A DNA stretch of 64,000 nucleotides from Candidatus Latescibacterota bacterium (GTDB lineage: Bacteria; JAAXHH01). Under the pieces are notes generated by a model. It did not search any database. It was given only the letters and a program-made list of their open reading frames with translations, and was not told where the DNA came from. Numbering within the stretch: the stretch's first letter is position 1; every line of letters starts with the position of its first letter. The stretch covers positions 1 to 64,000 of the forward strand of contig JAAXHH010000014.1 of NCBI GenBank assembly GCA_012270975.1, given 5' to 3'. This document shows positions 1-64,000 of this stretch, one piece after another. Position numbers and translations under genes: made by a program.

Positions 1-120
1 TCCACAAAAACGGGGTAACTTCAATTCATGTTGCCCTTCTAATTAGACTCCTCACTACAATAGCCTAGTGATTCTCGTGCTAACAGTTGGGTGGAACAAG
101 TGACGAAACAGGAACACTAT

Positions 121-1146
121 TCATGCCAATTCGGCCAGAATCGCATCTTCTTCTGAGTAGTCGACTTGTCTTAAATCAGGAGAGTCCGGGGGATGATCTA
201 TTTCCCATGCGACTGTCTTTCGAAGGGCTTCGGTGCGTGAAACCAATTCGGTGTATCCAAGATCGTGTCGTATCTTGCTCGAATCCACGATGAAATCCTG
301 ATTCCAGTTCATTTCGTTCAGCGTATGACCAGGAAGTCGTTCCTCGGGGACATACACTATTTCTCCATTCCATGACATACTTTTTCCGATGACATTGACC
401 CATTCCGTCTCCGACAACGCTTCTTCTTCCCCAACATTGTAGACCTGTCCCGCGGCGCGTTCGTTTGAAACAGCAAGCGTAATGGCATAAGCGGCGTTCT
501 CGATATATGAGCGCGTCCATCGCCAATGTGCCTGCTTACTCTGTACTATTACTGCTGGTCGCCGATCCGCCATGCGTTTGACGTAGGAATACAAGCGATG
601 TTGCGGGTCTCCCGGACCATATACGGCAGGCAACCGAAGGATCGTCACTGGACAGTCAAGGTTTTCTGTTAGAATTCTCTCAACGAGTATCTTTTCGTAA
701 TAGTACCACTGGTCGTCCGCAGGTTTCCGTTTTTCATTTCTGTGGATGTAGTACGACTTACGAACAGGCGCATCTTCATAAATGGGTACCGGCTCCAGCC
801 CACCCTGTTCGACACCGAGTATTACGCCAAAACCACGATAGACATCTTGACTGCTGATCATGACGTACCGCTCAGGTATATCTTTCAACGCATCGATCGT
901 GATCATCGCTTCCCGTTCGAAATAGGCACACATGTCGAGCACGATATCAGGCTTGAAGCTGGCAATCGTATCCGAAAAATCTGGTAGGTTGCGGCGGTCT
1001 CCAGTAACGCGCTTGACATCAACCGGTAACGGATGATCGGTCAGGCCCCGGTGAAAGACCATAATCTCATGATCGTCTTTCACGAGGCAGTTAACCACGT
1101 GAGAGCTGATGAAACCCGTGCCTCCCAGCACAAATACGCGCATCAC
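121..1146 (-). CDS. NAD-dependent epimerase/dehydratase family protein
   Basis: 341-aa ORF; N-terminal VFVLGGTGFISSHV Rossmann motif, extended SDR-like YYYEK and NVGEEEALSETEW segments. Confidence 0.9.
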   Translation of the reverse strand: MMRVFVLGGTGFISSHVVNCLVKDDHEIMVFHRGLTDHPLPVDVKRVTGDRRNLPDFSDTIASFKPDIVLDMCAYFEREAMITIDALKDIPERYVMISSQDVYRGFGVILGVEQGGLEPVPIYEDAPVRKSYYIHRNEKRKPADDQWYYYEKILVERILTENLDCPVTILRLPAVYGPGDPQHRLYSYVKRMADRRPAVIVQSKQAHWRWTRSYIENAAYAITLAVSNERAAGQVYNVGEEEALSETEWVNVIGKSMSWNGEIVYVPEERLPGHTLNEMNWNQDFIVDSSKIRHDLGYTELVSRTEALRKTVAWEIDHPPDSPDLRQVDYSEEDAILAELA

Positions 1147-1322
1147 GTCTTCCTCGACTTATTCCGGGTACTCCATATATACACCGAGGTGAAGAATATG
1201 GTAACGATGACATTGTTGCCTGCCCCGGCTAAAACGGCTTAGGGTTTCCTCACCAGAATCTCCGCCCCGTTAAGTCCATATGGGACTACACTGTTCAATT
1301 CGAGCCCCGAGCTTTCGATCAT

Positions 1323-1922
1323 TCACGTCAAATCATCAAGGAAAGGCGTGTGTTCAAAGTCGTCGCCCGCCAAGTTCTCTTTCATGAACTTCCAACCCTC
1401 CGGACCGAAGTGACGCTCCCACTGAGTCATGATTTCCGGGACGCGCTTCTCGAACTCCTCCCTTGGAAAGTTGAACGAGTCGTCCTCAAGGCGGAATACA
1501 CCGCCTGGCCGAAGCGTTGAGTGAATCCGGCGGAATACCCTCTCCTTTCCGACATCGGGCACGTGGTGTATGGCGTAGTTGGACATCACGGCGTCGGCCA
1601 CCTCGAAACCCACGTCAAACTCCCTGAAATCCGACCGGATCAACTCGACGTTTCTGATATCGAGATTTGTCAAAGATCTCTTGGCGGATGCGAGCATATG
1701 GACGGAGACATCAATACCGATCCCCTTGCGAATCTCCGAAGAGATTGCCGCCAGGAACTTGGCCTCACCGCACCCCAGGTCCACCACGACGCTGTTGCGA
1801 TCGACCTCCAACTGATTGATGAACTTACCAGCATCTACTTCCTGTTCCCTGGTAAATTCGGAGTAGTTCCTGGCATAGGCGGGATCGTTCCAGCGTCCAA
1901 GATAGTCTTCGTTTGCGTTCAT
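1323..1922 (-). CDS. class I SAM-dependent methyltransferase
   Basis: VVVDLGCGEAKFLAAIS motif I, VMSNYAIHHV; start probably at MNANEDYLG (1922) inside the longer ORF 1323..1970. Confidence 0.88.
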   Translation of the reverse strand: MNANEDYLGRWNDPAYARNYSEFTREQEVDAGKFINQLEVDRNSVVVDLGCGEAKFLAAISSEIRKGIGIDVSVHMLASAKRSLTNLDIRNVELIRSDFREFDVGFEVADAVMSNYAIHHVPDVGKERVFRRIHSTLRPGGVFRLEDDSFNFPREEFEKRVPEIMTQWERHFGPEGWKFMKENLAGDDFEHTPFLDDLT

Positions 1923-2069
1923 GGTTGCCCTCACCCAGTGCGTACCTTCCGACCAGAACAACAATGACAACTCTTATCCCGAAATTCAGCTATACACCAT
2001 CCGGTCAAACTAGATAATATAGGAAAACGTGCTACAGATACTTTGGTGAGACCATTCGAGAGGTTGGGT

Positions 2070-2564
2070 ATGGGCAATAGCGACGGGTGTAAAACGTGCG
2101 AAATGACTCGGCAACGAAGGCTGGGCAATGCGCCTTTGTGGGATGATGTTTACCAGGCCAAGTTCTGGGACGTAGTCCATGCATACAACTCAGCCTTACC
2201 AGGATGGCTTGTACTGGTTCTGCATCGACACATCGAATCGGTTGACGAATTGACCGAGCATGAAGCTGCCGAATTAGGCATCCTGATACGCCGGGTATCT
2301 CTTTCTCTCAAACTGGTTCTTGGATGCATAAAAACCTATGTAATCCAGTTCGCAGAAGCCAGACAACACCCCCATGCGCATTTCCATATCGTTCCTCGCA
2401 TGGTTGACCAGCCCGACGACCGGCGCAGTGCCAGAATCATGGGTTACCTGGGAGTCTCTCAGGAGGGAAGCGTAGGTGAGGAACGAATGAATGAGATTTG
2501 TACTGAGATCAGGATGTCTTTGCTTTCCATCGAATCCGGGGTGGATCGGGCAGAGGGTATTTGA
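2070..2564 (+). CDS. HIT family protein
   Basis: HPHAHFHIVPRM histidine-triad motif; start chosen at MGNSDGCKTC within ORF 2043..2564. Confidence 0.85.
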   Translation: MGNSDGCKTCEMTRQRRLGNAPLWDDVYQAKFWDVVHAYNSALPGWLVLVLHRHIESVDELTEHEAAELGILIRRVSLSLKLVLGCIKTYVIQFAEARQHPHAHFHIVPRMVDQPDDRRSARIMGYLGVSQEGSVGEERMNEICTEIRMSLLSIESGVDRAEGI

Positions 2565-2576
2565 GGAGTGAACCAA

Positions 2577-2975
2577 TCAGGATTTCTTTGTTGGCGAACT
2601 CCAATAGCCCGTTCCACGATGTTTCTTGGACAATTCAGCGATTTCAGAATCTGTCAACATCTCGGAATCAACGAGCGGGACATCAGTGACAAACTTGATC
2701 TTTAATGTTCTGGTAGTCGCCCAGTGTGACTGATCAGTACCTTCAAGTTCTCGCAAATCCCCAGTTGAGAGCGGTTCGGAAACAACGTACAGATAGCCAG
2801 CGATCTTGCCATCGTGGCGCACATTGCGAAAGTCATCATCCGAGATGCTGATGCAGGTCGGCTTGTGTGAGAACGCTTTCGCCAATTCCTTGAACGGAGT
2901 AACCCAACTACCGGTGCGAAGACTGGTCAGTCTCTCGGGTGAACCGTGAAACCACAGTCTACGTGTTGTTTCCAT
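2577..2975 (-). CDS. hypothetical protein with FHGS...L..GSWVT...ELAKAFS N-terminal pattern
   Basis: 132-aa ORF filling the gap between flanking genes; no confident family. Confidence 0.6.
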   Translation of the reverse strand: METTRRLWFHGSPERLTSLRTGSWVTPFKELAKAFSHKPTCISISDDDFRNVRHDGKIAGYLYVVSEPLSTGDLRELEGTDQSHWATTRTLKIKFVTDVPLVDSEMLTDSEIAELSKKHRGTGYWSSPTKKS

Positions 2976-3034
2976 ATTGCATAACCCGCCGACTCATCCT
3001 ATCGCCCGGACTGCTTATCCTACCCTTCCTACTC

Positions 3035-3625
3035 TCAGTCCTCCGCGGGTTGTCCGCCCCACAGGTTCATGGTATTGACCGGCTTGCCCTGGAGTTTCAG
3101 ATAGTAGAACAATTGACCCTTGTGCTGAACGAGATGCTGTACCATCTCCATCATGCGCTGGCCCAGCGTGAGGTCGGTGGGGTCCCAGGGCGCAGGGGCA
3201 GGTTCGTTCTGCATTCTTTCCTCGCCGGCCAGACTGAGCATTTCAAATGCCAGTTCCTTGTCCGCCGCGAGCAGGTCCTTTGCTTCCGACACCGATGTAA
3301 CGGCGGGCATCGACTCGGCCGGGGGCAACATATCACCCGGGCCCGTGTCGTCCATGCTGACGCCCTCGGGCATTCCCCAGTCCCCGGTCACGAACACTTT
3401 CATCGCCATGCCGCAGGATTCGGCCACGTGATATAGCAACTGGCCGGTAGTCATCCAGTTGTCTCCCGACGATGGTTTCCACGCGAGATCTTCATCCTCG
3501 ACGAGGTCCATCAATCCCTCGGTTGCATGGTATGCGTATTTGATTTCTCGGGTAAGTAAATCGGTCCAGTTCATGTCTACTCCCTGTTCGTGATTCAACG
3601 GTTGTGTGGTATGTGGTTGTTGCAC
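3035..3625 (-). CDS. DinB family protein
   Basis: four-helix DinB-like pattern: YAYHATEGLMDLV..., LLYHVAES, HLVQHKGQLFYYLKLQGKPV. Confidence 0.85.
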   Translation of the reverse strand: MQQPHTTQPLNHEQGVDMNWTDLLTREIKYAYHATEGLMDLVEDEDLAWKPSSGDNWMTTGQLLYHVAESCGMAMKVFVTGDWGMPEGVSMDDTGPGDMLPPAESMPAVTSVSEAKDLLAADKELAFEMLSLAGEERMQNEPAPAPWDPTDLTLGQRMMEMVQHLVQHKGQLFYYLKLQGKPVNTMNLWGGQPAED

Positions 3626-3636
3626 GGCGGACCTGG

Positions 3637-4032
3637 TTACCTCTTGTTTTCTTCATTCAGTTCCACGAGCGCGATATAGTTCCCGCATGTATCGTCGAAA
3701 ATGGCCTGGATGCCGAAGTCCTCTTTCTTCGGGTCCACGCTGAACCGGACGCCCAACTTTTTCAGCCGTTCGTATTCGGAAGCGATGTCGTCCACGGAAA
3801 ATATGATGCACGGCATCCCAGATTCATAGAGTTCCTTGTGATAAACCCGAGCGAACTCGGTTCCCTTGGGTTCGAGCAGGAGGGTTGTGCCGGCGGGTTC
3901 CTCGGGGGAGGCGACGATGGCGAGATTGGCTTCGGGCACATACATGACTTCATCAAAACCAAGTATGGTCGTATAAAACCTGTGCGCCTCAATGGGATCG
4001 TTAACAAAGATTCCCGTCATCTCGATTCGCAT
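3637..4032 (-). CDS. VOC (glyoxalase/bleomycin resistance) family protein
   Basis: VNDPIEAHRFYTTILGF...; DDTCGNYIALVEL C-terminal VOC pattern. Confidence 0.88.
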   Translation of the reverse strand: MRIEMTGIFVNDPIEAHRFYTTILGFDEVMYVPEANLAIVASPEEPAGTTLLLEPKGTEFARVYHKELYESGMPCIIFSVDDIASEYERLKKLGVRFSVDPKKEDFGIQAIFDDTCGNYIALVELNEENKR

Positions 4033-4284
4033 TATACTCCTCCAACGGACACATCAGTTTTACATTACTAGAAGCAATCTGGGTTTTGCTCTATGGACGC
4101 TACGAAAATCCCGGCTCACGCCCGCCGAATCGCCGGCCCGTATGGCCTCAAAATATGCGCCGATATTCATAGATCGACTCGTGTTCGGTTTCCTGCTGCG
4201 ATGCATCGGGGGGGGCCGGGAACGCCCTGATTGCAAAGTACCGAAAAACAGGTGTTATAGTACAGGCTGAGGACGGGAAACGCC

Positions 4285-4350
4285 ACAGATTTCGGCCCGG
4301 CCTGATATACGCTTTTCGACCCTGCCTGGTATGTGCTTTTCGTTGCGGCT
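4285..4350. repeat. imperfect intergenic tandem repeat
   Basis: '...gatatacgcttttcgaccctgcctggtatgtgcttttcg...' repeats with about 24-bp period between the VOC gene and the BNR gene. Confidence 0.5.
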
Positions 4351-4487
4351 TGGCACGCCTGCATAGGGGACGGGATATTGACAGGTTTTCGTCCTGTGTC
4401 TACATTTAAATTGTCTAAGTCATTCGATTTTTATCATCATGCTATGCGGATTCAGGAGATATGGCACAGACATAAAAAGGAGCGGAC

Positions 4488-5603
4488 ATGGACAGGGTCA
4501 GGGTGCTGGTAGGCACCCGTAAAGGCGCGTTCATCCTTTCTTCGGATGGCGTACGTGAAGACTGGCATATCGACGGCCCGCACTTCGGTGGCTGGGAGAT
4601 CTACCACATCACCGGATCAAGGGTCAATCCGGATCGCCTGTACGCCTCCCAGGGCACCGGCTGGTTCGGGCAGTTGCTGCAGCGTTCGGACGACGGTGGC
4701 AAGAGCTGGAACCCGGTGAGTAACGAATTCACATTCGACGGGGAAGTGGGCACCCACCTTGATTTCGACGACACCCCGCGTCCCTGGGAGTTCAAGCGGG
4801 TCTGGCACCTCGAACCTTCGCTGTCCGATCAGGAAACCGTGTTCGCCGGCGTCGAGGACGCGGCGCTTTTCCGTTCCACGGACGGGGGCCAGTCCTGGCA
4901 TGAGCTTACCGGTCTCAGAAACCACCCGTCGAGCGAGGGATGGCATCCCGGTGCGGGCGGTCTGTGCCTGCACACCATCATCCTGGACCAGGGCGATCCG
5001 AACCGGATGATCGTCGCGATTTCCGTGGCAGGAGCGTTTCGGTCTCTGGACGGCGGCGAGTCCTGGCAGCCGATCAACCAGGGCCTGCATTCCGACTACA
5101 TGCCTGAACCCGAAGCGGAGGTGGGTCACTGCGTCCATCGCCTCGCCATGCATCCATCTCATCCGGATTCGCTGTTCATGCAGAGCCACCGGAACATCAT
5201 GCGCAGTGACAACGGGGGAGATAACTGGACCAATGTGAGCGGCAACCTGCCCAGCGATTTCGGCTTTCCGATCAGTGTTCACGCCCACGAGCCCGAAACG
5301 ATCTACGTCGTCCCGATGAAGGGCGATTCCGAGCATTACCCGGATGAAGGCCACCTGCGGGTCTACCGGAGCCGAACCGGCGGAAACGAATGGGAACCGC
5401 TGTCCTCGGGACTGCCGCAGAAGGACTGCTACGTCAACGTCCTGCGGGATGCCATGGCCGTGGATACGCTTGATGACTGTGGGATATACTTCGGAACTTC
5501 GGGAGGCGCGGTTTACGTGTCCCCGGACGGAGGTGACCACTGGACAGCCATCGTGCAGAATCTCCCGCCGGTGATGTCCGTCGAAGTCCAGACGCTCTCA
5601 TGA
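4488..5603 (+). CDS. WD40/YVTN/BNR repeat (sialidase-fold, Asp-box) protein
   Basis: Asp-box repeats [44 protein letters not shown]; preceded by aaaaaggagcggac RBS. Confidence 0.88.
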
Positions 5604-5902
5604 TACGCGTCGTATTACCCTATCACCTGCGGAACCTGGCGGGATGCCGGGACAAGGAAGTCATCCTGCAGGTCGCTGCCGGGATTGTAACGCAACGGAA
5701 GATCCTGGACGCTCTCGAAGCGCGCTTTCCCCAGCTCGGCGGCACCGTCCGGGATTATGGGACCGGCGCACGCCGGCCCCTTGTGCGGTTTTTCGGCTGC
5801 GGAAGGGACCTCTCCCTCGATTCGCCTGACGCGCCGGTTCCGGACACCATCGCGCGGGGCGAGGAGCCCTATCGGATCGTGGGCTCGGTGGCCGGCGGGT
5901 AG
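5600..5902 (+). CDS. MoaD/ThiS-like ubiquitin-fold protein
   Basis: 100 aa, C-terminal ...[13 protein letters not shown] with terminal Gly-Gly; ATGA overlap with upstream stop. Confidence 0.75.
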
Positions 5903-5914
5903 TGTTCTCCAATC

Positions 5915-8161
5915 CTATTTCAACATCTCCGCGATGTCCTCATGCCCTGCCTTCTCCGCCCGCGCCAGGGGGGTCGCCCAATCCGCGCCGCCGCCCCTGG
6001 GATTCGCTCCCCGATCCAGCAGAAAGGCCGCCAGGTCCTTGTGCCCCCAGCGGGCGGCCCATCCCAGCGGCGTGGAACACCACTCGTCATCGACGGCCTC
6101 GATGGCGGCACCCCGATCCAGCAGCAGGACGGATTTCTCCACGTCTCCGATCGCGGCCAGCTTGTGCAGGTAGGTCACGCCGTGCCAGTTCGCGTTGTTG
6201 GGGTCGGCGCCGTGGTCGAAGAACAGGTTCAGCATTTCGAGGATATCGTCGTGGGGACGCAGGGCACGCCCGTCCAGCTTCCATCCCTTGCGCCGCCGGA
6301 AGGCGTAGCCCATGTAGTTGTTGGCGTACCACGGGCGGTTGAGTTCGGCACCCGCGCGGATCAGCATTTCGATGATCTCCTTGCGGGCGAACCCGGCCGC
6401 CATGCAGAGCACCCCGTAGTCGCCGCCGTAGTTGGCCAGACCGGGGTCCGCCCCGAGCAGTTCGCCGACGACAGGGATGTCGTCCAGCAGCACGTACATG
6501 CTGATGTCGGCCGTCGCGCCATGCTGGTACAGCAGGTTGATCATCTCTTCGTTCTTCCCCTGGCCCAGGGCCTGCGAAAGGGGAACGCCGCTGGATTCCA
6601 CCGGAGCATTGGGATCGGCGCCGTGATCGAGCAGGAGTTTCGCCGTTTCCAGGTGATTGCCGGCCACGGCCTCGTACAACGCGTGACCCCGGGGCGCGTT
6701 GTATTCCGGGGCGTTGGGATCGGCGCCATGGTCGAGCAGAAGTTGTACGATGTCGGTGTATCCCTGTCCCGCCGCGCTGAACAGCGGTGAGAATCCGCAG
6801 GAATCCTGGTCGCCGGCCAGGTTGCGATCCTTCGCGAGGAGTTCACGCACGCGCCGTTCGTCTCCAAGGGCGCACGCGACCGTCATGCTGTATTCCGCTC
6901 CCCTCGCGATCAGGTAGCCGGTCAGCAACGGGTTCAGGCGCCCCCGGGTCTTACGTGCGCGAAATACGGCCAGGTGCAGGGGGTTGCACCCGTCCCACCT
7001 GACGGGATCCGGTTCGGCGCCCTTGTCCAGGAGCAATGCCGTCATGTCCAGGTTGTATTCTTCCACGGCCACGTGCAACGGACGGTTGCCGCGTTCATCA
7101 CCGGCATTCACCAGATCGGGGGAAGCACCGAAAAACGCACGGGCTTCCTCCAGGTCGCCCCGGCGGACCACTTCGCAGGCTTGTTCGCCCACGGGAGGCG
7201 CGTTGTACCTGGCGGCGATTGCCTCTGTCAAGAGTCCGGCGATTTCGTCGTATCCACGATCCCGGGCCCGCTCGAGCGGGGCTACGTGATAGTCCAGTCC
7301 CGATGCCGCCGCGGGATCGGCATCGTGATCGAGCAACACGCGGACTACCTCTGTGTGTCGCTCCCTCACGGCGAAGTGCAACGGCTGGTAATACGCCCAG
7401 TTGCAGTTGGCCAGGCCGGGGTCCGCTTTCAACAGACGCCTGATTCGGACCAGGTCTCCTTCCGCCGAGGCCAGCAGCATGTCCCACACTCTGTTGGGCT
7501 CGCCATCCATGAAATGACCTTGCTCGTTCGTAAAATCGGGTCGAACCCATTTCATAACTCGGTCTCCGAATGTTTCGTCTGTCGACGGCGCATAGTGGTT
7601 CAGTTCCTGCGAAAGGACGCGGAGCAGACGGGGTTTCAGCTTGTTGCGCGCTTCGTATAGCCGTTTGCGTACCGTGCCCGCCTTCAAGCCCATGAACCCC
7701 GCGATTTCAGACGGGGAATAGTCGCCAATGTACCTCAGCAGCGTTACTTCTCTCAATGTCTCCGGCAGCGCTTCGACCGCCTCGCGAACCTTGTCGCTCA
7801 TGTCTTCGCGCGAAACTCGGTCCAGGGGACTCTCCCCGGCCGCCTGAATGTCATCCTCCAAGGGCACAAGCAGGTGGTTCTGGCTTCTGCGGTACCGGTA
7901 GCATTGCCATTGCACGATGCGCCGCAGCCAGGCCGGAAACGAATCCGGCTCGCGCAGTGCCCTGATGTTCTGCCAGGCGGCGATAAATCCTTCCTGCGTG
8001 GCATCCTCCGCCAGATGGCGTTCCCCCAGGAGGCTCAGCGCGTAACCGAAGGCCATGTCCTGAAAATACACCACCAGTTTACCGAACGCGAGGCCGCGAT
8101 CTGAATCAGGTACCGTGAAGTCTGCCGAAGTCCGCACGCACTGCTTGAGGTCGTTAGTCAT
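5915..8161 (-). CDS. ECF-type sigma-70 factor fused to C-terminal ankyrin repeats
   Basis: N-terminus sigma region 2 (GYALSLLGERHLAEDATQEGFIAAWQNI) and region 4 (LPETLREVTLLRYIGDYSPSEIAGFMGLKAGTVRKRLYEARNKL), followed by about 550 aa of ankyrin repeats (LLLDHGADPN). Confidence 0.93.
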   Translation of the reverse strand: MTNDLKQCVRTSADFTVPDSDRGLAFGKLVVYFQDMAFGYALSLLGERHLAEDATQEGFIAAWQNIRALREPDSFPAWLRRIVQWQCYRYRRSQNHLLVPLEDDIQAAGESPLDRVSREDMSDKVREAVEALPETLREVTLLRYIGDYSPSEIAGFMGLKAGTVRKRLYEARNKLKPRLLRVLSQELNHYAPSTDETFGDRVMKWVRPDFTNEQGHFMDGEPNRVWDMLLASAEGDLVRIRRLLKADPGLANCNWAYYQPLHFAVRERHTEVVRVLLDHDADPAAASGLDYHVAPLERARDRGYDEIAGLLTEAIAARYNAPPVGEQACEVVRRGDLEEARAFFGASPDLVNAGDERGNRPLHVAVEEYNLDMTALLLDKGAEPDPVRWDGCNPLHLAVFRARKTRGRLNPLLTGYLIARGAEYSMTVACALGDERRVRELLAKDRNLAGDQDSCGFSPLFSAAGQGYTDIVQLLLDHGADPNAPEYNAPRGHALYEAVAGNHLETAKLLLDHGADPNAPVESSGVPLSQALGQGKNEEMINLLYQHGATADISMYVLLDDIPVVGELLGADPGLANYGGDYGVLCMAAGFARKEIIEMLIRAGAELNRPWYANNYMGYAFRRRKGWKLDGRALRPHDDILEMLNLFFDHGADPNNANWHGVTYLHKLAAIGDVEKSVLLLDRGAAIEAVDDEWCSTPLGWAARWGHKDLAAFLLDRGANPRGGGADWATPLARAEKAGHEDIAEMLK

Positions 8162-8409
8162 TCTTAGCCATTTTGGTTACTATAGCAACATGATGTACTT
8201 TGGCTCATGAGTCCATTCTGTATTACATTAGTACCATTCTGCCGTCCCGGCGTTACAAATCCGGTGCTGTCTGCCGATCCGACGTGATAAGCCCCGTTTT
8301 AAGGGCACGAAGAGCGGGATCCGGTAATATGCCGACCCCGCGCCATGGTACGGAGAAATCCAGACTCCGATCTGACCGGTCAAGATCGCATTAAAAAAGG
8401 AAGGGTGAT

Positions 8410-8781
8410 ATGAAGAACCTGAACGTGCGTGCGCTCAGGGTGTTCGTCCCGGCGAAGGACCACGACATTTCGACAAAGTTCTACGAGGACCTCGGATTCG
8501 AAGTGATCTGGTCAGGATTCGACGTGACCGAGATGGGCATCGCGGGGTTCAGTTTTTTCCTTCAAAACTACTATCAGAAGGAATGGGCGGACAACTTCAT
8601 GGTTCAGTTAAAAGTGGCGGACCTGGACGCGTGGTGGGAGCATATCGTGGAAAAGGACCTTGCGGCACGGTACGATGGTGTCCGTGCGAAGGAGCCCGCG
8701 GACTACCCGTGGGGACTCCGCGAGATCCACCTGATCGATCCGGCGGGTGTGCTCTGGCACATCGCCCAGGATCAGGGCTGA
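8410..8781 (+). CDS. VOC/glyoxalase-like family protein
   Basis: DHDISTKFYEDLGFEVIW...LREIHLIDPAGVLWHIAQ. Confidence 0.88.
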   Translation: MKNLNVRALRVFVPAKDHDISTKFYEDLGFEVIWSGFDVTEMGIAGFSFFLQNYYQKEWADNFMVQLKVADLDAWWEHIVEKDLAARYDGVRAKEPADYPWGLREIHLIDPAGVLWHIAQDQG

Positions 8782-8800
8782 GCCACTCAGCTGCTGCCGG

Positions 8801-9802
8801 TCAGGTACCCCCGGAGCCGTAATCCGCCAGGAGGTACTGCACGGCCAGGTTCGTGAAGTCACCCCACCGGGCCGCGAAATCCCGAATCTGCTCTTCGGAT
8901 ACGCGTTCTCCGTTGAAGTAATGCCGTTCGATGGAGCGTTTTACCGCCAGATCACCGGCGGCAATTACATGCCCTCTGCCCAGGTAACGGGCAAGAAACC
9001 AGTCCGCCGTCCACCGGCCGATGCCCACCAGGGCCGTCAGCTCCTCCTGAACCGAGGCGTCGTCCAGTTCCTTCAATCCGTCCAGGTCGATTTCACCGGA
9101 CCTGACGGCGCGGGCCAGGTTTAGAATATACCGTTCCTTTTGCCTCGAGAACTGCATCGGAATCAGATCGCCCGTGTTCAGTTCCGCCAGCCGCTCAGGC
9201 GTCGGAAAGGCGTAATGGGTTTCACCGTCGAATCTCAGAGATTCTCCGTACTCGGCCACCAGCCTGCCGCGCACCGTATAGGCAAACCCCAGGTTGATCT
9301 GCTGGGCCGTGATGGAGCCGACGAGCATTTCAAAGGGGTCGACCTGCAGGTTGAGACGCAGGCCGCGATGGGTATCGACGGCCGCGGACAGCACCGGGTC
9401 TTCCGACGCGAAGGTGTAGAACGCCTGCAAGGGAGCGGTCAGCCCCAGGATCTTCTTCGCCGCCTCCAGCGCCGCGTCGATCAGGACGGGGTCGACCGTA
9501 GAAGGGTCCGGCCCCCCGGCCGAGTTCTTCGGCCTCAAGCCCATCACAATCCGGTTACCGGATCGATACAACGTAATCAGGCAGGTTCCATGCGGAGCAC
9601 GTACTATCTTGGTGAAGACGCCGTCCTCGAACCGGTTGGCGAGATCGCTGCCATACCGCCGGTAACGGTCGAGGGTAGCATCGAAGTCGATGATCGCGCC
9701 TTCATCCGCTACGGTTAGTACTGCGCTCATGGGTGTCTGATTTACCCTTGCCGGGAGAAGCAGACGCGGTGGTTCGACGACTTCACCGCGCCCTTTCCGC
9801 AT
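8801..9802 (-). CDS. DNA-3-methyladenine glycosylase II (AlkA-like, HhH-GPD)
   Basis: FEMLVGSITAQQINLGFAYTVRGRLV; LTALVGIGRWTADWFLARYLGRGHVIAAGDLAVKRSIERHY HhH-GPD signature. Confidence 0.88.
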   Translation of the reverse strand: MRKGRGEVVEPPRLLLPARVNQTPMSAVLTVADEGAIIDFDATLDRYRRYGSDLANRFEDGVFTKIVRAPHGTCLITLYRSGNRIVMGLRPKNSAGGPDPSTVDPVLIDAALEAAKKILGLTAPLQAFYTFASEDPVLSAAVDTHRGLRLNLQVDPFEMLVGSITAQQINLGFAYTVRGRLVAEYGESLRFDGETHYAFPTPERLAELNTGDLIPMQFSRQKERYILNLARAVRSGEIDLDGLKELDDASVQEELTALVGIGRWTADWFLARYLGRGHVIAAGDLAVKRSIERHYFNGERVSEEQIRDFAARWGDFTNLAVQYLLADYGSGGT

Positions 9803-9811
9803 TTAAACCGA

Positions 9812-10165
9812 TCAAGCCTCCAGGGGCTTCCAGAGCCCGACGAAGGTACCCTCGTTGTCCGCGATCCAGGCAAAGTGTCCCATGCCGGGCACTTCGGTCG
9901 GCGGGACGATGGAAGATCCGCCCAGTTCCTCGGCCTTTGCGATGTAGGCGTCGAGGTCGTCGACCTGCACGTAGACCAGCGTGTAGTTATGCGGCTCATG
10001 GCCGAGTGCCGAAATATGCCCGCTGATCCCCGTGTCATCCTCGGGGACGATCATGGAGGCATGCTCGTGCGACTCCATTTCCCATCCGAACAGGTCGCTA
10101 TAGAAGGCCTGCGTTTCCTGGCGGTCTTTGCATCCGATCTCGAAGTGCACGACGGGGTTCGCCAT
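9812..10165 (-). CDS. VOC family protein
   Basis: NPVVHFEIGCKDRQETQAFYSDLFGWEM...GHFAWIADNEGTFVGLWKP. Confidence 0.92.
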   Translation of the reverse strand: MANPVVHFEIGCKDRQETQAFYSDLFGWEMESHEHASMIVPEDDTGISGHISALGHEPHNYTLVYVQVDDLDAYIAKAEELGGSSIVPPTEVPGMGHFAWIADNEGTFVGLWKPLEA

Positions 10166-10225
10166 GGTGTTTCCTCCCTTGTAGTGGTGCGTTTCCTGGC
10201 GGCTGCGTTGCCGCGATGGTACGGT

Positions 10226-10245
10226 TGCCGCAATATGTTTTGCGG
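10226..10245. other. perfect 7-bp inverted repeat (hairpin) in intergenic gap
   Basis: GCCGCAA-TATGTT-TTGCGGC. Confidence 0.6.
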
Positions 10246-10265
10246 CGTGGTACGGTGGTTGCGAA

Positions 10266-10886
10266 CTACTTTTTGTACTTGTCGTGAAGCCCGTGTCCCG
10301 CGAGGATCATAGGCATGATCTTCTCGATGCGTCGGGTCCTGGTTTCCTCCCGTTTCGCCTCGGCGATGTGATCGGCGTACTCACGTCGCTTTCCCAGGGA
10401 GAGCGCGTTGAACTGCTCGCGGACTTCGTGATGTTCTGACAGCGCCCTGGCCAGTTCATCGGGAATCTGAAGGGGCTTGTTTCGGTCCGCCTTGATCTCT
10501 CTTCCCTGTCTTTGGTTTTCGATCGTTTCTTTTACGTATGCGCGAAGAAGGGCTTCGTCGATCTCGTCTTCGCTCTGCAGCCGCCACTGCCGCAGGGCCT
10601 TCGTCCTGCCTTCCTGCGCGTTGACCAGCACGCCGCGTTCGTCGCGAAGCAGCGCGCCCTGGTGGAACCAGATGCTGACAAAATCCTTGAACGCGACCAG
10701 ACCCACCAGGTTCTTGCCGTTCAAGGTATAGCACGGCGCGCCCCACTTGACCGTCTCTTCCAGGCCGGACCCGTTCATTACGGCGCGCAGCCGATCCAGC
10801 ATGGGCCTCCATTCACCGTGGCCCGCCAGGTAGTCCGGTACTGTCTTGTATCGTTGCAACTCGTGTCCTTTCGTTAAGTTGGCCAA
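10266..10886 (-). CDS. YdeI/OmpD-associated-like (DUF1801-type) protein
   Basis: LDRLRAVMNGSGLEETVKWGAPCYTLNGKNLVGLVAFKDFVSIWFHQGALL; C-terminal YADHIAEAKREETRTRRIEKIMPMI. Confidence 0.82.
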   Translation of the reverse strand: MANLTKGHELQRYKTVPDYLAGHGEWRPMLDRLRAVMNGSGLEETVKWGAPCYTLNGKNLVGLVAFKDFVSIWFHQGALLRDERGVLVNAQEGRTKALRQWRLQSEDEIDEALLRAYVKETIENQRQGREIKADRNKPLQIPDELARALSEHHEVREQFNALSLGKRREYADHIAEAKREETRTRRIEKIMPMILAGHGLHDKYKK

Positions 10887-10927
10887 CTTTAAAATAGAGT
10901 TGGCCGGTGCGCGTATCGAACCCGCCC

Positions 10928-10963
10928 GGGATCGAGACCCTGCCTGGGATCGAGACCCTGCCT
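10928..10963. repeat. two perfect 18-bp tandem copies plus partial third
   Basis: GGGATCGAGACCCTGCCT x2, then AAGATCGAGG. Confidence 0.85.
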
Positions 10964-13577
10964 AAGATCGAGGTACTTCTGTAGGATCGCCCCTGTGCCG
11001 ACCGGGCGTCAAGGCATTTCCGAACAGGTTCAGCCGGCCCGAGATGGCGGCTTCAACGTCCAGGTCGTACGCCTGGGCGATGGTCTTGACGATGGGCCGG
11101 ATCTGTTTGTCGATGTAATGGGCGTAGTCGATGGGGGACGTCAGCTGTCCTTCCGGCTGCGGTCCGTCCCTCGTGACCACGTATCGAATCACCCCGGTCG
11201 GGTTTTCCATGAGCCGGGCGGCCTTGACGTGGGGCGGAACCGAGCGCGTGTAGGACGCCACCGGTTTGCGGAGGTTCTTCCGGTACACGAGCAGATCATC
11301 CTTGTGCCCGGACTGAACCGCGTGGACCCAGCGGAAGACCTCTTCTTCGATCTCGACGCCGGGCACTTCGTGAAACACGCGGTCAAGCAGTACGGCCTGC
11401 AACTGGTGCGCCAGGTCGGTCCAGTCCCGCCGCACGGCTTCCATGCCCACGATCTCCACCACGTCGGCGTCCCCTTCGCGGAGGAGCCCAGCGTATCCCT
11501 TGGCCCGGCCCCGTTCGCTGTCCCCCCGCATCGACGGTAGCAGAAACCTGTGGTAGTTCTTTTCCAGTTCCAGTTCAAGGTGCGAAGCCACGCCATACCG
11601 GTCCTTAACGTGCCTGGCCAGCCGGGCATTGATCCGATCGCATACCGCTCGACCGAGTCGCAGGGCCTCGCCTGGTTCGGGATGATCCGGCGTTCTCAAA
11701 TCCACGAACACGGAATCGGTATCCCCATACAGCACCTGGTATCCGTCCTTTTCCAACTCGTCTCGGCACCACTTCAGAATGTAGTGGCCGAATTCCGTTA
11801 TCGCACCGGCCAGTTGAGGCGCGGCGAAGCGGCAGGAAGACGACGCCAGCACGCCATAGAACGAATTCATGACGATCTTGTAGGCGAAGGAAGCGAGTTC
11901 GTCGCCGGCGGCCTTAGCCTCGTCACGGCTTTTGAAGAACTGCTCCAGCATCGACGGCAGTATGCCGGGCGTACGGGAAAACCGCGCGCCGTTTGGGGCC
12001 GTAAGGATCCCCTTTGTACTACACCTGTCGGGAGGCACCTCGTCTGATTCCGTGCCGCCCTCGCCTGACTCCGTGCCGGCGTCATCGCCGGATGCGTCGA
12101 CTCCCCCGCCCTCCGCATCGTCCCGTGCCTGGATATGCGCCAGGGGATCGATGTTGAAGGTTCGGATGATGGACGGATACAGGCTCTTGAAATCGAAGAC
12201 GAATACGTTCCGGTAGAGCCCCGCCTTCGCAGGGATGATCAGACCCCCAGGGGCGCCGGCGCCCGGAGTGCGGTCCACGCCCGTCGTAGGCGCTACCATG
12301 TTACGCTGATGGAGGGCGTTGATGTAGATATTGTCGAAGGCGGCCACGCTTACCCACGCCCGTTCGAGCGGCAGCCCCGTGAGCAGCCCTCTGCGCAGGG
12401 TCAGGTTGATCAGCCCTTCCGCTTCCAGGATGTCGAGTACCAGCCTGGCGTCCTCAAGGCAGTAGGCGCAGAACAGTTTTCTGTCCTCGTGATAGACTTC
12501 CGTGATCTTCTCGGCCCTTGAGTCTCCCGCTTCTTCTTCGAGGAGCTTTCCCCGGCCCAGGATGGCGTTGGCCACCGTGTCCAGCCGGTAGTCCTCGAAC
12601 CGTTGCAGCGTGCCGCGAAGGAGATGCAGGGCGTCCAGGATCTGGCGCCCGTGTATGGCCATGGTGCTACCGCCCCACACTTCACCGGACCGGTACCAGG
12701 ACTGGTCGTCCGTACGCCCGAGCTGGAACGGGACATTCAGGTCCTTGAAGCGCCTTTGCAGCACGCTCAGATCGAAGTCGATCAGATTCCAGCCCGTAAT
12801 CAGGTCGGGATCCATGTCGATAATCCGCTTCGACACCCCGCGCAGCATCGATGTCTCGTCGGACCAGCAGACCAGGTGGCTCGGATCATCCGGCGCGGGT
12901 TCACCGACCATGTGGATCTCTTCGGAGTCGGCGCCCTCGACCGTATCCGCCAGGATCAGTCCCACGGCGTAAATCGTGGTTGCCTCGGGATCGGTTTCGA
13001 TGTCCAGGGCCAGCACGCGGAAGTACGGTTCCCAGTACGCGGGGTGCAGTGAGGGGTTGGCGTATACGCGGTCGACCCGGTCGCCGGTCGCCCACGAACC
13101 GCTGATCCTGACGCCGCCACGCAGGCCCTTTCCAATCAGGAACTGCCTGCTGAAGGGGATATCTCCTTCGTAACTCCGCGTGCCCTGGGCCTCGAGCGCT
13201 TTTACCAGGCTGCGCAGGTCCCGTACGCGGTCGCACTGGACGCCGACCACCGGTTCTCCATCCATCGTCGTGCAATCCGATGGAGCAAACCTGGCGGAAA
13301 TCCCGTCGGAACCGATCCGGGCCGAGGCCGCCTGCGTTTCGGAGGCCCGAACGTAGAGCATGGGCGAAACGCGGTCGTCCGTAAACAGGAAGGTCTGTCC
13401 GTCCTGGAGTTTGCCCACGCCACAGATGACGTCCCGTCCGTTTTTCAGGCGATGAAACACGTGGAGTAGATACCCCACGTCTCCGTCGCCGCCGCTGTGG
13501 CCGCCTTCGGGACCCGGGTCGATGATGTGGTCGGCCATTTTGATCACGTCGAGATGATGTACCGAAACGCCGGTCAC
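10962..13577 (-). CDS. polB: DNA polymerase II (family B)
   Basis: FRVLALDIETDPEATTIYAVGLI exonuclease; DFKSLYPSIIRTFNIDP motif A; YKIVMNSFYGVLASSSCRF motif B; YGDTDSVFV motif C. Confidence 0.95.
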   Translation of the reverse strand: MTGVSVHHLDVIKMADHIIDPGPEGGHSGGDGDVGYLLHVFHRLKNGRDVICGVGKLQDGQTFLFTDDRVSPMLYVRASETQAASARIGSDGISARFAPSDCTTMDGEPVVGVQCDRVRDLRSLVKALEAQGTRSYEGDIPFSRQFLIGKGLRGGVRISGSWATGDRVDRVYANPSLHPAYWEPYFRVLALDIETDPEATTIYAVGLILADTVEGADSEEIHMVGEPAPDDPSHLVCWSDETSMLRGVSKRIIDMDPDLITGWNLIDFDLSVLQRRFKDLNVPFQLGRTDDQSWYRSGEVWGGSTMAIHGRQILDALHLLRGTLQRFEDYRLDTVANAILGRGKLLEEEAGDSRAEKITEVYHEDRKLFCAYCLEDARLVLDILEAEGLINLTLRRGLLTGLPLERAWVSVAAFDNIYINALHQRNMVAPTTGVDRTPGAGAPGGLIIPAKAGLYRNVFVFDFKSLYPSIIRTFNIDPLAHIQARDDAEGGGVDASGDDAGTESGEGGTESDEVPPDRCSTKGILTAPNGARFSRTPGILPSMLEQFFKSRDEAKAAGDELASFAYKIVMNSFYGVLASSSCRFAAPQLAGAITEFGHYILKWCRDELEKDGYQVLYGDTDSVFVDLRTPDHPEPGEALRLGRAVCDRINARLARHVKDRYGVASHLELELEKNYHRFLLPSMRGDSERGRAKGYAGLLREGDADVVEIVGMEAVRRDWTDLAHQLQAVLLDRVFHEVPGVEIEEEVFRWVHAVQSGHKDDLLVYRKNLRKPVASYTRSVPPHVKAARLMENPTGVIRYVVTRDGPQPEGQLTSPIDYAHYIDKQIRPIVKTIAQAYDLDVEAAISGRLNLFGNALTPGRHRGDPTEVPRS

Positions 13578-13734
13578 TGGAGACGGGAATCAATTCGTGC
13601 ATAAAAAGATAAAGCGCACACCGTAAACCCGTGACCGGTTCAAGGAGGCGCCCGTTTTATATAATATCCGGAGGCGCCGACGTCAACGTACAAATACCGG
13701 TACAAAGCGCTGTACACCGGCGTTCCGAGGCGGT

Positions 13735-13780
13735 TACCGGCGCCGCGCCCGGCTGAATACCGGCGCCGCGCCCGGCTGAA
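13735..13780. repeat. perfect 23-bp tandem duplication
   Basis: TACCGGCGCCGCGCCCGGCTGAA repeated exactly twice, head to tail. Confidence 0.95.
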
Positions 13781-13963
13781 TGGTCGGATTGGTCTGAGCA
13801 AACGTCAGATCCTCCAACTGGCGCCCTCTAATCGGGGAAAACTCTTGATGGCGTGTTTCAAGAATCCTTACATTTTGACAAGCTTTCCGGTTGTCACCCG
13901 ACCATGAAACCCCGGATTCGAGCGCCGTGGCCATAGCGGCCATTACACCCAAAGGCTGGCGCC

Positions 13964-15466
13964 GTGGCTGAGAAGCAGACAACAACAGATTCTCCCGGCG
14001 TGCGCGCCCGGCTTGCCCACCGCGGTGGATTCGCCCGAACATTGAGGCCCGATCCGACTCTCTTCGAGCGCATCGGCGGTCGATCCGTGGTCACGCGGGT
14101 CATCGACGGCCTGTATGACCGGATCGAAGAGGACGCCGAACTACGTCCCATGTTCACCCGTACGCTGGCTCCCGAACGCATGAAGCAGAAGGCTTTCCTG
14201 GAAGAATGGATGGGAGGAGAGCCCGGCTATACCCATCACCATGCGTACGGCGGCATCCGGAACCGGCACGGACATATACACATCACAAGGGAATCCGCCG
14301 AGCGGTGGCTGGCGCACATGGCCACGTCGCTGCGGGATCATATAGCCGACGGACGGCTTGTGGAGGAGGTGCTCGACACGCTCGGCCCCCTTGCCCGCGG
14401 CCTCGTCAACGAGCAAAGACCCGCCCGGCACGGGTGGGAGATGAGATGCCACAGGGAGAAGCGATGGAGAAAGCCGGCAAAGATGGCGGCCAGGGGGCAT
14501 GTGGAAACCCTGGGACGATACCTGGAAGAGGATCCCACGGTGCTGGACGATCCCCGTCACGGCGCGATCATCCTCGTAGAAGCGGCGTTGCGGGGCCACA
14601 CGCTGGTAGCGGCCCTGCTGCTGGATCGGGGCGTGGATGTGAACATGCCGTCGGCCCATTCGAGCGATATCATGATGACCGCCTACTGTGCCGCCCGAAG
14701 CAAGAAGAAGGACGAAACGGCCGCGTTCCTACAGGAGCGAGGCGCCGTGTATGATATATTCAGCGCCTGCTTTCTCGGCGACCTGGACCGTGTTACCGCG
14801 CTGCTTGAAGAAGAACCCGGCCTCGTAGATGCCCACGATCCCGCCTGCGACCTGCTGCCCGTGACCCCCTTGCACCACGCTGTGCATGCCGGACACGAAC
14901 GGGTCGTGCGGTTGCTGTTTGACCGGGGCGCCGAGACCGGCATGAACAGCACGCCACTGGTCAACTACGCCGCGGGACTTGGTCGTAAAGACCTGGTCCG
15001 GCTGTTACTGGAAAAAGACGCGGACGCAACCAGAATGGGTTGCGGACACTGGGTCCTGGATCCCGAAATGGCGGCCCTGCTGATCGCACACGGCGCCGAC
15101 GTCAACTACCCGGAGGGACGCTGGATCTGGACGGCCTGTACGGGAAACAACAGCCAGCGGGACGATCCGGAATACGTACAGGCATTGCTGGACAAGGGGG
15201 CCCGGATCGACACGGTGCTGCGCGGTGCGGGAGCCCTGCACTTCGCCGCAAAGGCCGGATTCACCGGGGTGATGGAGGTGCTGCTGGACAACGGGGCTCC
15301 GGTCGACGCGCGGAGCGAAAAGGGCGAGACCCCCCTGTCTTACGCGCTGAAGGCGGGTCCCCGGGCGGACATGGTGAAATCGGCGGCCCTGCTGTTGGCC
15401 CGCGGAGCGGACCGACCCTTGAAGACAGACTGGGCAAGTCGCCCCTGGGGATCGCCCGCCGGATGA
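13964..15466 (+). CDS. truncated haemoglobin (group II-like) fused to ankyrin repeats
   Basis: LFERIGGRSVVTRVIDGLYDRIEEDAELRPMFTRTL..., YTHHHAYGGIRNRHGHIHITRESAERWLAHM (2/2 globin F-helix/G8 Trp pattern), then repeated LLLDRGVDVN / LLEKDADAT / LLDNGAPVDARSEKGETPL ankyrins. Confidence 0.88.
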   Translation: MAEKQTTTDSPGVRARLAHRGGFARTLRPDPTLFERIGGRSVVTRVIDGLYDRIEEDAELRPMFTRTLAPERMKQKAFLEEWMGGEPGYTHHHAYGGIRNRHGHIHITRESAERWLAHMATSLRDHIADGRLVEEVLDTLGPLARGLVNEQRPARHGWEMRCHREKRWRKPAKMAARGHVETLGRYLEEDPTVLDDPRHGAIILVEAALRGHTLVAALLLDRGVDVNMPSAHSSDIMMTAYCAARSKKKDETAAFLQERGAVYDIFSACFLGDLDRVTALLEEEPGLVDAHDPACDLLPVTPLHHAVHAGHERVVRLLFDRGAETGMNSTPLVNYAAGLGRKDLVRLLLEKDADATRMGCGHWVLDPEMAALLIAHGADVNYPEGRWIWTACTGNNSQRDDPEYVQALLDKGARIDTVLRGAGALHFAAKAGFTGVMEVLLDNGAPVDARSEKGETPLSYALKAGPRADMVKSAALLLARGADRPLKTDWASRPWGSPAG

Positions 15467-15514
15467 AGCGTCCCGACAAGGAACGCATCGTCTCGATGTT
15501 CGAGGCCGTCAGTC

Positions 15515-16546
15515 CTACCGTGCCGGTGTAATATCCTTCAAGTACGAAACCAGGGCCTCGCGCTCAGGCGACGTGCCGTGGATTTCGATCCCCACTTCCG
15601 CCCATACCAGCGGCGTCGTGCCGTGTTCATCGTCTGTCGCGCCCGGATCGGCGCCGGCATCGACGAGCATCTTCGCGATCCCAGGATCGACGCACAGATG
15701 CAGGGGCGTCTGCCCGGAGTCCGCCCGGGGGTTCGCATCCGCTCCGCAGTCCAGCAGTACCCGGACCGTTTCCGCCCGTCCATGCTGCACCGCGGCGTGC
15801 AAGGGCGTCCCCACCACGGCGTGAAGCCCGATCTTCCCCTCGAAAACCAGTGTGCGCGCATCGGCCTTAAAAAGCTGGCTGAGTCGATCTGTCCTTCCCA
15901 GGGCGGCAAGCTGACAGGGGTCGGCCGATGCCCCGCGGTCAATCAGGTATTCCGCCAGCCGGCGACAACGTTCGCCGCGGGACAGCGCCGTACCCAGTGG
16001 CGTGTTGCCGTCGCCGTCGGTCGTATCCATCCGCGCTCCGTGGTCCAGCAGGATCCCGGCCGTTTCCACGGACACCGCCACGTGGAGAGGCGGCTCTCCA
16101 CCCAATGCTGGACGGGATGCCGCGCCGGGATCTTCCGCCAGTATTGCCCGGACGGCGGTGACGTCATCCAGCAGGCACGCGGCGTGCAGATCCACATACG
16201 CGCCGCATGACCGCAATATGTCGGCTGCATCCGTGTGTCCCCAGTGGGCAGCGAGGTGCAGGGCAGTCCAACCTCCATAGGAATCGGTGCCGCCGTTTGG
16301 GTCCGCCCCTTTGCGCAACAGTATCTCGATGACCTTCGTGTCACCGCGTTCCGCCGCCAGTTGAATCGGCACGGGGCGGCCTCCCCAGCGCGGGTGGTTC
16401 ACGGCCTCGTTGACTATACCAGGTACCTGGGAAAGGGTTGCTTCGACCCCGGCCGGATCCATCTGCCAGATGGCCGTTCGCAGTCGTTCCATGGCCGCTC
16501 TGGCGTGTGGATTCGCTTGCGGGGCGGGTTCACGGGATTCGGACAT
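15515..16546 (-). CDS. ankyrin repeat protein
   Basis: ILLRKGADPNGGTDSYGGWTALHLAAHWGHTDAADIL; VLLDCGADANPRADSGQTPLHLCV. Confidence 0.93.
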   Translation of the reverse strand: MSESREPAPQANPHARAAMERLRTAIWQMDPAGVEATLSQVPGIVNEAVNHPRWGGRPVPIQLAAERGDTKVIEILLRKGADPNGGTDSYGGWTALHLAAHWGHTDAADILRSCGAYVDLHAACLLDDVTAVRAILAEDPGAASRPALGGEPPLHVAVSVETAGILLDHGARMDTTDGDGNTPLGTALSRGERCRRLAEYLIDRGASADPCQLAALGRTDRLSQLFKADARTLVFEGKIGLHAVVGTPLHAAVQHGRAETVRVLLDCGADANPRADSGQTPLHLCVDPGIAKMLVDAGADPGATDDEHGTTPLVWAEVGIEIHGTSPEREALVSYLKDITPAR

Positions 16547-16594
16547 CTGGCTATCCTCTCTTCTGACCTGTTCGATGCATGGATGCGTGGACGC

Positions 16595-17293
16595 CTAACT
16601 GTACTTTTCGAGGATCCGGGATAACAGTTCGTATCTGCGAACGCCAAACGGGGGGTTTCGCCTAATGGTATTCAGGCGACGTTCGCATTCCGGCAAGGCA
16701 TACGACACGGCGCGGCGGGCACTCGGCGTGTCTACCTCGGACAGGGCAAGCAAAGTGTAGTAGAAGGGGAACCGGCGCCACGTCCCCGCGCCGTCTTCGT
16801 GGCTTGTCAGTATGCCGATGCCTTCGTCCAGGTGACGGGCGTAGTCGCCGAGGCCGCCAATGGCCATGTGCCGCCAGAGCGAGACGGTGCACGGACCGCA
16901 GCAGAACGTACCCCGCGGTTTGCCCTTCGCGTGCGCCACCTCGAAACACCCGAGCAGTATGGACGTTGCTGCCTCGAGTTCGGGCAGCAGGTCGCGCCCG
17001 ACACGGCGGTTCAGCAGGATGATCGCCCTGCAGGATTCCTCGGCGTGGATATGCCGCAGCGACGCCGATTGAAGCCGTTCACCGGTGAAGGTATAGAGTT
17101 TGGATCGGCTGTCCTGCTCCGTAACGCCGAACGTCCCGGCATAAGCGGAATCCGCGCCGAAACGACCGGCCAGCCAGTCCATGGTGCGTTTTGCTTCGGT
17201 CCGGTCGAACGTTTCGCCGAGGAAGTGCCGTTCGTTGATGCGGTCCAGCGTTATGGAGAGACTGTGGGGATGGGGAATGCTGCCCATGGACAT
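16595..17293 (-). CDS. hypothetical protein with conserved-looking CCGPC...LWRHM segment
   Basis: ORF 16595..17371; start placed at MSMGSIPHPHS (17293), divergent from the sialidase-like gene; no recognised family. Confidence 0.7.
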   Translation of the reverse strand: MSMGSIPHPHSLSITLDRINERHFLGETFDRTEAKRTMDWLAGRFGADSAYAGTFGVTEQDSRSKLYTFTGERLQSASLRHIHAEESCRAIILLNRRVGRDLLPELEAATSILLGCFEVAHAKGKPRGTFCCGPCTVSLWRHMAIGGLGDYARHLDEGIGILTSHEDGAGTWRRFPFYYTLLALSEVDTPSARRAVSYALPECERRLNTIRRNPPFGVRRYELLSRILEKYS

Positions 17294-17382
17294 TATTATA
17301 TTGACAATAAAGACCTTACGCCAGAAAATCATCCTCGCTTCATGCACTTTCCCACAGGATCCAATCGCCATCGAGGTTAACC

Positions 17383-18555
17383 ATGCAACACCGTATTGTT
17401 ACGAAAGAAAAAGGACGTTACAACGCGTTCCCCGTATTGAATCAACTACCGGACGGGCGGCTGGCGATCGGCTGCATTTCTTCGCCTTTCGGGGATCACT
17501 ACGGTCTGGCCGACTGGCTGACGTTTGAGTCCCGCGACAACGGACGAATCTGGACGCCGTCGGATGATCCGTCACTGCCGCCCAACTGGCCGGGTACGTC
17601 GCCGCGGGAGCGGTACGACAGGCTCTCCGGCGTCTTGCCCAACGGTACATTGATGGCGGTGGGCTCGGTGGGACATGAATTCTGGACAATGGATCGCCGG
17701 GAGCAAGCCGAAGCCCGCGGCCTGCGTTTCGTAGAGGATGAGACGTACACGTCCCGTTTTCCGGGTGAGTTGATCATAACGGGGTATCGTCTGTCAGTGA
17801 TACGATCCCGGGATGGGGGACATACCTGGGATCGGCGCGCCTGGACCGTGCCGGGCTATGAATACGCGGTCGGGTTTCCACGTGGTACCGTACTCGAAGA
17901 CGGTACGTGGCTGTTTCCTATATACGCGATGCGCACCGGGGGCGTGAGCGATTGCCTCATTTTCCGGTCCAGCGACGACGGAGAGACTTGGCATCTGCAT
18001 GAAGCGGTGCCGCGGATCGGCAGCGAATGGGCCCTGGTGGAGACGGAGCCGAACCGTGTCCTGGGCCATATCCGCTCGACGTGTTACTGGGATCCCGGTG
18101 AGGTCGAACGTACATTCAATAAGAACCGGTTCTATACCCTTGAAGTCTGGTCTGAAGACGGTGGCAAGACCTGGACCCGCCCGGTCGAGACGTCATTCGA
18201 GGGCTATCCGAACCACCTGCTTAAACTGCGTGACGGACGCATCCTGTGTACCTTCGGCTATCGCCGCGCCCCGATGGGCATTCGGGCCTTGATCAGCGAG
18301 GACGGCGGACGCACCTGGGACACGGGCCACGAATACGTGCTTCGGGATGACGGCGGTGGTATTTCGAGTCTGTGGCCGCCGGAAAAGCGTCTCCGAATGG
18401 GCGGCGCGGACGTGGGCTATCCGATCTCGGCGGAACTGGATGACGGCACCATCCTGACCGTCTATTACATTACGACGGAAGATGAAACCACCCATGTCGC
18501 CGCCACCCACTGGCATCCTGACCGGGACAGGCCAGTGGGTCCTCGAGGAGGATGA
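17383..18555 (+). CDS. sialidase / exo-alpha-sialidase-like (BNR repeat) protein
   Basis: Asp boxes IRSRDGGHTWD, FRSSDDGETWH, WSEDGGKTW, ISEDGGRTWD. Confidence 0.88.
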   Translation: MQHRIVTKEKGRYNAFPVLNQLPDGRLAIGCISSPFGDHYGLADWLTFESRDNGRIWTPSDDPSLPPNWPGTSPRERYDRLSGVLPNGTLMAVGSVGHEFWTMDRREQAEARGLRFVEDETYTSRFPGELIITGYRLSVIRSRDGGHTWDRRAWTVPGYEYAVGFPRGTVLEDGTWLFPIYAMRTGGVSDCLIFRSSDDGETWHLHEAVPRIGSEWALVETEPNRVLGHIRSTCYWDPGEVERTFNKNRFYTLEVWSEDGGKTWTRPVETSFEGYPNHLLKLRDGRILCTFGYRRAPMGIRALISEDGGRTWDTGHEYVLRDDGGGISSLWPPEKRLRMGGADVGYPISAELDDGTILTVYYITTEDETTHVAATHWHPDRDRPVGPRGG

Positions 18556-18559
18556 GCAA

Positions 18560-18627
18560 AAGTCGTTCAGGAAGCGGCACCGGCTTCATGCAGAAGTCGT
18601 TCAGGAAACGGCGCCGGCTTCCCGCAG
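18560..18627. repeat. 34-bp imperfect tandem duplication of an ankyrin-gene 3' end
   Basis: aagtcgttcaggaa[g/a]cggc[a/g]ccggcttc[at/cc]gcag x2; second copy contains the stop and C-terminus of the 18601..20310 gene. Confidence 0.85.
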
Positions 18628-20310
18628 ACGCTCCACGATGGCAGCGTGCCCGTATCGTTCGGCCCAGGCGAGCGGCGTGGTCCACGGTTCCCCTTCGGGC
18701 TGCGGATCGGCGCCGTGCTCGAGATAGAGTTCGACCAGCGCGTCCCGGCCCCAGCGGGCCGCCCAGGCCAGGGGCGTGGAATGAAGCAGTGTATCCCTGC
18801 CGTCGAGCGAGGCGCCGTATTCAAGGAGCAGGCGCGCGAACACGATCCGTTCGTCCTCTTTCAGATTCGGCTGACCCCAGACTTTCCCGGTAGCGGCGAT
18901 ATAATGCGGGAGTGATGTATCGCGCCGGCCCTTTACGTTCGGGTCCACCCCGTGATCGAGGAACATGCGGAGGATCTCCGGAAATACGGAACGATCGAAA
19001 TCCCGGTACTTGCGATGTGGACCGCAGGGCCAGATGCCGATGGGCTGGATGACGAGTCTGTACCAACGCGGATCGTCCAGTGCCCAGTCCAGTTTGCGCA
19101 GGCACACGCCGACCACGCTGGGATCGCCCCCGCAGGCGGCGCCCCACAGAATCTGCTCCACCAGGTCGGGCTGCAGGTTCAGCGCCATGACGGCCGCGGA
19201 GGTATCGCATTCCAGGGCCGCGCCGTCCGGCGTCATCGATCCTCCGTACCGGTACAGCAGCCGCTTCATGCGCTCGTCCCGGTTATTGTAGGCGCGGCTC
19301 ATGGGATTGCCGGAGGCGTACACGGCGGCGTTGGCGTCGGCGCCCCGTTCGAGCAGCAGCTGCGCGATGTCGTGCTGGCCGTCGCCGGCCGCGATCCACA
19401 GCGGTTCGCCCCAGTTGTAGGTCTCTTCCTCCAGGGACTGGATGCGGTAACGCTGGTTGGGATCCATGCCGAGATCGAGCAGCAGCTTCACCATCTCGTA
19501 CCGATTGTGGCGGACGGCGTCCCCCAGCAAGTGGGTTTCGGTATCAACATCCGGTTCGAACAGACCGGGGTGGCTCGCCGCGACCTGTCGCACGGCTTCC
19601 TCGTCTCCCAGCATCACGTTCGTACGCAGGCTCCTGGGGGCACCCGCGCTCATGAGGATGCCGGCGGCCATGAAACAGCCTTCCGACCGCCGCCGGTCCG
19701 TTGCGGCCGTTTGATCTACGGCCAGTTCGAGGGGGGTCCGGCCTTCTAGGTTGGTCTTGCCCGTGTCGGCCTTGACCAGCAGCAACGCCTGAACGAGTCC
19801 GGGATGACCGTGGCTGGCCGCGTGGTGCAGAACCGTATTCCCGTCTTCGTCGCAGGCCTCCGCGAGTTCGGGCGCGGCGTGAATCTCCCGCATCGCGCCG
19901 GCCACGTCGCCATCCGCGACTTTCTCGGCGAGGAGCACCACTTCCGGTGCAACGGTCAGGTTCGGGCAGAGATTCGCTTCCCGCCGCCGCTCCATTTCCT
20001 CGTTGATCGTCTCTATGACGTCATCAAAACCTCGGTCGCGGGCCATGACCAGGGGCGTGGAGGCATCCCGGTGAGGATAGACGCCCTGGTGCGGGTCGGC
20101 CCCCGCGGCCATAAGCGCGGTTACCGCGTCGATCCGGCGGTTCATCACCGCGTGGTGCAAGGCGCGGTGCTCGTCGTAGGACGCCGTGTCCACACCCACC
20201 AGGTGGGGCGCTACGGCCAGAATGGAATGGATGCGCTTCAAGTCTCCATCGGCCGACGCCTCGCAAAGCTCGGCCACGGTGAAGGCGCCGGAGGTCTTCT
20301 CGTTCGTCAT
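18601..20310 (-). CDS. ankyrin repeat protein
   Basis: LLLERGADANAAVYASGNPMSRAYNNRDERM; GNTVLHHAASHGHPGLVQALL; LEHGADPQPEGEPWTTPLAWAERYGHAAIVE. Confidence 0.93.
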   Translation of the reverse strand: MTNEKTSGAFTVAELCEASADGDLKRIHSILAVAPHLVGVDTASYDEHRALHHAVMNRRIDAVTALMAAGADPHQGVYPHRDASTPLVMARDRGFDDVIETINEEMERRREANLCPNLTVAPEVVLLAEKVADGDVAGAMREIHAAPELAEACDEDGNTVLHHAASHGHPGLVQALLLVKADTGKTNLEGRTPLELAVDQTAATDRRRSEGCFMAAGILMSAGAPRSLRTNVMLGDEEAVRQVAASHPGLFEPDVDTETHLLGDAVRHNRYEMVKLLLDLGMDPNQRYRIQSLEEETYNWGEPLWIAAGDGQHDIAQLLLERGADANAAVYASGNPMSRAYNNRDERMKRLLYRYGGSMTPDGAALECDTSAAVMALNLQPDLVEQILWGAACGGDPSVVGVCLRKLDWALDDPRWYRLVIQPIGIWPCGPHRKYRDFDRSVFPEILRMFLDHGVDPNVKGRRDTSLPHYIAATGKVWGQPNLKEDERIVFARLLLEYGASLDGRDTLLHSTPLAWAARWGRDALVELYLEHGADPQPEGEPWTTPLAWAERYGHAAIVERLREAGAVS

Positions 20311-20813
20311 GTCTGCTTCTCCTCGGTGTCGTCGTTGTCCGCGATCAGGTGACCGTATCGATCCGCATAGACCTCCATGAGATCGTCATACCGGTCCTCC
20401 ACGGTGGTTCCGGCCAGATACGGTCCCAGGTGGTCGATGAAGGCGTGCCAGCCGGCGGCAAATCCCATCAGGATTTCCGGTGTGACGTGGGAATTCGTGA
20501 AGTGCAGACGCGTGCCGCCCTCGCAGGGTTCGAGCACCCACCGGACCACGGAAAGCCCCCAGGTGTAGGCAAATACCCGTTCCGGAACCCATTCGCAGAC
20601 CGTGCCTTCCAGGTTGCCTTCCGACTTGAAGTCCACGAAGAGCCTGCCGCCCAGGCGGCGGTCCAACGTGGCTTCGTACTTCATCCAGGCCGAGATCCCC
20701 TCCGCCGTCGTAACGGCCGCCCAGACACGGTCGACCGGGAAGGGGTACTCCCGTACGATGTCGATACAGTATTCCGGCGTTATCCTGGCCAGAGGTTCTG
20801 CCATAGTGATCAC
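20307..20813 (-). CDS. SRPBCC (AHSA1-like) domain protein
   Basis: DIVREYPFPVDRVWAAVTTAEGISAWMKYEATLDRRLGGRLFVDF...GTRLHFTNSH; ATGA-type overlap with the ankyrin gene downstream. Confidence 0.9.
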   Translation of the reverse strand: MITMAEPLARITPEYCIDIVREYPFPVDRVWAAVTTAEGISAWMKYEATLDRRLGGRLFVDFKSEGNLEGTVCEWVPERVFAYTWGLSVVRWVLEPCEGGTRLHFTNSHVTPEILMGFAAGWHAFIDHLGPYLAGTTVEDRYDDLMEVYADRYGHLIADNDDTEEKQT

Positions 20814-20934
20814 TGCGCTATTAAATTAGTGTCAGTTAGAACGGTCGGCGTTACAAACACAGGAATCGAGGTTTGTATTGACAGTACAGCCCGGCGGCAC
20901 TAACCATGTTTTGTCGATATTATGGGAGCGGGCA

Positions 20935-21729
20935 ATGCGATTTGACAAGGAAAAACAGTGGATCGGCGCGGTATACGCCGAAGACCTCGAACTCATGGGC
21001 GAAATGCTGGCCGAGGAACCGTCTCTGGCCAACTTCAGCCACGAAGCTTTCGACGATCCATACCGTAAAGGCCGTTTCCCCGTTTTCACCCTGCCCTTCG
21101 CCATCTGCGGTCCCCCTCAACAGCAGATCGATTGGCGCCAGGTCGAGCGCACCATCAACTTCGACATGGTCAGACTGCTGGTCGAAGCCGGAGCCGACCC
21201 CAATATCGAAAACGTGCACGGCCGTCCGCTTTGTGTCTGCCGGGACGAGCGCATCGCGCAGTACCTGATCGATCACGGCGCCGATATCAACCAGTGGCAC
21301 GACAACGGAGGCGCACCGGTCTACTTCTCGGTCTGGCAAATCGATCCCGGACGGTTGCGGATGCAGATCCGCCTGGGGGCGGATCCGACGCAGATCAATC
21401 CCCATAACGGCTCGTCCGCTTTTCATTCCGCCGCGGAAGTCAGACCCGGCGACGAACATCTTGCGGATCACCTCGAAACCATCCGCATTCTCCAGGAAGC
21501 CGACCTGGATCCCAATCACGCGGCGGGAACCGGGGTCCAGTCGGACTGGGGACCGATCTACCAGGGGGATGCGCCTCTGCACATGGCCGCCCAGTTGAAC
21601 CGGCCCGAGGTGATCGAGGCCCTGATCGCCGCCGGTTGCGATCCGGCCGGGACCAACGCGGTAGATGAGACGCCGCGCGACGTGGCATCGAGAGTAGGCC
21701 GCGGCCAGGAGATTCTCCAGATTCTCTGA
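20935..21729 (+). CDS. ankyrin repeat protein
   Basis: MVRLLVEAGADPNIENVHGRPLCVCRDERIAQYLIDHGADINQW; start at MRFDKEKQW inside ORF 20878..21729. Confidence 0.9.
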   Translation: MRFDKEKQWIGAVYAEDLELMGEMLAEEPSLANFSHEAFDDPYRKGRFPVFTLPFAICGPPQQQIDWRQVERTINFDMVRLLVEAGADPNIENVHGRPLCVCRDERIAQYLIDHGADINQWHDNGGAPVYFSVWQIDPGRLRMQIRLGADPTQINPHNGSSAFHSAAEVRPGDEHLADHLETIRILQEADLDPNHAAGTGVQSDWGPIYQGDAPLHMAAQLNRPEVIEALIAAGCDPAGTNAVDETPRDVASRVGRGQEILQIL

Positions 21730-21890
21730 GTCTACCGGGTGATTCCGCCCGCGCCAACGCGCCGAGAACTTGCGTGCGCATGCGTCAAGAACGTACGCAT
21801 GAACGCGGCCGGTTGATCCGCTCGCATGAACGCGGCGCTGACTACTGCGTCCCGGCTCGAAACCGGCCCTCTAGTCTGAGGAGACCGATC

Positions 21891-22274
21891 ATGCAACTCG
21901 AGAAACTGCACCAGGTAGCCGTTTATTCCCGCGACCTGGATGAAACGAAAACCTTTTATGAGGAAACCCTCGGTGCTAAGCTACTGGCGTATTTCGAAGG
22001 TCCGCCGGGTCTGTTGTTTTTCGATTTTCACGGCACGCGCATCCTATTTGAAAAAGCGGCGCACACGGCTACGCTTTATTTCCGGGTGGAAGACCTGAAC
22101 GCCTCGTACGAAGAGCTGAAAGCAAAGGGGGTCGCGTTCGTGGGTAAGCCCCACCCCATATTCAGGGATGAACAGGGGATCTTCGGCACGGCGGGACATG
22201 TCGAATCGATGGCGTTCTTCAAGGACCCATCCGGCAATACCCTCGCCCTGGCCGCACAGCAGCCCCCGGAATGA
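21891..22274 (+). CDS. VOC family protein
   Basis: MQLEKLHQVAVYSRDLDETKTFYEETLGAKLLAYFEGPPGLLFFDFHGTRILFE... Confidence 0.92.
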   Translation: MQLEKLHQVAVYSRDLDETKTFYEETLGAKLLAYFEGPPGLLFFDFHGTRILFEKAAHTATLYFRVEDLNASYEELKAKGVAFVGKPHPIFRDEQGIFGTAGHVESMAFFKDPSGNTLALAAQQPPE

Positions 22275-22338
22275 GCCCTTACGTGCCAGGTATGGACCGA
22301 CCCGCTTCTTTCCGGCCGTCGGGACATGGTCCGCAGAA

Positions 22339-23088
22339 ATGACTTACGACTTTACCGGTAAAGTCGCGCTCGTTACCGGCGCATGCAACGGAATCGGGCG
22401 ATTCACCACGGTCGCGTTGCTGGAAGCGGGCGCCGCTGTGGTTGCCGTGGACATAAGCCCCTGCCCGCGAAGTCTGCAGCTATTCAGGACACGAAGCGAG
22501 CGCGTTCGGTTCATACAGGCCGACGTATCTGAAAACGACCAGGTGCGAAACATGGTCAGGCAAGCCAGAAGGCGTTTCGATCGGCTTGACATCGCCGTAA
22601 ACAACGCCGGTTTGTTCAGGTATCAGTCCCTGACGCACAAATGGCGGGAAGATCAATGGGACCGCATGATGAACGTGAACCTGAAGGGCGTGTGGCTATG
22701 CATGAAACACGAATTGCCCGTCATGCTCGCGCAGGGCGAAGGCGCGATCGTGAACGTATCTTCGGTGGCGGGCCTGGTCGGATGCGAAGGGATGTCCGGA
22801 TACTCCGCCAGCAAGCACGGTGTGATCGGCCTGACAAAGTCGGCGGCGCTGGAGTACGCGGAAAAGGGCATTCGAATCAACGCCGTGTGTCCGGGAAGCC
22901 TGACGCGCCCGTCGTTGCGGTATCCACGCGTGTTTACGACGAAGAAAAAGGACGACAGCCGCCACCCCATGGGGAGGTTCTGCACGGGCGAGGAAGTGGC
23001 TGAAGCCATCCTCTGGCTGTGTTCAGACGCATCCTCGTTCACGACGGGACACGCGCTGGCCGTCGACGGAGGCTGGTCCGCCCGGTGA
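22339..23088 (+). CDS. SDR family oxidoreductase
   Basis: GKVALVTGACNGIGRFT; NNAG; YSASKHGVIGLTKSAALEYAEKGIRINAVCPG. Confidence 0.95.
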   Translation: MTYDFTGKVALVTGACNGIGRFTTVALLEAGAAVVAVDISPCPRSLQLFRTRSERVRFIQADVSENDQVRNMVRQARRRFDRLDIAVNNAGLFRYQSLTHKWREDQWDRMMNVNLKGVWLCMKHELPVMLAQGEGAIVNVSSVAGLVGCEGMSGYSASKHGVIGLTKSAALEYAEKGIRINAVCPGSLTRPSLRYPRVFTTKKKDDSRHPMGRFCTGEEVAEAILWLCSDASSFTTGHALAVDGGWSAR

Positions 23089-23163
23089 TTGGCGTCACAC
23101 TCCTGGCCAGTGCAATCTTCGGGTAATCCCATTTCCGATATCCAAGACCGGAGCATCATCTAC

Positions 23164-24021
23164 ATGTCACTTTTGACGTTCAAATTACTTTCCGCAGCCG
23201 CAATTCTCGCCATCGCGGTGATCGGCGGACTGATCCCCCTCTACGCCGCGAAACATGAAAACAGCAAACGGTTTTTCTCGCTGGGAAACGCTTTCGCAGG
23301 CGGTTTGTTTCTGGGCGTCGGGTTTATACATCTGCTGCCGGAGGGTATCGAAAAGCTTGAGGGAGTTACGGACTACCCATTGGCTGCGTTGCTGGCCGCG
23401 TTCGGCCTCGTGGGGCTGCTATTGATCGATCGCGTCATTTACGGGGAACACCACGTCGCCGGACATTCCGAGGAAGATGAACAACATTGCATATATCCGT
23501 ACGTGCTGCTTGTTCTTTTGTCCGTTCATTCCGTCATCGCAGGGATTTCACTCGGCATCGAATCCCATTTGTCGGGCCTGGCTATCATATTGCTTGGAAT
23601 ACTCTGTCACAAGGGATCGGCCGCCTTCGCCCTGATGATCAGTGTGCTCCGGGCCGGTATCGAGAAGCGGCGTCATAAGCCCATTCTGGCGGTTTTTGTT
23701 TCGATGACGCCGCTGGGCATACTGGCAGGGATGGCGGCCGCCATGGCCTTGCACGACAGTGAGAGCGTCACTACCTGGATCGAGGGAAGTTTCAACGCCA
23801 TCGCGGCGGGAACGTTCATCTACGTGGCGATTATCGACATCATCGATGCAGAACTTTCGAGGCGCAACGTGCGCGTGGCGAAATTCGTCATGAGCGTACT
23901 GACCGGCGACGATGATCAACCTATGCCGACCCGGGACCACGACCGCGTAATCAAATTCGTCCTGGTCATCCTCGGAATCGGGCTGATGGCGCTGCTGGTG
24001 GAATGGGCGCACGCCCACTGA
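23164..24021 (+). CDS. ZIP family metal transporter
   Basis: multi-TM; FAGGLFLGVGFIHLLPEGIE, LSVHSVIAGISLGIE, HKGSAAFAL motifs. Confidence 0.92.
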   Translation: MSLLTFKLLSAAAILAIAVIGGLIPLYAAKHENSKRFFSLGNAFAGGLFLGVGFIHLLPEGIEKLEGVTDYPLAALLAAFGLVGLLLIDRVIYGEHHVAGHSEEDEQHCIYPYVLLVLLSVHSVIAGISLGIESHLSGLAIILLGILCHKGSAAFALMISVLRAGIEKRRHKPILAVFVSMTPLGILAGMAAAMALHDSESVTTWIEGSFNAIAAGTFIYVAIIDIIDAELSRRNVRVAKFVMSVLTGDDDQPMPTRDHDRVIKFVLVILGIGLMALLVEWAHAH

Positions 24022-24105
24022 CCGGCGGGAACCTTACCCTCCTGAAACAGATTTTTGATGGTCTCCACATCCGACGCGGGCAGGCGGCGAGCACCGCCTG
24101 CCCGG

Positions 24106-25155
24106 TCAGTCGATATACACCTTCTCGCCCGTCCGTGCGCTCTCGTACATGGCGTCGAGCAGTTGCATGAACCGGTAGGCGTCGTCTGCGTTTACATCGG
24201 GAGCGACACGTCCCGCTATGGCCCGGGCGAAGTGCTCGACTTCATGATAGAAGGGCAGTCCTTCTTCCGGCGGTTCCGAATGAGGCACGTCGGATTCGTC
24301 CTCGATTTGCCGCGCGGTAAAAACGCCCTCCTCCGTCTGCCACAGTTGTCCGTGGGAGTAGGCGCCCTCGCTCCCGTACACCTCCACCACGGTGGGCGTA
24401 TCGCAGTGCACCCAGCGGGAGCAGTCTATCTGGATCGTCTTGCCTCCATCGAACCCGGCAAGCCCCGAGAAATAGTCTTCGGCTGGTCCTTCCGGTCCAT
24501 CATAGATTGCCTCTACAACGTGCTTGGCGGCAAACGCCCACCTGGGGTCCGGGCAGCCCATCCACCACCAGGCCAGATCCAGTTCGTGCGAGGCGTGCTG
24601 GCCCAAAGCTCCGCCCTTCTGGCCGTACACGTGGGTCCAACCCTCGGGACTGTCCAATGGCGCCCTGTGGTTGTACTTCAGAAAGATGCGGGCATGGTAC
24701 GGCTCGCCGATGCGGCCGCGGCTTAACGCGGTGCGCGTCCTGCGGTTCCCCGGATCGTGACGCATGAAGTAGCAGAACTGCAGCATTACCCCGGCGCGCT
24801 CGGCCGCTTCTTTGAAGGTCAGGATATGGTCGGCCTGCGTGGCGTGCGGTTTCTGTACCAGAACGTGCTTGCCCGCGGCGATCGCGTCGAGGACCATGGA
24901 ATAGCGGGCGGGCGGGTTCACGGCCAGAAGCACGGCCTCCACCCCTTTATCGGCCAGCAGGTCCTGGTAAGGACCGTACAGACGGGGAATTCCTTCCTCC
25001 CGGCCAACCCGGTTTCGTCGCTCCTCGATCAGGTCGCCGATCGCGACGACATCGAGCAGTGCGCTGGCGCAGGCCGATCGTATGGCGGCATGGCCCGCAC
25101 CGCCGCAGCCCACGACCCCGAACCCAATCGCTTTATCCTTTTGCATCAACTCCAC
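24106..25155 (-). CDS. Gfo/Idh/MocA family oxidoreductase
   Basis: IGFGVVGCGGAGHAAIRSA; GKHVLVQKPHA; HASHELDLAWWWMG. Confidence 0.95.
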   Translation of the reverse strand: MELMQKDKAIGFGVVGCGGAGHAAIRSACASALLDVVAIGDLIEERRNRVGREEGIPRLYGPYQDLLADKGVEAVLLAVNPPARYSMVLDAIAAGKHVLVQKPHATQADHILTFKEAAERAGVMLQFCYFMRHDPGNRRTRTALSRGRIGEPYHARIFLKYNHRAPLDSPEGWTHVYGQKGGALGQHASHELDLAWWWMGCPDPRWAFAAKHVVEAIYDGPEGPAEDYFSGLAGFDGGKTIQIDCSRWVHCDTPTVVEVYGSEGAYSHGQLWQTEEGVFTARQIEDESDVPHSEPPEEGLPFYHEVEHFARAIAGRVAPDVNADDAYRFMQLLDAMYESARTGEKVYID

Positions 25156-25249
25156 CTGTCTTTTTGCGCCCCGTCAGATCCGGGGATCGTTTCATCGGAT
25201 CGGCCGAACTACAGGAACGAGAAACGGATCATGCAGACGTCAGTGGCAA

Positions 25250-25888
25250 TCAGGGCGACAACCGCTCGATAACCCATTTGTCGCCGCCGTCGCGACTGTA
25301 GCGAATACGGTCGTGCAGGCGGAGTTCCCGGCCCTGCCAGAATTCGAACTCATCGGGCGAAACTCGGAAACCGCCCCAGTTGTCTGGATACGGGACGTCT
25401 CCGGTGGGGAATTCCGTCTTAAGCGCTTCGTATCGTTCTTCGAGGATCTTGCGGTCCGGTATGACCTCGCTCTGGCTGGAGCTCAGGGCCGCCAGACGGC
25501 TCTCCAGGGGCCTGGAATGGAAATACCGGGCGGACTCCTCATTGGACACCTTCTGAACCGAACCGGTAATCCGGACCTGCCGCCCGAGTTCGCGCCAGTA
25601 GAACACCAGGGCCGCCCGGGGGTTCTCCAGCAGGTCCCGGCTCTTCGCACTCCGGTAATCCGTATAGAAAACGAATCCCCGCTCGTCGACGCCCCGCAAC
25701 ACGACCATTCTGGCCGAAGGCACGCCGGCCCGCGAAGCCGTCGCCACCGTCATTACGTCAGCGAGTTCGATGCCGGCGTCGACCGCGTTCCCGAACCAGG
25801 TGTCGAACTGCCTGAAGGGGTTGTCGTCCAGGTCGCGTTCGCTCAGACTCCCGAACACGTACTCCCTGCGGAGTGCTTCCAAGTCCAT
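25250..25888 (-). CDS. pdxH: pyridoxamine 5'-phosphate oxidase
   Basis: MVLRGVDERGFVFYTDYRSAKSRDLLENPRAALVFYW; C-terminal W..FRVSPDEFEFWQGRELRLHDRIRYSR. Confidence 0.96.
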   Translation of the reverse strand: MDLEALRREYVFGSLSERDLDDNPFRQFDTWFGNAVDAGIELADVMTVATASRAGVPSARMVVLRGVDERGFVFYTDYRSAKSRDLLENPRAALVFYWRELGRQVRITGSVQKVSNEESARYFHSRPLESRLAALSSSQSEVIPDRKILEERYEALKTEFPTGDVPYPDNWGGFRVSPDEFEFWQGRELRLHDRIRYSRDGGDKWVIERLSP

Positions 25889-26007
25889 CGGTGATCAGAC
25901 CAGTCCTTTCCAGCACCGGAACGGATGCCTCGACATGCCTGCGATTACCTGCCTTGGTGATCTGCGAGACTGACTTCAAGGCTCGAATCACACGCCCTGC
26001 ATTCGAT

Positions 26008-26412
26008 CTAGCGCCATACGGCGAGGATGGCGCCCATCACCACGCTGTAGAGCACGCGGTATCCCGACTGGATCAGCCACAGTTTCAGCCCGGTATCGCC
26101 GAATGCGGCGTCCGATGCCATCGCCGTCGCGATGAAGCCGATGCCCACAAGCAGGCCGATCGCGACGCCGCCGCCCAGGGTGGATATGTTCAGCGCGTTA
26201 ATGAGCATCGCAAGGACGATCGCCGTGATCAGCGCGGTAATGAAACTTATGACAAAGGGGACGGGTGACGGCTGGATCTGATCCGCAGTTTTTCCTATTG
26301 CGGACAGCCAGGCGTCGCCAAAAATCGGGCCGTACCAGACCGCGCCGAGCGCAAAACCGGCCAACGTCGCTACCAGTATGGCCAACCAGTTCAATCCGGA
26401 TATCTCAAGCAT
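26008..26412 (-). CDS. DUF1761-type membrane protein
   Basis: INxLAILVATLAGFALGAVWYGPIFGDAWLSAIGKT pattern and four TM segments. Confidence 0.85.
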   Translation of the reverse strand: MLEISGLNWLAILVATLAGFALGAVWYGPIFGDAWLSAIGKTADQIQPSPVPFVISFITALITAIVLAMLINALNISTLGGGVAIGLLVGIGFIATAMASDAAFGDTGLKLWLIQSGYRVLYSVVMGAILAVWR

Positions 26413-26437
26413 ATCTCCTCCACACTAAAAAGGGTCC

Positions 26438-27157
26438 TTACTCATCCACCGTGACTTCATCTCCAGTGTCTTCTTCAACTGTTTCTACTGCCGCGGTGTC
26501 CTCCACCGCGGTGTCCGAATCCACAGCAGTCTCTTCCATGTCGGATCCCTCCGCCACGGGCCTGACTTCATACCGCAGGATGGTAACGTAGTCGTCGGGG
26601 TTTCCCCTGAAGAACATGCCCGGCCCTTTCAGGTATTCTTCCTCGTGCGCGCCGACGAACGCATACCCGCTCTCGTTTATATAGTCTCTAAGTCCTTCCA
26701 GGACTGGGCGCTCCTCGTCGTATGGACCAATATAGAGCAGTTCCGCGACTTCACCGTATGCCCAGGTCGTGAGCGATATCGTCATACCGGGTACGGCGGT
26801 GTGTTCCGGGAGCGCAGTGACGGTATCCGGAACCGGAAGGCCGTAAATGCCGATCCACTCCTCCATCGGCATGTCCGGCGACACGGGCCATCGAGCCCTG
26901 GGCGCCGGAAGAGGCCAGGTCGGCACGCCATCGATGTTGTAGTAAAGACCGTACAACGTTTCGAAAACCTCTCCCGCTACGACGTTGGGATCGCCTTTCG
27001 CCTCGACCACGATCATCTTCTGAGGCGGCCGGGTCGAAATCGCCGGTTCTTTCAGATGCTCATACGCCGTCAGGTCCGGCCCCTGCATGGCGAAGTACGC
27101 GAGCAACACAGCCGCTGCCAGGATCAGGACCACTACACCTAGGATGATCTTCTTCAT
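26438..27157 (-). CDS. membrane-anchored GyrI-like (small-molecule binding) domain protein with acidic tail
   Basis: N-terminal TM helix; MIVVEAKGDPNVVAGEVFETLYGLYYNI...; YIGPYDEERPVLEGLRDYINESGYAFVGAHEEEYLKGP; tail DSDTAVEDTAAVETVEEDTGDE. Confidence 0.75.
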   Translation of the reverse strand: MKKIILGVVVLILAAAVLLAYFAMQGPDLTAYEHLKEPAISTRPPQKMIVVEAKGDPNVVAGEVFETLYGLYYNIDGVPTWPLPAPRARWPVSPDMPMEEWIGIYGLPVPDTVTALPEHTAVPGMTISLTTWAYGEVAELLYIGPYDEERPVLEGLRDYINESGYAFVGAHEEEYLKGPGMFFRGNPDDYVTILRYEVRPVAEGSDMEETAVDSDTAVEDTAAVETVEEDTGDEVTVDE

Positions 27158-27180
27158 GGGTACCTCGACGGATGGACCGC

Positions 27181-27260
27181 GGCCATGGCAGTTGCTCCGA
27201 GCCGCTGCGGTTGCACCTCGCCCATGGCAAATGCTCTGCGGCCGCTGCAGTGGAGCCGGT
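27181..27260. repeat. imperfect ~40-bp tandem duplication
   Basis: ggccatggcagttgctccga.gccgctgcggttgcacc / gcccatggcaaatgctctgcggccgctgcagtggagcc. Confidence 0.65.
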
Positions 27261-28436
27261 CTACGGTTTCAGCGATGTTGTCGTTGCGCCGTGACGAATG
27301 GCATGGCGGCCATACCGGTTTCGTATATCGTCGATCGCGCGCAGCAGCCGCCCCGATGTCTCCTCGGAGCTTTGGAACAGGTCGGTCTGAATCGGTTCGT
27401 CCGGCCGGACCAGGTTGCCGGCGGCCACACCCAGCAGCCGAATGCCCGTCCGCCCGTCCCAGACCCCGTCGAACAGATTCCGGGCCGCCTCGCCGATCAC
27501 GAAGTCGTTGTCCGTCGGCGCCACGGCCGTCTGCCGTGTCAATGTCTTGAAGTCGCCGAACCGGACCTTGATGCGGACTGTCCTGCCAAGCAGTCCGTCT
27601 CGTCTGAGCCGTCGGCCCACGCGGTCGCTCTGGTCAACAAGGAAGCGGTGACACGCTTCCCGCTCGACCAGATCCGTGCCGAAGGTATTCTCGTGACTCA
27701 CCGACTTCGCTGCATGGCCGGTGACCACGGGCCGGTCGTCCCGGCCCCTGGACAGGTTGAAGAAATGCAATCCTGCCGCGTTGCCGAGCAGACGCTGCAG
27801 GTCATCGGAAGATCGCTTCTGCACGTCGCCTATCGTCTTGAGGCCGAGCCGTGCCAGGCGCCCCTGCATGTCCCTGCCCGCTCCCCAGAGAAACGACACG
27901 GGCAGTGGCGCCAGGAATTTCGTCACGCTATCCCGGGGGACGATCACCAGTCCGTCCGGCTTATCCAGGTCGGAGGCCACCTTGGCCACGTACTTGCACG
28001 GCGCCATCCCGACGGAGATGGTCAGTTGTGTTTCCCTGAGTACGTCCGCTTTGATGGACCGGGCTATCGCCTCGCCGTCGCCGAACAGTCGCGCCGACCC
28101 GGTAACGTCCAGGAACGCTTCGTCCAGCGACAGGGGCTCGACAAGCGGCGTGTACCGGTGGAACACTTCCTGGACCTGACGGGAAACCTTGCCGTAGACG
28201 TCCGATCTGACCGGCAGAAAGATCCCCTGGGGGCACAGCTTTCTGGCGGTCGTTCCCGGCATCGCGGAATGTACGCCGAATCTGCGCGCCTCGTACGAAC
28301 AGGTGGACACCACCGAACGCGGGCCGTCGCCTCCCACTATGACGGGCTTGCCGCGTAACTCGGGACGGTCGCGTTGCTCGATGGCCGCGAAGAAGGCGTC
28401 CATGTCCGCGTGGAGGATAGTGCGGGTTTGGTTCAC
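27261..28436 (-). CDS. dinB: DNA polymerase IV (Y family)
   Basis: ILHADMDAFFAAIEQRDRPELRGKPVIVGG; YTPLVEPLSLDEAFLDVTGS. Confidence 0.97.
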   Translation of the reverse strand: MNQTRTILHADMDAFFAAIEQRDRPELRGKPVIVGGDGPRSVVSTCSYEARRFGVHSAMPGTTARKLCPQGIFLPVRSDVYGKVSRQVQEVFHRYTPLVEPLSLDEAFLDVTGSARLFGDGEAIARSIKADVLRETQLTISVGMAPCKYVAKVASDLDKPDGLVIVPRDSVTKFLAPLPVSFLWGAGRDMQGRLARLGLKTIGDVQKRSSDDLQRLLGNAAGLHFFNLSRGRDDRPVVTGHAAKSVSHENTFGTDLVEREACHRFLVDQSDRVGRRLRRDGLLGRTVRIKVRFGDFKTLTRQTAVAPTDNDFVIGEAARNLFDGVWDGRTGIRLLGVAAGNLVRPDEPIQTDLFQSSEETSGRLLRAIDDIRNRYGRHAIRHGATTTSLKP

Positions 28437-28551
28437 GATGGGCCGGATTGGACTACATTCGACAATAAAATGGCGTTGCCGGATTGGTAGTCCTGATTAT
28501 ACTGTCTGACCGGGATTCTTACAAGCGCTTTGTGGTAATGCGGGAGGGAAA

Positions 28552-29163
28552 ATGCCAAACCATGACGACCTGAACCGGGTGCTGATCCGGGCCGTGGAGG
28601 ACGGTGATATCGATGGGGTGAGGGAGGCTGTCGGGAAGGGCGCCGATCCGGCGTGCATTACGCCTGCGCATATCCCGCCCCAACAAGAAACCGATGAACA
28701 CTATGAGATCATGCGGTATCTGTTCGCAAGCGGCACCGATGTCAACTTCGCCGGATTCGATGAGGGCATACTCATGACCTTCTCGGCCTACCGCGGACAA
28801 CTGCGTTACCTGCGCCTCTACCTGGAGGCCGGCGCCGACATCAATCTCGCCCAGCCCATGAACGGGGTCACGGGCCTGCACGTGGCCGTCCAGCACAATC
28901 TGCCGGAAATCGTACGTTTCTTTCTCGACCATGGCGCCAGGGTCGACCAGGCCTGCCACGACGACGCACCGACCCCGGATCCCGGCCACGTATACGGGGA
29001 AACTGCCCTGCATTTCGCCGCGGCCGGCGCCGACAGGGAGATCGTACAAATGCTCCTGGACGCCGGAGCGGACCGGTCAGCCAAGTCTTCCAGGGGCGAA
29101 TCTCCGCTGGACTACGCGATACGGAACAATCGGCCGGAAGAAGTGCTCCGGCTGCTCAGGTAG
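28552..29163 (+). CDS. ankyrin repeat protein
   Basis: GVTGLHVAVQHNLPEIVRFFLDHGARVDQA; GETALHFAAAGADREIVQMLLDAGADRSAKS. Confidence 0.93.
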   Translation: MPNHDDLNRVLIRAVEDGDIDGVREAVGKGADPACITPAHIPPQQETDEHYEIMRYLFASGTDVNFAGFDEGILMTFSAYRGQLRYLRLYLEAGADINLAQPMNGVTGLHVAVQHNLPEIVRFFLDHGARVDQACHDDAPTPDPGHVYGETALHFAAAGADREIVQMLLDAGADRSAKSSRGESPLDYAIRNNRPEEVLRLLR

Positions 29164-29212
29164 ATCGCGTTGCGTCGATCGCCGCAGGTTCGGCCGGCAG
29201 TTTCAGTCAGCA

Positions 29213-29266
29213 CGTCCAGCCCGGCAGGTCCAGCCCCTTCGGTTCAGCCCGGCAGGTTCAGCCCAA
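29213..29266. repeat. short imperfect intergenic tandem repeat
   Basis: cagcccggcaggtccagccccttcggttcagcccggcaggttcagccc. Confidence 0.7.
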
Positions 29267-30325
29267 TTGCCTGGCGGCAAGGCGGAGGGGCATGCGGAAG
29301 TCGAGCAGTGCCTGTTGAAAATCGGGCGTCGGCACAGGATCGTAACCGCACGTGAAGGTCCAGCCGTGGGCCTCGTCCCGCGCGTTCCCGTAGAGACCGG
29401 ACAGCAAGCCGGCCATGTCTTCGGAAACGTCGATCGAGGTCCGGACCGGATAGACCCTTCCAGCGCATCTTCCAGCTTTTTGGGAAAGGTCGTGTTCATA
29501 CCCCGTGAGTGAAACGCGGTAACCGGCTCCATCGCGCTCTACGATGAGCAGATGCCCCCGGTTTACGCACTCCCTCCGTATCGCATCCCAGGGTATTGCC
29601 ACTTCCGGGCACGCGATACGGTAGCGCAGATCTTCGGTCCATTCGATCGAAACCGCGTGGACGGGCAGCTTGTCCTCCGCGTCGAGGAAAGCCTGACTGA
29701 AGACGTAATCCGTGTGATAGTCCGGTAGAAAAACTCTCGCCGGTCCATGGTGGATGAGAAAAAGCAAGGCGCCTTTTTCTCCTGCTGCGCGCATTGCGGC
29801 GAGCGACTCCAGGTGCCTTCGTCCGCGTTCCGTGACCGCGTCGGGAAACATGGCTATGCCGTTTGCGGACAGGGTGCACGATTTCACTTCCAGGCAAAGA
29901 GCGCCCTCCGCGTCATTCAGCAGGAAGTCGAACCGGTTGCCGCCGACGGTTATTTCGGTCCCCGCAATCCCGTATTCACTCAACGCGGGGATCGCGCGGG
30001 ATTCGATCAGCCTGCGCGCGACCGTATTGTTCAGATGGGTGTGCAAAAAGACGACGCGTCCCTGGTATCGCACGGCCATCACCGTGTACCGCGTCTTCCG
30101 GGAAGCCTGAACGCCGTGATCCGCCAGGATCAGTTCAGCGCCCGGCAAAAGCAGCTCTCCCATCCTGCCGGGATTCGGCATGAACACTTTAGTTTCCCTG
30201 CCTTCGATGGCACAGTGAACGGCGAACCGGTTGGGGCGGGAACGGAACGTGCCCTCGACCAGGGGAAGGGTTGAGATCGGAGGGAAATACGAAGGCGTGT
30301 CTGGCATCAGGCTTAACAACGACAA
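29258..30325 (-). CDS. sfsA: SfsA family protein with C-terminal extension (DUF123-like end)
   Basis: EGTFRSRPNRFAVHCAIEGRETKVFMPNPGRMGELLLPGAEL; CLEVKSCTL; FPDAVTERGRRHLESL; about 120-aa C-terminal extension ending NPDFxxxLxxFRM-like (TPDFQQALLDFRM). Confidence 0.88.
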   Translation of the reverse strand: MSLLSLMPDTPSYFPPISTLPLVEGTFRSRPNRFAVHCAIEGRETKVFMPNPGRMGELLLPGAELILADHGVQASRKTRYTVMAVRYQGRVVFLHTHLNNTVARRLIESRAIPALSEYGIAGTEITVGGNRFDFLLNDAEGALCLEVKSCTLSANGIAMFPDAVTERGRRHLESLAAMRAAGEKGALLFLIHHGPARVFLPDYHTDYVFSQAFLDAEDKLPVHAVSIEWTEDLRYRIACPEVAIPWDAIRRECVNRGHLLIVERDGAGYRVSLTGYEHDLSQKAGRCAGRVYPVRTSIDVSEDMAGLLSGLYGNARDEAHGWTFTCGYDPVPTPDFQQALLDFRMPLRLAARQLG

Positions 30326-30592
30326 AGACGTGAGAGGAGTGCCGGTTCGAAAAAGCTAGGCGGACAACAGTCCTTGCAAACGATGGATTACAAGGTCTAC
30401 TTCACCAGGTTGCAGCGTACCGACGCCTGGATCGGGTGTCGCCAGACCAACGTACTCGGGACGCGGCAGGCGGACAAGCGCAATCTCCGGCACTGTTTTT
30501 CTTTGCCAGCGTGGTTGTCGGCAGGTAATTTTCCATGTACTCGGACTTGGTGATGGGTATGCGATAGTCTGGCGGGGAGGAAAGCGACTGCG

Positions 30593-31747
30593 GTGGCCGA
30601 ACATGACGCTGGAACCACAATCCGTTTAGGGTATCGCAGCGGGATAAACGTTACGCGTGATGGCGAAGACCGATGGACGCTCCGACAGGTCGACCGGCAT
30701 GGCGAGGAGTTCTGCCGGGTCGACCTGGTAAAGAAACGAATGCGCGTGGGGCGCTCCAGGATACCGACTGGCGGGGTCTCCGGTCTATACACGCCTCCCA
30801 TACACCGGGCGAAGGGATACGCCAGCTGCCTGATGGAGGCGTCCCACGATTTCCTGCGGCGCCAGGGCTGCTCCATCGTCTTGCTGAATGCCATACCCGG
30901 CTTCTACCACCGCTATGGTTACGACGTTGTGTTTCCGGTTTACCGCCTCTTCGTCAGGACGGAAAGGCTGTTGCAAGCCCGGCGGCTTCTTAACGTGCGG
31001 CGGGCTCGTAAAAGGGACGAGCCGGCGCTGGTAAAACTGTATAACCAGTGTAACCGATATCGCACAGGAACCCTGGTCCGTAATGCCGACTGGCGCTTCA
31101 CACGCCTGGTGGACTATGGAAGGCCGCCAGGGAAGCTGCTGGTAGTGGAGGATAAGCGGCAGTGGGTTGCGGGGTACGCCCTTTGTCGCACGCGGCGCGA
31201 TTGCTATTTCGTCCAGGAATTGACCGCCCGCTCGTCGAGCGCCTTCGAGTCGCTGGCCGGCGCCGTAGGTACGCGGGCCCGACGGGCGGGTTTTGACCGG
31301 GTCCATTTCAAACTGCCGGTCGATCATCCTTTTGCCGAATTCTGCAATCGCCTCGGAAGCGAGTGGGAGATTCAATATCACGTAAACGCTGAGGGTATGG
31401 GGCGCATACTCGATCTTCCACGCTTTCTGGCAGCGCTTCGTCCGGAATTCGAATACCGGCTGGGTAAATCGGGATGGTCGAAAAAAACCTGTTTGTGGTT
31501 TGAAACCGAATTAGGGGCGGCTGGGTTGAAGATCGTGGGCAATACGGCCCGTTGCATCCCAAATCGCGAAGCGGACTCGCACAAGATCGCCCTCTCCCAG
31601 ACCGCCCTGCTGCAGCTCGCACTGGGCTATCGCACAGTTTCGGATGCAGCAATTGAAAAGGGGGTTCGCATACCGTGCACGGCGCGGCCGTTTCTGGAGG
31701 TGCTTTTCCCGCCGTCTCCTGCGATGATGCCCATGGTTGCCGAATGA
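30593..31747 (+). CDS. GNAT family N-acetyltransferase (Eis-like)
   Basis: GVSGLYTPPIHRAKGYASCLMEASHDFLRRQGCSIVLLNAIPGFYHRYGYDVV. Confidence 0.88.
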   Translation: MAEHDAGTTIRLGYRSGINVTRDGEDRWTLRQVDRHGEEFCRVDLVKKRMRVGRSRIPTGGVSGLYTPPIHRAKGYASCLMEASHDFLRRQGCSIVLLNAIPGFYHRYGYDVVFPVYRLFVRTERLLQARRLLNVRRARKRDEPALVKLYNQCNRYRTGTLVRNADWRFTRLVDYGRPPGKLLVVEDKRQWVAGYALCRTRRDCYFVQELTARSSSAFESLAGAVGTRARRAGFDRVHFKLPVDHPFAEFCNRLGSEWEIQYHVNAEGMGRILDLPRFLAALRPEFEYRLGKSGWSKKTCLWFETELGAAGLKIVGNTARCIPNREADSHKIALSQTALLQLALGYRTVSDAAIEKGVRIPCTARPFLEVLFPPSPAMMPMVAE

Positions 31748-31809
31748 AGCGTGCACGCTGTTGTTTGCACATTCAATCCATTGCACACTTACTACAGAGG
31801 AAAATCATA

Positions 31810-32211
31810 TTGGGCAAAACCATCCTGGCCGTACTGGTGGGTCTCGCAGCCGGAAGCGCCGTCAACATGGGGCTGATTCTGCTGAGCCCCATGGTCATCC
31901 CGCCGCCCCCCGGCGTCGACGTGACCGATATGGAGTCCCTGGCGGCATCCATGCACCTGTTCCAGTTCAGGCATTTTGTTTTTCCCTTTCTGGCCCACGC
32001 GTGCGGCACCCTGGTGGCTACGTACCTGGCGGTGATGATCGCGTCCGGGTACCGATTGAAAATATCCATGCTGATTGGATCGTTGTTTCTCCTGGGCGGC
32101 ATCTCCAATGCCATATTGCTCCCTGCGCCTGGCTGGTATGTCGTGGTGGATCTGGTCGGCGCCTATTTACCCATGGCCTGGATAGGAGGCCGCCTGACTG
32201 GCAAGGAATAA
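31810..32211 (+). CDS. hypothetical membrane protein
   Basis: four hydrophobic helices; probable TTG start (31810) after agaggaaa; contained in ORF 31675..32211. Confidence 0.7.
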   Translation: MGKTILAVLVGLAAGSAVNMGLILLSPMVIPPPPGVDVTDMESLAASMHLFQFRHFVFPFLAHACGTLVATYLAVMIASGYRLKISMLIGSLFLLGGISNAILLPAPGWYVVVDLVGAYLPMAWIGGRLTGKE

Positions 32212-32239
32212 GACGCACGATCCCGGATGGTAGATCAGC

Positions 32240-33151
32240 ATGGTTCCGTATACAGATGAAACCTTCTTAGCCGTGTTTATGAAAGGCGATCTTGTAGCTG
32301 CCCGGGCCTTTATCGATGCCCATCCATCCATTGGCCGTTATGCTGGCTATAAGGCCCATCCGTTGCTCAGGGAGTTCGTCGCACGCAACTGCGGCCACTG
32401 CTACAAGGCGTCTCACCGGGCCATAGCCGATCTGTTGATCCCCGATCGAGTACGTTCTTTCCGGGATGCCGTGATTGCGGACCGGATCGAAGACGTTCGC
32501 GCTCAATTGGCGGTAGATCCACAACTGGTTCGCGCCGAATTCACCGGTGACCGCGGGATCGCCCAGGCGATTCATCACTGGCGTTCCACCCCGGTCGCCA
32601 TGCTCCTGCTGGACCGGGGAGCCGACGTGGACGCCCTGACCACCGTGGGCTGCGCGGGTGAAACCCCGCTCATGATGCAGCTGCGGTTCGGTACGCTGGA
32701 AGGCGTGCGTTTTCTTCTGAAGCGGGGAGCAAACCCAAACCTCGGCGGGCTTAAGCATACCCCGAGCGCATCGATGGCGGAGGGGCTCAAGCTGTTGCTT
32801 CAGCATCGTTGGAACATCGACGAGCAAGTGGGTGGCCGCACCCTGCTCCACCATGACGCCAATCACGGCCACGGCGGGAGGATCCGTCTGCTTCTGGACC
32901 TTGGTGCCGACCCCAACATTCGGGATGCCGAGGGGCGGACCGCCTTGCACCTGATCGGGGCGAGGGGCGCCGGTTCCGAGGCGATCCGGGCCCTGGTCGC
33001 AGCCGGCGCCGATTTGAACGCCCGCGATCATGAGGGCAGAACGGCTTTGGACCATGCGGAGTCGGCATCACGCAATACGGCTGCCCGTATATTGGTGGAG
33101 TTAGGCGCGAAAGGAATTGAACCCGTGGGCAGCGAATCCGATCATGGTTAA
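32240..33151 (+). CDS. ankyrin repeat protein
   Basis: LLLDLGADPNIRDAEGRTALHLIGARGAGSEAIRALVAAGADLNARDHEGRTALDHAE. Confidence 0.93.
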   Translation: MVPYTDETFLAVFMKGDLVAARAFIDAHPSIGRYAGYKAHPLLREFVARNCGHCYKASHRAIADLLIPDRVRSFRDAVIADRIEDVRAQLAVDPQLVRAEFTGDRGIAQAIHHWRSTPVAMLLLDRGADVDALTTVGCAGETPLMMQLRFGTLEGVRFLLKRGANPNLGGLKHTPSASMAEGLKLLLQHRWNIDEQVGGRTLLHHDANHGHGGRIRLLLDLGADPNIRDAEGRTALHLIGARGAGSEAIRALVAAGADLNARDHEGRTALDHAESASRNTAARILVELGAKGIEPVGSESDHG

Positions 33152-34856
33152 GGCTGATCAGCATAATCTCGATCAGACCATCGGCGGCCGGTATCCCGAT
33201 CGCGCCGCGCGCATGGCCTTTCCCGGTAAGTTCCTTGGACGAGTGCATCTCAACGCGTGCCGGACCGGGTTCATGATCTGCCCGGGTCTGGGTCCGGAAT
33301 ACGGCCGGCCTTGTTATGACGACCGTTGGGGAGACGAGTCCGATTGGATCGACGGCGGGGCCGCCTGGACCCTGTTCAGGGCCAGCGTGGCAGGCGATTT
33401 GAGATCCATCACGTCGCTACTCGATGACGATCCGCGTCTCGTGAATGCCCTGCACTGGTACGCCCAGCCGGTACACATGGCTGCCAGGCATGGCCACACG
33501 GAGGTGACGGGATATTTACTCGAGCGTGGTGCCGACCCGGGACTGAACATCTTCGGTTCGACCTGGAAGAATCTCCTTGAAGAAGCGCAAACGCGTGGTT
33601 TTGACGACGTTGCGGAAGTCATTGCACATGAAATGGGGGCGCGGTTCGGTTACGATCCCGCGTTCGGGGAGTTCGCCGCGCTGGTAAAAAGCGGCAGTGT
33701 CGACAGTGTTAAGACGGCCCTGAGAGAACGGCCCGAACTCGCTGACCGGTCCGACGAAGACGGAAACAACGGTCTCCACCTGGGTGTGCTGAACGGCCGG
33801 AAAGAAATGGTCGAACTGTTTCTTGATCGCGGCATACCCCTTGATTCACGGCGGGCCGACGGCAAGACTCCGCTGACGCTGTCGTTCGACACGGGTTTCG
33901 GACACGCACCGCCGGACCCGCAACTGGGCCTCCCGGAGTACCTCCTCGAGCGTGGAGCGAATTACGCTGTCACGGCGGCTAGCTATCTCGGTGACATTGA
34001 GCGGATACGGCAAGTTCTTGCCGAGGATCCCGGTAGTACAGGCCGCGACGCCGCTTTAAAGAGTCCGCTGGGCTACGCCGCCCGTGCCGGTCACGAAGAA
34101 ATCACCGCACTGCTTCTCGAAGCGGGAACGGACAGTCATGCCGTGGACCAGGCGCTATTCGAAGCCGTCTGGTATAAGCATAGGGATGTCGCCGCCCTGT
34201 TACTCGAGCACGGCGCCAACCCGAACGTCGAACTGGATTCCTGTGGATGCGCCGCTGGCACCGACGATCCTGCCATCAGAGCGATGCTGGTTCGTCACGG
34301 TGCCGTGTACCCGCCGTCCTGGAGTTTAGCGGAAGATGAACTCCGGGAACTGGTGGTCAGCAAGGCGACGCGAGTCCGCGATCCGTATCTCGTTGCGGAA
34401 GTGCTTGAAACAGGGGATGGACGACTGATCGATACGCTTCTGGCAGATCATCCCGACGCGCTTCGCCGCCTGGAAGAACTGCAGTATCTGCCGGGGTGGG
34501 GCGACGACGGTGTGATCACGCGAAAGCTCGTTGCCGCCGGCTTGGATCCGAACCGCCGTACATTCGAGGGGCAGACGTATCTACATATCTGTGCCAGGCA
34601 CGGTTGGGAGGCCAACGCCCGGTCCCTGATCGAACACGGCGCACTGGTCAACGCGCTGGACGAGAAAGACGGCCAGACTCCCCTGGCGGTCGCGGTGAAA
34701 AACGGCAGAATCGAGATGGTCCGCCTGTTGCTGAAACACGGCGCCGCCCCCGACCTGGTCGACTGGCCGTGGACCCGGCCGCTGGTGATTGCGGAGGAAA
34801 CCGGCAACACGGCCATAGCCGAGGTGATTCGACGGCACGGTCGCAAACAACCTTGA
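33144..34856 (+). CDS. ankyrin repeat protein
   Basis: LLERGADPGLNIFG; LLEHGANPNVELDSCG; LIEHGALVNALDEKDGQTPLAVAVKNGRIEMVRLLLKHGAAPD; start uncertain (ORF 33117..34856), overlaps upstream stop. Confidence 0.9.
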   Translation: MVKADQHNLDQTIGGRYPDRAARMAFPGKFLGRVHLNACRTGFMICPGLGPEYGRPCYDDRWGDESDWIDGGAAWTLFRASVAGDLRSITSLLDDDPRLVNALHWYAQPVHMAARHGHTEVTGYLLERGADPGLNIFGSTWKNLLEEAQTRGFDDVAEVIAHEMGARFGYDPAFGEFAALVKSGSVDSVKTALRERPELADRSDEDGNNGLHLGVLNGRKEMVELFLDRGIPLDSRRADGKTPLTLSFDTGFGHAPPDPQLGLPEYLLERGANYAVTAASYLGDIERIRQVLAEDPGSTGRDAALKSPLGYAARAGHEEITALLLEAGTDSHAVDQALFEAVWYKHRDVAALLLEHGANPNVELDSCGCAAGTDDPAIRAMLVRHGAVYPPSWSLAEDELRELVVSKATRVRDPYLVAEVLETGDGRLIDTLLADHPDALRRLEELQYLPGWGDDGVITRKLVAAGLDPNRRTFEGQTYLHICARHGWEANARSLIEHGALVNALDEKDGQTPLAVAVKNGRIEMVRLLLKHGAAPDLVDWPWTRPLVIAEETGNTAIAEVIRRHGRKQP

Positions 34857-35052
34857 ATCGCATTCGTCAGCCGCCAACATCCAAATATCCTTGACCACCG
34901 GCTCCGCATGTTTTACCCTGAGTTCGATGCGGGACAGGCCGCCTCCGGTCCGTGGACAGGGTAGAAGCCCACCTGTTGGTCAGTCATCATATCGCTGCAC
35001 TTCCTTTGGCCCGAAAATACGGACACCGGGCAGCCAGTCAAGGAGGTCAGCC

Positions 35053-36294
35053 ATGTCAGAATCCGCCGTAGCACAACTCCCCGATCAGCCCGACCTGCGC
35101 CACCTCAAAGACCAGGCAAAAGACCTGATGAGGGCCGGCTCATGCCCAACGCTCGCCGATGCGTTGTTTCACGTCGCGCGCCGGTATGGTTTTCCCAGTT
35201 GGCCGAAGCTGAAGGCCTACGTCGAGTCTGTCGGATCCATGGGGGCGTTGGAACAGGCGATCCTCGATGACGACGACGCCCGTCTGAATGACCTGCTGGC
35301 CGAGGATCCCGGTCTGATACACCGGGAAGGGCACTGGATCAGGCGCCGCCGGCACAATGGGTACCGGCCGCTAGCCTACGCCGCGTTTTTCGGGAAGGTG
35401 AAGGTCATGGAAGTCCTGATCGACGCCGGCTCGGATGTCCACGAAGGGGGCGACAGGGCTTTGCGGGCCGCGGCGTATTTCGATCACAATCTGGACGCAG
35501 TCGAACTGCTTCTCCGCCACGGCGCCGATCCGAATGCGACGACGGTGTCGCCGTCCGGCCGGCCATACCGGGTGATCGACTATCCCTGTATGACGCTGGC
35601 ATCCGGTATGTTGCGCCACCTCGCGTCGAAGGGTGGCAGGCTACTGCCGGACAACGCGGGCATGATCCTGGCGTCCAATGAGCGAAGACCCCGGGATAAG
35701 GCAGATTGCCTTCGCGTCATGGCGGAAGCGGGTATAGATTTGCCGGACACGCCGCCTATGGCCCTGCACCTGCGGGATATGCACCTCATGGAAGGGCATC
35801 TGCGCAGGGATTCCCAAATGACTTCGAGACTGTTCTCGGAAAAGGATATCTTCCCGCCAGAATACGGTATAGAAACCCCTTCTCCATACGCCTGTGTGAC
35901 TCCCTTGTCGGGCGGGGTCACCTTGCTACACATGGCGGTCGAGTTCTGCGACGTTGAGTTGGCCCGATGGCTTCTCGAGCATGGCGCCGACGTCAATGCC
36001 CCCGCGGAAACGGACGGAGACGGCTTCGGCGGCTGGACGCCCCTGTTTCATGCCATGGCCACGCTGCACGTGCCACGTCATTTCCCCGACTTGGCGGACT
36101 TGCTTCTCGAACATGGCGCCGACCCCGAGATCAGGGCGTCCATCAGAAAGCCGACAGTGGAAGGCGGAGAGGCGACCTGGAAGAATGTCACGGCCATCGA
36201 ATACGCACGCGATTTCGTCTACCCGGATCTGGTAAACGACGACGCGCTACGGCAGGTCTCTCAGGCAATCGGGACCATTGACGAATCCGATTGA
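35053..36294 (+). CDS. ankyrin repeat protein with N-terminal 'HLKDQAK...GFPSWPKLK' module
   Basis: strong RBS caaggaggtcagcc before ATG 35053; DLRHLKDQAKDLMRAGSCPTLADALFHVARRYGFPSWPKLKAYVE then ankyrins (ARWLLEHGADVNAPAETDG). Confidence 0.9.
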   Translation: MSESAVAQLPDQPDLRHLKDQAKDLMRAGSCPTLADALFHVARRYGFPSWPKLKAYVESVGSMGALEQAILDDDDARLNDLLAEDPGLIHREGHWIRRRRHNGYRPLAYAAFFGKVKVMEVLIDAGSDVHEGGDRALRAAAYFDHNLDAVELLLRHGADPNATTVSPSGRPYRVIDYPCMTLASGMLRHLASKGGRLLPDNAGMILASNERRPRDKADCLRVMAEAGIDLPDTPPMALHLRDMHLMEGHLRRDSQMTSRLFSEKDIFPPEYGIETPSPYACVTPLSGGVTLLHMAVEFCDVELARWLLEHGADVNAPAETDGDGFGGWTPLFHAMATLHVPRHFPDLADLLLEHGADPEIRASIRKPTVEGGEATWKNVTAIEYARDFVYPDLVNDDALRQVSQAIGTIDESD

Positions 36295-36380
36295 CGGCAA
36301 CGGCAGGATTCCTGTTTCCAGCGCACGTGCGCAGTTGATCCGGTGACGATCAGACCTGTTTTATTTCGGGTTAATTCCCC

Positions 36381-38210
36381 ATGGCGGCTACCCATCGCTC
36401 TCCTTCCAGATTGTGGCCCTACCCGGTCGTTAAGGCTGAGATCGAGGACGAAGCCCTGAACCTGGCCCGGGGGTATAGATCGGGATTGGCCGATGCCAGG
36501 GCGGATGTCCGCCGCTATGGTTCCTCCGTCGATCCTGCATCGTTCCGTTTAGACGATGCCCGGGACGTGCTGGCAAAGAGTTACGGGTTCCCGGGCTGGG
36601 CACAGGTGGAACGATTCTTCCAAACGGTAGAGCGTTTTTCGCGCAGTCCCAACGTGGAACCCACGCCTCCGGACCGGTTGGACGCAAAGGAACTCGCCAC
36701 CGACTTCCTTCGTCTCGCCTGCCTGACCCAGGGTGCCCAGGATCACCCATCGAGGTGGGCGAGGGCCCGGAGCATGCTGGAGGCCCATCCGGAACTTTCC
36801 CGGGTGAATGTTTACGCAGCTGCCGGGGCCGGTGACGTTTCCGCGGTGGCTGCTTTTCTGAAAGCAAGTCCTGAACTTGCGAAGACTCCGGGCGGCCCCC
36901 ATGATTGGGAACCGCTGCTTTATGTGGCGTTTTCCCGGCTGGGCCAAGGGTCAACGGAACATTCAGCCGTCGAAGTCGCCCGGTTGCTCCTTGCACATGG
37001 CGCCGATCCGAACGCGGGCTATCTCTGGGCCGGCTTCCCGTGTCCTTACACCGCACTTACCGGTGTATTCGGCGAGGGAGAAAACGGTCCGGCCAGGTGC
37101 CCGCCGCACCGGAACTGCTATGACCTGGCGGATATCCTGATTAAGGCCGGTGCCGATCCGAACGACGCGCAGACGCTCTACAACCGGATGTTCAGCCGTG
37201 ACGACGAACACCTGCGATTCCTGTTCGCCCACGGTCTTGGAAAGGAGGGGAACCGGCCCTGGCACCGGCTGCTGGGAGAGCAGTCGCGGGGATGGGTGAG
37301 CAGCCCGGTTGATATGTTGGCCTATCAACTGCAGTGGGCCGCCCGATGGAACTACCCGCAAAGGGCGAAGTTGCTGGTCGAAAACGGGGCAGACGTAAAC
37401 CGGCCGTCCCACCGGCCTGATGCGCGATCACCTTACGGCGAGGCCATCTATCACGGGAACGAGGCCATCGTCGAGTACCTGACGGCCAGCGGCGCGAAGG
37501 CGTTCCCACTGGACGACCTGGACCGGTTCGCATGTGCATGCATCAGTGGAGACAGGGGTCGTGCCCGCGGGTTGCTCGCACGCGATCCGCTACTGATTGA
37601 AATACTTGGAGAACGCGGTAAGGCGCTCATGGAGAACGCCATAGGATCGGACAACAGGGACGCGGTCCGGCTGATGGCCGAACTGGGCTTCGACTTGAAC
37701 GCCTGTGGAATGCACGAAGCAGCTCGGTACGGCCACCTGGACATGATCAAACTGTTAATCGACCTCGGGGCGGATCCGGCTCAACGGGACGCGGGACACG
37801 GCATCGACGCAATCGGCTTTGCCAGCCACTACCAGCAGGACCACGTGATCGACTACCTGGCACAGTTTGCCGGAATACATCGGGCCGTCCAGTCTGATCT
37901 GCTGGACCGCGTTCGGGAGCTGCTGGAAAACGACCCTGCCTGCGCCCGCGAACGGGACGACGCGGGAAACACACCGCTGCACTGCCTCGACGTGGACAAC
38001 CGGATGAAAGATACGGAGGAGATACTCCGGCTGCTCGTAACGCGCGGAGCCAATGTCAACGCCAGAAACAATGAGTTCCTGACACCGCTCGACAGGCTGG
38101 AGCGTCTTGCCGGTTTCAGTCGAAGAGACGACCTGGCCGAACAGCTGCGCGGGTACGGAGCCGTGGCATCAGATGCCGCCGACCTGTCGAAGGACCAACC
38201 GGCGTCCTGA
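36381..38210 (+). CDS. ankyrin repeat protein with N-terminal 'ARDVLAKSYGFPGWAQVE' module
   Basis: LLLAHGADPNAGYLWAG; LIKAGADPNDAQTLYNRMF; LLVTRGANVNARNNEFLTPLDRLE. Confidence 0.92.
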   Translation: MAATHRSPSRLWPYPVVKAEIEDEALNLARGYRSGLADARADVRRYGSSVDPASFRLDDARDVLAKSYGFPGWAQVERFFQTVERFSRSPNVEPTPPDRLDAKELATDFLRLACLTQGAQDHPSRWARARSMLEAHPELSRVNVYAAAGAGDVSAVAAFLKASPELAKTPGGPHDWEPLLYVAFSRLGQGSTEHSAVEVARLLLAHGADPNAGYLWAGFPCPYTALTGVFGEGENGPARCPPHRNCYDLADILIKAGADPNDAQTLYNRMFSRDDEHLRFLFAHGLGKEGNRPWHRLLGEQSRGWVSSPVDMLAYQLQWAARWNYPQRAKLLVENGADVNRPSHRPDARSPYGEAIYHGNEAIVEYLTASGAKAFPLDDLDRFACACISGDRGRARGLLARDPLLIEILGERGKALMENAIGSDNRDAVRLMAELGFDLNACGMHEAARYGHLDMIKLLIDLGADPAQRDAGHGIDAIGFASHYQQDHVIDYLAQFAGIHRAVQSDLLDRVRELLENDPACARERDDAGNTPLHCLDVDNRMKDTEEILRLLVTRGANVNARNNEFLTPLDRLERLAGFSRRDDLAEQLRGYGAVASDAADLSKDQPAS

Positions 38211-38247
38211 ATCGGCACGCCCCATGTCGGATTGTACGACGCCCCTT

Positions 38248-38275
38248 CTAACGACGCCCCGTCTTGATGAGCCCT
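38248..38275. repeat. short intergenic tandem repeat
   Basis: acgacgccccttcta/acgacgccccgtctt. Confidence 0.6.
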
Positions 38276-38291
38276 CAACCGATTCCCGGGA

Positions 38292-38618
38292 TTACTTTCC
38301 CCACTTCGAAACGATCAGGCCCGCCAGCAACCCGACGAGGATTCCCGGGGGCACGATCTCGACGTAGGAGCCCGTAGAGACCGCCGCGAGCAGAGAAAGG
38401 ACCGCCCCCACCGCACCGCCGGCGAGCACGTTCTTGCCGACCCCCTCGATCCTGCACGCGATCATGCCGACCAGCAGGCCCGTGACCAGGCCCTTCGCCG
38501 TTCCCCACACGATGATCTCGGTCATCATGCCCTGTGCCTCGGGAATCAGGAACGCGGACAGCCCGTCCAGCAGGCCGAGGACCGTGCCGGCGATCAAACC
38601 CAATGGTACGCGCTTCAT
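38292..38618 (-). CDS. hypothetical membrane protein
   Basis: 108 aa, glycine-rich TM segments; ATGA overlap with the upstream gene. Confidence 0.8.
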   Translation of the reverse strand: MKRVPLGLIAGTVLGLLDGLSAFLIPEAQGMMTEIIVWGTAKGLVTGLLVGMIACRIEGVGKNVLAGGAVGAVLSLLAAVSTGSYVEIVPPGILVGLLAGLIVSKWGK

Positions 38619-39040
38619 GACGGCTGCTCCTGTGTATTCAGGTGACAGTTGAACATCCAGTTTGTGCCGAATTTGTCCGTGATCATTCCGAAACGAGCGC
38701 CCCAGAAGGTATCCTGCAGCGGCATGGTCACCTCACCGCCGGCGGACATGGCGTTGAATGCCCGCTCCTGTTCATCCACGCTCGCGAAGTCGATCGACAG
38801 CGAGATGTTGGTATCCGAAGGGACCGTTTCAATATGGTCGGAGCCCATGAGCATGTTTTCGCCGAATTGGATGGACATGTGCATGGCCTGACCCACCATG
38901 TGGTCGGGGATTTCCATACCGATGTCCTGGTCTTTGGTGTAGCGGCTCAAGGTCACGACTGTGCCGCCCAGGCAGTCGCGGTAGAACTCAAGGGCTTCCT
39001 CGCATTGGCCGTTGAATGCCAGATAAGGTACCAGTTTCAC
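38615..39040 (-). CDS. VOC/PhnB-like family protein
   Basis: KLVPYLAFNGQCEEALEFYRDCLGGTV...; DTFWGARFGMITDKFGTNWMFNC; GTG start at 39040 (VKLVPYL). Confidence 0.92.
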   Translation of the reverse strand: MKLVPYLAFNGQCEEALEFYRDCLGGTVVTLSRYTKDQDIGMEIPDHMVGQAMHMSIQFGENMLMGSDHIETVPSDTNISLSIDFASVDEQERAFNAMSAGGEVTMPLQDTFWGARFGMITDKFGTNWMFNCHLNTQEQPS

Positions 39041-39060
39041 GATAGATCTCCTTACGGTAA

Positions 39061-39110
39061 GCCACCGCGCCGGGTGGCGGATACGACAGGCCACCGCGCC
39101 GGGTGGCGGA
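39061..39110. repeat. duplicated 21-bp hairpin element
   Basis: GCCACCGCGCCGGGTGGCGGA at 39061-39081 and 39090-39110; each folds GCCACC/GGTGGC. Confidence 0.9.
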
Positions 39111-39187
39111 ATCTCCGATGTCAGATCACTTTCATGACAAAAGATACAACGCGCGGTGTGTTAAAATTGTAAAAAAGAGACACAGGG

Positions 39188-40003
39188 CTAAAGTTCCGCG
39201 AATTTCACGTTGTTTTTTTCGAAGAATGCCTTCGGGGTAAACCCGGTAAAGGTGTTGAATTCCCGGATGAAATGGGCCTGATCGAAATACCCGCATTCGT
39301 GGGCCAGTCGGGTCAGCGTGCTGCCCCGGTACCTGTCCAGGTGATGGCAGATGTTCAGGAACCGGCTGATGCGGGCGAAAGTCTTAGGCGTCGTACCGAC
39401 CGTAGCCACGAACTTCCTTTCCAGTTGCTTCCTGGAGAGTCCGACGCGTTCACCGACCTCCTCAACGGACAGTTGCCCGCCCGTGGACCGGATCAGTTTG
39501 ACCGCTTCGTCGAGCGCTACATCATCCTTGTAGTGCTCCGCCAACCGGTCCAGCAGGAACCCCTGCACGACAGAAGCGAAGCTCGCACCGTCCTCGCCGT
39601 CCGCCACCGTACTGGATCTTTCCATCAAATCTTCGTAATGCATCGGCCAAAGGGTCGCGGTGCTCACCGTGTCGTCCAGAAAGCTGTGTACGGGTATGTC
39701 GAAAAAGTGGTAGGCGCCCCACGGATAGAAGCGCACCGACACGAAGCCGGTCCGGCCGTTGGATTCGATTTCGATATACTTGCGCATCTGGGAGACCGCG
39801 AAACTCCGCGGCTGTACCATGCTCTTCCCACCCGCCACGGTCGTGATCCACGGATCGCCGTAGTGGAAGACGATCTCCACGATGCCGTCCGGCACGATGA
39901 GCGACCTGGGCGCGTGGTCGTTCTCGCGCTCGGATTCCATCATCCAAACGAGTTGGACGTAGGGGGCGAGTCCTGCGTGCGTTTCAAATTCCCGATAGAT
40001 CAT
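39188..40003 (-). CDS. AraC family transcriptional regulator
   Basis: C-terminal HTH: LSVEEVGERVGLSRKQLERKFVATVGTTPKTFARISRFLNI...LAHECGYFDQAHFIREFNTFTGFTPKAFF. Confidence 0.95.
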   Translation of the reverse strand: MIYREFETHAGLAPYVQLVWMMESERENDHAPRSLIVPDGIVEIVFHYGDPWITTVAGGKSMVQPRSFAVSQMRKYIEIESNGRTGFVSVRFYPWGAYHFFDIPVHSFLDDTVSTATLWPMHYEDLMERSSTVADGEDGASFASVVQGFLLDRLAEHYKDDVALDEAVKLIRSTGGQLSVEEVGERVGLSRKQLERKFVATVGTTPKTFARISRFLNICHHLDRYRGSTLTRLAHECGYFDQAHFIREFNTFTGFTPKAFFEKNNVKFAEL

Positions 40004-40305
40004 GACTGATGCGATAAGTAACCGGAAAAGGCGCCTGCGTCAAGCCGGAGCGCGCCCTTGCGGGACTTAAGTCCGGCCGTTGTTACGCCGGCATGTTGCT
40101 GTCCTTTCGCCGGCCGCTTTCTCTTGACGCGCCCCCGGGACGTCGGTACATTGTCAACTACCGGCGTGTGCAGGACGCCGCCCGTCCGCGGAAAGAACAC
40201 AAGTTCACCTGTATCGGTTCCCATCTGCCGTGGCAACCTTCTTCTTGCCCGTTCGGCGGACGCACGGGTGTTCCGGCGATCTCATGATCGCCTGAAGGAG
40301 GTTCC

Positions 40306-41826
40306 ATGCCGTCCCTGCCTTCCCCTCCCGATATACGCCATCTCAGGTTGCAGGCGAAAACGCTTCTGAAGTCTGCGCGCAGCGGCGAAGAGCATGCCGT
40401 CGACAGAATCCGGTCGGCCACTGGAGATCGTCGTGACCGTCTCGTGCTGTCGGACGCCTATCACGCCATCGCCCGGGAACATGGATTCAGGTCCTGGCCC
40501 CACCTGAAGATCCACCTCGAAATCGCTGCCCGGAACCTGGACGAGAAGCGGGAGATGTTTCTGTCCTCGGCCTGGCTTTGGGGTGATCGAAAACGCGCCG
40601 AGGCCGTGCTCGAATCGGCGCCAGAACTCGTCCGAGGAGATCTCCACGCCGCCTGCGCCGCCGGAGACTTGGATGCCGTCACAGACATCCTGGAGACCGC
40701 TCCCGCCGCGGCCACGACGAAGGGCGGCCCGAAGAACTGGACCCCGATCCTCCACGCGTCGTGGTCCTGTTTTCTATCCGAGCAAACCGACGCCATGGTC
40801 CGCATCCTGGAACTGCTCCTGCAGCACGGCGCCGATCCGGACAGCTACTGGGTGAATGATGACGACTGGAAGGAGTCGGCCCTATACGGATGCGTGGAAA
40901 ACAACTGCGTGCCGGCGGCCCGGGTGCTGGTGGACGCGGGCGCCGACCCCAACGACAACGAATCCCTGTACCACGCCTGCGAGAAATTCAACCTGGAACT
41001 GCTGGATACGGTCGCGGCGAACGGGCTGGACGCGGAAGCTGTTTCCTATTGCATCAAGCACGTCATGGATATGAACTGGACCGATGGGATCATGTGGTTT
41101 CTCGACCAGGGCGCCGATCCCAACGCCATCCATCCCGCCGACGGGGAAACGTCCCTGCACTGGGCCGTAAAGAGAAACAACACGGTCGAAGTGATCGGCG
41201 CGCTCCTGGAGGCCGGGGCAGACCCCAACGCCCGCACCTCGACCGGGAAGAGTACGGCGCTAGGGATCATCGGCCGGACGCCGCTTGATTTCGCCCTGCG
41301 GCTCGGTCGCGGGGAGGTCGCGGCGCTCCTCAGGCGGCATGGCGCTGTGCCGTCCCCCCTGTCCGAATACGATCGCTTTGTCGTCGCGTGCGCCAATACG
41401 GATCTCGAAACCGTGGAGCAGTTGAAAGACCGGCACCTGACCGACTTGACCGACGACGACCGGACCCTGATCAGCCACGTGGCCCAGGTGGACAACTGGG
41501 CCGCGGTGCGTCTCATGGCGGACCTGGGCTGGCCGGTGGACGCCGGGGGCTGGATGGATGCAACGCCCCTCTACTGGGCCCTGTGCAAGGGAAATCCCGA
41601 AATGGTCGACTTCCTTCTCCGGAGGGACGTCTCCACCGAGCCCATCGGCGGCTATTTTCAGGATCCGATCCACGCCGTGATCCACTGCCAGTGGAATGGG
41701 GACAGGGGCGGATACCCCGTCGCCCTCGGCCTGTTGCTCGACCACGGTCTCGGCGTTCCGGAAGGACACTATCCCAGTGGCAACGCCGCCATGGACGCGG
41801 TACTGGCGCAGTACATCGAGGACTGA
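40306..41826 (+). CDS. ankyrin repeat protein with N-terminal 'HLRLQAKTLLK...HGFRSWPHLK' module
   Basis: RBS gaaggaggttcc; LLLQHGADPDSYWVNDDDW; ALLEAGADPNARTSTGKSTALGIIGRTPLDFALRLGRGEVAALL. Confidence 0.93.
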   Translation: MPSLPSPPDIRHLRLQAKTLLKSARSGEEHAVDRIRSATGDRRDRLVLSDAYHAIAREHGFRSWPHLKIHLEIAARNLDEKREMFLSSAWLWGDRKRAEAVLESAPELVRGDLHAACAAGDLDAVTDILETAPAAATTKGGPKNWTPILHASWSCFLSEQTDAMVRILELLLQHGADPDSYWVNDDDWKESALYGCVENNCVPAARVLVDAGADPNDNESLYHACEKFNLELLDTVAANGLDAEAVSYCIKHVMDMNWTDGIMWFLDQGADPNAIHPADGETSLHWAVKRNNTVEVIGALLEAGADPNARTSTGKSTALGIIGRTPLDFALRLGRGEVAALLRRHGAVPSPLSEYDRFVVACANTDLETVEQLKDRHLTDLTDDDRTLISHVAQVDNWAAVRLMADLGWPVDAGGWMDATPLYWALCKGNPEMVDFLLRRDVSTEPIGGYFQDPIHAVIHCQWNGDRGGYPVALGLLLDHGLGVPEGHYPSGNAAMDAVLAQYIED

Positions 41827-42045
41827 GGTGGTCTTCGCAGGAATGCGGAGGATCCGGACGAAAAGGCAGGTTCCTCGCCCGGATGCGGCGCTTCGAGACG
41901 GGGAGCCTCGCTTTGACACCGGGAAACCGCCCACGGTCAACTTGACAAACAAGGGGCGGGTCGGTATATAGCCTGTGTTGTAACGCAAGCGATACCAACC
42001 GGCATTTGATCATAGAAGACTACGCCCGTTACGAGGAGGCCCGGC

Positions 42046-42321
42046 ATGGCCCGCATGGTCCAATGCGCCAAGCTCAACGAGGAACTCGAAGGACTCGACT
42101 TCGTCCCCTTCCCCAACGAACTCGGCCAGCGCATCTACGATAACATATCCAAACAGGCCTGGCAGATGTGGATCAACTATTCGGTCATGGTCATCAACGA
42201 GTACCGCCTGAATCTCGCCACGACCGAGGGCCAGGAAGTCTACGACCGGCACCTCGAAGAGTTCTTCTTCGGCGAAGGCGCTGAAATGCCGCCGGGATAC
42301 CGTCCCCCTCAAACGAAATAG
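42046..42321 (+). CDS. Fe(2+)-trafficking / oxidative damage protection protein (YggX-like)
   Basis: MVQCAKLNEELEGLDFVPFPNELGQRIYDNISKQAWQMWINYSVMVINEYRLNLATTEGQEVYDRHLEEFFFGEG. Confidence 0.9.
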   Translation: MARMVQCAKLNEELEGLDFVPFPNELGQRIYDNISKQAWQMWINYSVMVINEYRLNLATTEGQEVYDRHLEEFFFGEGAEMPPGYRPPQTK

Positions 42322-42355
42322 CCCCGGCCGCCGTCACCGCCACGGTGGTTTCATC

Positions 42356-43840
42356 ATGAAACGTGACGATGATATCCTGCTCATCTCCTGCTATGAGCTG
42401 GGCCATCAGCCCTTCAGCCTGGCCTCCCCCGCCGCCCGCCTGAAGTCCGAAGGATACGCCGTCTCTGTCGTCGATGCCGCGATCGAACCGGTCCCGGAGG
42501 ATATCGTACGCCGGGCCGGCTTCATCGGCATCTCGGTGCCCATGCATACGGCCATGCGGGTCGGGATGGATCTGTCGCGCCGCATCCGGAACCTCAACCC
42601 CGGCGCGCATCTTTGCTTTTACGGACTCTATGCCGCCCTGAACGCCGAGTATCTCCTGTCCCACGGGGCCGACTCGGTGATTGGCGGAGAATTCGAACAG
42701 CCGCTTTGCGACCTGGTCGGGAGGTTGTGCGGCGGCGAGGAACCGTCAGCGGCGGGCGGAGGCCCCTCGTCGACCGGGGATCCCTCGTCGGCCGGGGATC
42801 CCGCATCGGCCGGCGGTGCGGCTACCACCCCGTATCTCTCCCGCCAGTCCTGGTTGGTCCCGGACCGCGATACGCTGCCCGGGCTGAAGCGGTACGCCCA
42901 GCTGGACAACGGCATTGAATCACTTCCCGCCGGTTACAGCGAGACCACGCGCGGCTGCCTGCATACCTGTCTGCACTGCCCGATCACGCCGGTGTACAAC
43001 GGCCGGTTCTTCGCCGTGCCCGCCGACGTGGTGCTTGCCGACGTGGAACAGCAGGTGCGCATGGGCGCGCGTCATATCACCTTCGGGGACCCGGATTTTC
43101 TGAATGGCCCCACCCACGTCCTGCGTATCTTGCGCAGGATGAGCGACGTCCATCCCGGCCTCACCTTCGATTTCACTACCAAGATCGAACACATCCTCCG
43201 GCACCCGTCCTTTTTCCCGGAAGCGCGGGACCTGGGCGGCATCTTCGTCGTATCGGCCGTGGAATCGGTCAGCAACCTGGTGCTGGAGCGTCTCAGGAAA
43301 GGACACACCCGCGACGACGTCGTCCGGGCCCTAGCCATCCTGCGCGACGCGGACCTGCCCATGCGGCCCTCGCTGGTGGCCTTCACGCCCTGGACTACTC
43401 TGGATGATTACCTGGATCTGCTGGATTTCGTCGAAGTCCACGACCTGGTCGACCACATCGACCCGGTACAGTACACCATCCGCCTCCTCGTACCACCGGG
43501 GTCGGCCCTGCTGGCCGAAGCGGATACCCGTTTATGGATCGGCGAACTGGATGAAGCGGGGTTCACCTACGCCTGGCGCCATGACGATGCGCGCATGGAC
43601 CGACTGCATCAACGGGTTTCCCGTCTCGTGGAGGAAGCGGACGCATCGGGAGAGGAAAGGGACAACCGGAGGGTATTCCACCGGATCCGGTGCCTGGCGG
43701 CGGAAGCGGCAGGCGTCGAGGCGCCTGCGGAGCAGCCTTTCCATGACATCCCGCTCAAACGGCGTCGCGTCCCCCGGCTGACCGAAGCCTGGTTCTGCTG
43801 AGCGGAGCCCACGGCGAGCCGGAAAGGCTCGTTCATCTGA
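42356..43840 (+). CDS. cobalamin-binding/radical SAM protein, probable selenoprotein of the CUAEP-tail type; TGA at 43799-43801 read as Sec
   Basis: N-terminal B12-binding-like domain; YSETTRGCLHTCLHCPITPVYNG (CxxxCxxC); frame through TGA: W F C U A E P T A S R K G S F I stop (TGA 43838-43840); downstream bSECIS-like hairpin. The ORF track ends at 43801. Confidence 0.82.
42764..42817 (+). repeat. in-frame 18-bp minisatellite (3 units) inside the radical SAM gene
   Basis: ccctcgtcgaccggggat / ccctcgtcggccggggat / cccgcatcggccggcggt encoding PSSTGD-PSSAGD-PASAGG. Confidence 0.85.
43813..43833 (+). promoter_or_regulatory. bacterial SECIS-like stem-loop for UGA recoding
   Basis: CGAGCC (43815-43820) - loop GGAAA (43821-43825) - GGCTCG (43826-43831), extendable by two G.U pairs; 19 nt lie between the UGA and the loop; first two loop bases are G. 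Confidence 0.75.
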
Positions 43841-43867
43841 TTTCTATCTAATCTTCGTCTGTCTGGT

Positions 43868-45067
43868 TCAGGAAGTATATCCGTCCTGGCAGGGCCCGCA
43901 GTGCTGCGACTTGGCCGGTGCCCGGTACTGCACGCGGTGATCGGGCGTCTCCAGGCGGATGCCGCCCCGATGTTTCGACGTGAGGCAATGGTCGAGGATG
44001 CCGCACACTGTGAGCGTTCGTTCTACCGGGATCGGGGACACGCCGGTCTCGAACATCTCGTCGATCCTCGACACCAGGCAGGCGGAATAGGTGACCGGCG
44101 GGGTGGGCGGCAGGAAGAACTGGGTAGACTTCGGATCGGGTTCGTCCTTCAGACGGGCGGCGAAACAGTAGTCGCCGATGGCGCCGTTGAGCATGAGCAG
44201 CGTGGTCTGCAGCCCATCCACGTGTTCGATGAAGTACGCGGCCGGCTCCTCGGCGAGACGGCGCAACTCGCCCGTCCCCAGCAGGTCCTGCGTGCGGCCG
44301 TCCTTTTCAGTCATCCCCTTCGGACTGTCGCAGCGTGACAGCGCCGATTCCAGCAATTCCTTTGAATAGCGTCCCTGCTCACCCGCTTCCCAGACCTCGT
44401 CGCCCGCGATCATCTGCACCGCCCTGACCCCGGTCTCTCCGCCCCTGCGCCGCTCGATCATGCACTGCATGGCTTCGAGGGCGTGGTAATCCATGGCGTC
44501 CGAACCGCCAACGCCCACCATCAACGCTTCCTCGATATCGCATTCCAGTGGGAGTTCCAGTTCGGGCAGCCGCCAGGTGACCGGCAGGCTCGAGCCCGCG
44601 AGCACGGGGAAGCCGAGCCGCTTCGAATCGGCCACCATCTCCAGGCCCCGGTCGAAACTGTAGGAGAGATTCTTGTCATTGTAGATCGGCACCGCGCGGC
44701 CGTCCTGCTCGAACACCTCGACACAGGCCTTGAACATCTCGTAGCGCGGGTAGAGCTTCTGTCCTTTTTCGTTGTCCGGATAATCGCCGTGCTCGCAGAT
44801 GATCAGGATCCCGTCCACCGCCAGCGAATCCCCGCCGCACCGCAACGCTTCGGCGATGGTGGGATAGACCTCGAAACCGAACTCGCGGGCGCGGCTGGTA
44901 CTCTGGTCGCCTTCGGGCCGCTGGTCGACGTAGAGCGACACCACCTCCACGTCCGGCCGGTGCCAGCGGCCGGACCGCGGATAGCCCACGAGGAACCGGT
45001 CCGCGAAATGCTGCGTGTGGGAGAGATAGGTGTAGATGGAACTGATGACGGCGAGCCGTTTAGGCAT
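43868..45067 (-). CDS. protein of unknown function (paralogue of 45072..46265)
   Basis: KRLAVISSIYTYLSHTQHFADRFLVGYP...VEVVSLYVDQ; GILIICEHGDYPDNEKGQKLYPRYEMF; AGSSLPVTWRLPELELPL. Confidence 0.85.
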   Translation of the reverse strand: MPKRLAVISSIYTYLSHTQHFADRFLVGYPRSGRWHRPDVEVVSLYVDQRPEGDQSTSRAREFGFEVYPTIAEALRCGGDSLAVDGILIICEHGDYPDNEKGQKLYPRYEMFKACVEVFEQDGRAVPIYNDKNLSYSFDRGLEMVADSKRLGFPVLAGSSLPVTWRLPELELPLECDIEEALMVGVGGSDAMDYHALEAMQCMIERRRGGETGVRAVQMIAGDEVWEAGEQGRYSKELLESALSRCDSPKGMTEKDGRTQDLLGTGELRRLAEEPAAYFIEHVDGLQTTLLMLNGAIGDYCFAARLKDEPDPKSTQFFLPPTPPVTYSACLVSRIDEMFETGVSPIPVERTLTVCGILDHCLTSKHRGGIRLETPDHRVQYRAPAKSQHCGPCQDGYTS

Positions 45068-45071
45068 GATT

Positions 45072-46265
45072 TCAATATCTCCAGAACGTGGAGTTTTCGG
45101 GCGCCGGGTAGGCGACGTCGAGATGGGGTGTTTCGAGGCGCACCTGTCCCTCGTGCAGGCTGTCTACCCCCGCCGCGGTTAGGCCCGTCGTCAGCAGGGT
45201 CCTTTCCACGGGATAGGCGGCCTCGCCGGTGAGGAACATCTGTTCCACGTTGTTGACCTGAGGCGAGAAGAAGTTGGCCAGCGTGGTGCGCGCGGGTGGC
45301 ATGGGCAGGTACATCTGCGTCGACAGCGGCTCGCTCCGCCCCGCGATGCGCGCCGCGAAGTTGAAGTCCTCCACCAGTCCATTGAAGAGGACCATGGTGC
45401 ACTTGAGCCCATCTCGGTGCTCGTAGGTATAGGCTACCGGATCTTCCACCATCCGCTTCATCTCGTTGATGGTCGGGAAGATGTTGTTGAATCCGTCGCG
45501 GGAAGGTTTCAGCGTGTGACTGCGGCAGAGCGCTGCTTCGAAGAGTTCGCGGGACCACACTTCGTCGTGCCAGGCTTCCCAGAAGGCCTCGCCGCGCCGG
45601 GCGTGGAGCCAGGCTACGCCCGCCTCGCCGCCTTTGCGCCGTTCGACCATGCACTGCAGGGTCTCCAGGCCGTGGAAGTCGTAGCTGTCGACCCCGCCGT
45701 AGCACACGCACACGGCCTCTTCCACCCCGGCGTGCAGCGGCATGTCGACCGAGGGCGTCCGCCAGGTGACCGGCAGGCTGGACCCCGCCATGAAGGCGAA
45801 CCCCAGCCGCCGCGAGGTATCGTACATCTCCCTGGCCCAGTCCCAGTTCCACGACAGGTGCTTGTCGTTAAAGATCGGCGCGGAACGGCCGCTGGCCTCA
45901 TAGACCTCCACGATCTCGCGGAACAGCTCGTAGCGTGGATAGAGCCGCTGCCCCTTTTCGTTGGCAGGATACTCGCCGTGCTCGCCTACCAGGAGGACGC
46001 CGTCCACCTGCAGCGAATCCCCGCCCAGGGTAAGGGCTTCGGCGACCGTGGGATAGATCTTCATGCCGGGGAACCGGGCGGCCCGGTCCCTGCTGAGATC
46101 GTTCTCGCGCACCTGGTCCACGTACAAGGATACCAGGTCCATGGGCGGGTGGTGGTGCCGTCCGGCCCAGCCGTACCCCTCCAGGAAGCGGTCCACGATA
46201 TGCTGGGTGTGGGCGTAGGGGTGGTAGATGGTCGTGATCGCGGCGATCTTCGGTCGGTTGGGCAT
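45072..46265 (-). CDS. protein of unknown function (paralogue of 43868..45067)
   Basis: PKIAAITTIYHPYAHTQHIVDRFLEGYG...MDLVSLYVDQ; GVLLVGEHGEYPANEKGQRLYPRYELF; AGSSLPVTWRTPSVDMPL. Confidence 0.85.
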   Translation of the reverse strand: MPNRPKIAAITTIYHPYAHTQHIVDRFLEGYGWAGRHHHPPMDLVSLYVDQVRENDLSRDRAARFPGMKIYPTVAEALTLGGDSLQVDGVLLVGEHGEYPANEKGQRLYPRYELFREIVEVYEASGRSAPIFNDKHLSWNWDWAREMYDTSRRLGFAFMAGSSLPVTWRTPSVDMPLHAGVEEAVCVCYGGVDSYDFHGLETLQCMVERRKGGEAGVAWLHARRGEAFWEAWHDEVWSRELFEAALCRSHTLKPSRDGFNNIFPTINEMKRMVEDPVAYTYEHRDGLKCTMVLFNGLVEDFNFAARIAGRSEPLSTQMYLPMPPARTTLANFFSPQVNNVEQMFLTGEAAYPVERTLLTTGLTAAGVDSLHEGQVRLETPHLDVAYPAPENSTFWRY

Positions 46266-46274
46266 GGTCGTAAG

Positions 46275-47279
46275 CTAGACGCGCCCCCCGTCGCCGTTGT
46301 CCGCGGTCCGGTCGTGCTTGATCACGGACATGGCCGACGCGATGATGGAACTGACGTCACTGAGATTGGACGGTATGATCAGGCTGTTGCCCGACTTGGC
46401 CAGGTTGCCGAAGGTCTCGATATACTGCTCGGCCACCCGCAGTTGCACAGCCTCGTCTCCTCCATCCGACTTGATGGCGCCCGCAATGGCCCGGACGCCC
46501 TCGGCCGTGGCGTTGGCGACGGTGAGGATGGCCTGGGCTTCGCCCTCGGCCTCGTTGATCTGCTGCTGCTTCTTGGCCTCGGATTCCTTGATGACCTTCT
46601 GCTTCTCGCCCTCGGCCTGGTTGATGTTGGAGTCGCGCATCCCTTCCGAATTCAGGATCGCCGCCCGTTTTTCGCGCTCCGCCCGCATCTGTTTCTCCAT
46701 GGCTTCCAGGACGTCCCGGGGCGGATTGATGTTTCTGATTTCGTACCGCAGGACCTTTACGCCCCAGGGATCTGACGCCTTGTCCAGTTCGCTGACGACG
46801 GCAAAGTTTATGGCGCCCCGCTCTTCGAAGGTTTTGTCCAGGTCGATCTTACCGACTTCGCTTCTCAGGGTGGTCTGGGCGAGTTGCGTGATGGCCATAT
46901 CGTAATCGGCAATGCCGTAGGAGGCCCGCTCCGCGTCCAGCACCTGCATATAGAGCACCCCGTCCACGCCAACCTGGACGTTGTCCCGCGTGATGCAGAG
47001 CTGTTCCGGGATGTCGATCGACTGCTCCTTCAGTGTGTGCCGGTAGGCTACCCGGTCCACAAAGGGCAACAGGATATAGAAACCGGCGTTCAGCGTCTTG
47101 CTGTATTTCCCCAGCCGTTCGATCACGCGGGCTTCCTGCTGCGGCACGACGATGATCAGGTTTCTCAGGAATATGATCGCGGCAATCGCGACGACGACAG
47201 TTACTATCAGACCTTCCATTACAGGTTCCTTCCAGCGCGATTGGAGACGGGTGAGGTCGTGCAAAATCCTCGACGCCAT
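46275..47279 (-). CDS. SPFH/stomatin-like (QmcA-type) protein
   Basis: VVPQQEARVIERLGKYSKTLNAGFYILLPFVDRVAYRHTLKEQ; LRSEVGKIDLDKTFEERGAIN; IRNINPPRDVLEAMEKQMRAEREKRA. Confidence 0.95.
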   Translation of the reverse strand: MASRILHDLTRLQSRWKEPVMEGLIVTVVVAIAAIIFLRNLIIVVPQQEARVIERLGKYSKTLNAGFYILLPFVDRVAYRHTLKEQSIDIPEQLCITRDNVQVGVDGVLYMQVLDAERASYGIADYDMAITQLAQTTLRSEVGKIDLDKTFEERGAINFAVVSELDKASDPWGVKVLRYEIRNINPPRDVLEAMEKQMRAEREKRAAILNSEGMRDSNINQAEGEKQKVIKESEAKKQQQINEAEGEAQAILTVANATAEGVRAIAGAIKSDGGDEAVQLRVAEQYIETFGNLAKSGNSLIIPSNLSDVSSIIASAMSVIKHDRTADNGDGGRV

Positions 47280-47289
47280 CCGGGTGCGT

Positions 47290-47721
47290 TTACGCGCTCC
47301 TTACCCAGAGTGAGACGCCTTCAACACGTTCGACCAGGCAGGCCTGCCCCTTTTCGATGAGCGTGTCGCCCTTGTTCACGGCGTTCCAGCCCGTGCCCCG
47401 TACTTCCACCTTGCCGGTGCCGTGGGCCGGGATGTCCTCGAGGGCCGTTGCTGACTCGCCCTCCAGGGTGTTGATCTTCGTGGCGGATTCATCGGGATTC
47501 AGTCTTTCGGTCAGCGTCCGCCGGAACAGGACGAGCGAGGCGATGGAGACGACCGAAAACAGGAGAAACTGAACCCAGGTGGTGTCAACCAGGCCCGCCC
47601 AGGCCAGCACGCCGACCACGAGCGCGGCGACGCCGAAGAACAGGAGATAGAAGGCTCCCGGCGTGGCCATCTCGGCCAGGCAGAGCAACACGCCGCCAAC
47701 AATCCAGACCCACCAGGCCAT
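47290..47721 (-). CDS. NfeD family protein
   Basis: MAWWVWIVGGVLLCLAEMATPGAFYLLFFGVAALVVG; C-terminal OB-like GTGKVEVRGTGWNAV; adjacent to SPFH gene. Confidence 0.93.
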   Translation of the reverse strand: MAWWVWIVGGVLLCLAEMATPGAFYLLFFGVAALVVGVLAWAGLVDTTWVQFLLFSVVSIASLVLFRRTLTERLNPDESATKINTLEGESATALEDIPAHGTGKVEVRGTGWNAVNKGDTLIEKGQACLVERVEGVSLWVRSA

Positions 47722-47759
47722 CAGCTCCTCCCGGAATCAGGTAAATCGCCGTCAGAACT

Positions 47760-49133
47760 TCACACTTCGAGCAGTAAGGCCGCGGGCACCTCGATCAGGG
47801 ACTTGACCTTGACCAGGAATTGCACGGCTTCCCGGCCGTCGATGATCCGGTGGTCGTAACTCAACGCCACGTACATCATCGGCCGGATCACCACCTCCCC
47901 GTCGACGGCAACGGGCCGGTCGTCGATTCGGTGCAGCCCCAGTATGCCCACCTGCGGCGGGTTCAGGATAGGTGTGCTCAGCATGGATCCGAAAACTCCA
48001 CCGTTCGTGATCGTGAAGGTACCGCCGCGCAGGTCCTCCAGCGACAGTTTGCCCTCGCCCGCCTTTGCCGCGTACTGTCTGATATTGCTTTCGATCTCCG
48101 CGAATGACATGCGGTCCGCGTTTCGCAGGACCGGCACCACGAGTCCGTCTTCGGCGCCCACCGCGATCCCGATGTCGTAGTAGTGCTTCCTGACGATCGC
48201 GTCCCCGCGGATCTCGCCATTGAGTTCGGGGAAATCCCTGAGTGCGCCGATCACGGCCTTCACGAAGAAGGACATGAACCCCAGCCGCACGCCGTGCCGT
48301 TCCTCGAAAGCCTCCCGGTTCCTGCGGCGTATCGTCATCACCGTGCTCATGTCGATCTCGTTGAAGGTCGTCAGCATCGCCGCGGTCTGCTGCGCCTCCA
48401 CGAGCCGGCTGGCTATGGTGCGCCGCCGCCGGGACATGGGTACGATCTCCTCCCGGTCGCCATGGTCCGTCTCGGGGCCGTCGGCGGTGCTTCCGGTCGT
48501 GCGCGCGGTATCGGCGACACCTGTTTTTGGTTCAACGACGGCCCGCGCCGAATCGTCGGATACCCCGGCAGGCGCGTCCTGCCCCGCCGCCTCGGCAACC
48601 GCCTTTTCTTTTCGTTCCGTTACGGCGCGCTCAACGTCCTCCCGGCGTATTCTCCCGCCCATTCCCGTCCCTTCCAGACCGGAAAGGGATATGCCGGCTT
48701 CGTCCGCCATACGCCGCGCCACGGGCGTTACCCGGTCGTCCGGAATGGCCCCGGACTGCTCTTCCGCGACCTCGTCGCCGGCAACTTCCGCGAGGGGCGT
48801 GTCCGTATCGTCCGCAGGACTTTCGGCTTCATCGGTTGCATCAGGCGCGTTCGCATCAGGGGTGTCCGCGCCGACAACAGTCGCATCGGCCGCGGCGCTT
48901 TTGTCGAGTACCCCAAGCAAGTCACCGATCTGGACATCCTCACCCGCCGCGCGTTCAATGCGCGTCAGGACCCCGGTATCGTTGGCGTTTACCTCGAGCG
49001 TGACTTTCTCGGTTTCCAGTTCCAGGAGCGCCTCGCCCGCCGTGACCGTATCGCCTTCCTTTTTGAACCATTGGATGACGGTTGCTTCCACGATGGATTC
49101 ACCCAGTTGCGGCACGGTGATGTCGATGGCCAT
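47760..49133 (-). CDS. sucB: dihydrolipoyllysine-residue succinyltransferase (2-oxoglutarate dehydrogenase E2)
   Basis: [39 protein letters not shown] lipoyl; E3-binding [14 protein letters not shown]; catalytic [16 protein letters not shown]. Confidence 0.95.
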
Positions 49134-49249
49134 TTCACTCTCCCTGGGTACTCATTTCATTTGTGACAGACTGCTTCAGATGCCAGGACTTCCCGCGATA
49201 TAACATTTTCGACGAGCCGGTAGAGACAGGCCAGGCAGCAGCTACCGCA

Positions 49250-49335
49250 GCAGTTCCGGCAGCATGCCCACCTGACCGCCGGCAAACCCTAATTTGCCCG
49301 GCAGCATGCCCGATTGCCCGACGGCATGCCCGAGT
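49250..49335. repeat. imperfect repeats of GGCAGCATGCCC in the sucA-sucB gap
   Basis: ccggcagcatgcccacc...cccggcagcatgcccgattgcccgacggcatgcccgag. Confidence 0.7.
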
Positions 49336-49365
49336 CGAACAAGATGCGCCAGGCGCCGCGATCTG

Positions 49366-52257
49366 TCAATTCATCTCGATATTTCCCGACGCCCCCATGG
49401 CAAAGGCCATCTTGACGAGGTTGTGTTGGTTACGATTGTGAATGGCCGTCGATCCCTCCGAGGGAACCGCGCTCGGCGGACGGGAAACGCGGTAAATCGG
49501 ACACCGGTCGCCCAGGGCGGATTCCAGCACCTTGCGAATGTAGTCCCAGGCGCCCATGTTCTCCGGTTCTTCTTGGAGCCAGACGACTTCCTCCAGTTTG
49601 GGATACCGGCCGATGATCTTCACCAGCTGGTCCGTCGCCACCGGGTAGAGTTGTTCAATACGAACGACCGCGGCGTGCGTCGCGCTTTCCCATTGCTCGT
49701 CGTTCATCAGATCGACATACACCTTGCCGCTGCAGAAGACGAGGCGCCGGACATTTTCGGGGTCGTCGTTCGCCCTGACGTCTTCGATGATCGGCATCCA
49801 CTTTCCTTCCGCCAGTTCGCGTGCCGAGGAAGCCACGTCCGGATGGCGCAGCAGACTCTTGGGCGTCATGATGACCAGGGGCAGCGGGTCGGATTCCAGC
49901 AGCCTCGACTGGCGCCGCAGCAGGTGGAAATACTGGCCCGCCGTGGTACAGTTGGCGATTCGGATATTGAAATCGGCGCCAAAGGAGAGGAATCGTTCCA
50001 TCAGCCCGCTGGAATGATCCGGCCCCTGTCCCTCGAATCCGTGAGGCAGCAGGATGGTCAGGGACGAGGTCTGCCCCCACTTGGCGCGGCCGGAAACGAG
50101 GAATTCGTCGATGATGATCTGCGCGCCGTCCACGAAGTCACCGTATTGCGCTTCCCAGAGTACGAAACGCTCCGGGGCCTGGATGCTGTACCCGTACTCG
50201 AATCCCAAGGCGGCATACTCGGTAAGCGGCGTGTTCCGCGTCTCGAAGGAGGCGTTCGCCTGCGGCAGCCGGCGCAGCGGCGTCCAGGCCAGGTCGGTCT
50301 CGTAGTCGTGCAGTACGTTGTGCCGCTGGCTGAAGGTCCCCCGCTCCACGTCTTGGCCCGTCAGCCTGACCGGAACCCCGTCCTCGATGATGGAGGCGAA
50401 GGCGAGGGTCTCCGCCAGGGCCCAGTCTATTTTATGGGCGTCCACATCGTCCAGCGCCCGCCGCCGCCGTTCGATCACCCGGTTCAGCCTGGGATGCAGG
50501 GTGAAGTTCTCCGGGAACGTCCAGAGCGCTTTGTTGAGGTTCTTGAGGCGCCGCATCGAAACGGAGGAGCGCGTGCGCTTCGCGGTGCCCGATCTAGGGG
50601 GCTTGTAGTAGGGTTCAACGAGCACTTCTTCCGGTTTCAGTTCATCCAGCATCTTCTGCATGCCGTTCATGCGTTCGGCGACCATATCTTCCGGCCTGCC
50701 CGCCTCGATCCGTCCCGCCGACACGAGCCGGTCGGCCCACAGCTTTCTCACCGTCGGATGGGCCTCGATCCGCCGGTAGAGACTGGGATGGGTGAGTGAA
50801 GGATCGTCGCCCTCGTTGTGACCGTGCCGGCGGTACCCCATCAGGTCGATCAGGAAGTCCTTACGGAACTTGACGCGGTAGGCGTAGGCGATCCTTGCGG
50901 CTTCCAGGCAGGCCATGGGATCATCGGCGTTGACATGGATGATGGGTATTTCGAATCCCCGCGCGATTTCGCTGGCGTACAGGGTGCTGCGGGACTGTTC
51001 CGAAGGTGTGGTGTATCCGAGCTGGTTATTGGTGATGAGGTGTATCGTGCCGCCCGTACGAAATCCCGGGACGCGGTACAGCGTGAAGGTCTCCGCCACG
51101 ACGCCCTGGCCCGCGAAAGCCGCGTCGCCATGAATCAGGATGGGCAGGTTCCGTTCGGGCAGCGGCCGGACGTCCCCCGGCAGGTTCACGATCGTTCCCG
51201 CGGCGCGAGCCATGCCCTCGAGCACCGGATTGACCGCTTCCAGGTGGCTGGGGTTCGGCGCGAGGTGGATATGCAGGTCCACTTCCGCGCCCTGCCGATC
51301 CTGGTATCGCCGCTGGGCGCCGCTGTGGTATTTCACGTCGCCGGTCCAGCCCGTGTCGTTGCCGGTCTTGTTGACCCGCTGCACCGGATCTCTGAATTCA
51401 GCAAGAATGTGCTCGTAGGGTTTGTGCAGTATGTGGGCCAGCACGTTGAGCCGTCCCCGGTGGGCCATGCCGATCAGGATGTTGCAGGTGTTGTTCTCCG
51501 CGGCCTCGCCGATCACCCCGTCCAGAATGAGGATCATAGTGTCCAGGCCTTCGATGGAGAACCGGGTCTTGCCGGGAAAAGTCCGGTGCAGAAACTGCTC
51601 GAAGACCTCCACCTCAGTGAGACGATCCAGGACGGCCAGCCCGCTCTCGTCATCTCCCGAGGGCCTGAAGCGCCCTGTTTCCGCCGCCTCCTGCAGCCAT
51701 TCCCGCTCTCCCGGGACCTCTATGTGCATGTAGTCGTAGCCGGTGGTGGACGAATAGACGCGCTTCAGTCTCCTGAGGGCCTCGGACGCGTTGCCGCACT
51801 GCTGGCCCACCGGTCCGCCGATCAGGGAAGAAGGAAGCTGTCGCATCGTCTCTTCCGTCACGCCCTGCGCCTGCAGTTCAAGTTCCGTCAGGGGGTCGCC
51901 CAGCGCCGTGTCGTCCTCGGTCGCGAAGACGGAATAGGGAAAATACCTGGGATCGGCCAGGGGATCCAGGTGGGCGCCGAGATGTCCATACTCGCGGACG
52001 TTCTGGGCGAGATTGGCGATGAATACGATCTGGTCGATATCGGCCGGACAGCGGGGGAAATCGGCGGACGGCCCGCCGGAAGGGGCACCGTCGAGGGAGG
52101 GCACGTGCCGGGAGAAGAGCTCGCGGGTGGCCGCGTCGACGGAATCGGGATCCTCGAGGTACTGCTCGTACAACGCGATCACGTAGCCGGCGTTCGGACC
52201 ATGAAACTCGCGCAAGAGATCCAAGCGAAATCCTCCCTCTGGCGACTGTCTCGACAC
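49366..52257 (-). CDS. sucA: 2-oxoglutarate dehydrogenase E1 component
   Basis: GMAHRGRLNVLAHILHKPYEHILAEF; GDVKYHSGAQRRY; HGDAAFAGQGVVAETFTL; LLPHGFEGQGPDHSSGLMERFL. Confidence 0.97.
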   Translation of the reverse strand: MSRQSPEGGFRLDLLREFHGPNAGYVIALYEQYLEDPDSVDAATRELFSRHVPSLDGAPSGGPSADFPRCPADIDQIVFIANLAQNVREYGHLGAHLDPLADPRYFPYSVFATEDDTALGDPLTELELQAQGVTEETMRQLPSSLIGGPVGQQCGNASEALRRLKRVYSSTTGYDYMHIEVPGEREWLQEAAETGRFRPSGDDESGLAVLDRLTEVEVFEQFLHRTFPGKTRFSIEGLDTMILILDGVIGEAAENNTCNILIGMAHRGRLNVLAHILHKPYEHILAEFRDPVQRVNKTGNDTGWTGDVKYHSGAQRRYQDRQGAEVDLHIHLAPNPSHLEAVNPVLEGMARAAGTIVNLPGDVRPLPERNLPILIHGDAAFAGQGVVAETFTLYRVPGFRTGGTIHLITNNQLGYTTPSEQSRSTLYASEIARGFEIPIIHVNADDPMACLEAARIAYAYRVKFRKDFLIDLMGYRRHGHNEGDDPSLTHPSLYRRIEAHPTVRKLWADRLVSAGRIEAGRPEDMVAERMNGMQKMLDELKPEEVLVEPYYKPPRSGTAKRTRSSVSMRRLKNLNKALWTFPENFTLHPRLNRVIERRRRALDDVDAHKIDWALAETLAFASIIEDGVPVRLTGQDVERGTFSQRHNVLHDYETDLAWTPLRRLPQANASFETRNTPLTEYAALGFEYGYSIQAPERFVLWEAQYGDFVDGAQIIIDEFLVSGRAKWGQTSSLTILLPHGFEGQGPDHSSGLMERFLSFGADFNIRIANCTTAGQYFHLLRRQSRLLESDPLPLVIMTPKSLLRHPDVASSARELAEGKWMPIIEDVRANDDPENVRRLVFCSGKVYVDLMNDEQWESATHAAVVRIEQLYPVATDQLVKIIGRYPKLEEVVWLQEEPENMGAWDYIRKVLESALGDRCPIYRVSRPPSAVPSEGSTAIHNRNQHNLVKMAFAMGASGNIEMN

Positions 52258-52511
52258 GGGTGGTTGAACAGTATCCGAAGCCTGATAAATCGAAGTGGAA
52301 ATGCTGGGTTATTTCCCGTTTCAACCCGCCATTGAAGATAGGACCGGCCGCCCGGGAAGGCAAATGAATTGTAGGGCCGGGAACGACGGGGTAATGCCTT
52401 TGGCGAAGGGCCGGATTCCCGATTAGTGCCTTGACTTTTAGCCTGCGCGCGCATTACTTCGAGATTTCGGTCGCATTCCGTGCCAACCGGCTATCTTGGG
52501 AGTTGCGAATC

Positions 52512-53747
52512 ATGGATCTGAGCAGTCTGAAGGGCAGGACCGTCGGGGCGGCGGTATCCGGCGGACTGGACAGTTGCACGGTCACGCGCTGGCTCGCGGA
52601 TCATGACGTCGACGTCGTCTGCGTTACGGCCGATCTCGGCCAGCCGGACGAAGAACGCATCGACTATGTCGCGGAGCGCATGATGCGGTGCGGCGCGAAG
52701 GAAGCCGTGATCGTGGATGCAAAGGAAGAACTGGCGCGGGCCGGCGTCGAGGTCATCCAGTGCCAGGCCATGTACGAGGGAAGTTACTGGAACACGACCG
52801 GCATAGCGCGGCATATCACCGTGCGGACCCTGCTGCCCGAGCTCAAGAAGCGCGGCATCGATATCCTGTCCCACGGCGCGACCGGCCGCGGGAACGACCA
52901 GGTCCGGTTTCAACTCGTCGCCAACATGATCGATCCATCGGTAGACGTCTACGCCCCCTGGAGAGACCAGGCTTTCCTGGACGATTTCCCCGGGCGGAAG
53001 GAAATGATCGATTTCTGTGAAGACCGGGAGTTGCCGATACAGGCTTCCCATGAAAAACCCTATTCCACGGATGCCAATATCCTCGGGCTGACCCACGAGG
53101 CCGGCCGTCTCGAGTCGCTCGACACCCCGGCCGGTTTCATCACGCCCGGCATGGGCGTCCATCCCCGTGAAGCGCCCGATGAGTCCGAACTCCTGACCGT
53201 CAGATTCGAACGGGGCGTACCGGTCCGGATAAACGAAGATTCGGTCACGCCGCTGTCGGCCATCGAAACGGCCAACCGGATCGGCGGCAGAAACGGTGTC
53301 GGGATCGGGATACACACGGTGGAAAACAGGTTCGTGGGCATCAAGAGCCGGGGCGTCTACGAGTCACCGGCCATGACGCTCCTCGGACAGTGCTACGAGT
53401 TTTTGCTGCAACTCATACTCGACCGCCGCGCGCGACGTACCTTCGACCAGACCTCGGCGGTAATAGCGGAACAGATCTACCAGGGCTACTGGTACGATCC
53501 GTCCACCCAGGCTCTCCGGGCCTCCGTGGACGTGTTCAACCGGCTCGCCACGGGGACCATCCGGGTCGAACTGTACAAGGGTCGCGTATCCTTCGTATCG
53601 GCCGAAGACGTCCCCCACTCGCTTTACTCCGAGACGACGGCATCCATGGAGGGCGTGGGAGACTTCGACCACAAGGATTCCGAGGGGTTTCTCGGCGTGC
53701 TGGGCGTCAGCGCCAGGGCACTTAAATCATCCAGCCAGACGCAATAG
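52512..53747 (+). CDS. argG: argininosuccinate synthase
   Basis: AVSGGLDSCTVTRWLADHDVDVVCVTADLGQPDE; LSHGATGRGNDQVRF; YSTDANILGLTHEAG. Confidence 0.96.
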   Translation: MDLSSLKGRTVGAAVSGGLDSCTVTRWLADHDVDVVCVTADLGQPDEERIDYVAERMMRCGAKEAVIVDAKEELARAGVEVIQCQAMYEGSYWNTTGIARHITVRTLLPELKKRGIDILSHGATGRGNDQVRFQLVANMIDPSVDVYAPWRDQAFLDDFPGRKEMIDFCEDRELPIQASHEKPYSTDANILGLTHEAGRLESLDTPAGFITPGMGVHPREAPDESELLTVRFERGVPVRINEDSVTPLSAIETANRIGGRNGVGIGIHTVENRFVGIKSRGVYESPAMTLLGQCYEFLLQLILDRRARRTFDQTSAVIAEQIYQGYWYDPSTQALRASVDVFNRLATGTIRVELYKGRVSFVSAEDVPHSLYSETTASMEGVGDFDHKDSEGFLGVLGVSARALKSSSQTQ

Positions 53748-53779
53748 GCAGGAAGGCAATACACCGGGAGACTACGATA

Positions 53780-54202
53780 ATGCCAGTGGGTACGAAGAAC
53801 CAGGCGATTCCCGGCTGCGGCACGCATCACGTGGCCATCCAGTCGCGGGACTGGGACGCGTCGCTGCAGTTGTACCGGGATGTGCTCGGGATGAAGTTCG
53901 TGGCGGAATTCGGACCGGAGGAGCGCAGGATCATGCTCCTCGACGCCGGGGACGGCAGCCACATCGAGCTGTTCCAGCCCACGGGCGAGACCCCTTCGCC
54001 CGGAGGCGAGGCGCCTAACGACCCGGTCACGCATGTCGCACTGGCTACGACGGATACGCGCGCCGCGATCGAACACGTCCGGGCCCATGGATATGAAGTG
54101 ACAGTCGAGCCGAAAGACCTGAATCTCGGGGGACTGGACGTGACCATCGCCTTCTTCAAGGGCCCCAGCGGCGAAGTGATCGAGTTCTTCCAGGTGCATT
54201 GA
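53780..54202 (+). CDS. VOC family protein
   Basis: CGTHHVAIQSRDWDASLQLYRDVLGMKFVAEFGPEERRIMLLDAGDGSHIELFQP. Confidence 0.92.
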   Translation: MPVGTKNQAIPGCGTHHVAIQSRDWDASLQLYRDVLGMKFVAEFGPEERRIMLLDAGDGSHIELFQPTGETPSPGGEAPNDPVTHVALATTDTRAAIEHVRAHGYEVTVEPKDLNLGGLDVTIAFFKGPSGEVIEFFQVH

Positions 54203-55824
54203 TCCACGTTCTCATGTATCGATATCTTACAGCCCTGACCGTGATCCTGGCGGCCTTAAACCCGGCCAACGCCCAGGACTACGATGTTTCCGAACTCCAG
54301 ACCCGCGCCGAGTTCTCCTATTTCGAAGAGACGACGCGTTACGAAGAGGTCATGTCGTTTCTTCGGGCCGCCGTGCTGGCCTCCGACCGGCTCCATCTGA
54401 CGGAGTTCGGCTACACGACCGAAGGCCGGAAACTGCCCCTGCTCGTCTATGGCGACGTCTGGGATGCGACCCCCGGTGAAGTCATCCGAACCGGCAAGAC
54501 GCGGGTATTCGTCCAGGCGAACATCCATGCGGGAGAGGTCTGCGGCAAGGAAGCCCTGCTGATGCTGATCCGGGAACTGGCTTCCGGCCAGTACGCCGAC
54601 TGGGCGGATTCCCTGGTGCTGCTCATGGTGCCTATCTACAACGCCGACGGCAACGAACGGATCAGCCTGTACAACCGGCCCCGTCAACACGGTCCTGCGG
54701 GGGGCATGGGACAGCGTCCAAATGCCCAGGGTTTCGACCTCAACCGCGATCATATGAAGCTGGACGCCCCCGAGGCGCGGTCCCTCGTGCGGCTCATGAA
54801 CGAATACGATCCTCACGTGCTTATCGATCTCCACACGACCAACGGGACCGTGCACGGCTATCACTTGACCTACTCGCCGCCGCTGAACCCGAATACCGCC
54901 GATCCGATCATCGACCTGCTGCGGGAGCGGTGGCTGCCCGAAGTGCGCAACGCGATCCGGGAGATCTACGGATGGGAATTCTACTATTACGGCAACGTGC
55001 CGAGGACCGGATCGACCCGTGAACCGGGATGGTATACCTTCGACCATCGACCCCGGTTCAACAACAACTACGTGGGACTCCGAAACCGTATCGCCATACT
55101 GAGCGAAGCCTATTCCTACGCGGCCTTTGAAGAACGTATTCTGGCCACCCTGGCCTTCGTGAAGGAGAACCTGCACTACGCCCACCGCCACGCGGCCTTG
55201 ATCCGCGAGACCCTCGAAACCGTCGACCTGGAAACGGTGGTGGGACGGGAAATGGCCGTTCGTTCCGAGTTTGCCCGGTCCGCGGAACCGGTCGACATCC
55301 TGCTGGGTGAAGTCGCGGAAACCCTCAACCCGTACACGGGCGAAGTCATGTATCTCAGGGAAGAAACGCTGATTCCGACTTCGATGTACGAGTACGGTAA
55401 ATTCACCGCGGTAGAGACGGAGCGTGCGCCTCGCACCTACTTCGTGCCTCCCTCCCTGGCCGTCGTGATCGAACGGCTCGGCGCTCACGGTGTCTGGTTC
55501 GAGGAGCTCTCCAGTCCGCGCGAGATGGCGCTGGAGCGATTCAGAATAGATTCGACGCGGGTGGCCGAGCGGCCCTTCCAGGGAAGACACGAGCGGACGC
55601 TTTTCGGTAAGTACGAGCCTGTAGTCCGGACGCTGGAAGCCGGCACGCTCGTCGTGCCGGTCGACCAGCAGTTGGGCCGGCTGATCTTCTATCTGCTGGA
55701 ACCCCGGTCCGACGACGGCCTGGTCGCGTGGGCGCTGATGGATGACGTGCTCGAGGACGCGACATACTATCCCATACTGCGCGAGCCGGCGGACCGGCAG
55801 CAGCCGGCGGATGGGCAGCCCTGA
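54199..55824 (+). CDS. M14 family zinc carboxypeptidase, probably secreted
   Basis: signal peptide-like MYRYLTALTVILAALNPANA; VFVQANIHAGEVCGKE (HxxE), GFDLNRDHMKL, VLIDLHTTNG. Confidence 0.9.
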   Translation: MIHVLMYRYLTALTVILAALNPANAQDYDVSELQTRAEFSYFEETTRYEEVMSFLRAAVLASDRLHLTEFGYTTEGRKLPLLVYGDVWDATPGEVIRTGKTRVFVQANIHAGEVCGKEALLMLIRELASGQYADWADSLVLLMVPIYNADGNERISLYNRPRQHGPAGGMGQRPNAQGFDLNRDHMKLDAPEARSLVRLMNEYDPHVLIDLHTTNGTVHGYHLTYSPPLNPNTADPIIDLLRERWLPEVRNAIREIYGWEFYYYGNVPRTGSTREPGWYTFDHRPRFNNNYVGLRNRIAILSEAYSYAAFEERILATLAFVKENLHYAHRHAALIRETLETVDLETVVGREMAVRSEFARSAEPVDILLGEVAETLNPYTGEVMYLREETLIPTSMYEYGKFTAVETERAPRTYFVPPSLAVVIERLGAHGVWFEELSSPREMALERFRIDSTRVAERPFQGRHERTLFGKYEPVVRTLEAGTLVVPVDQQLGRLIFYLLEPRSDDGLVAWALMDDVLEDATYYPILREPADRQQPADGQP

Positions 55825-55867
55825 AGAACCGGCAGTAGCCCTGAAGGATCGGCAACGGCCCTGAACC
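55818..55867. repeat. short intergenic tandem repeat
   Basis: ccctgaagaaccggcagtag/ccctgaaggatcggcaacgg/ccctgaaccc. Confidence 0.7.
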
Positions 55868-55886
55868 CTCACACGACGGAGCCCGT

Positions 55887-56849
55887 ATGCCCGCCCGCGT
55901 CATCCTGGACACCGACACAGGAGTCGACGACGCCCTGGCCATTGTGCTGGCCATGCGGTCTCCCGAACTGCACGTCGAAGCAATTACCGGGGTATGCGGC
56001 AACACGCCTCTCGACCACTGCATGCGCAACATACACATCACGTTGGGCGTACTCGATCCCCCGGCGGTGACGGAAGTGGCCAGGGGGGAGGACCGGCCGC
56101 TCGTCCGAGAGCTTGCCTTCGCCGGGGATATCCACGGAGCCGACGGGCTGGGCGACGTAACCCGCATGGCGGACGCGAAGGGTGTCCGCATATACCCGGA
56201 CCCGGTGCAACGGATAAGTCCCGTGCACGCCGTCGACCTGATCCTGGAACGGGCGGACCGGCACCCGGGTGAACTGACCCTGGTCGCTGTGGGCCCGCTC
56301 ACCAACGTCGCGCGGGCCATTATGAGGGACCCGGATCGAATGGGGTGCCTCCGGCAGATCATCATCATGGGCGGCGCCTTCGAGACCGGGGGCAATGTGT
56401 CCCCCGTGGCCGAGTTCAACATCCACGCCGACCCCCACGCCGCGCAGATCGTCTGCGATTCCGGGATCCCCTTGGTCTTCGTCCCCCTTGACGTGACCAG
56501 GCAGGCGTTCCTGGACGCCGAAATGATTGACCGCCATGCGAAGGAGGGTGGCGCCCGGGCGACTTTCGTCCGCGACTGCACCGCCCGATACGTCGCGTTC
56601 CACAGGCGCAACCGGGGCGTCAACGGCTGCTTCCTCCACGATCCCCTGGCCGTGGCCGTCGCCGTCCGCGAAGATCTCGTCACAATGGTGCCGGCGCGGG
56701 TGGACGTGGAAACCGCCGGTGATCTAACCACCGGGATGACGGTCGCCGATCTACGGTCGGCACGGTGGGGCGAACCCAACGCCAGGGTGTGCACCGCGCT
56801 GGACGTACAGGAATTCGCCAGAATGTTCGAGGAAAGGGTACTCTCATGA
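55887..56849 (+). CDS. nucleoside hydrolase (inosine-uridine preferring type)
   Basis: RVILDTDTGVDDALAIVLAMRSPELHVEAITGVCGN; VAEFNIHADPHAAQIV. Confidence 0.96.
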   Translation: MPARVILDTDTGVDDALAIVLAMRSPELHVEAITGVCGNTPLDHCMRNIHITLGVLDPPAVTEVARGEDRPLVRELAFAGDIHGADGLGDVTRMADAKGVRIYPDPVQRISPVHAVDLILERADRHPGELTLVAVGPLTNVARAIMRDPDRMGCLRQIIIMGGAFETGGNVSPVAEFNIHADPHAAQIVCDSGIPLVFVPLDVTRQAFLDAEMIDRHAKEGGARATFVRDCTARYVAFHRRNRGVNGCFLHDPLAVAVAVREDLVTMVPARVDVETAGDLTTGMTVADLRSARWGEPNARVCTALDVQEFARMFEERVLS

Positions 56850-57580
56850 TACTGCAGGGACGCACGGCAATCGTCACCGGCGGCGGCCAGGGTATCGGCC
56901 GGGCGATATGCGGGATCTTCGCGGAAGAAGGCGCTTCGGTCGTGGTAGTGGATATCGACGAAGCACGGGCCGGCGAGACGGCCCGCCAACTGAACCGGGA
57001 AGGCCATGCGGCTAAGGCGGTACGCGCCGACGTGTCCTCGGGAGCGGAGATCGAGGCCCTCGTGGACGGCGTCCTCGCGGATTCCGGCCGCGTGGATATA
57101 CTCGTGAACAACGCGGGCCTGGCCGTGTTCAGGTCGGTGGAACAGTGCACGGAGGAAGAATGGGACCGCGTGATGGCCGTTAATCTCAAGGGACCCTTTC
57201 TGTTGGCCAAAGCCCTGCTGCCCACGATGAAGGCGCAGCAGTCCGGCGCGGTAATCAACCTGGCCTCGGTGGCGGGAAAGACCGGCGGCGTGGTGTCGGG
57301 CGCGCCGTACTCGGTATCCAAGGCCGGAATCGAGTGCCTGACCAAGTCGCTGGCCCGGGAGCTGGCGCCCTGCGGCGTACGGGTCAACGCCATTGCGCCC
57401 GGGATCATAGATACCGCCCTGACCGCTAATCACGATCAATCGTTTGTGGATGCGATCCCCCTGGGAGGCAAGGGGGAACCGCGGGACGTGGCCGAGGCCG
57501 CACTGTTCCTGGCATCGGACCGGTCTCGCCATATCACGGGTGAAATCCTGGATGTCAACGGCGGCCTGCTGATGGATTGA
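56846..57580 (+). CDS. SDR family oxidoreductase
   Basis: GRTAIVTGGGQGIGRAI; NNAGLAV; YSVSKAGIECLTKSLARELAPCGVRVNAIAPG; ATGA start/stop overlap. Confidence 0.96.
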   Translation: MILQGRTAIVTGGGQGIGRAICGIFAEEGASVVVVDIDEARAGETARQLNREGHAAKAVRADVSSGAEIEALVDGVLADSGRVDILVNNAGLAVFRSVEQCTEEEWDRVMAVNLKGPFLLAKALLPTMKAQQSGAVINLASVAGKTGGVVSGAPYSVSKAGIECLTKSLARELAPCGVRVNAIAPGIIDTALTANHDQSFVDAIPLGGKGEPRDVAEAALFLASDRSRHITGEILDVNGGLLMD

Positions 57581-57670
57581 CCGTCCTGGCCGGCGCACGC
57601 AGGGAGGGCGCACGCAGGAAGGCGGGATCGTGCATACCGGTCCGCCTGCGTCGCGCGTGAGGACGGGATA

Positions 57671-58327
57671 GTGCATATCATGACGGAAGCCATTTCCAAT
57701 TTTGCGGTGGATATCGTCGACCGGCGCGCGGAGGACCCGGGCAATGTCGCTCTGCGTTGGGAAAAGACCGGCAGCGCGGCGACGGAAGTGACCTTCCTTG
57801 ATTTGAAGATCCGTTCCGAGAAGGTCGCCCACGTGCTGCACCACCACGGCGTGCGTCCGGGCCACCGGGTATTCATACTGCTTCCGGCATGCGTTGCCTG
57901 GTGGGAGTCCGTCCTGGGATGCATGCGGGTGGGCGCCGCGGCCGTCCTGGGCCAGGACGCGTCTGAGACGCAGGTTCTGAAGGATCAGATCATCCAATCC
58001 CGATCATCGCTGGTGATCGCGACCGATACTGTGGCGGCCCTGGTCGACCCTTTCCGGAACGACTGCACCCGGGTCGTCCACTGGCTATCCGTAGGCTGGG
58101 AACGGGAGGGCTGGGTGGACTACGACCGCCGCGTCTCGCTCGCTCCGTCCGGGTTAAAGACGGTCGAGACCCGGGGAGCGGACCCCTGCATCGTCGTGTA
58201 CGACGAGGGGACTTCGATTACCGCGACCACGCACTTTCACGGCGATGAAACCTACGGTCTCGCGCAGCTCGACGCGTGGCGCGACGGGCTGGCCGTCGCG
58301 GTGCAAGACGCGTCCGACCTCCCATGA
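57671..58327 (+). CDS. N-terminal fragment of ANL (AMP-dependent synthetase/ligase) superfamily
   Basis: VALRWEKTG...VTFLDLKIRSEKVAHVLHHHGVRPGHRVFILLPACVAWWESVLGCMRVGAAAVLG; lacks the downstream P-loop and C-terminal domain. Confidence 0.7.
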   Translation: MHIMTEAISNFAVDIVDRRAEDPGNVALRWEKTGSAATEVTFLDLKIRSEKVAHVLHHHGVRPGHRVFILLPACVAWWESVLGCMRVGAAAVLGQDASETQVLKDQIIQSRSSLVIATDTVAALVDPFRNDCTRVVHWLSVGWEREGWVDYDRRVSLAPSGLKTVETRGADPCIVVYDEGTSITATTHFHGDETYGLAQLDAWRDGLAVAVQDASDLP

Positions 58328-59484
58328 TACCCGCGCTGACCGACTACCTGGTAGTGGATCTCACCACGCAATTGCCGGGTCCGTACTGCTCCATGCTGCT
58401 TGCCGACCTGGGCGCCCGGGTGATCAAGGTGGAACCGCCCGGCGGCGATCCTCTGCGCGGCTTTCCACCGGCCTTCGCCAGCGTGAACCGCGGCAAGCGG
58501 GACATCGTGATCGATCTGAAGAACGATGCGGGACGGGAGGTCATGAGCCGCCTGGTCTCCCGGGCGGACGTCGTGCTGGAAGGCTTCCGGCCCGCCGTGG
58601 CCGAACGACTCGGTGTGGACTACCCATCGGCAAGACGACTGAATCCGGCCATCGTGTACTGCGCGATATCGGGGTTCGGACAGGAGGGTCCTTATCGGGA
58701 CCGCGCGGGTCATGACATCAACTATCTGGCGATCGGCGGCCTGCTGGGACGTAACGATCCGCCCGCGGTCCCTCCCGTGCTGATTTCGGATCTGTCCTCC
58801 GGCCTGTACGCCGCGCTGGCCGTCTGCGCCGCGCTGATGCAACGGACGGCCACGGGAGAGGGACGCTTCATCGACTTGTCCATGACCGACTGTATCCTGT
58901 CCTGGATGGCCCTGGATATCGCCGCCGCGGCACAGGACCCGGACGCGGCGCGGGAACCGTTCCTGGACAATATCCCGCACTACGGCGTTTTCGAGACTTC
59001 TGACGGCCGGTACATCAGCTTGGGGATCGTCCACGAGGACCATTTCTGGACCCGCCTCTGCGATGTCCTGGGACTGAATGAATGGCGGGACTGGTCTTCC
59101 GGAAATCGGTTGAGCAGGGCGGCCGAGATACGGGAAAAACTCCGTACCATATTCGTCACGGCTACCTGCCGGGAATGGGACCGGCGACTAAGGAAAGCCG
59201 ACGTGCCCTGCGCGGCCGTTAACAACCTTGACGAGCTACCGGACGACCCTTATATACAGTATCGAAATCCGTTTTACACTCTCGTGGCGTCCAACCGGAC
59301 GGAGAGCCGGCAGGTGAAGGCGCCGTTTCGTACAGACGCGCCGGACGCCGATGGGCCGCTTCCGCCGCCCGCCCGGGGCGAACACACGCGCGCTGTGCTT
59401 TCGGATTGCGGTTACGCAGAGGATGAGATCGAACGATTGATTCGACAGGGTGCTGTACACGAATCCCGTTTCGGGGAGAAGTAA
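58324..59484 (+). CDS. CaiB/BaiF family CoA-transferase
   Basis: LVVDLTTQLPGPYCSMLLADLGARVIKVEPPGGDPLR; NRGKRDIVIDLKNDAGREVMSRLVSRADVVLEGFRP. Confidence 0.96.
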   Translation: MIPALTDYLVVDLTTQLPGPYCSMLLADLGARVIKVEPPGGDPLRGFPPAFASVNRGKRDIVIDLKNDAGREVMSRLVSRADVVLEGFRPAVAERLGVDYPSARRLNPAIVYCAISGFGQEGPYRDRAGHDINYLAIGGLLGRNDPPAVPPVLISDLSSGLYAALAVCAALMQRTATGEGRFIDLSMTDCILSWMALDIAAAAQDPDAAREPFLDNIPHYGVFETSDGRYISLGIVHEDHFWTRLCDVLGLNEWRDWSSGNRLSRAAEIREKLRTIFVTATCREWDRRLRKADVPCAAVNNLDELPDDPYIQYRNPFYTLVASNRTESRQVKAPFRTDAPDADGPLPPPARGEHTRAVLSDCGYAEDEIERLIRQGAVHESRFGEK

Positions 59485-59505
59485 CCGAACCCCAAAGGAG
59501 ATATC

Positions 59506-60966
59506 ATGAGTATCCGCGTGCGAAACTGGCGCGACCAGGCACCTTACGTGGGGCATATCAGCGCGCTGGTCTGGACGCTGTACCAGTCCCATGACAAGGA
59601 TGAAACATCTCCGCCCGAAGTAAACCGACTGCATGGGATCAACAGCTTCGTCAAGCACGGATTGCAGGGCCATCAGCATTCGGACCACCACCAGCACGAC
59701 AACATCGAGCAGCTGTATTTCATCCTGCGCGGACGAGGCCAGCTGACCATCGGGGACGACAAGGTGGACGTCCGGGACGGCACGGCCGTATACATGCCCG
59801 TCAACGTGCCCCACCAGGCGTTCAACGATGGGGAAGGATGGATGGAGCATCTTATCGTCAGCTGTCCACTGGACGAAATCCGGGAGGGCACCCCCGCTGT
59901 CCGGGACTGGCGCGACGTGCATCCGGTGGTGCTGGAAGGCGGCACCATTTCCTGGCCCCTGCTGCTGCGCGAAGAGGAAGTCCCGGCCAGCGAAGGCGGC
60001 GTGCTCCAGCGCGTGCATGGAGTGACCCGCTATGCCGTCCAGGGACGGCAGGGCACCACCTGGCAGCAGTTGGATGGAGTTGAACTCGTCCATTACGTGC
60101 TCAGCGGCTATGGTACCATCGAGGAAGCTGACGGAAACCGGCAACTGGTCACCGAAGGCTCCGCGGCCCATGTGCTTCCAGGCGTTGCGCATCGATTCGC
60201 CAACCAGGGCGAAGGCTGGTTCGAATACGTCACGTTCTCGGTCGAAGTGGGCGAAGTCGAGATGCCGCAGGAATCGGATGAAGACGCGGATGCCGAGGAA
60301 GCGGACGAGCAGTATGGCGTCGAAGAAGCCGTCGCGGCGGCCGTGGTGGCGGAAGTCGACTGGGATGACGCCGTCCCGGTCGAAGCCGAAGAAGAGATCG
60401 AGGACGCGGCGGACGAAGATGGAGTTGACGAAGCAGGAGGCGACCTGGCCGACGACGAGATCGATGATGACGCGGAATCGGCAGAGGCCGAAGAGGAAGC
60501 GTACCAAGACGAAGAGACCGACTCAGACGGAATCGAAGCGGAAGCCGACGTAATGGAGGAGGATGCTGGCGAGGGGAGTGACGCCGATTTAGATGAAACT
60601 CTCGAGGATGAGGCCAGTGATCCCGCAGACGAGAATGTGGAGGACGTGGTGGGGGAAGATGCCGACGAAGACGCTGATGAATGGGATGACGGGGACGATG
60701 TGGAAGACGTCGAGGCCACCGAGGAAGACCACGGAGAAGATGACCTGGCCGATGATGAGACCGCCGGGGAGGACGAACAGGCCGGGGAAGATGAGCAGGA
60801 AGTAGCGTCCGAAGAAAAAGCGGAAACGGGAGACGATCCATCCGGGGACGAGGACGAGATCGAACTGGATGACGACGACGATTTCGATATCGAAGACGAA
60901 GATGAAACCACCGTGGAGGACGAAACAGGGGAGGACGATGATGCCCCTGATCCGGACAGGCGGTAA
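59506..60966 (+). CDS. bicupin protein with hyperacidic C-terminal tail
   Basis: cupin 1 HSDHHQHDNIEQLYFILRGRGQLTIGDDKVDVRDGTAVYMPVNVPHQAFN; cupin 2 VLSGYGTIEEADGNRQLVTEGSAAHVLPGVAHRFANQG; about 230-aa Asp/Glu-rich tail. Confidence 0.9.
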   Translation: MSIRVRNWRDQAPYVGHISALVWTLYQSHDKDETSPPEVNRLHGINSFVKHGLQGHQHSDHHQHDNIEQLYFILRGRGQLTIGDDKVDVRDGTAVYMPVNVPHQAFNDGEGWMEHLIVSCPLDEIREGTPAVRDWRDVHPVVLEGGTISWPLLLREEEVPASEGGVLQRVHGVTRYAVQGRQGTTWQQLDGVELVHYVLSGYGTIEEADGNRQLVTEGSAAHVLPGVAHRFANQGEGWFEYVTFSVEVGEVEMPQESDEDADAEEADEQYGVEEAVAAAVVAEVDWDDAVPVEAEEEIEDAADEDGVDEAGGDLADDEIDDDAESAEAEEEAYQDEETDSDGIEAEADVMEEDAGEGSDADLDETLEDEASDPADENVEDVVGEDADEDADEWDDGDDVEDVEATEEDHGEDDLADDETAGEDEQAGEDEQEVASEEKAETGDDPSGDEDEIELDDDDDFDIEDEDETTVEDETGEDDDAPDPDRR

Positions 60967-60978
60967 ACGAAAGCGTAC

Positions 60979-61881
60979 GTGAGCAACCTACCCGCCCGAC
61001 CGTTCGGGCGAACCGGCATGCGTCCGGCGGCCCTGGCCATGGGAGCCGCCTTTCTGCACGAAAGTCCCGAGGCGGTCGAAGCGATCCAGACGGCCCTCTC
61101 GCTGGGTATCAACTACTTCGATACCTATCCCGGCCACCACGAGGAAAAGTGGGGTGAAGCCCTGTCCGGCGTACCCCGGTCCTCCTACTACCTGCAGGCC
61201 AAGATCGGCACCCATCCCGATCGCAGGAAGGACTTCTCCGGGGAGGGCGCCAGGTGGAGCTTGGACCGCAGCCTGCGATCCCTGAAGACGGACTACCTCG
61301 ACTCCGTTCTCGTACACGATCCGACCGACTTCGACGAGTTGCTGCGCGAAGGCGCGGTTTTCGACGTGCTGCGAGGATTGAAGTCGCAGGGTGTGGTCAG
61401 GAACATCGGGCTCGGCGCCCGGTCACACGACTGGCACGTCCGGCTGATCGATGAAGGCATCAGCGATGTGTCCCTGACCTTTCTGGACTATACGCTGATC
61501 AACCAGTCGGCCGCCGCCACCATCTTTCCGGCGGCAAAGAGACGACGCACCGGGATCATTCTGGCCAGCGTGCAGGGCATGGGGCTCCTTACCGGAGAAG
61601 AACCCGATCCAGAAAGGGAGCGGGGCATGCATCCCGGGTCTGCGCCGCGCGCGCACAGGATCTGGACCTGGTGCCGCGAAAACGGCGTAAACATCCGGCA
61701 TCTCGCCATTCAGTTCTGCCTGGCGGCGCCGGTGGACAGCGTTGTCATGTTCGGCCCGGCGAGTATCCGGCACGTGCACGACGCCTACGAGGCCGCCACC
61801 GAAACCATACCATCCTATCTGTGGGAGAAACTCGACACGGAAATCGGCATCCGGCCGGGCATGGGCTCGGAGCAGTCGTGA
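60979..61881 (+). CDS. aldo/keto reductase family protein
   Basis: RPFGRTGMRPAALAMGAAF; INYFDTYPGHHEEKWGEAL; LRSLKTDYLDSVLVHDP. Confidence 0.92.
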   Translation: MSNLPARPFGRTGMRPAALAMGAAFLHESPEAVEAIQTALSLGINYFDTYPGHHEEKWGEALSGVPRSSYYLQAKIGTHPDRRKDFSGEGARWSLDRSLRSLKTDYLDSVLVHDPTDFDELLREGAVFDVLRGLKSQGVVRNIGLGARSHDWHVRLIDEGISDVSLTFLDYTLINQSAAATIFPAAKRRRTGIILASVQGMGLLTGEEPDPERERGMHPGSAPRAHRIWTWCRENGVNIRHLAIQFCLAAPVDSVVMFGPASIRHVHDAYEAATETIPSYLWEKLDTEIGIRPGMGSEQS

Positions 61882-61981
61882 CACCCGCATGGATTTGAAT
61901 ATTTCATTGAATTTTTAACCGACAACAGGTAACCTCAAACCCGTCGAATCCGAAACCTGCCTGCCACGGAACCATTACCAC

Positions 61982-62743
61982 ATGCCCTCACTGTCTTTTT
62001 CGCCCCGCGTACCCGTCATCGACGCGAATGTATGCGTGGGCAATCCCCATACCGGTCCATCGCCCTGTCAAAGCCCCACTCAGCTCCTAGAAGAAATGGA
62101 TTTTCACGGCGTCCAGCGCGCCCTGATCTACCATGCGCAGGGTGAGCAGATCAGTCCCACGGACGGGAACATGTATCTGGAGGACTGGCTAGACGAGGCA
62201 GACAGGCTGATTCCTCAGTGGGTCGTCGCGCCCGTGGAGACCTCCATGACGCAGATCGCGGATCTGCACAGCCGGGGCCGGGTGAGGTCCGTTCGCCTGC
62301 ACGACTGCCAGTCCGCCGGCCTTCCCTTTCTCCCGTGGGGTTACGACAACCTGCTGTCCTTCCTTTCGGATACCCGGATTCCGCTGTGGATCCCGCTGAT
62401 GGACGTGGAGACGGACCACGTGGTCACGACGCTCAAGGCCTATCCGGACCTGCACGCGGTACTCGTCGGGGCGCACTATACCCACGCGCTGGTCGTTCGC
62501 GGCCTGCTGGAAGCGAGTCCCCGCGCCGTGCTGGAACTCAGCCGGTACGAACCCATCGGCGAAGTGGAAGCCCTCATCGAACGCTTCGGCGCAGACCGGT
62601 TCGTATATGGTTCGTGGTATCCCCGTTACGCCATGGGTCCGATCCTGTTCTACCTGCACCACACACGCATGAGCGAAGAAGAACTCGCACGGATCTGCGC
62701 CGGTAACGCGGAGCGGTTGCTCGGACTGACGGAGGGATCATGA
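61982..62743 (+). CDS. amidohydrolase-like (amidohydro_2 superfamily) protein with altered metal motif
   Basis: same fold pattern as the neighbour: ALIYHAQ, DLHAVLVGAHYTHALVVRGLLEASPRAVLELSRY, RFVYGSWYP, ICAGNAERLLGL. Confidence 0.82.
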   Translation: MPSLSFSPRVPVIDANVCVGNPHTGPSPCQSPTQLLEEMDFHGVQRALIYHAQGEQISPTDGNMYLEDWLDEADRLIPQWVVAPVETSMTQIADLHSRGRVRSVRLHDCQSAGLPFLPWGYDNLLSFLSDTRIPLWIPLMDVETDHVVTTLKAYPDLHAVLVGAHYTHALVVRGLLEASPRAVLELSRYEPIGEVEALIERFGADRFVYGSWYPRYAMGPILFYLHHTRMSEEELARICAGNAERLLGLTEGS

Positions 62744-63489
62744 TTGACGGTACGAGGGTAATCGACTACCACGGTCACGTGGGCCGGTGGGAACGGTACG
62801 GTATGGTGGACGATCCGGAGCTTCTGATGGGCGCCATGGACGCGGTCGGGATCGATATCGCGTGCCTGTTCCACATATTTCACCCGGACGGGACCACGGG
62901 CAACGATCTGACCGCGCGGTTTGTCGCCAGGAACCCGGACCGCTTCGTGGGCTTTGCCTATGTCTCGCCGACCATGCCCGACCGCATGGTGCCGGAACTG
63001 GAACGGGCGATCGACAAACTGGGATTTCCGGCCATCAAGCTCTACCCGCCCTATACTCCGTGGCCCTTCAACGAAGAACCCTGGCATCCGATCTACGAAT
63101 TCGCCCAGGGCCGGGGACTGGCCATCATTTTCCACACGGACCATTTCATAAACAGCCGGCCCCGTTACTTCGAAGACCTCGCGCCGGTCTACCCGCGGGT
63201 GAATTTCGTTTCCGCCCATTGCGGCAACGTGCCGGAGGCCCGCGCCGAAGCCATCGCCGCCGCGCAGAAGTACCCGAACGTCTACCTGGAGACCTGCTCG
63301 ACGTACCGGACGCCCGGGGTAATCGAAGAACTGGTGGAAAAGGGCGGGGCCGACCGCGTGCTGTACGGATCGGACATGCCCCTGATGGATCCCAGGCCGC
63401 AGATCGGCAAGATCATCACCGCCCGGATCTCTGACGAAGCGAAACGCATGGCGCTGGGCGAGAACGCGGCCCGGTTGCTGGGCATATAG
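62740..63489 (+). CDS. amidohydrolase family protein (amidohydro_2)
   Basis: VIDYHGHVGRW; FVGFAYVSP; NFVSAHCGNVPEA; RVLYGSDMPLMDPR; ALGENAARLLGI. Confidence 0.94.
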   Translation: MIDGTRVIDYHGHVGRWERYGMVDDPELLMGAMDAVGIDIACLFHIFHPDGTTGNDLTARFVARNPDRFVGFAYVSPTMPDRMVPELERAIDKLGFPAIKLYPPYTPWPFNEEPWHPIYEFAQGRGLAIIFHTDHFINSRPRYFEDLAPVYPRVNFVSAHCGNVPEARAEAIAAAQKYPNVYLETCSTYRTPGVIEELVEKGGADRVLYGSDMPLMDPRPQIGKIITARISDEAKRMALGENAARLLGI

Positions 63490-63589
63490 GCAATCCTAGA
63501 AGTCAGGGCGATCCGAATGAGTTCCGAAAACGCGCTAGTAGCAATACGCTTACAATAACAGCTGGTCACCCTCGACCCTGGAGGTTTGC

Positions 63590-64000
63590 GTGAATCTCGG
63601 TCAAGCTGAACTGCACAATGTACACGAACTGCTGGACGACCCGGGCGGAACGGGCAGCATCTGCTGTCGGATTCCGAACGACCTGCGCGTGACGCTGAAC
63701 GAATCGGCGAAGAACAACGCGCTGCAGGCGTCGGGATGCGAAATCCGGTTCAACCTGGAGGGGCAGCGGGCGGTCATTACGCTCCAGAGTCCCGAAGGGC
63801 CGACGCTCGCGGAAGTATACCAGGGCGATTTCTTCAGCGCGCTGCACATCGTCGACGCGGCTCCAACGCGGATTGTCGTGGAGCGCCCCGATACCGAGCC
63901 GGTCATGCGACGGGTCGCCCCTTCCGACGCGCGGTTCGATACCGGCCTCAGCCGGGTGGTCCTGCCGTGGCGTCCCTCGGTCCGCCTGATCTCCATAGAG
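63590..64000 (+). CDS. partial CDS (GTG start, runs off window); resembles N-terminal domain of SGNH/GDSL-hydrolase-family proteins
   Basis: ggagg 5 nt before GTG; open frame to 64000: VNLGQAELHNVHELLDDPGGTGSICCRIPNDLRVTLNESAKNNALQASGCEIRFNLEGQRAVITLQSPEG...EVYQGDFF. Confidence 0.72.
   Translation, partial: MNLGQAELHNVHELLDDPGGTGSICCRIPNDLRVTLNESAKNNALQASGCEIRFNLEGQRAVITLQSPEGPTLAEVYQGDFFSALHIVDAAPTRIVVERPDTEPVMRRVAPSDARFDTGLSRVVLPWRPSVRLISIE

Follow-up and report, generated by a model that had tools for sequence, protein, structure and literature searches.

The window, a stretch of 64,000 nucleotides from a Candidatus Latescibacterota assembly (contig JAAXHH010000014.1), carries a radical SAM gene whose frame runs on beyond the stop codon at which gene calling ends it (Table 1). 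From the ATG at 42356 this frame is open to a TGA at 43799-43801 and then meets no further stop until a second TGA at 43838-43840. The letters at the gene end read tggttctgc-TGA-gcggagcccacggcgagccggaaaggctcgttcatc-TGA, exactly as the first-pass annotation had described them when it reported a TGA inside the frame with a W-F-C-U-A-E-P continuation, and the C-terminus in the frame of ATG 42356 would be ...VPRLTEAWFC-U-AEPTASRKGSFI-stop.

Table 1. Features of the radical SAM gene, in window coordinates
Feature	Position	Strand	Remarks
Radical SAM (predicted seleno)protein gene, NF040546 rSAM_CUAEP	42356..43840	+	494 residues including predicted Sec482; ATG to second TGA
N-terminal B12-binding-type domain PF02310, residues 9-120	42380..42715	+	34.6 bits vs cut-off 32.1
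Radical SAM CX3CX2C motif, Cys201/Cys205/Cys208	42956..42979	+	invariant in alignment; PF04055 48.6 bits
Cys481, invariant partner in the predicted Cys-Sec pair	43796..43798	+	invariant column, 52-row alignment
In-frame TGA, predicted Sec482, after Cys481	43799..43801	+	relatives: TGA in 48/48 with a stop here, Cys in all other forms
C-terminal tail AEPTASRKGSFI, dropped by standard gene calling	43802..43837	+	
SECIS-like hairpin	43814..43832	+	7-bp stem GCGAGCC/GGCUCGU; register as in relatives, compensatory changes
True stop codon (predicted)	43838..43840	+	TGA here; TAA in several congeners

Against NCBIfam NF040546 the extended protein scores 681.9 bits (curated cut-off 500 bits), the match covering residues 7-489 and so crossing the TGA to reach into the AEP tail. 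The family name that the first-pass annotation had given, 'CUAEP/CCAEP-tail radical SAM (seleno)protein', is that of this real entry and fits the protein. Both features of the family—the C-[C/U]-A-E-P tail near the C-terminus and the CX3CX2C radical SAM motif—are present, and with the same C-U-A-E-P tail the protein shows no difference at the family level. It departs from other members only after AEPT, where it has ASRKGSFI in place of the commoner xxQ(F/L); the RNA hairpin encoded in this region is conserved, whereas the peptide is not. A Pfam search of the extended protein returns a Radical_SAM domain and a B12-binding-type domain.

The 80 named relatives have record labels of Latescibacterota or Gemmatimonadetes, Poribacteria, Nitrospirota, Planctomycetota, Acidobacteria, Elusimicrobia, Chloroflexi, Actinomycetota and Deltaproteobacteria, and their readable tails conserve the motif W-F-C-[C or TGA]-[AS]-E-P across many phyla. 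Cys or TGA stands at exactly the column of the window's TGA, as the first-pass annotation had expected of homologues; its view that a chance match around a stop would be very unlikely is likewise borne out by this conservation and by the NF040546 profile, which itself spans the TGA into the AEP tail. Judged on sequence, the W-F-C-TGA-A-E-P arrangement is far beyond chance. Pooling the Sec forms among these relatives with 12 more from the order of Aciditerrimonas gives a set of 48 sequences from at least four phyla with a stop at the Sec column; one candidate, L138 (G097), which has an internal TGA but lacks the motif in the frames read, was excluded. The internal stop is TGA in 48/48, whereas the terminal stops of the same genes are mixed (20 TGA, 17 TAA and 11 TAG), which is a very strong argument against ordinary termination or sequence decay. 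Within the window's phylum the gene occurs in 13 of 16 genomes, and every copy contains a single internal TGA. A tree of 95 proteins, some of its rows long-branched, needs about nine switches between Sec and Cys, and its well-supported branches alone force at least three such changes.

The first-pass annotation had also held that standard gene callers would lose the tail, and an instance of this is found in a cultured thermophile. The CDS TRD_RS12835 of Thermomicrobium roseum DSM 5159, already named for the family, stops at ...RLTESWFC, but at its locus in NC_011961.1 (L143:6953-8431) the DNA goes on with TGA-GCG-GAG-CCG, and the hairpin follows in the same register. TRD_RS12835 is a likely Sec form, and as T. 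roseum is cultured, the selenocysteine claim can be tested there. Thus, a gene cut short by standard annotation is set right in the window, and the same error is located in the public record of a cultured strain.

The predicted hairpin starts 12 nt after the TGA codon and has a loop of 5 nt (GGAAA, 43821-43825), the first nucleotide of which lies 19 nt after the TGA. The bSECIS model describes a loop of 3–9 nt placed 16–37 nt from the UGA with a G in its first two positions, a stem of 4–16 bp and an energy of at most -7.5 kcal/mol (PMC13188914); the window hairpin agrees with it on these points, the isolated hairpin having -12.2 kcal/mol. When the 47 nt starting at the window's TGA are folded at minimum free energy, a competing structure is preferred, and the fold is not unusual (z -1.38). 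Among the Sec forms of several phyla the register of the hairpin is free of gaps while the encoded peptide differs (ASRKGSF vs EGQFAPI). Across 22 diverse sequences, 86% of the cells are paired and 28 are compensatory, with a covariation of 0.544 as against 0.246 in shuffled alignments and at most 0.165 in slid ones, and the G at loop position 2 is invariant. Pairing in the 5-bp core reaches 4.64/5 in Sec forms as opposed to 2.44/5 in Cys forms, from which, by predicted pairing, the hairpin is absent. The Sec forms also vary: Poribacteria have a core stem of just 4–5 bp, and their isolated hairpins mostly fall short of the -7.5 kcal/mol limit; in L136 a mismatch adjoins the closing pair.

The machinery for selenocysteine, which the first-pass annotation had named as a touchstone of its reading, is present in full in the window's assembly, a metagenome-assembled genome (MAG) of 4.06 Mb in 160 contigs (98.3% complete, 5.7% estimated contamination): selA, selB and selD score over their cut-offs, and selC (70.6 bits), which ARAGORN identifies as tRNA-SeC with anticodon tca, adjoins selB on contig C96. 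Among the relatives, selB over cut-off accompanies 21/23 Sec-form genomes and 6/27 Cys-form genomes (Fisher p = 8e-7, kinship ignored); the two Sec-form genomes in which it was not found, L024 and L054, are draft MAGs, and its absence there probably reflects their incompleteness.

Two other readings of the TGA may be weighed against these observations. Were it an ordinary stop, with the AEP continuation a fossil of a Cys-form ancestor, one could account for the gene callers ending the CDS here, including in the T. roseum record, and for the unremarkable RNA fold of the window's 47 nt; however, the tail has been kept behind the TGA in all 48 sequences, with TGA as the sole stop used, compensatory changes are seen in the hairpin and the Sec machinery is complete, so that this reading is very improbable. 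A reassignment of TGA to Trp or Gly in the host would by itself be compatible with a single in-frame TGA, but TGA ends 6/9 of the window genes checked, the internal TGA aligns with Cys in relatives and never with Trp or Gly, and selC, whose anticodon is tca, is identified as a tRNA-Sec; for practical purposes, reassignment is refuted. That TGA 43799-43801 is a selenocysteine codon is therefore strongly supported by comparison, from which we infer the insertion itself. Under this selenocysteine reading, SelB and tRNA-Sec(UCA) would decode the TGA, directed by the hairpin downstream, and the product would be a radical SAM enzyme that begins with a B12-binding-type domain and ends in a tail bearing a Cys-Sec pair.

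Across phyla, the family has a recurring partner in the form of an ATP-grasp enzyme with an L-amino acid ligase C-terminal domain (LAL_C2), the gene for which directly follows that of the radical SAM enzyme in Nitrospirota, is located downstream of it in Planctomycetota and immediately precedes it in Actinomycetota and several Chloroflexi. Nearly end to end, the profile of this partner matches BL00235 (3vot), an L-amino acid ligase of solved structure, at 2e-66; the partner forms an orthologous group of its own. The ortholog is single-copy in 14/14 tested carriers, including genomes where it is unlinked, and in the window's genome it lies unlinked at C105:21970-23274 (L114:6956-8299, minus strand). 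The association can be quantified in 298 genomes of one actinobacterial order, of which 73 have both genes and 218 have neither, with the radical SAM gene standing alone in 1 and the ligase in 6; the ligase thus occurs in 73/74 carriers of the radical SAM gene vs 6/224 non-carriers (p = 3e-61, kinship ignored). Within the window's phylum, G013 is without either gene, the ligase alone is present in G014 (85% complete), and G006 (87% complete) carries the radical SAM gene but no ligase. A genome of the same genus as the window's, G007, is without the radical SAM gene and retains only a partial ATP-grasp ortholog at C4:326394-327053, a state looking like joint loss.

Other genes recur less regularly. 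A gene for an NfuA-like Fe-S carrier is present in 42/94 loci and DUF169 in 30/94, these counts coming from a seed search that replaced a clustering in which NfuA-like genes had been mixed with antisense ORFs in the GC-rich DNA. Though linked in 30 loci, DUF169 is rejected as an obligate partner: it is missing from the window's genome and hence not essential. The flanks of the window gene—coding for an Fe(2+) trafficking protein, ankyrin-repeat proteins and the proteins P0002/P0003—were likewise rejected as partners, since beyond the lineage they were not seen to accompany the family. Two ankyrin-repeat proteins are encoded upstream (36381-38210 and 40306-41826, plus strand), and close genomes have relatives of them in the same position. 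P0002 and P0003 (43868-45067 and 45072-46265, both on the minus strand) are adjacent, related proteins of about 400 aa, which match nothing in Pfam or NCBIfam and keep their place next to the radical SAM gene in close relatives. Near the unlinked ligase at C105:21970-23274, genes for an M32 carboxypeptidase and a DUF6785 protein are seen in the window's lineage; these, along with PriA and TPR proteins, were set aside as lineage-specific and as pointing to no common function.

In light of these patterns, it is very probable that the TGA is read as selenocysteine and that the enzyme is functionally coupled to the ATP-grasp ligase; this coupling rests on genomic co-occurrence; the chemistry is inferred. 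NCBIfam already catalogues the family, which has been little studied, together with its possible selenocysteine. The 2026 inventory of prokaryotic selenoproteins does not list the family, nor was it found in the literature searched, with an earlier description possible in the papers of Haft on new selenoprotein families. What is new here is the near-obligate tie of the CUAEP family to one ATP-grasp ligase, which provides a handle on the family's function, while the repeated switching between Sec and Cys makes the value of selenocysteine in a radical SAM enzyme testable.

As to that function, the AlphaFold2 model of the protein has a mean pLDDT of 89.8, with low confidence only at an insert (133-155) and at the C-terminal tail, and the predicted tail with its Cys-Sec pair is probably mobile. 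Among solved structures the nearest folds are those of AprD4, OxsB and TsrM (TM 0.56–0.65 by query length), radical SAM enzymes with a B12-type N-terminal domain that are alike in predicted fold but only 13–17% identical. We know of no Cys-Sec tail in AprD4, OxsB or TsrM. These folds, together with the B12-binding domain scoring above its cut-off and the NfuA-like carrier gene, are consistent with a cobalamin-type radical SAM methylase or rearrangement enzyme, in which the Cys-Sec tail would supply electrons or resolve an intermediate in the making of a cofactor or redox molecule. However, cobalamin binding is a prediction from the domain, and a fold alone does not tell the reaction; such an enzyme is a plausible candidate to which we would give slightly less than an even chance.

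A different parallel is offered by ArsL of arsinothricin biosynthesis (NF040542), the second-best named family at 311.1 bits with 413/423 positions aligned. ArsL has been proposed to transfer the 3-amino-3-carboxypropyl group of SAM onto arsenite (PMC8552651). The window protein is not a member of that family, its score falling below the cut-off of 450 and the RCCLKC tail being absent; nevertheless, the two are 31–35% identical over 86% of the query, and both families have a Cys pair at the end and ATP-grasp genes. On the Priestia and Pantoea plasmids, ATP-grasp genes lie beside the ArsL genes (L144:687-1910 and L145:5569-6771), pointing to possible further processing of arsinothricin by a ligase. 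Since ArsL is the nearest named relative and shares the Cys pair and the adjoining ATP-grasp gene, it is proposed that the product of the CUAEP enzyme is coupled by the ligase: the enzyme would make a non-standard amino acid within a biosynthetic pathway and the dedicated ligase would join it with a further amino acid or acid. The Cys-Sec (or Cys-Cys) pair, for which the Cys-rich RCCLKC tail of ArsL provides a parallel, could bind a soft acceptor (a metalloid or thiol) or feed electrons back into the active site, a redox role and a metal- or metalloid-binding role being rated equally.

That the chemistry itself is ArsL-like, with the ligase then coupling the product, is suggested by this nearest-family score and the shared gene pairing, but is unlikely given the sub-threshold match, the different tail motif, the distance between the two ATP-grasp groups (about 20–25% identical over most of their length) and the surroundings of the CUAEP genes, beside which no arsM, arsR or other arsenic genes were seen. 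More broadly, one might tentatively envisage a widespread, as yet undescribed pathway, in many lineages comprising the CUAEP enzyme and ATP-grasp ligase together with the NfuA-like carrier and DUF169, that has switched repeatedly between Sec and Cys and yields a peptide-like product built on a non-standard amino acid, which might carry a metalloid or selenium; as a whole this picture is speculative, and in it the pathway would be a distant sister of arsinothricin biosynthesis. At the level of the radical SAM enzymes, the CUAEP protein and ArsL are homologous over the whole body, and each has a C-terminal Cys or Cys-Sec pair and an ATP-grasp gene nearby in at least some genomes, whereas the CUAEP protein is set apart by its other tail and a longer C-terminal region.
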